Of a stretch of DNA of 20,551 nucleotides, positions 1 through 20,551 are shown one piece after another. The stretch covers positions 1-20,551 of the IMG/VR virus record IMGVR_UViG_3300028392_000342. The stretch is one strand, 5' to 3'. Source of the stretch: a virus. The position numbers and the translations under genes were made by a program. Under the pieces are notes generated by a model, which saw nothing but the letters and a program-made list of their open reading frames with translations, ran no database searches and was not told the DNA's origin. Position 1 is the first letter of the stretch; each line of letters starts with the position of its first letter.

Positions 1-686
1 CAATATCAGTTGGCGGTGGTGGTCCTGCTGGTACACCAGCTTCTGATGCCGGTGCTAATGGTAGCAATTCAATATTCAGTTCATTAACTGCAATTGGCGG
101 CGGTGGAGGTGGTAGTGGAACAACTGTACATGGAAGATCCGGTGGCTGCGGCGGCGGCGGATCTGATGTTTATAACAGTTCTGCCGGCAATGGTGGTTTA
201 GGAACACCAGGTCAAGGAAATAATGGAGGCGCTGGTAGTTCAGTTGCGATGGGTGGCGGTGGTGGCGCAGGAGGAGCTGGTGGTGCTGGCTCTTATGCAA
301 ATATTCCATCTGGTCCTTATACTAGCGGTTCTGGAGGTTCTGGTTCTCCATCACCATATTCAGGTTCAGCAGTAACTTATGCTGGCGGTGGTGGTGGCGG
401 TGGATTAGGTGGACTAGGACAAAATAATCCTGGTTCTGGAGGTTCTGGAATTGGTGGTGGTGGTTCTACAGGTACTGGAGGTGCTGGTAGTCCAAATACT
501 GGAAGTGGCGGAGGTGGTGGTGGCGGTGCAGGCGGTAATGGTGCTGGTGGAATTGTAATCATCCGTTATACTGGTAGTCAACTAGCTGGCGGTGGAAATT
601 ACTTATCATCTGGTGGTTACTCTATACATACATTCACTGGTGATGGAACTTTCCGTGCAAACTCAACAAGTTTCTCTATAAATTAA
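1..686 (+). CDS. Glycine-rich tail-fibre/adhesin protein, 5' end missing
   Basis: The reading frame is open from position 3 and ends at TAA 684-686; the true start lies before the window. The visible 227 residues are dominated by polyglycine stretches broken by Ser, Ala and Asn. They end with a short conserved tail, GGYSIHTFTGDGTF. Aligned to the next gene (695-1621), the first visible residues, ISVGGGG, match about residue 82 of that protein, so roughly 80 residues are missing. The domain resembles the Pfam Gly_rich_2 type found in phage adhesins, including the motifs VTYAGGGGGGG and IVIIRYTG. By analogy with the polyglycine adhesin gp38 of Salmonella phage S16, a surface-exposed receptor-binding role at the fibre tip is inferred. 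An internal ATG at 249 is not the start, because coding continues upstream in the same frame with the same composition. Confidence 0.85.
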   Translation, partial: ISVGGGGPAGTPASDAGANGSNSIFSSLTAIGGGGGGSGTTVHGRSGGCGGGGSDVYNSSAGNGGLGTPGQGNNGGAGSSVAMGGGGGAGGAGGAGSYANIPSGPYTSGSGGSGSPSPYSGSAVTYAGGGGGGGLGGLGQNNPGSGGSGIGGGGSTGTGGAGSPNTGSGGGGGGGAGGNGAGGIVIIRYTGSQLAGGGNYLSSGGYSIHTFTGDGTFRANSTSFSIN

Positions 687-694
687 GATACAAA

Positions 695-1621
695 ATGGGA
701 ATTGAATTTTTAAAAGCTTCTAAAAGTCTTGCTCTTGTTAGACCAGATGGATACACATATCCAACAGGTTTAACTTTTGGTCGTGCAGATAATTTTTTAG
801 TAGACTATCTTGTAGTTGCTGGTGGAGGTGGCGGAGGCGGTGAAGTTAATACTGGTCATGGATCAGGTGCTGGTGGCGGTGCAGGTGGTTTTCAAACAGG
901 CACAGGATTTTCTATTGTTCAAGGAACACCATATGCTATTACAGTAGGTGGTGGTGGTCCAGGCGGTGCGGCTAGAACAACTCCTGGAGTTTCTGGATCA
1001 AATAGTGTTTTTTCTACAATAACTTCTATTGGTGGTGGTAAAGGCACTGGCGCTAATGATGGTGGAACAGGCGGTTCTGGTGGGTCAGGCGGCGGCGGTG
1101 GCGGTGGTCCTGGTACTGCTGGCGGATCTGGCACACCAGGCCAAGGAAATAATGGTGGTAGTTCTGGCGGTGATGGCACTCAAAACAACGCATCTGGCGG
1201 TGGCGGTGGTGGAGCAGGTTCTGTTGGTAGCGCTGGAAGCGGAAACACTGGTGGTAACGGAGGTTCTGGTTCTCCATCACCATACTCAAGCACACCAGTA
1301 ACATATGCTGGCGGCGGCGGCGGCGGAGCTGACAATAACGGACCAGGAGGTTCAGGTGGCTCACCAGGCGGATCTGGAGTGGGTAGTGGAACTGCAGGTT
1401 CTGGTTCACCAAATACTGGTGGTGGCGGCGGTGGTGCTGGTTCAACTGGTAGCACTCCTGGAACAGGTGGTAGTGGCGGTTCAGGTGTTGTAATCATTCG
1501 TTATACAGGTGCTCAAGCTGCAGCTGGTGGAAACTATTCTTCATCAGGTGGATATTCTATACATAGATTTACTGGTGATTCAACCTTTAGTGCTAATACA
1601 ACTGGTTACTTTATAAATTAA
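695..1621 (+). CDS. Glycine-rich tail-fibre/adhesin protein
   Basis: This 308-residue protein is a paralog of the preceding gene, 8 nt downstream of it. Residues 1-36 form a short non-repetitive head (MGIEFLKASKSLALVRPDGY and following). Residues 38-275 form a polyglycine domain opening with DYLVVAGGGGGGG, and the protein closes with GGYSIHRFTGDSTF. The layout (YLVVAGGG, PYAITVGGGG, VTYAGGGG, GVVIIRYTG) matches the Gly_rich_2 type of phage fibre tip domain. The role is inferred to be receptor recognition, with loops between the polyglycine strands as contact surfaces. No good Shine-Dalgarno precedes ATG 695, so translation probably depends on coupling to the upstream gene. A (GGC)5 run lies at 1310-1324. 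It could instead be an adhesin added to another fibre rather than a fibre of its own. Confidence 0.85.
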   Translation: MGIEFLKASKSLALVRPDGYTYPTGLTFGRADNFLVDYLVVAGGGGGGGEVNTGHGSGAGGGAGGFQTGTGFSIVQGTPYAITVGGGGPGGAARTTPGVSGSNSVFSTITSIGGGKGTGANDGGTGGSGGSGGGGGGGPGTAGGSGTPGQGNNGGSSGGDGTQNNASGGGGGGAGSVGSAGSGNTGGNGGSGSPSPYSSTPVTYAGGGGGGADNNGPGGSGGSPGGSGVGSGTAGSGSPNTGGGGGGAGSTGSTPGTGGSGGSGVVIIRYTGAQAAAGGNYSSSGGYSIHRFTGDSTFSANTTGYFIN

Positions 1622-1653
1622 CGGGCAAAAAAATAACAACATAATAAGAATAG

Positions 1654-1661
1654 CATAAATA
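1654..1661 (+). promoter_or_regulatory. Late promoter -10 box, CATAAATA
   Basis: CATAAATA sits in the 73-nt gap between the glycine-rich gene and the ATG at 1695. T4 late promoters consist mainly of a TATAAATA box recognised by the phage sigma gp55, and T4-like cyanophages use close variants. The transcript would start near 1667 and give a leader of about 28 nt. The assignment rests on motif and position. Confidence 0.65.
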
Positions 1662-1694
1662 AAGGTATCTTTTTATACTATTTGGGGATTAAAA

Positions 1695-2090
1695 ATGGCG
1701 CATTTCGCAAAAATTAATAAAACTACAAACGAAGTTCTTCATGTATCAGTTGTTGATAACTGGAACTGTGTTAATGGCACAGGTGATGAAGTAGAATCAA
1801 TAGGCATCGCATACCTTGAAAGTGTTCATGGTGTTCATGATGATGTTTATTGGAAACAAACAAGCTACAATCACAACATTCGTAAAAATTATGCCGGTAT
1901 CGGTATGACATACGATGCAAGTCGTGATGCTTTTATTTCAGTTAAACCATATGCATCATGGGTATTAGATGAAGCTACATGTAAATGGAAAGCTCCTGTT
2001 GATATGCCTTCTGATGCTGGCACAGGAAATCCACCTAAGATGTATAGTTGGAATGAAGCAACAGTTAATTGGGTTGAAGTTACATTTTAA
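1695..2090 (+). CDS. Conserved small phage protein, RKNYAGIGMTYD family (copy 1)
   Basis: This 131-residue protein is of a kind I recall from T4-like marine phages, of unknown function. Residues 1-25 (MAHFAKINKTTNEVLHVSVV) resemble the usual opening. The conserved core RKNYAGIGMTYDASRDAFI lies near residues 60-78. The C-terminal half is rich in Trp (SWVLDEATCKWKAP and the final WVEVTF). It is a clear paralog of the gene at 8128-8475 and has a longer middle segment. It has its own late promoter box 34 nt upstream. Its place among fibre genes suggests a fibre-assembly or small virion role, but nothing in the sequence proves this. No signal peptide or membrane segment is seen. Confidence 0.85.
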   Translation: MAHFAKINKTTNEVLHVSVVDNWNCVNGTGDEVESIGIAYLESVHGVHDDVYWKQTSYNHNIRKNYAGIGMTYDASRDAFISVKPYASWVLDEATCKWKAPVDMPSDAGTGNPPKMYSWNEATVNWVEVTF

Positions 2091-2107
2091 TTATTAAGAG
2101 ATATAAT

Positions 2108-2515
2108 ATGGATTTAAATAACGCAAGTGAAGTGATGAAGAATTTTTCGGCTGAAGGCGGAATGCCAGTCGGTGTTGATACTGCAATTAAAGCTTTAAGG
2201 CCTGGTTGCACATTTGAAATTGCAATGGCTGGTGGTGTTATTACTTATCATAAGTGGCATCACCCTGATGGTTTATCAGCACCAACAAAAGCTGAGATTG
2301 ATGAAGAACTTGTTTTTCAAGAAAAATTAGCTAAGTATTATCAATATGCATATGACAGATGCCGTTATTATCCTGATGGGTTTGAACAACTTGATATGTT
2401 GTGGCATGCTATCAATGAAGGTGTTGAATTGAAAAATTCACAATGGTTTAAAGCGATTAAGGAAATCAAAGAAAAGTTTCCTAAATCCGAAGGTGAACCA
2501 CCAACAAAAGATTAA
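2108..2515 (+). CDS. Small phage protein with YPxxxxQLDxLW motif, possibly tail assembly-related
   Basis: This 135-residue protein is charged and soluble-looking, with no signal or membrane segment. The C-terminal part carries YAYDRCRYYPDGFEQLDMLW (about residues 79-98), then a helix and a Lys/Glu-rich end (IKEIKEKFPKSEGEPPTKD). A segment of the form R-x-x-YP-x4-QLD-x-LW recurs in small phage proteins encoded next to tail-fibre genes, some annotated as tail assembly chaperones (XkdW or Phage_tail_APC-like). I assign the family from memory of this motif only. It lies 17 nt after the preceding gene and 24 nt before a fibre gene, which fits a helper for fibre assembly. It could equally be a minor virion component. 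Confidence 0.75.
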   Translation: MDLNNASEVMKNFSAEGGMPVGVDTAIKALRPGCTFEIAMAGGVITYHKWHHPDGLSAPTKAEIDEELVFQEKLAKYYQYAYDRCRYYPDGFEQLDMLWHAINEGVELKNSQWFKAIKEIKEKFPKSEGEPPTKD

Positions 2516-2523
2516 TTAAAAGA

Positions 2524-2531
2524 ACTAAATA
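2524..2531 (+). promoter_or_regulatory. Possible late promoter -10 box, ACTAAATA
   Basis: ACTAAATA lies in the 24-nt gap before the fibre gene at 2540. CTAAATA is a frequent variant of the T4-like late box in marine myoviruses. With T4 spacing the transcript would begin around 2537, only about 3 nt before the ATG, so the mRNA would be almost leaderless. The short box could be coincidental. Confidence 0.45.
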
Positions 2532-2539
2532 GATAACAT

Positions 2540-3562
2540 ATGTCATACATTGGAAATACACCAACATCAATACCGTTCATAGCAGATACTTTTTCTGGTA
2601 ACTCTGCTACTGTAACCTTTTCTCCTCTGACAAGAGCTCCTGCAGGTACAGCGGCTATTGCGGTGTTTATAGCTGGTGTATATCAAGCACCAGGCAACTA
2701 TACATTAAATGGAACAGCAATTACATTTGCAACTGCACCATCAACTGGTACAAACAATATTGTTGTTCTGCATTTAGGAACTGGTGCTGCAACTCAAGTA
2801 CCATCAGATGGTTCAGTCACTTTATCTAAGTTGTATAGTGATACTTACGGATATATCAATGCAGCTTTTACAACTGCAAACACTCCAAGTTATGTAGCAA
2901 ACTCAGCTGCATCATATGCTAACTCAAGTTTTTCTACTGCTAACTCAGGTTTTGCAGTTGCTAACTCAAGTGCATCATATGCCAATTCAGGTTTTGCTGT
3001 TGCTAATTCAAGTGCATTATATGCTAACTCAGGCTTTGCTGTCGCTAACTCAGCTGCAACATATGCTAACGGTGCATTTACAACTGCAAACAGTCGTGTT
3101 AATACCGCAAATACAAACACATTTACAGCTACTCAGATTTTTAACGGTTCTTCATCTGTAGTAGCATTAAAAACAAATAACATTGTTGAACTTGCAAATG
3201 TTACTGCAACAGCTGCAAACAGTACAGTAAACTTTGATATAACTACTCAATCGGTTCTGTACTACACCACTAACGCTAGTGGTAACTTTACTGTAAACTT
3301 TAGAGGTTCAAGTGGTACAGCAGCAAACACAATCATGTCTACGGGTGAATCCTTATCTGTTACTTTCTTAGTAACAAACGGAACAACTGCATATTACAAC
3401 TCTGCTGTAACCGTTGACGGAAACTCTGTTACTCCTAAGTGGCAAGGCGGTACAGCACCAACTTCTGGTAATGCAAGTTCTGTTGATAGTTACACCTATG
3501 TGATTATCAAAACGGGTAGCGCAGCCTTTACTGTTTTAGCTTCACAAACCAAGTTCGCATAA
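2540..3562 (+). CDS. Tail-fibre protein with YANSxF repeat shaft
   Basis: This 340-residue protein has three parts. The N-terminal domain (about 1-92: MSYIGNTPTSIPFIADTFSG, then PGNYTLNGTAITFATAPSTG) is a type common at the head of marine phage fibres. A shaft follows (about 107-185) of 14-residue repeats such as YANSGFAVANSSAS, with four YANxxF units. The C-terminal domain (about 190-340) is beta-rich and contains VDGNSVTPKWQGGTAPTSGN and the end FTVLASQTKF, a conserved fibre ending in T4-like marine phages from memory. The likely role is attachment of a fibre to the tail with a trimeric shaft. The stop overlaps the next ATG by one base (TAATG at 3560-3564), which points to coupled translation with the mosaic fibre downstream. 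Confidence 0.87.
   Translation: MSYIGNTPTSIPFIADTFSGNSATVTFSPLTRAPAGTAAIAVFIAGVYQAPGNYTLNGTAITFATAPSTGTNNIVVLHLGTGAATQVPSDGSVTLSKLYSDTYGYINAAFTTANTPSYVANSAASYANSSFSTANSGFAVANSSASYANSGFAVANSSALYANSGFAVANSAATYANGAFTTANSRVNTANTNTFTATQIFNGSSSVVALKTNNIVELANVTATAANSTVNFDITTQSVLYYTTNASGNFTVNFRGSSGTAANTIMSTGESLSVTFLVTNGTTAYYNSAVTVDGNSVTPKWQGGTAPTSGNASSVDSYTYVIIKTGSAAFTVLASQTKFA
2859..3093 (+). repeat. 42-bp tandem coding repeats (YANSxF), array 1
   Basis: The DNA repeats about every 42 bp, encoding 14-residue units with two xANS heptads (YANSGFA, VANSSAS). Copies have silent changes, so identity is higher in protein than in DNA. Confidence 0.85.
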
Positions 3563-6500
3563 TGCCTCGTTTATCAAAAGTTGGAGCTGCAGCATTAGCT
3601 GCTTTTGGATGGACAGGACTACAAACCGTTTCTGCTAGTTACCTTGTAGTTGGAGGTGGCGGTGGTGGCGGTGGCATTATTACCAATGGCTCTGGCGGTG
3701 GTGGCGGTGCTGGTGGTTTTCTTACAGGAACAACTACTTTAAATCCAACGCTTTCATATACAGTTACTGTTGGCGCTGGTGGTACTGCATCTGTATCTGG
3801 TTCAAATTCTGTATTTAATGCTATTACTTCTATTGGCGGTGGCGCTGGTGCTGAAGTGAGTAATAATTCTTCCGCTACTGGTGGTTCTGGTGGCGGTGGT
3901 AGCGGTCAAAGTGGAGGCACTTCTGCTGGCTCTGCTGGTACATTAGGTCAAGGTAATGCTGGTGGTACTGGCGGTCTTATTGGCGCAAATAGAGGAGGCG
4001 GTGGTGGTGGCGGTGCATCTGCTGTTGGCGCAAATCAAAATGGGTCAACAGGACAAGCAGGCGCTGGTGGTGCTGGTACTGCCTCATCTATATCAGGCAC
4101 ATCTGTAACTTATGCAGGCGGTGGTGGCGGTGGTGGTAATTCTGGTGGTGCTGGTGGTTCTGGTGGTGGCGCAAATGGTGCAAGTGCTGGAACAAGTCCT
4201 GCCCCATCAGGAACCGCCAACACTGGTGGTGGAGGTGGTGGTGGAGACCAATCATCAGCCAATCGTTTCGGTGGTTCTGGCGGCTCTGGCGTAGTCATCA
4301 TTTCATACCCTGCCCCACAACAGTTTGGTGGTGGAGTAGTCACTACAAGTGGCTCTAATGTTATTCACACATTTACTACATCAGGAACATTGGCTCCTTT
4401 GTCTTCTTTGACAGCAAGCGCATTAGTCGTTGCAGGTGGCGGTTCTGGTGGTGTTAACACAGGCGGTGGTGGCGGAGCAGGAGGATATCGCACAGGTTCT
4501 GGTTTAACCATAGACACTAATTCAATTTATCTTGTAACTGTTGGAGCAGGAGGAGCCGCTCCATCTACGTCAGGAAATCCACCGGGCAATAGTGGTTCTG
4601 ATTCTGTTTTTTATTCTTTAACCTCAACTGGTGGAGGCGGAGGCGGAGGCGGAGGAACAACTCGCTCTGGTTACACAGGCGGTTCTGGTGGTGGTGGTTC
4701 TGGAATCAATGCTGGTTCTAATGGAAATACACCATCTACATCACCAAGCCAAGGTAATAATGGTGGAACAAGTACAGATTCTGATTCTGCTGGGGCTGGT
4801 GGTGGTTCAAGTGCTGTAGGTGGCAATGGAAATTCATCAATTGGTGGAACAGGTGGAGCAGGAACTGCTAATAGCATTTCTGGTACATCAGTCACTTATG
4901 CTGGCGGTGGTGGAGGAGGTGGTAGCAATACACGGGCTGGTGGTGCAGGAGGCACGGGCGGTGGAGGTGCTGGTGGAGGTAGTGGCTCTGTTGCTGGTAC
5001 TTCTGCAACCGCAAATACAGGTAGTGGGGGCGGAGGTTCGTCTGGTGCTACTGTAGGGGGCGCTGGTGGCTCTGGCGTTGTAATCATCTCTTACGCAGGT
5101 TCTACACAGCAAATGGCTGGTGGTACTGTGACTATCTCTGGTGGTAATGTCATTCACACATTCACATCAAGCGGATACCTGACACCAATCAAGTATGTAA
5201 ACAACTCTTTGCGTTTTCGTTCTAGTGCTAGTGCTTATTTAAGTCGCACGTTCGGTACGCCTACTAATAATCTTAAATGGACGTGGAGTGCTTGGGTTAA
5301 GCGTGGGGCTTTAAGTGCAAATATTGGATTATTAGGTGCTTCAACAGATGCATATTCAACAAATTGGTTTGAATTTTATTTTGGAACAAATGACACTTTA
5401 AAGTTTGACCAAAGAGTATCGTCTACCGCTAATGTCAATGCAACAACAACCGCAGTTTTTAGAGACCCAGCGGCTTGGTATCACATAGTGTTTGTTTATG
5501 ATTCTCCAAATGCAACTGACACAAATAGATTACAACTATATGTTAATGGTGTTCGGCAAACAGTTACTTATTCAGTAGGGCCATTTGCTCAAAATACTGC
5601 CTCGCAATTAAATGCTTCTGGATATGCAGTTGGAATGTCTCCAAGTGCAGTAGGTTATTTTGACGGTTACATGACCGAAGTCAACTTCATTGACGGACAA
5701 GCCCTAACACCAAACAGTTTTGGAACATTCAATTCTTATGGTGTATGGCAACCCATCACTTATGGTGGTTCATATGGTACTAACGGCTTCTACTTGCCTT
5801 TTACTGGAAGTTCTTCGTACTATGGATCATTCAATGGTTCAAACCAGTATTTGCAAGCTACTTTGCCAGCAACATTGACTGGCGCATTTACTATTGAGTT
5901 TTTACTTTATAGAAGTGGAACAGGTAATCAGTTCTGTTTTACTTTGGGTGATAGCAACACAAGCACTGGACTTGAATACTATATTGGCACAACTGGAACA
6001 GTTAACAATGTTTATTCCAATGGCGCTCAAATTTCAACCACCTCTAATCTTCCAACAGTAAGTGCTTGGAACCATATTACAGTCACAAGAGACTCTAGCA
6101 ATGTGGTTAGATTGTTTGTTAATGGAACACAAGCGGGTAGTACATGGACAAGCGCTGCAGCGTTTTCTAGCACACTAAGAATTGGTGTTGAATATTACAA
6201 CAGCGGAATAACAGGATATGTAAATGGTAATGTGTCCAATTTCCGCATAATCAATGGAACTGCTTTATATACAGGCAATTTTGCTCCTCCAACATCTGCG
6301 TTAACTGCTGTCTCTGGTACATCAATACTTACTTTGCAAAGTTCAACAATCATTGACAACAGCGGAAACTCTTTGTCAATCACAAATAATGGAACTGTTG
6401 TTGCAAGTCAGGCGTATCCATTTACCATGCTGGCAAATCAGTCCAAAGATTATAGTCCTAATGGAAACAATTGGAATAACAATAACATTGGTGTAGTTGC

Positions 6501-7059
6501 AGGTTCAACGCTTGATGTAATGACCGATGTACCAACATTAACAAGTGCAACTGCGGCTAACTATGCTGTATATAACCCATTAGCAAAAGGTTATTCTGTA
6601 ACTATTTCTGATGGTAATTTAAAGTATTCATCTAACGGTGCATCTGGTTCAAATGGTTTAATATCAATGTACATTTCAAGTGGTATGAAAACATATTTTG
6701 AGGTTACTTGTGGTGCTGCGGCACTTTACCGAAATGTTGATTTTGGTTCTGCTGGTGTAACATATACTGGTGATGGTGGTGTTATATCTGGCGGTACAGG
6801 TGGTAGTGGAACATTTGCAACATGGACTACAGGTGATGTTATTGCTTTTGCTTGTGACTATACTGCTGGAACAATAGCATGTTATAAAAATAACACATTG
6901 CAGACAACAATCACAGGAGCAACAAATACTTCTCCTTGGTCAATCAATCCTTCTCAAGCAGTTGGACTTGGTGAATTTTATTTCAATGCTGGCCAAAGAC
7001 CGTTTGCCTATACACCACCAAGTGGCTTTGTTGGACTAAACACATATAACTTAGCATAA
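3562..7059 (+). CDS. Mosaic tail-fibre protein: two polyglycine domains, nested LamG domains, SPRY-like C-terminus
   Basis: This is the largest protein here, 1165 residues. Residues 1-26 form a short head. Two glycine-rich domains occupy about 27-250 (YLVVGGGGGGGG to GVVIISYPAP) and 284-515 (ALVVAGGGSGG to GVVIISYAGS), each followed by a copy of the linker V-I-H-T-F-T-x-S-G. A LamG/concanavalin A-like domain begins near 547 (NSLRFRSSASAYLSR; AWYHIVFVYDS; LQLYVNGVRQ). A second LamG-like domain fills about 751-950 (GSFNGSNQYLQATLPA; AWNHITVTRDSSNVVRLFVN; VSNFRIINGTALY). The broken linker resumes near 962 (DYSPNGNNWNNNNIGV). A SPRY-like domain follows from about 1000 (ISSGMKTYFEVT; TTGDVIAFACDYTAGTIACY) and ends with QRPFAYTPPSGFVGLNTYNL. 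Such beta-sandwich domains commonly bind glycans, so host-surface recognition is inferred. The start overlaps the previous stop. Confidence 0.88.
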   Translation: MPRLSKVGAAALAAFGWTGLQTVSASYLVVGGGGGGGGIITNGSGGGGGAGGFLTGTTTLNPTLSYTVTVGAGGTASVSGSNSVFNAITSIGGGAGAEVSNNSSATGGSGGGGSGQSGGTSAGSAGTLGQGNAGGTGGLIGANRGGGGGGGASAVGANQNGSTGQAGAGGAGTASSISGTSVTYAGGGGGGGNSGGAGGSGGGANGASAGTSPAPSGTANTGGGGGGGDQSSANRFGGSGGSGVVIISYPAPQQFGGGVVTTSGSNVIHTFTTSGTLAPLSSLTASALVVAGGGSGGVNTGGGGGAGGYRTGSGLTIDTNSIYLVTVGAGGAAPSTSGNPPGNSGSDSVFYSLTSTGGGGGGGGGTTRSGYTGGSGGGGSGINAGSNGNTPSTSPSQGNNGGTSTDSDSAGAGGGSSAVGGNGNSSIGGTGGAGTANSISGTSVTYAGGGGGGGSNTRAGGAGGTGGGGAGGGSGSVAGTSATANTGSGGGGSSGATVGGAGGSGVVIISYAGSTQQMAGGTVTISGGNVIHTFTSSGYLTPIKYVNNSLRFRSSASAYLSRTFGTPTNNLKWTWSAWVKRGALSANIGLLGASTDAYSTNWFEFYFGTNDTLKFDQRVSSTANVNATTTAVFRDPAAWYHIVFVYDSPNATDTNRLQLYVNGVRQTVTYSVGPFAQNTASQLNASGYAVGMSPSAVGYFDGYMTEVNFIDGQALTPNSFGTFNSYGVWQPITYGGSYGTNGFYLPFTGSSSYYGSFNGSNQYLQATLPATLTGAFTIEFLLYRSGTGNQFCFTLGDSNTSTGLEYYIGTTGTVNNVYSNGAQISTTSNLPTVSAWNHITVTRDSSNVVRLFVNGTQAGSTWTSAAAFSSTLRIGVEYYNSGITGYVNGNVSNFRIINGTALYTGNFAPPTSALTAVSGTSILTLQSSTIIDNSGNSLSITNNGTVVASQAYPFTMLANQSKDYSPNGNNWNNNNIGVVAGSTLDVMTDVPTLTSATAANYAVYNPLAKGYSVTISDGNLKYSSNGASGSNGLISMYISSGMKTYFEVTCGAAALYRNVDFGSAGVTYTGDGGVISGGTGGSGTFATWTTGDVIAFACDYTAGTIACYKNNTLQTTITGATNTSPWSINPSQAVGLGEFYFNAGQRPFAYTPPSGFVGLNTYNLA

Positions 7060-7061
7060 TT

Positions 7062-8111
7062 ATGCCAATAATCAGCAATCCAAATTTACATTTTGATATC
7101 CGTGCGAGAGCAGGTAATAGTGTTACACCTTCTGCTGTTGTTACAGATTTGAATTTTACACCAAATTTTGTTTGGACAAAACAAAGAAATGCAGTTAATT
7201 ATCATGTGGTTGCAGATAATATAAGTCGTTCAAATGTTGCTGCTTTTTTATCTTCTAATGCTGCTGATGCTGAAAATACTGCTAGTAGTGGCGGATGGTA
7301 TCAATCGTTTGATACTAATGGATATACGACTAGAGCAGGTTCATCAGATTCAGCCAATGTAAATAAATCGGGTATAAATTATATTGATTGGGTGTGGAAA
7401 GCTGGTGGTACAGCCGTATCAAACACATCTGGCACTATCACTTCACAAGTAAGTGCAAATCCTACTGCTGGATTTAGTATTGTTAGTTATACAGGTACGG
7501 GTTCTAACGCTACTGTTGGTCATGGGTTGGGTGTTGCGCCTAGTATGATAATTGTAAAGTCACGCAGTTTAGCAACAAGTTGGCCCGTATATCATATTGG
7601 TTTAACTAGCGCATCTTATAGAGTATTTCTAGACTTAACTAATGCTCAAGCTTCTGATTCCGCATGGAATAGCACAGCACCAACATCATCCGTTTTTAGT
7701 ATTGGCCCAACTGGTTATTCTGTAAATAACTCTAGTGCAACATATGTAGCCTACTGCTTTGCCTCAGTAGTAGGATATTCAGCCTTTGGTTCATACTTAG
7801 GTAACGGGTCTGCTGATGGCCCTTTTGTTTACACAGGATTCAGACCTAAATTTATTATGATTAAAGGTTCAACATTTGCGTCAAATTGGTTTATTCAAGA
7901 CAATTTAAGAAATGGTTATAACGTAAATGATGGAGTCGCTTTGCGTCCTAATTTGACTAATATAGAAGATGGAACAACCACTTATAATTTAGATATTCTT
8001 TCTAATGGATTTAAATTGCGTTCATCAGCCGCAGATTCAAATACAAGTGGAGAAAGATTTATATATATGGCTTTCGCCGAAACACCATTTAAATACGCTA
8101 ACGCTCGCTGA
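7062..8111 (+). CDS. Fibre-associated protein of a widespread phage domain (DUF7483-like)
   Basis: All 349 residues match a domain I recall from many marine phage fibre proteins, catalogued I believe as DUF7483; its function is unknown. Recognisable segments are NFVWTKQRNAVNYHVV, DAENTASSGGWYQSFDTNGY, YIDWVWKAGGTAVSNTSGTI, VGHGLGVAPSMIIVKSR, YVAYCFASVVGYSAFGSY and GPFVYTGFRPKFIMIKGST. Elsewhere the domain often sits directly after LamG and SPRY modules in one polypeptide. Here it begins 2 nt after the stop of that mosaic protein and in another frame. No good Shine-Dalgarno is seen, so reinitiation after the upstream stop is likely. The product is probably a virion component of the same fibre, perhaps its distal or accessory part. 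Confidence 0.82.
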   Translation: MPIISNPNLHFDIRARAGNSVTPSAVVTDLNFTPNFVWTKQRNAVNYHVVADNISRSNVAAFLSSNAADAENTASSGGWYQSFDTNGYTTRAGSSDSANVNKSGINYIDWVWKAGGTAVSNTSGTITSQVSANPTAGFSIVSYTGTGSNATVGHGLGVAPSMIIVKSRSLATSWPVYHIGLTSASYRVFLDLTNAQASDSAWNSTAPTSSVFSIGPTGYSVNNSSATYVAYCFASVVGYSAFGSYLGNGSADGPFVYTGFRPKFIMIKGSTFASNWFIQDNLRNGYNVNDGVALRPNLTNIEDGTTTYNLDILSNGFKLRSSAADSNTSGERFIYMAFAETPFKYANAR

Positions 8112-8127
8112 TTAACAAGGAGAAAAT

Positions 8128-8475
8128 ATGAGTCATTATGCAAAAGTAGAAAACGGTATCGTCACTCAAGTGATTGTTGCTGAAGAAGACTTCATTCAAA
8201 CAGGCGCTTTAGGCGACCCTGCTGGATGGATTCAAACCTCATATAACACACATGGTGGTCAACATCCAGAAAATAGACCATTGCGTAAGAACTACGCTGG
8301 CATTGGTATGACATATGATGCAGGTCGTGATGCTTTCATTCCTCCACAACCATATCCATCTTGGACATTGAGTGAAGAGACTTGTTTATGGTCTGCGCCA
8401 ACACCAATGCCTAATGATGAAAAGGTTTATCGCTGGGATGAACCAACGTTGGCATGGGTTGAAGTAACAAGTTAA
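8128..8475 (+). CDS. Conserved small phage protein, RKNYAGIGMTYD family (copy 2)
   Basis: This 115-residue paralog of the gene at 1695-2090 shares the core RKNYAGIGMTYDAGRDAFI, then PYPSWTLSEETCLW and the ending WVEVTS. It opens with MSHYAKVENGIVTQVIVAEE and includes GWIQTSYNTHGGQHPENRPL, a form I recall as widespread in T4-like cyanophages and relatives. Function is unknown. A strong Shine-Dalgarno (AAGGAG, 8117-8122) stands 5 nt before the ATG, unlike most genes here. It is the last gene before the terminator at 8501, so it closes the fibre cassette that its paralog opens. Copy 2 looks closer to the usual family form than copy 1, which has an extra stretch before the core. Confidence 0.87.
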   Translation: MSHYAKVENGIVTQVIVAEEDFIQTGALGDPAGWIQTSYNTHGGQHPENRPLRKNYAGIGMTYDAGRDAFIPPQPYPSWTLSEETCLWSAPTPMPNDEKVYRWDEPTLAWVEVTS

Positions 8476-8500
8476 GTTAAGTAGACTCACACTAAATTAG

Positions 8501-8524
8501 ACCACCCTTATGGGTGGTTTTTTT
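8501..8524 (+). terminator. Rho-independent terminator
   Basis: A perfect 7-bp stem (ACCACCC, loop TTAT, GGGTGGT) runs directly into seven T residues. It stands 25 nt after the stop of the previous gene and just before a new late promoter cluster. It is the only convincing intrinsic terminator I found in the window. Confidence 0.92.
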
Positions 8525-8545
8525 ATTGCCTTAACTTCCACTTTG

Positions 8546-8564
8546 ACTAAATAGACTATAAATA
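8546..8564 (+). promoter_or_regulatory. Late promoter boxes ACTAAATA and TATAAATA
   Basis: TATAAATA at 8557-8564 is an exact match to the T4 late -10 consensus. ACTAAATA at 8546-8553 is a second candidate 11 bp upstream. From the consensus box the transcript would start near 8570 and contain the AAGGAG at 8577. The position directly after a terminator supports a true start of a transcription unit. Confidence 0.82.
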
Positions 8565-8576
8565 AAAAATATTTTT

Positions 8577-8582
8577 AAGGAG
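8577..8582 (+). promoter_or_regulatory. Shine-Dalgarno AAGGAG that fixes an AUC start at 8590
   Basis: This is a strong ribosome binding site with no ATG, GTG or TTG at a usable distance. The codon at the normal spacing (7 nt) is ATC at 8590, in the frame of the following protein. Confidence 0.75.
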
Positions 8583-8589
8583 AATTAAA

Positions 8590-8922
8590 ATCGCTGCATT
8601 TTCCGAGCTGCTCATTGAACAGGGCGCAACTTTCTCCACCACAGTAAATGTAGTAGACACAGCAGGAGTTGCTGTTAATCTTTACGGATATTCTGCATCT
8701 TCTCAAATGCGTAAATCATTTTACGCTACATCAAGCACAATAATTACTTCCACCGTTACAGGCAATTCTAACGGTGAAATTACTCTTTCTATGACGGCAG
8801 CTAATACTGCTAATCTTTCGCCAGGAAGAATGGTTTTTGATTTGCTTATCACTTCACCAGCTTCCGTGAAAACAAGAGTTATTGAAGGAATTATTGTGAT
8901 ATCGCCAGGAGTTACACAGTAA
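8590..8922 (+). CDS. Small conserved virion protein with apparent AUC start
   Basis: The frame is open from 8566 to TAA 8920-8922. From ATC 8590 it encodes 110 residues. The first ATG in frame is at 8707 (codon 40), but coding similarity begins well before it. The upstream part reads AAFSELLIEQGATFSTTVNV, then DTAGVAVNLYGYSASSQMRK, as I recall from homologs in T4-like marine phages, which open with MA[AS]FAE. The rest (ITLSMTAANTANLSPGRMVF; the ending IIVISPGVTQ) looks like a small beta-sandwich, of a type often near baseplate and fibre genes. No ATG, GTG or TTG occurs in frame between 8566 and 8707. ATT at 8584 is too close to the Shine-Dalgarno. Initiation at AUC, a start-codon mutation, or a sequence error are the options. 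The stop overlaps the next ATG. Confidence 0.75.
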   Translation: MAAFSELLIEQGATFSTTVNVVDTAGVAVNLYGYSASSQMRKSFYATSSTIITSTVTGNSNGEITLSMTAANTANLSPGRMVFDLLITSPASVKTRVIEGIIVISPGVTQ

Positions 8923-9137
8923 TGGCCATCACAGGAATAGTTAGACAGCAAACTCGTTCAGTAATCGCTGCCCAAAACTTTGCACCAAAACCAAATATAG
9001 CTATATCTGAAGTTTCAGGTGTGAATGTTGCAAGTGTTCAGAATGGTCAATCATTAGTATATAATTCCACATCCGGAAAATTTGAAGCTAATACGATTTC
9101 AGCTACAGTTACCTCACTTGATGGAGGTAGATTCTAA
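8922..9137 (+). CDS. Small phage protein with GGxF C-terminus
   Basis: This 71-residue protein is joined at both ends by one-base TAATG overlaps (8920-8924 and 9135-9139), so it is coupled to both neighbours. It opens with MAITGIVRQQTRSVIAAQNF. The middle carries VQNGQSLVYNSTSGKFEANT, a short motif frequent in phage fibre and structural proteins. It ends LDGGRF, one of four GGxF endings in this block. There is no membrane segment. The function is unknown; a linker or minor virion part of the adjoining fibre is a guess from context. It is not a fragment of either neighbour, since its motif structure is complete. Confidence 0.78.
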   Translation: MAITGIVRQQTRSVIAAQNFAPKPNIAISEVSGVNVASVQNGQSLVYNSTSGKFEANTISATVTSLDGGRF

Positions 9138-11683
9138 TGGCATATACACCAATAACACTAAAATATTCTACAGCAAATTCAACACCAACAACGTTGAATG
9201 TGGCCGAACCTGCGTATTCATATACAAGTAATACACTTTTTATTGGTACAGAAGGCAGTGATGGTTATCTTGCAATTGGCGGTCAATATTACATAGACCA
9301 ACAAGCACAAATATTTGCAAAAACAAATGCAGCTTTTACGGCTGCAAATTCTGGTTCAGGTGCTGCAGCCGCTGGGTCTTACGCAAACGCTGGATTTTCA
9401 ACTGCTAATTCAGCTGCAAGTTATGCTAATGCGGCTTTTGCAGCTGCAAATAATTCAACTGACCTTTGGGTAAGAACACAAGCAAACTCCGCATTTAATC
9501 AAGCTAATGCGGCCTTTATTCAAGCAAATACACCAAGTTATGTTGCTAACTCCGCAGCTACCTATGCGAACGGTGCATTTGCAACAGCTAATACAAAATT
9601 CAGTTCATCTGGTGGTACAATCTCAGGTGACACAAACATTACTGGTAACTTAACTGTTACTGGTACCACAACATACGCAAATACTGTTACAGTATTAATT
9701 GCTGATAATATTATTACAGTTAATGCCGCTATCAGTCAGTCAGCACAACCAACAGCAAACGCTGGTATTGAAGTTGACCGTGGCGCACAACCAAACGCAC
9801 AGTTTATTTGGGTTGAAACTGCTGGTAAGTGGTCTGCAAATAATGGCAATGGTTCATTCTATATTGGTTCAGAATCAGATGGTTCTTATGCTAATGCAGC
9901 TTTCTTACAAGCAAACACACCAAGTTATGTTTCTAACTCGGCATCTAGTTACGCAAATTCAGCCTTCATTCAAGCAAATGCGGCCTTTACTGCTGCTAAT
10001 AATGCAGGCGGTACAGTATCAGGTAATACAATAAATCTTGGTGCAAACACGGTAGGTCTTTTAGTAAGTAATGCAGTAACACTTACAACGACAACAAAAG
10101 TAACTGATGGTTTGGCATTAATTAATAATGTATTAGGTAAATTAGTTCCACCTGGCCCACCTGCTTTTCCATCTGGTAACAACATTACTATTGCTTCTAC
10201 ATCCTCTTATAGGATGGCCAACTTCACACAGACTGATAGAACATCAAGTAGTCGTAGTGTTGCAGCTGGTACAACAGTTACAAACGCAAAACGAGTTGCG
10301 TCATATGGACTAACATCTGTTGTTAACGACCAAGGTCCTGGCGATAGCGGCACATTAACATTATTTGTTAATAGTGCTAACGCAGTTGCTTATACATTTA
10401 CATCTTCAAGTGCCAACGGTACTTACACAAGTGGTAATCATTCTTTAGTTATCTCTGATAGTGTTGATTATGGTTCTAAGATTGTAGGAACTGCACAAGG
10501 ATTCTGGAGAAGTTTTGACTGTACCGCAAGTGGTACAGTTTCAAATGGTTGGAATGAATTATACATTTCTCATAGTGGCGCATCTTCTACTAACACTCCA
10601 TTCTGGTACTATGATGATAGTGCGCCAGGTGCTGTTGTAATTAATAATGGTAGTTTGACTGCCAACTCTGTCGCATATTCTAATTCATCAACAGTTCCAC
10701 ATTACACAAGTGCCACACTATTTAACCTTGGATTTAATATCTCTAAGTTGAGTGGCGATATGTATCCAACAAGTGATACATTTGTTTCATCTGCTGCTGG
10801 TGGTGCATTAGGTGCTAACGGTGGAGTAACATATGCACAAGCAGGTATCACAACACCACTTGCAAGAAATCTTTATGTTTCAAGTGGTCAAGCAACAGTT
10901 AATTTAACATCAGCAGTTATTGCTGGCTTTGGTAGTAGTTCTACAGGTGTTTCAGTAACGGGTCAAAATAGTTACACAGCAGGTTCACTTACAGTTAACC
11001 CATCAGGTACAATTCTCTATAAAACAGGCAATACAAGTTCTAATACTGTAATTGGTGGAGAAGATAATTTATTTTTTGGTTCTACAGTTGGTACAGGTTC
11101 AACAGCGGCGTATCGTATCGTCAATCCAGGTTCTACTGATACACCTGCATATGCAAATGGTGCATCAGCGTTTGATTCAACGAATGGAACACTCCAAACA
11201 TATGATGCTACAGTAGTTGCTAGTACATTAAAACATGACCAAACAAATTATGCTTCAGGTTATTTACCTGTTGGTCCAAATTTAAGTTCAGGTAGAACTG
11301 GCCCACAATACTTTACATTCAAATTTGTTAGAACATCTTTGTCTAAATTTGATATTCAATTTACAGGTAACACTGCTGGTGTTTGGGTTGCAGCACCAGG
11401 AACTGTAATTGATTCAACTTCTTCCTTGAATGGCTGGTTGTCTATGACCAGTGCGTATTCAGGCTCTGGAATTCCTGGTGTTAATTCACCAGGAAATGGT
11501 AGCAACGGTTGTGCTTTAGGCGGAATTATTACTGCAAACACTTCAGTTACAACACATAGAAAGACTTGTACATTTGGTACAGTATCAACATCTAATTCTA
11601 CTGGTAATGAAGTTTATGTGAGATTTAAATTGTTGGCTGGCCAAACTATTACTGCTCTTTCATTACAAACAGCGAATAATTAA
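9137..11683 (+). CDS. Large tail-fibre-like virion protein
   Basis: 848 residues. Residues 1-70 (ITLKYSTANSTPTTLNVAEP; AYSYTSNTLFIGTEG; YIDQQAQIFAKTNAAF) form a head domain shared with the 556-residue protein at 12313, of the Mtd_N-like kind. YANxxF repeats follow (five units, about 74-155 and 250-290), interrupted by a beta module starting GGTISGDTNITGNLTVTGTT (about 158). From about 335 the protein is a large beta-rich region with TAQGFWRSFDCTASGTVSNG, PHYTSATLFNLGFNISKLSG and the C-terminal block FKFVRTSLSKFDIQFTG, WVAAPGTVIDSTSSLNGW, GNGSNGCALGGIITANTSV and GNEVYVRFKLLAGQTITAL. I recall this C-terminal block from large structural proteins of T4-like marine phages. The likely role is a baseplate-proximal fibre. 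It contains no repeat of the polyglycine type. Confidence 0.86.
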   Translation: MAYTPITLKYSTANSTPTTLNVAEPAYSYTSNTLFIGTEGSDGYLAIGGQYYIDQQAQIFAKTNAAFTAANSGSGAAAAGSYANAGFSTANSAASYANAAFAAANNSTDLWVRTQANSAFNQANAAFIQANTPSYVANSAATYANGAFATANTKFSSSGGTISGDTNITGNLTVTGTTTYANTVTVLIADNIITVNAAISQSAQPTANAGIEVDRGAQPNAQFIWVETAGKWSANNGNGSFYIGSESDGSYANAAFLQANTPSYVSNSASSYANSAFIQANAAFTAANNAGGTVSGNTINLGANTVGLLVSNAVTLTTTTKVTDGLALINNVLGKLVPPGPPAFPSGNNITIASTSSYRMANFTQTDRTSSSRSVAAGTTVTNAKRVASYGLTSVVNDQGPGDSGTLTLFVNSANAVAYTFTSSSANGTYTSGNHSLVISDSVDYGSKIVGTAQGFWRSFDCTASGTVSNGWNELYISHSGASSTNTPFWYYDDSAPGAVVINNGSLTANSVAYSNSSTVPHYTSATLFNLGFNISKLSGDMYPTSDTFVSSAAGGALGANGGVTYAQAGITTPLARNLYVSSGQATVNLTSAVIAGFGSSSTGVSVTGQNSYTAGSLTVNPSGTILYKTGNTSSNTVIGGEDNLFFGSTVGTGSTAAYRIVNPGSTDTPAYANGASAFDSTNGTLQTYDATVVASTLKHDQTNYASGYLPVGPNLSSGRTGPQYFTFKFVRTSLSKFDIQFTGNTAGVWVAAPGTVIDSTSSLNGWLSMTSAYSGSGIPGVNSPGNGSNGCALGGIITANTSVTTHRKTCTFGTVSTSNSTGNEVYVRFKLLAGQTITALSLQTANN
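9340..9600 (+). repeat. YANxxF coding repeats, array 2
   Basis: Degenerate 42-bp units encode SYANAGFSTANSAA, SYANAAFAAANNS and TYANGAFATANT, mixed with shorter QANxAF units. A smaller group recurs at about 9885-10010 in the same gene. Confidence 0.75.
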
Positions 11684-11685
11684 AA

Positions 11686-12246
11686 ATGGCAATTTTAGAT
11701 TCCGCAAAAGTAGATTTATTATACAAGAAGCTTTTTGGTGTTGCTAAGACAGACACGGCTACAAACAAAGGTGCAAGTAACGAATCTATTGCTAGTCCTG
11801 CAATTAATCGTGGTGACAAAATTTGGACACAAGCATCAAGCATACCTTCAACAGCTGCAGCTGTTACTGGTATTGTTCAATCATATCAAACAACAACTGC
11901 GGTTCAATGTACAGCAGATAATACAACTACTGCCATTGGCGGTGTTTATCCAACTTGGAAAACTAATCTAACAGATTGGATTCCACCAGAGTTTGGTTCA
12001 ACATACTTTGTAGCAGTCTATTCTGACGCTTCAGGAGTATCAAATCCTGTATCAACTGGAACTCAAATGTTTGATTCTGGTATTGGTGGTGTTGGTGAAT
12101 GGTTTTTTGATTATCAATCTGGTGTATTAAACTTTATTGGTGGTACAATTCCAACCGCATTAACATCAGCTAAAGTAGTTTATATTACAGGCTACAGATA
12201 CATTGGTGAAATAGGATTACAGACAATTAAAGGTGGTAATTTCTAA
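11686..12246 (+). CDS. Conserved virion structural protein of T4-like marine phages
   Basis: This 186-residue protein starts 2 nt after the preceding stop. Residues 1-43 (MAILDSAKVDLLYKKLFGVA; TDTATNKGASNESIASP) and the later segments TNLTDWIPPEFGSTYFVAVY (about 95-114) and GEWFFDYQSGVLNFIGGTIP (about 137-156) match a conserved virion protein I recall from T4-like cyanophages. It ends QTIKGGNF, sharing the GGxF ending of nearby genes. No signal or membrane segment is seen. Its place between fibre genes suggests a small adaptor or a connector of fibre and baseplate, but I know no assigned function. Confidence 0.83.
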   Translation: MAILDSAKVDLLYKKLFGVAKTDTATNKGASNESIASPAINRGDKIWTQASSIPSTAAAVTGIVQSYQTTTAVQCTADNTTTAIGGVYPTWKTNLTDWIPPEFGSTYFVAVYSDASGVSNPVSTGTQMFDSGIGGVGEWFFDYQSGVLNFIGGTIPTALTSAKVVYITGYRYIGEIGLQTIKGGNF

Positions 12247-12257
12247 TTACCGCAAAA

Positions 12258-12265
12258 CATAAATA
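12258..12265 (+). promoter_or_regulatory. Late promoter -10 box, CATAAATA
   Basis: CATAAATA lies in a 66-nt gap, one of the longest here. The predicted transcript start near 12271 leaves a leader of about 42 nt containing AAGGA (12299-12303), at normal distance from ATG 12313. Confidence 0.7.
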
Positions 12266-12312
12266 GAACATAAAACGGATAGAAGCCTTATAACTTAAAA
12301 GGACATTATTAA

Positions 12313-13983
12313 ATGGCAAATACAGTAATTCAACTAAAGTGGTCTGATGCAACCTCAGCACCAACTAGTTTAAATGTCGGTGAGGCGGCATATTCAAATA
12401 CCTCAAATAAATTATTTATTGGTGATACTGCTGGTAATGTTCTTACTATTGGCGGTAAATTTTATGTAGACCAACAAGGTCAGATATTTACAAAAACTAA
12501 CGTAGCATTTGATGCCGCCAATAGTGCTGGTTCATATGCTAACGCAGCTTTCAATTACGCAAATACCAATTCAGCTGGTGCAGCTGCAGGTGCTTATGCT
12601 AATGCGGCCTTTAGTACAGCTAACTCAGCATCTACTTACGCCAACTCTGCGTTTCTATCTGCTAATACTCCATCTTATGTTGCTAATAGTGCAGCCAGTT
12701 ATGCCAATTCTGGTTTTGCCGTAGCCAACAGTTCTGCTTCTTATGCAAATAGTGGTTTCTCAACTGCTAACTCTGCTGGTTCATATGCTAACTCTGCGTT
12801 TAGTTTAGCAAACGGCCATAGTGCTATTGCTAACTCAGCAGCCGCTTACGCAAACTCTGGTTTTGCAGTTGCCAACTCAGCTGCAATTTATGCTAACTCT
12901 GCATATACTCGTGCTAATAATAGTATCAATGCAAATACTGGCGGTACAATTACTGCTGACTTGGTTATTACTGGCAACTTGACAGTTCAAGGTAATACAA
13001 CTTATGTTGATACACGAACAATTACAACAGGTGATTCATTAATCCATCTTGCCAATAATAATACGGCAGGTGATACAGTTGATATTGGTTTCTACGGAAC
13101 GTATAACTCAGGTGGTCAGAAATATACCGGTCTTGTAAGACAAGCTGGTGCAAACTATTTCTTGTTTAAAGATTTAACAAGTGACCCAACTGCAAACGTT
13201 CTTGCTCCTGGCTCCCTAACTGCTGCTAATACAGGCACATTGACCGCTAATTTAACTGCATATTCAGTTACAATTAATGGTCAAGACATTAATCAATTTG
13301 CAACAAATGCTTATACACAGGCAAATACTGCTGTAACTAATGCATCTGCGGCAAGTTCATATGCTAATTCGGCCTTTGGTGTTGCAAATACTGCTAGTTC
13401 AAGTGGAACTTCTGCTGGTGCATACGCTAACTCTGGATTTGCAGTAGCTAATAGTTCTGCTTCGTACGCTAACTCTGGTTTTGCAGTCGCTAATAGTGCA
13501 GCTGTATATGCAAATAGTGGTTTTGCAGTTGCCAATTCAGCTGCAATTTATGCTAACTCAGCATTTGCTGCTGCTAACAATACTGCTGGTGTAAATCTTA
13601 CACAAAATAATAGTATTAGTTCAGCTGCAAGTTATGCCAATTCTGCTTTCTCAACTGCTAACACCGATGTTACAGGTATTAGTATTACTGCTGCCGATTA
13701 TGGTACAGCATCTTCTGTTGCTGCTTTCCATATTGAAGCAAACGGTCGTATTAGTTCTGCAAACTCAACTGCGATTGCAATTGCGGCTTCTGCGATTACA
13801 TCTGGCACATTAGGTGTTCCAAGAGGTGGTACAGGAGCTGGTACATTTACTAATAACGGTGTTCTGTTAGGTCAAGGCACTAGTGCATTTAGTACCGCAT
13901 CATCGTCAACTGAAGGTCATGTGTTAACTATCAATGCTTCAGGTGTTCCAACCTTCTCATATATACAGGGTGGAACATTCTAA
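12313..13983 (+). CDS. Tail-fibre protein with YANSxF shaft and GGxF C-terminus
   Basis: 556 residues. The head (about 1-72: TVIQLKWSDATSAPTSLNVG; KLFIGDTAGNVLTIGGKFYV; QQGQIFTKTN) is paralogous to that of the 848-residue protein. Shaft 1 (about 73-205) and shaft 2 (about 345-450) hold some fourteen YANxxF/Y units. Between them lies a beta module (about 208-330: LVITGNLTVQGNTTYVDT; SLIHLANNNTAGDTVDIGFY; GLVRQAGANYFLFKDL) shared with the 683-residue protein. The C-terminus has VAAFHIEANGRISSANS, then TLGVPRGGTGAGTFTNNGVL and LTINASGVPTFSYIQGGTF, common phage fibre ending motifs. The role is inferred as a trimeric fibre attached near the baseplate. It has its own late promoter box and a recognisable Shine-Dalgarno. 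Confidence 0.87.
   Translation: MANTVIQLKWSDATSAPTSLNVGEAAYSNTSNKLFIGDTAGNVLTIGGKFYVDQQGQIFTKTNVAFDAANSAGSYANAAFNYANTNSAGAAAGAYANAAFSTANSASTYANSAFLSANTPSYVANSAASYANSGFAVANSSASYANSGFSTANSAGSYANSAFSLANGHSAIANSAAAYANSGFAVANSAAIYANSAYTRANNSINANTGGTITADLVITGNLTVQGNTTYVDTRTITTGDSLIHLANNNTAGDTVDIGFYGTYNSGGQKYTGLVRQAGANYFLFKDLTSDPTANVLAPGSLTAANTGTLTANLTAYSVTINGQDINQFATNAYTQANTAVTNASAASSYANSAFGVANTASSSGTSAGAYANSGFAVANSSASYANSGFAVANSAAVYANSGFAVANSAAIYANSAFAAANNTAGVNLTQNNSISSAASYANSAFSTANTDVTGISITAADYGTASSVAAFHIEANGRISSANSTAIAIAASAITSGTLGVPRGGTGAGTFTNNGVLLGQGTSAFSTASSSTEGHVLTINASGVPTFSYIQGGTF
12511..12918 (+). repeat. 42-bp tandem coding repeats (YANSxF), array 3
   Basis: About eight 14-residue units, e.g. 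YANSGFAVANSSAS, with mixed codons (GCTAAC, GCCAAT, GCAAAT for Ala-Asn). A second array of six units lies at 13355-13660 in the same gene. Confidence 0.85.
13355..13660 (+). repeat. 42-bp tandem coding repeats (YANSxF), array 4
   Basis: This array includes three nearly perfect consecutive 42-bp units (YANSGFAVANSxAx) around 13430-13545, the most regular stretch in the window. Confidence 0.85.
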
Positions 13984-13986
13984 ATA
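13979..13986 (+). promoter_or_regulatory. Possible late promoter box TCTAAATA overlapping a stop codon
   Basis: TCTAAATA includes the TAA stop (13981-13983) of the fibre gene. A transcript starting near 13992 would begin just before the AAGGA at 13994-13998 of the next gene. The motif overlaps coding sequence, so chance is possible. Confidence 0.45.
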
Positions 13987-14004
13987 TTATGAAAAGGAAT
14001 TGTT

Positions 14005-14511
14005 ATGAGTGTAGAATTTTCAAATGCGTATCAAGAGGTTTTGCTTGAGAACTTAGATGTAATACTCAAGCAGAACTTTATGATGCAAGCAAGATTAAAA
14101 TTGCTTGAAAAGGAAGCAAATCTTCGTGCAGAAATGCAGGCAAAAATTGATGAACTTACAGTACAACACCAAAATGCGATACAACAAGTTGAGCAAACAC
14201 AACATTATAGAACGCAAGCGGAAAGTAATGATGCAATAGTTCAAGAAAAAACTAGAATTCAATCTGCTTTAAATGATACCATGCAAGAGCTTGGTACCAC
14301 AAAAAAATCATTAGATTCAATTACGCAAGAATTGAGTTTAAAAAATAAAGAAGTAGAAGAAATGAAATCTCGTATTTCTGAATTGGAAAAATTAATTACT
14401 CTTGCACCCAAAGTTGTTAAAAAACTTACTGTAAAGACTGAAGATAAGCCTGTTGAAATTTCTGCTACTGAAACCGAAAAAGAAAAGGTTGAGGTCGGCG
14501 GTACATTTTAA
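14005..14511 (+). CDS. Coiled-coil protein with GGTF C-terminus
   Basis: This 168-residue protein opens MSVEFSNAYQEVLLENLDVI, a start I recall from a conserved T4-like marine phage protein of unknown function. From about 30 to 133 it is almost all charged or polar helix (ARLKLLEKEANLRAEMQAKI; LKNKEVEEMKSRISELEKLI) with heptad-like spacing, so a long coiled coil is inferred. A Lys/Glu/Thr-rich linker follows and it ends EVGGTF. AAGGA precedes the ATG by 6 nt. The stop overlaps the next ATG (14509-14513), tying it to the following fibre. A fibre-assembly scaffold or a rod-like virion part are both possible. It lacks the repeats of its neighbours. Confidence 0.82.
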   Translation: MSVEFSNAYQEVLLENLDVILKQNFMMQARLKLLEKEANLRAEMQAKIDELTVQHQNAIQQVEQTQHYRTQAESNDAIVQEKTRIQSALNDTMQELGTTKKSLDSITQELSLKNKEVEEMKSRISELEKLITLAPKVVKKLTVKTEDKPVEISATETEKEKVEVGGTF

Positions 14512-15923
14512 TGGCAAATACAGTAATACAACTTAAAAACTCCACCATCACTGGCAATGTTCCATCATCGCTGGCTAATGGTGAAATTTCCATCAACAGT
14601 CGTGATGGAAAGTTTTTCTATTCCACTCCGTCTGGCTCAGTCATCACCCATTATCCTTATTTGGGACCAGCAGGTCTCAATAAGGAAATTCAATTCAATG
14701 ATAGTGGAACTCTAGGTTCAAACTCAGGCTTAGCATTTGACAAATCAACCGGTTATTTAACTTCAACATTACTAAGAAGTAGTCAATCTGTTGGTGATGA
14801 AGGCGGCCAATTAGATTTAGCTACTGCCGCAACAAATAATACACTTGTTGGCGGTTTTGTTAACATTGATATCTTTCAAAATAAATTAAGAATTTTTGAA
14901 TCTGGTGGCACAAATCGTGGTGTTTATATTGATTTGGCCAATGGTGCTTCATCTGGAGTTGGAACAAACTTATTATCGCCATCATCATCTACTGATGGTT
15001 GGGCACGAAATCAAGCCAATGCGGCTTTTTTACAGGCCAATACTCCAAGTTACACGGCCAATTCTGCGGCTTCTTATGGTAACTCAGCGTTTGCTACTGC
15101 TAACTCTGCCGCTAGTTATGCAAACTCATCATTTTTAGCAGCTAATACTCCAAGTAATGTGGCCAATAGTGCCGCATCATATGCTAATTCCGCATTTGTA
15201 AAAGCAAACTCAGCCTTTATTGCTGCTAATGCGGCCTTCATTAGAGCAAACAACTCACTAGATGCTAATAACGGCGGTACTGTTAACGGCACAATTACTG
15301 CAAATTCGTTTATTACAACAGGCAGTTTTGGTAATATTCAAGGCGCAAACGCCATCTATGCAAATACTTTTATAGCCAACACAGGCGGCTATATTCAGTT
15401 TTCGGATGGGTCAAAACAATATACTGCAAACGCTGGTTCAGGTGGATCCGATACTTCTGCTGGTTCGTATGCTAACTCTGGATTTGCTGTTGCTAATAGT
15501 TCTGCTAGTTACGCTAATGCAGCTTTTGCTCAAGCAAATACTGGTTCTGGAGCTGCATCTGCTGGTTCATATGCTAACTCAGCATTTGGTAAAGCAAATT
15601 CTGCTTGCACTGCTGCTGCAACAGCTCAATCAACAGCATCTAGTGCCGCTGGAGCCGCTTCGGCCGCACAAGCTACCGCCGATGCAGCTTATAATACTAA
15701 TGATTTTGCTTTAATCTATACGCCAAATAATGCAACAACTATTACTGCATCTGCTAGAAGGGATACTTTTAATATTGTTGGAGAATCTGGCGTTGTTGCT
15801 TATGCAAATTCTTCAACAAAAACAATCACGGTTGCTGGTACTCCAGGCGCACAAGGATTAACGGTAGACTATGGATTTGTTGCGGATCCTTTATATTATG
15901 CCATTGATTACGGGACACTATAA
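14511..15923 (+). CDS. Tail-fibre protein with Mtd_N-like head and YANSxF repeats
   Basis: 470 residues. The head (about 1-50: TVIQLKNSTITGNVPSSLAN; GEISINSRDGKFFYSTPSGS) resembles the N-terminal domain of phage tropism proteins (Mtd_N-like) and is followed by KEIQFNDSGTLGSNSGLAFD, a motif frequent in phage fibres. A beta segment (about 95-160) precedes a repeat shaft from about 165 to 250 and again at 318-365. A short Ala-rich helix follows (ACTAAATAQSTASSAAGAAS), then a small C-terminal domain ending FVADPLYYAIDYGTL. The inferred role is another baseplate-proximal fibre. The last codons overlap the TATAAATA box used by the next gene. Its C-terminal part differs from the other repeat fibres, so the family shares shafts but not tips. 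Confidence 0.85.
   Translation: MANTVIQLKNSTITGNVPSSLANGEISINSRDGKFFYSTPSGSVITHYPYLGPAGLNKEIQFNDSGTLGSNSGLAFDKSTGYLTSTLLRSSQSVGDEGGQLDLATAATNNTLVGGFVNIDIFQNKLRIFESGGTNRGVYIDLANGASSGVGTNLLSPSSSTDGWARNQANAAFLQANTPSYTANSAASYGNSAFATANSAASYANSSFLAANTPSNVANSAASYANSAFVKANSAFIAANAAFIRANNSLDANNGGTVNGTITANSFITTGSFGNIQGANAIYANTFIANTGGYIQFSDGSKQYTANAGSGGSDTSAGSYANSGFAVANSSASYANAAFAQANTGSGAASAGSYANSAFGKANSACTAAATAQSTASSAAGAASAAQATADAAYNTNDFALIYTPNNATTITASARRDTFNIVGESGVVAYANSSTKTITVAGTPGAQGLTVDYGFVADPLYYAIDYGTL
15010..15255 (+). repeat. YANSxF coding repeats, array 5
   Basis: Repeat units alternate SYANSxF with longer LxANTPSYxANSAA units. One unit has Gly for Ala (SYGNSAF). A smaller group lies at 15463-15605. 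Confidence 0.75.
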
Positions 15924-15926
15924 ATA
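15919..15926 (+). promoter_or_regulatory. Consensus late promoter TATAAATA overlapping a stop codon
   Basis: The exact T4 late consensus spans the TAA stop (15921-15923) of the previous fibre gene. It ends 5 nt before ATG 15932. With T4 geometry (box about -13 to -6) transcription would start at or near the A of that ATG. Confidence 0.72.
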
Positions 15927-15931
15927 CAATT

Positions 15932-17983
15932 ATGTCAACACAAGTTCAAATACGAAGAGGTAATACAGCACAAACATCAACCTTTACAGGTGTTGTTGCT
16001 GAACTTACTGTAGATACAGATAAAAAAACAATAGTTGTCCATGACGGGTCAACTGCTGGTGGTATTCCTCTAGCTAGAGAAAATGCAAGTAATACCACTG
16101 GTTCATATGCTAACTCTGCGTATGCAACTGCCAATTCTGCACAGTCATATGCTAACGCAGCTTTTGCGACCGCAAATACTACAGCAGCTGCTGGCACTTA
16201 TGGTAACTCTGCATTTGGTGTTGCTAACTCAGCCGCTAGTTATGCCAATTCAGGATTCATAACAGCTAATAGCGCTGGTGTATATGCAAATAGTGCGTTT
16301 GCTGCGGCAAATGCGGCCAGTGCAACTGACGCTACGCAAAATACCAATATTACAAATGCTGGTACATATGCCAACTCAGCATTTACAACTGCAAACAGTT
16401 CTGGTGTTTATGCTAACTCCGCATTTGCAGCCGCTAATGCAGCTACTGCGACTGATGCTACACAAAATACAAATATCACCTCAGCCGCAACATATGCTAA
16501 TGGTGCTTTTGTAACTGCTAACAATGCGGTAACATCAACAAATGGTAATATAGCTTGGGCTACTGCTAATTCAGCTGCAACTTATGCTAATTCTTCCTTC
16601 TTAGCAGCTAATACTCCAAGTTATACTGCTAACTCAGCTGCAATTTATGCTAACGGTGCATTTACAACTGCTAATAATGCTTTAACTGCTTCAAATGGTT
16701 CCATTGCATGGTCTACTGCTAACTCAGCCGCTAGTTATGCCAATTCAGGATTTGCTGTTGCCAATTCTGCTGGTTCATATGCTAACTCCGCTTTTGCTGT
16801 AGCAAATAATGGTGTTGGTATTGATGTTACACAGAATACTAATATTACAAACGCTGGTACATATGCTAATGCGGCTTTCTTAGTTGCTAATACTCCAACT
16901 CATGTAGCCAACTCAGCCGCAACATATGCTAACGGTGCTTTCACTCGTGCTAATAATGCAATTAATGCCAACACAGGTGGTACAATTACTGGTGATTTAA
17001 GTATTACAGGTAACTTAACTGTTAGTGGTAACACAAGTTATATTGATACAAGAACAATCACAACACAAGATTCGTTAATTAGACTTGCTAATAATAATAT
17101 TGTTGGTGATGTAATTGATATTGGTTTTTACGGTGTTGCAAATACAAATACAGCTTCACCTAGTGGTACCACATATCACGGATTAATAAGACAAGCTGCT
17201 GGTAATTTTGTATTATTTAAAAATATTAACCAAGATCCAAGTAGTAATGTAGTTAATACTGCGTATATTACTGTTACAAATACTGCAACTTTAATTGCCA
17301 ATGTTCAAGCATATAGTATTACAAGTAATGGGGTTGATGTATTTGTTTACACCACTAATGCTTATACACAAGCAAATACAGCTGCAACAAATGCAACTAA
17401 TGTTGGCACATATGCTAACGCTGCTTTCTTAGCGGCTAATACTCCATCTTATGTTGCTAATAGTGCTGCTAGTTATGCTAATAGTGGATTTGCTGTAGCT
17501 AATAGTGGAAGTTCTTATGCTAACTCAGCTTTTGCTGTAGCAAATAACGGTGTTGGTATTGATACAACTCAAAATACTAATATTACATCAGCTGCATCTT
17601 ACGCTAACTCCGCTTTCTTATCAGCAAATACTCCTAGTAATGTAGCAAACTCTGCGGCTTTGTATGCTAACTCCGCTTTCGCAGCAGCAAACAATTCATC
17701 GTCTGCCGGTTCTTACGGTAACTCTGCATTTGCTGTTGCTAATTCAGCAGCATCTTATGCAAATAGTGGATTTGCTGTTGCTAACTCGGCTGCAACTTAT
17801 GCTAATGGTGCTTTTACCAAAGCAAATACTGATTTTACTAACATAATAATAACAGATGGTACATATGGTAACTCAGCATATTATCCAATCATTACTGTTT
17901 CTGCAAATGGTAGAATTAATGTTGTAACAACTCAAGTAGTAACTGATCCAAGTGCTATCGCATTTGCAATCGCTTTAGGATAA
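15932..17983 (+). CDS. Long YANSxF-repeat fibre protein in the wac (whisker) position
   Basis: 683 residues. The head (about 1-50: QVQIRRGNTAQTSTFTGVVA; ELTVDTDKKTIVVHDGSTAG) is Mtd_N-like. The shaft spans about 55-345 and 485-635, with about twenty YANxxF units. Four copies of TQNTNIT are spaced through it, forming a longer repeat. The middle module (about 348-470: LSITGNLTVSGNTSYIDT; SLIRLANNNIVGDVIDIGFY) is shared with the protein at 12313. The end has YYPIITVSANGRINVVTTQV. It directly precedes gp13, as fibritin (wac) does in T4, and its segmented shaft would fit a whisker or fibre. However, no fibritin foldon is seen, so this is an inference from order only. No good Shine-Dalgarno precedes the start. 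Confidence 0.85.
   Translation: MSTQVQIRRGNTAQTSTFTGVVAELTVDTDKKTIVVHDGSTAGGIPLARENASNTTGSYANSAYATANSAQSYANAAFATANTTAAAGTYGNSAFGVANSAASYANSGFITANSAGVYANSAFAAANAASATDATQNTNITNAGTYANSAFTTANSSGVYANSAFAAANAATATDATQNTNITSAATYANGAFVTANNAVTSTNGNIAWATANSAATYANSSFLAANTPSYTANSAAIYANGAFTTANNALTASNGSIAWSTANSAASYANSGFAVANSAGSYANSAFAVANNGVGIDVTQNTNITNAGTYANAAFLVANTPTHVANSAATYANGAFTRANNAINANTGGTITGDLSITGNLTVSGNTSYIDTRTITTQDSLIRLANNNIVGDVIDIGFYGVANTNTASPSGTTYHGLIRQAAGNFVLFKNINQDPSSNVVNTAYITVTNTATLIANVQAYSITSNGVDVFVYTTNAYTQANTAATNATNVGTYANAAFLAANTPSYVANSAASYANSGFAVANSGSSYANSAFAVANNGVGIDTTQNTNITSAASYANSAFLSANTPSNVANSAALYANSAFAAANNSSSAGSYGNSAFAVANSAASYANSGFAVANSAATYANGAFTKANTDFTNIIITDGTYGNSAYYPIITVSANGRINVVTTQVVTDPSAIAFAIALG
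16096..16960 (+). repeat. YANSxF arrays with a longer TQNTNIT super-repeat, array 6
   Basis: About twelve YANxxF units. Two successive copies of a roughly 46-residue unit (GVYANSAFAAANAA, then ATDATQNTNIT, then TYANxAF) lie near 16275-16400 and 16413-16510. A TQNTNIT variant recurs near 16825. Confidence 0.8.
17380..17832 (+). repeat. YANSxF coding repeats, array 7
   Basis: About eight units, with a TQNTNIT copy near 17565-17590. It is separated from array 6 by the beta module. Confidence 0.8.
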
Positions 17984-17986
17984 AAT

Positions 17987-18943
17987 ATGGCAAAACCAGC
18001 AACAAGAGCACAATACAAAACATACTGTTTAAGAGAACTTGGTTTTCCTGTTATTGAAATTAATGTGGATGATGACCAAGTTGATGACCGTATTGATGAA
18101 GCCTTATCATTTTGGAATGACTATCATTTTGATGGCCAACAAAAAATGTATATGAAACATCAGATTACGGCAGAAGATATTAATCGCCGTTGGATTTATT
18201 GTCCAGATGCTGTATCATTTGTCACAGGTATATTTCCGTTTGACCAATCTGGTGCGTCTATCAATATGTTTGATTTGCGTTATCAGTTGCGTTTACATGA
18301 CCTGTATGATTTTACATCTGTATCATATGTGTCATATGAAATTACTATGCAACATATTCGTACATTGAATTTATTGTTCTCTGGCACACCACAATTTAGA
18401 TTTAACCGTCATCAAAATAAAGTATTCCTTGATATTGATTGGACAAGAGATGTTCTTGTTGGCCAATATGTCGTTGTTGAATGTTATCGTAAACTTGTAC
18501 CTGATACAGTAACATTAACAGGCACAATGACTTATAATGCAGCTTCAAATACAATTATTGGTTATGGTACAACATTTGACCAAGAAATTTTAGAAAATGA
18601 TTTTATTACTTTGAATACTGTTGATACTATTCAAGTAGCTGCAATCAACTCACCAACATCTATTACTGTTCGTGGTCCTTTTGCTAATAGTGCATCTAAT
18701 ACTACTGCAACTATTGCTGGTAACTCTGATGTTTGGAATGATAGATATTTGAAAAAATATGGATCCGCATTAATCAAAAGGCAATGGGGTTCTAATTTGA
18801 AAAAGTTTGGTGGTATACAAATGCCTGGCGGTGTAGTATTAAATGGCCAACAAATATATGATGAAGCTGTTGCTGAAATAAAAGAGCTTGAAGAAGAAAT
18901 GTATGTTGTTAATGCATTACCAACCGAAATAATGATGGGTTGA
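17987..18943 (+). CDS. gp13: Neck protein gp13
   Basis: This 318-residue protein is recognised as T4-like gp13, a head-completion and neck protein that joins the filled capsid to the tail with gp14. The opening (RAQYKTYCLRELGFPVIEIN) and the acidic segment VDDDQVDDRIDEALSFWNDY (about 27-46) are hallmark motifs of marine T4-like gp13. Later conserved parts are FLDIDWTRDVLVGQYVVVEC (about 147-166) and YLKKYGSALIKRQWGSNLKK (about 254-273), then GGVVLNGQQIYDEAVAEIKE. Between them, residues about 174-246 form a beta-rich, Thr/Asn-rich segment (TYNAASNTIIGYGTTFDQEI; SPTSITVRGPFANSAS) that looks like an added small domain. The start follows the previous stop by 3 nt, with AGGA close upstream. T4 gp13 has 309 residues, a similar total length. 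Confidence 0.9.
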   Translation: MAKPATRAQYKTYCLRELGFPVIEINVDDDQVDDRIDEALSFWNDYHFDGQQKMYMKHQITAEDINRRWIYCPDAVSFVTGIFPFDQSGASINMFDLRYQLRLHDLYDFTSVSYVSYEITMQHIRTLNLLFSGTPQFRFNRHQNKVFLDIDWTRDVLVGQYVVVECYRKLVPDTVTLTGTMTYNAASNTIIGYGTTFDQEILENDFITLNTVDTIQVAAINSPTSITVRGPFANSASNTTATIAGNSDVWNDRYLKKYGSALIKRQWGSNLKKFGGIQMPGGVVLNGQQIYDEAVAEIKELEEEMYVVNALPTEIMMG

Positions 18944-18949
18944 TAATGA

Positions 18950-19840
18950 ATGGCAACGAATCTATACTTTAATAATTTCCCTGTAAATCAAATTACCAGC
19001 GAGCAATTGCTGGTGGAAGACCTCGTCATTGAGGCTATGCAAATTCATGGCATGGATGTATATTATATGCCAAGAAGTTCTGGTGATTCTGTAGATATGT
19101 TATATGGTGAAGACCCATTAAAACAATATACAGCTGCATATCCACTTGAGATGTACCTTGAAGATGTTACGGGTATGGAAGGCGAAGGCGATTTTATGTC
19201 CAAATTTGGGCTTGAAATTCGTGATGAGATGACTTTGTTAGTATCTCGCCGTAGATTTGTATTTACAGTAAATCAACATAGACCAAATGAAGGTGATTTG
19301 GTTTATATTCCATTAATTCAAAACTTCTTTGAAATTACTTTTGTTGAGCATGAAAATAATCAAGCAATGTATTATACATTAGGCCGTGGTCGTGGCGGTA
19401 ATGTTTATGTCTATGCTTTAAAAATGAAACAATGGGTATTCTCTAATGAGCTTGTACTCACAGGTAATGCAGAAATTGATGGACAAATTAAAGATGCTTA
19501 TCCAAGAACACAACTCTCTTTATCTGCTGGTGGTTCAGGAATATTTGTACCTGATGAAATAGTTTATCAAGGTGCTAATTTAGCATCCGCAACAGCAACA
19601 GCAACTGTTCACAACTATGTTACTGGTTCTCTACTTAACATTTATCGTACTACAGGAACATTTGCAACTTCCACCACAGTTAAAGGAAGCACAAGTGGTG
19701 CAATATGGAATGTTAGTGCTACTTCTGATACTACCACAATGGATAATGCATTTGAAGATGTTATTGACAATAATAGAATTGAAGGTGAAGCCGATAATGT
19801 TATTGACTTTACAGAACACAACCCATTTGGTGAAGCATAA
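18950..19840 (+). CDS. gp14: Neck protein gp14
   Basis: This 296-residue protein is recognised as gp14, the partner of gp13 in the T4-type neck. Diagnostic parts are YFNNFPVNQITSEQLLVEDL (about 6-25), DVYYMPRSSGDSVDMLYGED (about 36-55), EGDFMSKFGLEIRDEMTLLV (about 79-98) and GDLVYIPLIQNFFEITFVEH (about 115-134). The C-terminal part (about 196-262: IFVPDEIVYQGANLASATAT; IYRTTGTFATSTTVKGSTSG) is a beta-rich module before the final EHNPFGEA. T4 gp14 is shorter (256 residues), which fits an added segment. ATG 18950 was chosen over ATG 18946 (other frame, 8 codons). The gene lies 6 nt after gp13, and its stop overlaps the start of gp15. Confidence 0.9.
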   Translation: MATNLYFNNFPVNQITSEQLLVEDLVIEAMQIHGMDVYYMPRSSGDSVDMLYGEDPLKQYTAAYPLEMYLEDVTGMEGEGDFMSKFGLEIRDEMTLLVSRRRFVFTVNQHRPNEGDLVYIPLIQNFFEITFVEHENNQAMYYTLGRGRGGNVYVYALKMKQWVFSNELVLTGNAEIDGQIKDAYPRTQLSLSAGGSGIFVPDEIVYQGANLASATATATVHNYVTGSLLNIYRTTGTFATSTTVKGSTSGAIWNVSATSDTTTMDNAFEDVIDNNRIEGEADNVIDFTEHNPFGEA

Positions 19841-20551
19841 TGCTAGGTAACGCACACTTTTATAATCGTACCATACGCAAAATTGTTGTTGGGTTTGGCA
19901 CAATGTTTAACGATATATTATTAACTCGTTATTCAAAAGATGGTTCTACTGCACACGAAATAACAAAAGTGCCATTAAATTATGGCGCAAAAGAAAAATA
20001 TTTGGTTCGTATCAATAGTGATCCAACTTTAACAAAATCAATTGCTACAACTGTACCACGCATGAGTTTTAACTTAGATGGTATGTCGTATGATAATAGC
20101 AGAAAACAACAAACCACATTACAGAATTTTGGTTTTAGTTCAGGTTCATTTACAACTCAGTATGCTCCTATACCGTATAATTTTGATTTTAGTCTTTCAA
20201 TATATGTTCGTAATACTGAAGATGGTACACAAATACTAGAACAAATTTTACCGTTTTTCACACCAGATTTTACGATTACCATGGACTTTATTGCATCTAT
20301 GGATCAAACATATGATATGCCTGTAATCTTAAATTCAGTTACACCTGAAGTAGATTATGAAGGTGAGTTAATGAATACACGATTGATTATTTGGAATCTT
20401 TCATTTACTGCAAAAGCATACATTTGGCCACCAGTTAAAACACCATCAGCTGGTAAAATGATTACGCAAGCTAATGTTAACATATATACAGATTCAACCA
20501 ATTTAGATGCACAAAAAGTTTATGTAAATTACAATACAGGTAGTGGTGTTT
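19840..20551 (+). CDS. gp15: Tail completion/sheath stabilizer protein gp15, 3' end missing
   Basis: The frame opens at ATG 19840, overlapping the gp14 stop by one base, and runs to the window end (237 residues visible). It matches T4-like gp15, the protein that caps the finished tail tube and sheath and receives the head neck. Recognisable segments are GNAHFYNRTIRKIVVGFGTM (about 3-22), VPLNYGAKEKYLVRINSDP, TVPRMSFNLDGMSYDNSRKQ, YAPIPYNFDFSLSIYVRNTE, ILEQILPFFTPDFTITMDF and the late segment SFTAKAYIWPPVKTP. T4 gp15 has 272 residues, so perhaps the last 10-15% is missing. Gene order gp13-gp14-gp15 supports the call. Confidence 0.92.
   Translation, partial: MLGNAHFYNRTIRKIVVGFGTMFNDILLTRYSKDGSTAHEITKVPLNYGAKEKYLVRINSDPTLTKSIATTVPRMSFNLDGMSYDNSRKQQTTLQNFGFSSGSFTTQYAPIPYNFDFSLSIYVRNTEDGTQILEQILPFFTPDFTITMDFIASMDQTYDMPVILNSVTPEVDYEGELMNTRLIIWNLSFTAKAYIWPPVKTPSAGKMITQANVNIYTDSTNLDAQKVYVNYNTGSGV

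Follow-up and report, generated by a model that had tools for sequence, protein, structure and literature searches.

The window analysed here is a virus record of 20,551 bases (IMGVR_UViG_3300028392_000342), whose right end encodes T4-like neck and tail proteins (gp13-like, gp14 and gp15) and which also contains several tail-fibre-like genes. The features listed next, from the terminator to the fibre gene at 9137..11683, lie on the plus strand. An intrinsic terminator at 8499..8528 (stem 8499-8520 with nine pairs and a loop of four, followed by a T-run) closes the upstream unit, and T-runs occur at a comparable position 5ʹ of many relatives. It is followed by a T4-type late-promoter box, CTAAATA, at 8547..8553 within TTGACTAAATA, which is conserved in relatives, and by a putative second or alternative box at 8557..8564, TATAAATA, which is identical to the T4 late consensus TATAAATA (PMC3014915) and thus a perfect match. 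Both boxes are located 33-43 nt 5ʹ of the ATC at 8590..8592. A strong Shine-Dalgarno (SD) sequence, AAGGAG, lies at 8577..8582 (anti-SD duplex of -7.1 kcal/mol) and is separated from this ATC by the 7-nt spacer AATTAAA (8583-8589). The ATC starts a gene for a 110-aa protein with an Ig-like fold (8590..8922), which is followed by a gene for a 71-aa protein (8922..9137), whose ATG overlaps the preceding stop (TAATG) and which has its own SD, AGGAG, at 8907-8911, and then by a tail-fibre-like gene (9137..11683) with an ATG start and the SD GGAGG. The other genes tallied in the window all start with ATG (16/16).

The AUC-started gene thus opens a late operon, in keeping with the earlier note made from the sequence alone, which had placed it at the head of a unit after a terminator; the late boxes lie 3ʹ of that terminator. 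The positions given there for AAGGAG and for the ATC 7 nt downstream were correct, and inspection of the frame confirmed that no ATG, GTG or TTG occurs in it from the upstream stop (TAA, 8563-8565) up to the ATG of Met codon 40 (8707..8709).

We also noted several features elsewhere in the window. Two related small proteins (1695-2090 and 8128-8475) have a common stretch like RKNYAGIGMTYDA.RDAFI, and one of them closes the unit right before the terminator. Five fibre-like genes (2540-3562, 9137-11683, 12313-13983, 14511-15923 and 15932-17983) have common N-terminal segments and runs of YANSAF/ANSA repeats, which suggests that fibre genes may have been duplicated. Three further proteins (3-686, 695-1621 and 3562-7059) are very glycine-rich, with repeated VTYAGGGGGGG blocks, and the long one, 3562-7059, contains internally duplicated units.

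The 39 codons before 8707 had been described as coding, and this was supported by three lines of evidence. The pN/pS ratio of codons 2-39, calculated against ten relatives, was 0.07-0.23, similar to or lower than that of codons 40-110, and the 60 nt upstream of the ATC were only 30-50% identical to those of relatives, the nearest relative excepted. In the AlphaFold2 model, two strands (residues 3-10 and 15-20) and the greater part of a third (35-41) precede the Met codon 40, and these first three strands would be lost or truncated by a start at that Met. Finally, homologs of the 110-residue frame aligned from codon 1 and had their start codon exactly at the position of 8590. The N-terminus given in the earlier note, MA[AS]FAE, was close to that of the relatives, but these read (M/V/L/I)AAFSE or (M/V/L/I)AAFTE.

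Since ATA, ATT and ATC all encode isoleucine, and each of them is found in the subclade of the window, codon 1 could in principle be an internal isoleucine, with translation beginning at an upstream codon or at Met 8707. We consider this very improbable. Upstream there are only eight open codons, which include the SD and contain no standard start, whereas a start at 8707 would lose strands that are under purifying selection. Valine at the aligned codon 1 was encoded by GTG in 20/20 cases and leucine by TTG in 30/30, although within the gene GTG made up only 8 of 128 valine codons and TTG 20 of 116 leucine codons. The isoleucine codons of the window are mostly ATT (194/302), yet ATT was the rarest of the ATH codons (ATA, ATT and ATC) at codon 1 (3/24 rows; changes on the tree: ATC 6, ATA 3, ATT 3; p ~0.007). 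Because the rows of the tree are related, simple p-values of this kind overstate the evidence, and counts of independent changes are safer. The exclusive use of GTG and TTG, together with isoleucine usage that departs from the ATT preference of the window, indicates that codon 1 is a start and not an internal residue. Gene callers restricted to ATG, GTG and TTG will consequently overlook ATH-started members of the family or shorten them (here to a start at codon 40).

The 110-aa protein gave no Pfam match above the cut-off. It matched two PHROG profiles, phrog_1084 (E 8e-24) and phrog_3304 (E 7e-20), and AlphaFold2 modelling based on an alignment of 76 members returned an Ig-like fold with a mean pLDDT of 94.1. 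The top Foldseek matches of the model were 8hqz and 7qg9, the p132 collar of T5-type phages (E ~1e-7 to 1e-6; TM up to 0.81, to 8hqz_T). By fold and profile, the gene product is a homolog of the phage T5 collar protein p132, the anchor of the side tail fibres. In T5, a p132 dodecamer encircles the tail and holds three L-shaped fibres (PMC10038345). The window protein resembles p132 of T5 and DT57C in its Ig-like fold and in its assignment to PHROG 3304, "L-shaped tail fiber protein assembly", and the window gene adjoins fibre genes. It differs in sequence, with ~20% identity, and in context, as the window particle is T4-like judging from its genes, whereas T5 is a siphophage.

To follow the start codon across the family, we used 88 distinct close relatives from metagenomic contigs, the window included, which were collected in a first scan, three further scans and a scan for the promoter-plus-SD pattern. 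A search of 50,697 phage records for a relative with at least 60% identity gave none, and a genome collection gave four distant matches only. The aligned start codon was TTG in 30 of the 88, GTG in 20, ATC in 16, ATG in 14, ATA in 5 and ATT in 3. In the pattern scan, which constrained only the second base of the start codon, 45 of 47 family members were non-ATG (GTG 15, TTG 13, ATC 9, ATA 5, ATT 3, ATG 2). The non-AUG start is thus a family-wide trait that extends beyond the window phage. ATG was used by more distant family members and by homologs in cultured phages (HTVC008M, Melnitz, Mosig and MED4-213); the latter speak against the idea of a selected weak start.

The earlier note had offered three explanations for the AUC: deliberately low expression, a point mutation of ATG to ATC, or a sequencing error. 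ATC is indeed only one base from ATG, so that a change or a wrong base call confined to the window contig would suffice to produce it. However, in the nearest relative (two contigs, 93% identical in protein) the aligned codon is ATT and the DNA 5ʹ of it is almost the same as in the window, and ATC starts also recur in other contigs from separate lineages and metagenomes, so that no base-call error is needed. An isolated point mutation is likewise contradicted by the 74 of 88 close relatives that are non-ATG, with five kinds of codon and with ATC in several separate lineages; none of the nearest relatives, which have ATT or ATA, uses ATG. We regard both forms of accident as extremely improbable. 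The comparative data instead favour deliberately low expression among the three options, and the conserved non-AUG start points to selection for a start that may be deliberately weak, not to an error.

A tree of 93 rows was used to count the start-codon changes. It requires 23 changes in all, of which 14 lead from one of the classes ATG, ATH and GTG-TTG to another; ATC accounts for 6 changes. These counts are rough, because the protein is short and many forks are unresolved, and the starred branches alone force fewer changes. The window falls into a supported set of six (99/97), in which ATA occurs three times, ATT twice, ATC once and ATG not at all. If the start worked throughout, a move by point mutation between ATH and GTG/TTG would pass through ATG, as two substitutions separate the AUH codons from GUG/UUG, with AUG as the sole good intermediate. 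The repeated changes of class thus suggest that AUG was reached and then abandoned, or that leaders recombined. The differing leaders of two close proteins, L085 and L086, would allow such a leader swap by recombination as an alternative to passage via ATG.

The SD was strong in non-ATG relatives almost without exception, and GGAG was kept in nearly all of them. The mean anti-SD duplex energy was -6.9 kcal/mol for non-ATG members and -3.3 kcal/mol for the ATG members of the clade (Mann-Whitney p 6e-4, kinship ignored). Of the non-ATG relatives, 60/63 had a TAAATA box 27-43 nt before the start, versus 5/12 of the ATG relatives. Weak start codons are thus coupled to a strong SD in this family, in the same direction as in bacteria, in which GUG and UUG genes are likelier to carry a strong SD (Belinky et al., PMC5622118). 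Five ATG members had a strong SD and no obvious hairpin, indicating that the restraint is not absolute.

Neighbouring genes at the same loci served as controls. Homologs of neighbouring window genes started with ATG in 20/22, 57/57, 63/64 and 26/26 cases, counts that overlap since some of the N-termini are paralogous; the 57/57 loci are those with N-termini orthologous or paralogous to that of the 9137..11683 fibre gene. At the fetched loci, 50/53 other genes that follow a late box plus SD used ATG, compared with 5/61 for the collar gene (Fisher p ~1e-22, with the relatedness of the sequences ignored). Three control genes were exceptions; in one of them the non-ATG codon is followed at once by ATG, and another resembles an unrelated chance match. 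The control scan yielded just one other plausible case of a non-ATG late gene, on L333 at 2579, where a TTG with a late box and AAGGA starts a 186-codon frame. In these sequences, avoidance of AUG is specific to the collar gene.

A different arrangement was observed in a subclade of relatives (L092, L169, L180, L198, L168 and their relatives), in which an inverted repeat has its 5ʹ arm before the late box and the SD as its 3ʹ arm. The repeat is located ~10-55 nt 5ʹ of the homologous start codon and its loop contains the late promoter, for example AACTCCCGTTTT-aactaaatagacgat-AAAACGGGAGT. In 13 sequences of this subclade all ten positions were paired (10/10), as compared with 0.14% of shuffles, and several pair types were present per position. 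The SD was predicted to be fully buried in read-through RNA and to be at least partly freed in RNA from the late promoter, the 5ʹ end of which was assumed. In the window, a hairpin hiding the SD was not significant (duplex of -5.9 kcal/mol, matched by 38% of shuffles), and the SD accessibility (0.26 vs 0.30) indicated no detectable sequestration by the upstream arm. The same gene would be restrained by two different devices within one family, which supports the notion that its translation is held down.

Taken as a whole, we think it likely that translation is initiated at AUC 8590 by means of the strong SD, and that a weak start has been selected by which far less of the small collar protein is made than of the products of the AUG-started fibre genes further along the late operon. 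The ordinary initiator fMet-tRNA would read AUC despite mispairing at the third codon position, and the strong SD would hold and stabilise initiation at the mismatched codon. As AUU and AUA starts with an extended SD gave ~10% of the AUG output in S. aureus reporters (PMC13009471), by analogy the output here may be lowered about ten-fold. The downstream genes need not share the low rate, because they have their own SD and ATG. The reason for a low output may be stoichiometry, as a surplus of a ring-forming anchor could sequester fibres. Against a low output stands the fact that p132 of T5 is a dodecamer (PMC10038345), so that more than single copies of the protein are required. An unusual initiator tRNA encoded by the phage was also considered, and a scan of eight related contigs, whose completeness is not established, gave no support for it: four of the eight, two of them with ATC starts, contained no tRNA, and in the remaining contigs the loci that were read carried ordinary anticodons.

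The combination of a strong SD and a poor start might alternatively serve the mRNA, with a ribosome waiting near the 5ʹ end and shielding the long late fibre transcript. Indeed, only ~10-20 nt separate the SD from the inferred 5ʹ end, and the gene is the first of a long operon; however, the collar protein itself is under purifying selection, and we find this explanation improbable. It is also quite unlikely, in our opinion, that the weak start is a regulated switch responding to IF3 or to the growth state and not a fixed brake, as the interchange of GTG and TTG with ATH on the tree is more easily reconciled with a low rate than with one specific sensor. As a switch, the start would let the gene be expressed mainly upon changes in the initiation fidelity or nutrient state of the infected cell. 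GTG and TTG are far less sensitive to IF3 than near-cognate ATH starts. The case for a switch is that infC (AUU; ATC in Streptomyces) and sigR (GTC) are repressed by IF3 (PMC5472188) and that the output from the AUA start of S. aureus ccpN went from ~10% to 30% with the medium (PMC13009471). The broader proposal that AUG was lost from one virion gene in a whole lineage of environmental T4-like phages and is kept out by selection, and that the start acts as a gate by which IF3 or the host state controls tail-fibre attachment, beyond a constant brake, is in our view rather unlikely.

Weak non-AUG starts are already known, and for infC (AUU in E. coli, ATC in Streptomyces), pcnB (AUU) and sigR (GTC) the rare start limits translation. 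An ATC start, as proposed here, has a precedent in infC of Streptomyces (PMC5472188). However, IF3, the product of infC, regulates its own gene, and no such loop would be expected for a structural collar protein. A similar layout is seen in the Staphylococcus genes cvfC1 (AUU), ccpN (AUA) and infC (AUA), which, as here, combine an AUH start with a very strong SD and are conserved in relatives (PMC13009471); cvfC1 is also the first gene of its operon, like the collar gene of the window. Those are cellular genes, whereas here a phage virion gene is concerned, in which five non-AUG codons replace one another. The hairpin of the subclade is laid out as in the T4 genes e, soc, 49 and I-TevI, where the SD is hidden in read-through RNA and the late promoter lies inside the structure (PMC3014915); in the window, by contrast, the SD is not detectably sequestered, and the T4 cases are described as AUG starts. 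Among ~69,000 reconstructed ancestral start codons of bacteria and archaea, two switches to AUU and none to AUC were reported (PMC5622118). A family-wide avoidance of AUG in a phage virion gene seems, from a limited search of the open-access literature, to be undescribed. With five interchangeable non-AUG starts on one tree and the neighbouring genes as controls, this family makes selection against AUG directly accessible to study.
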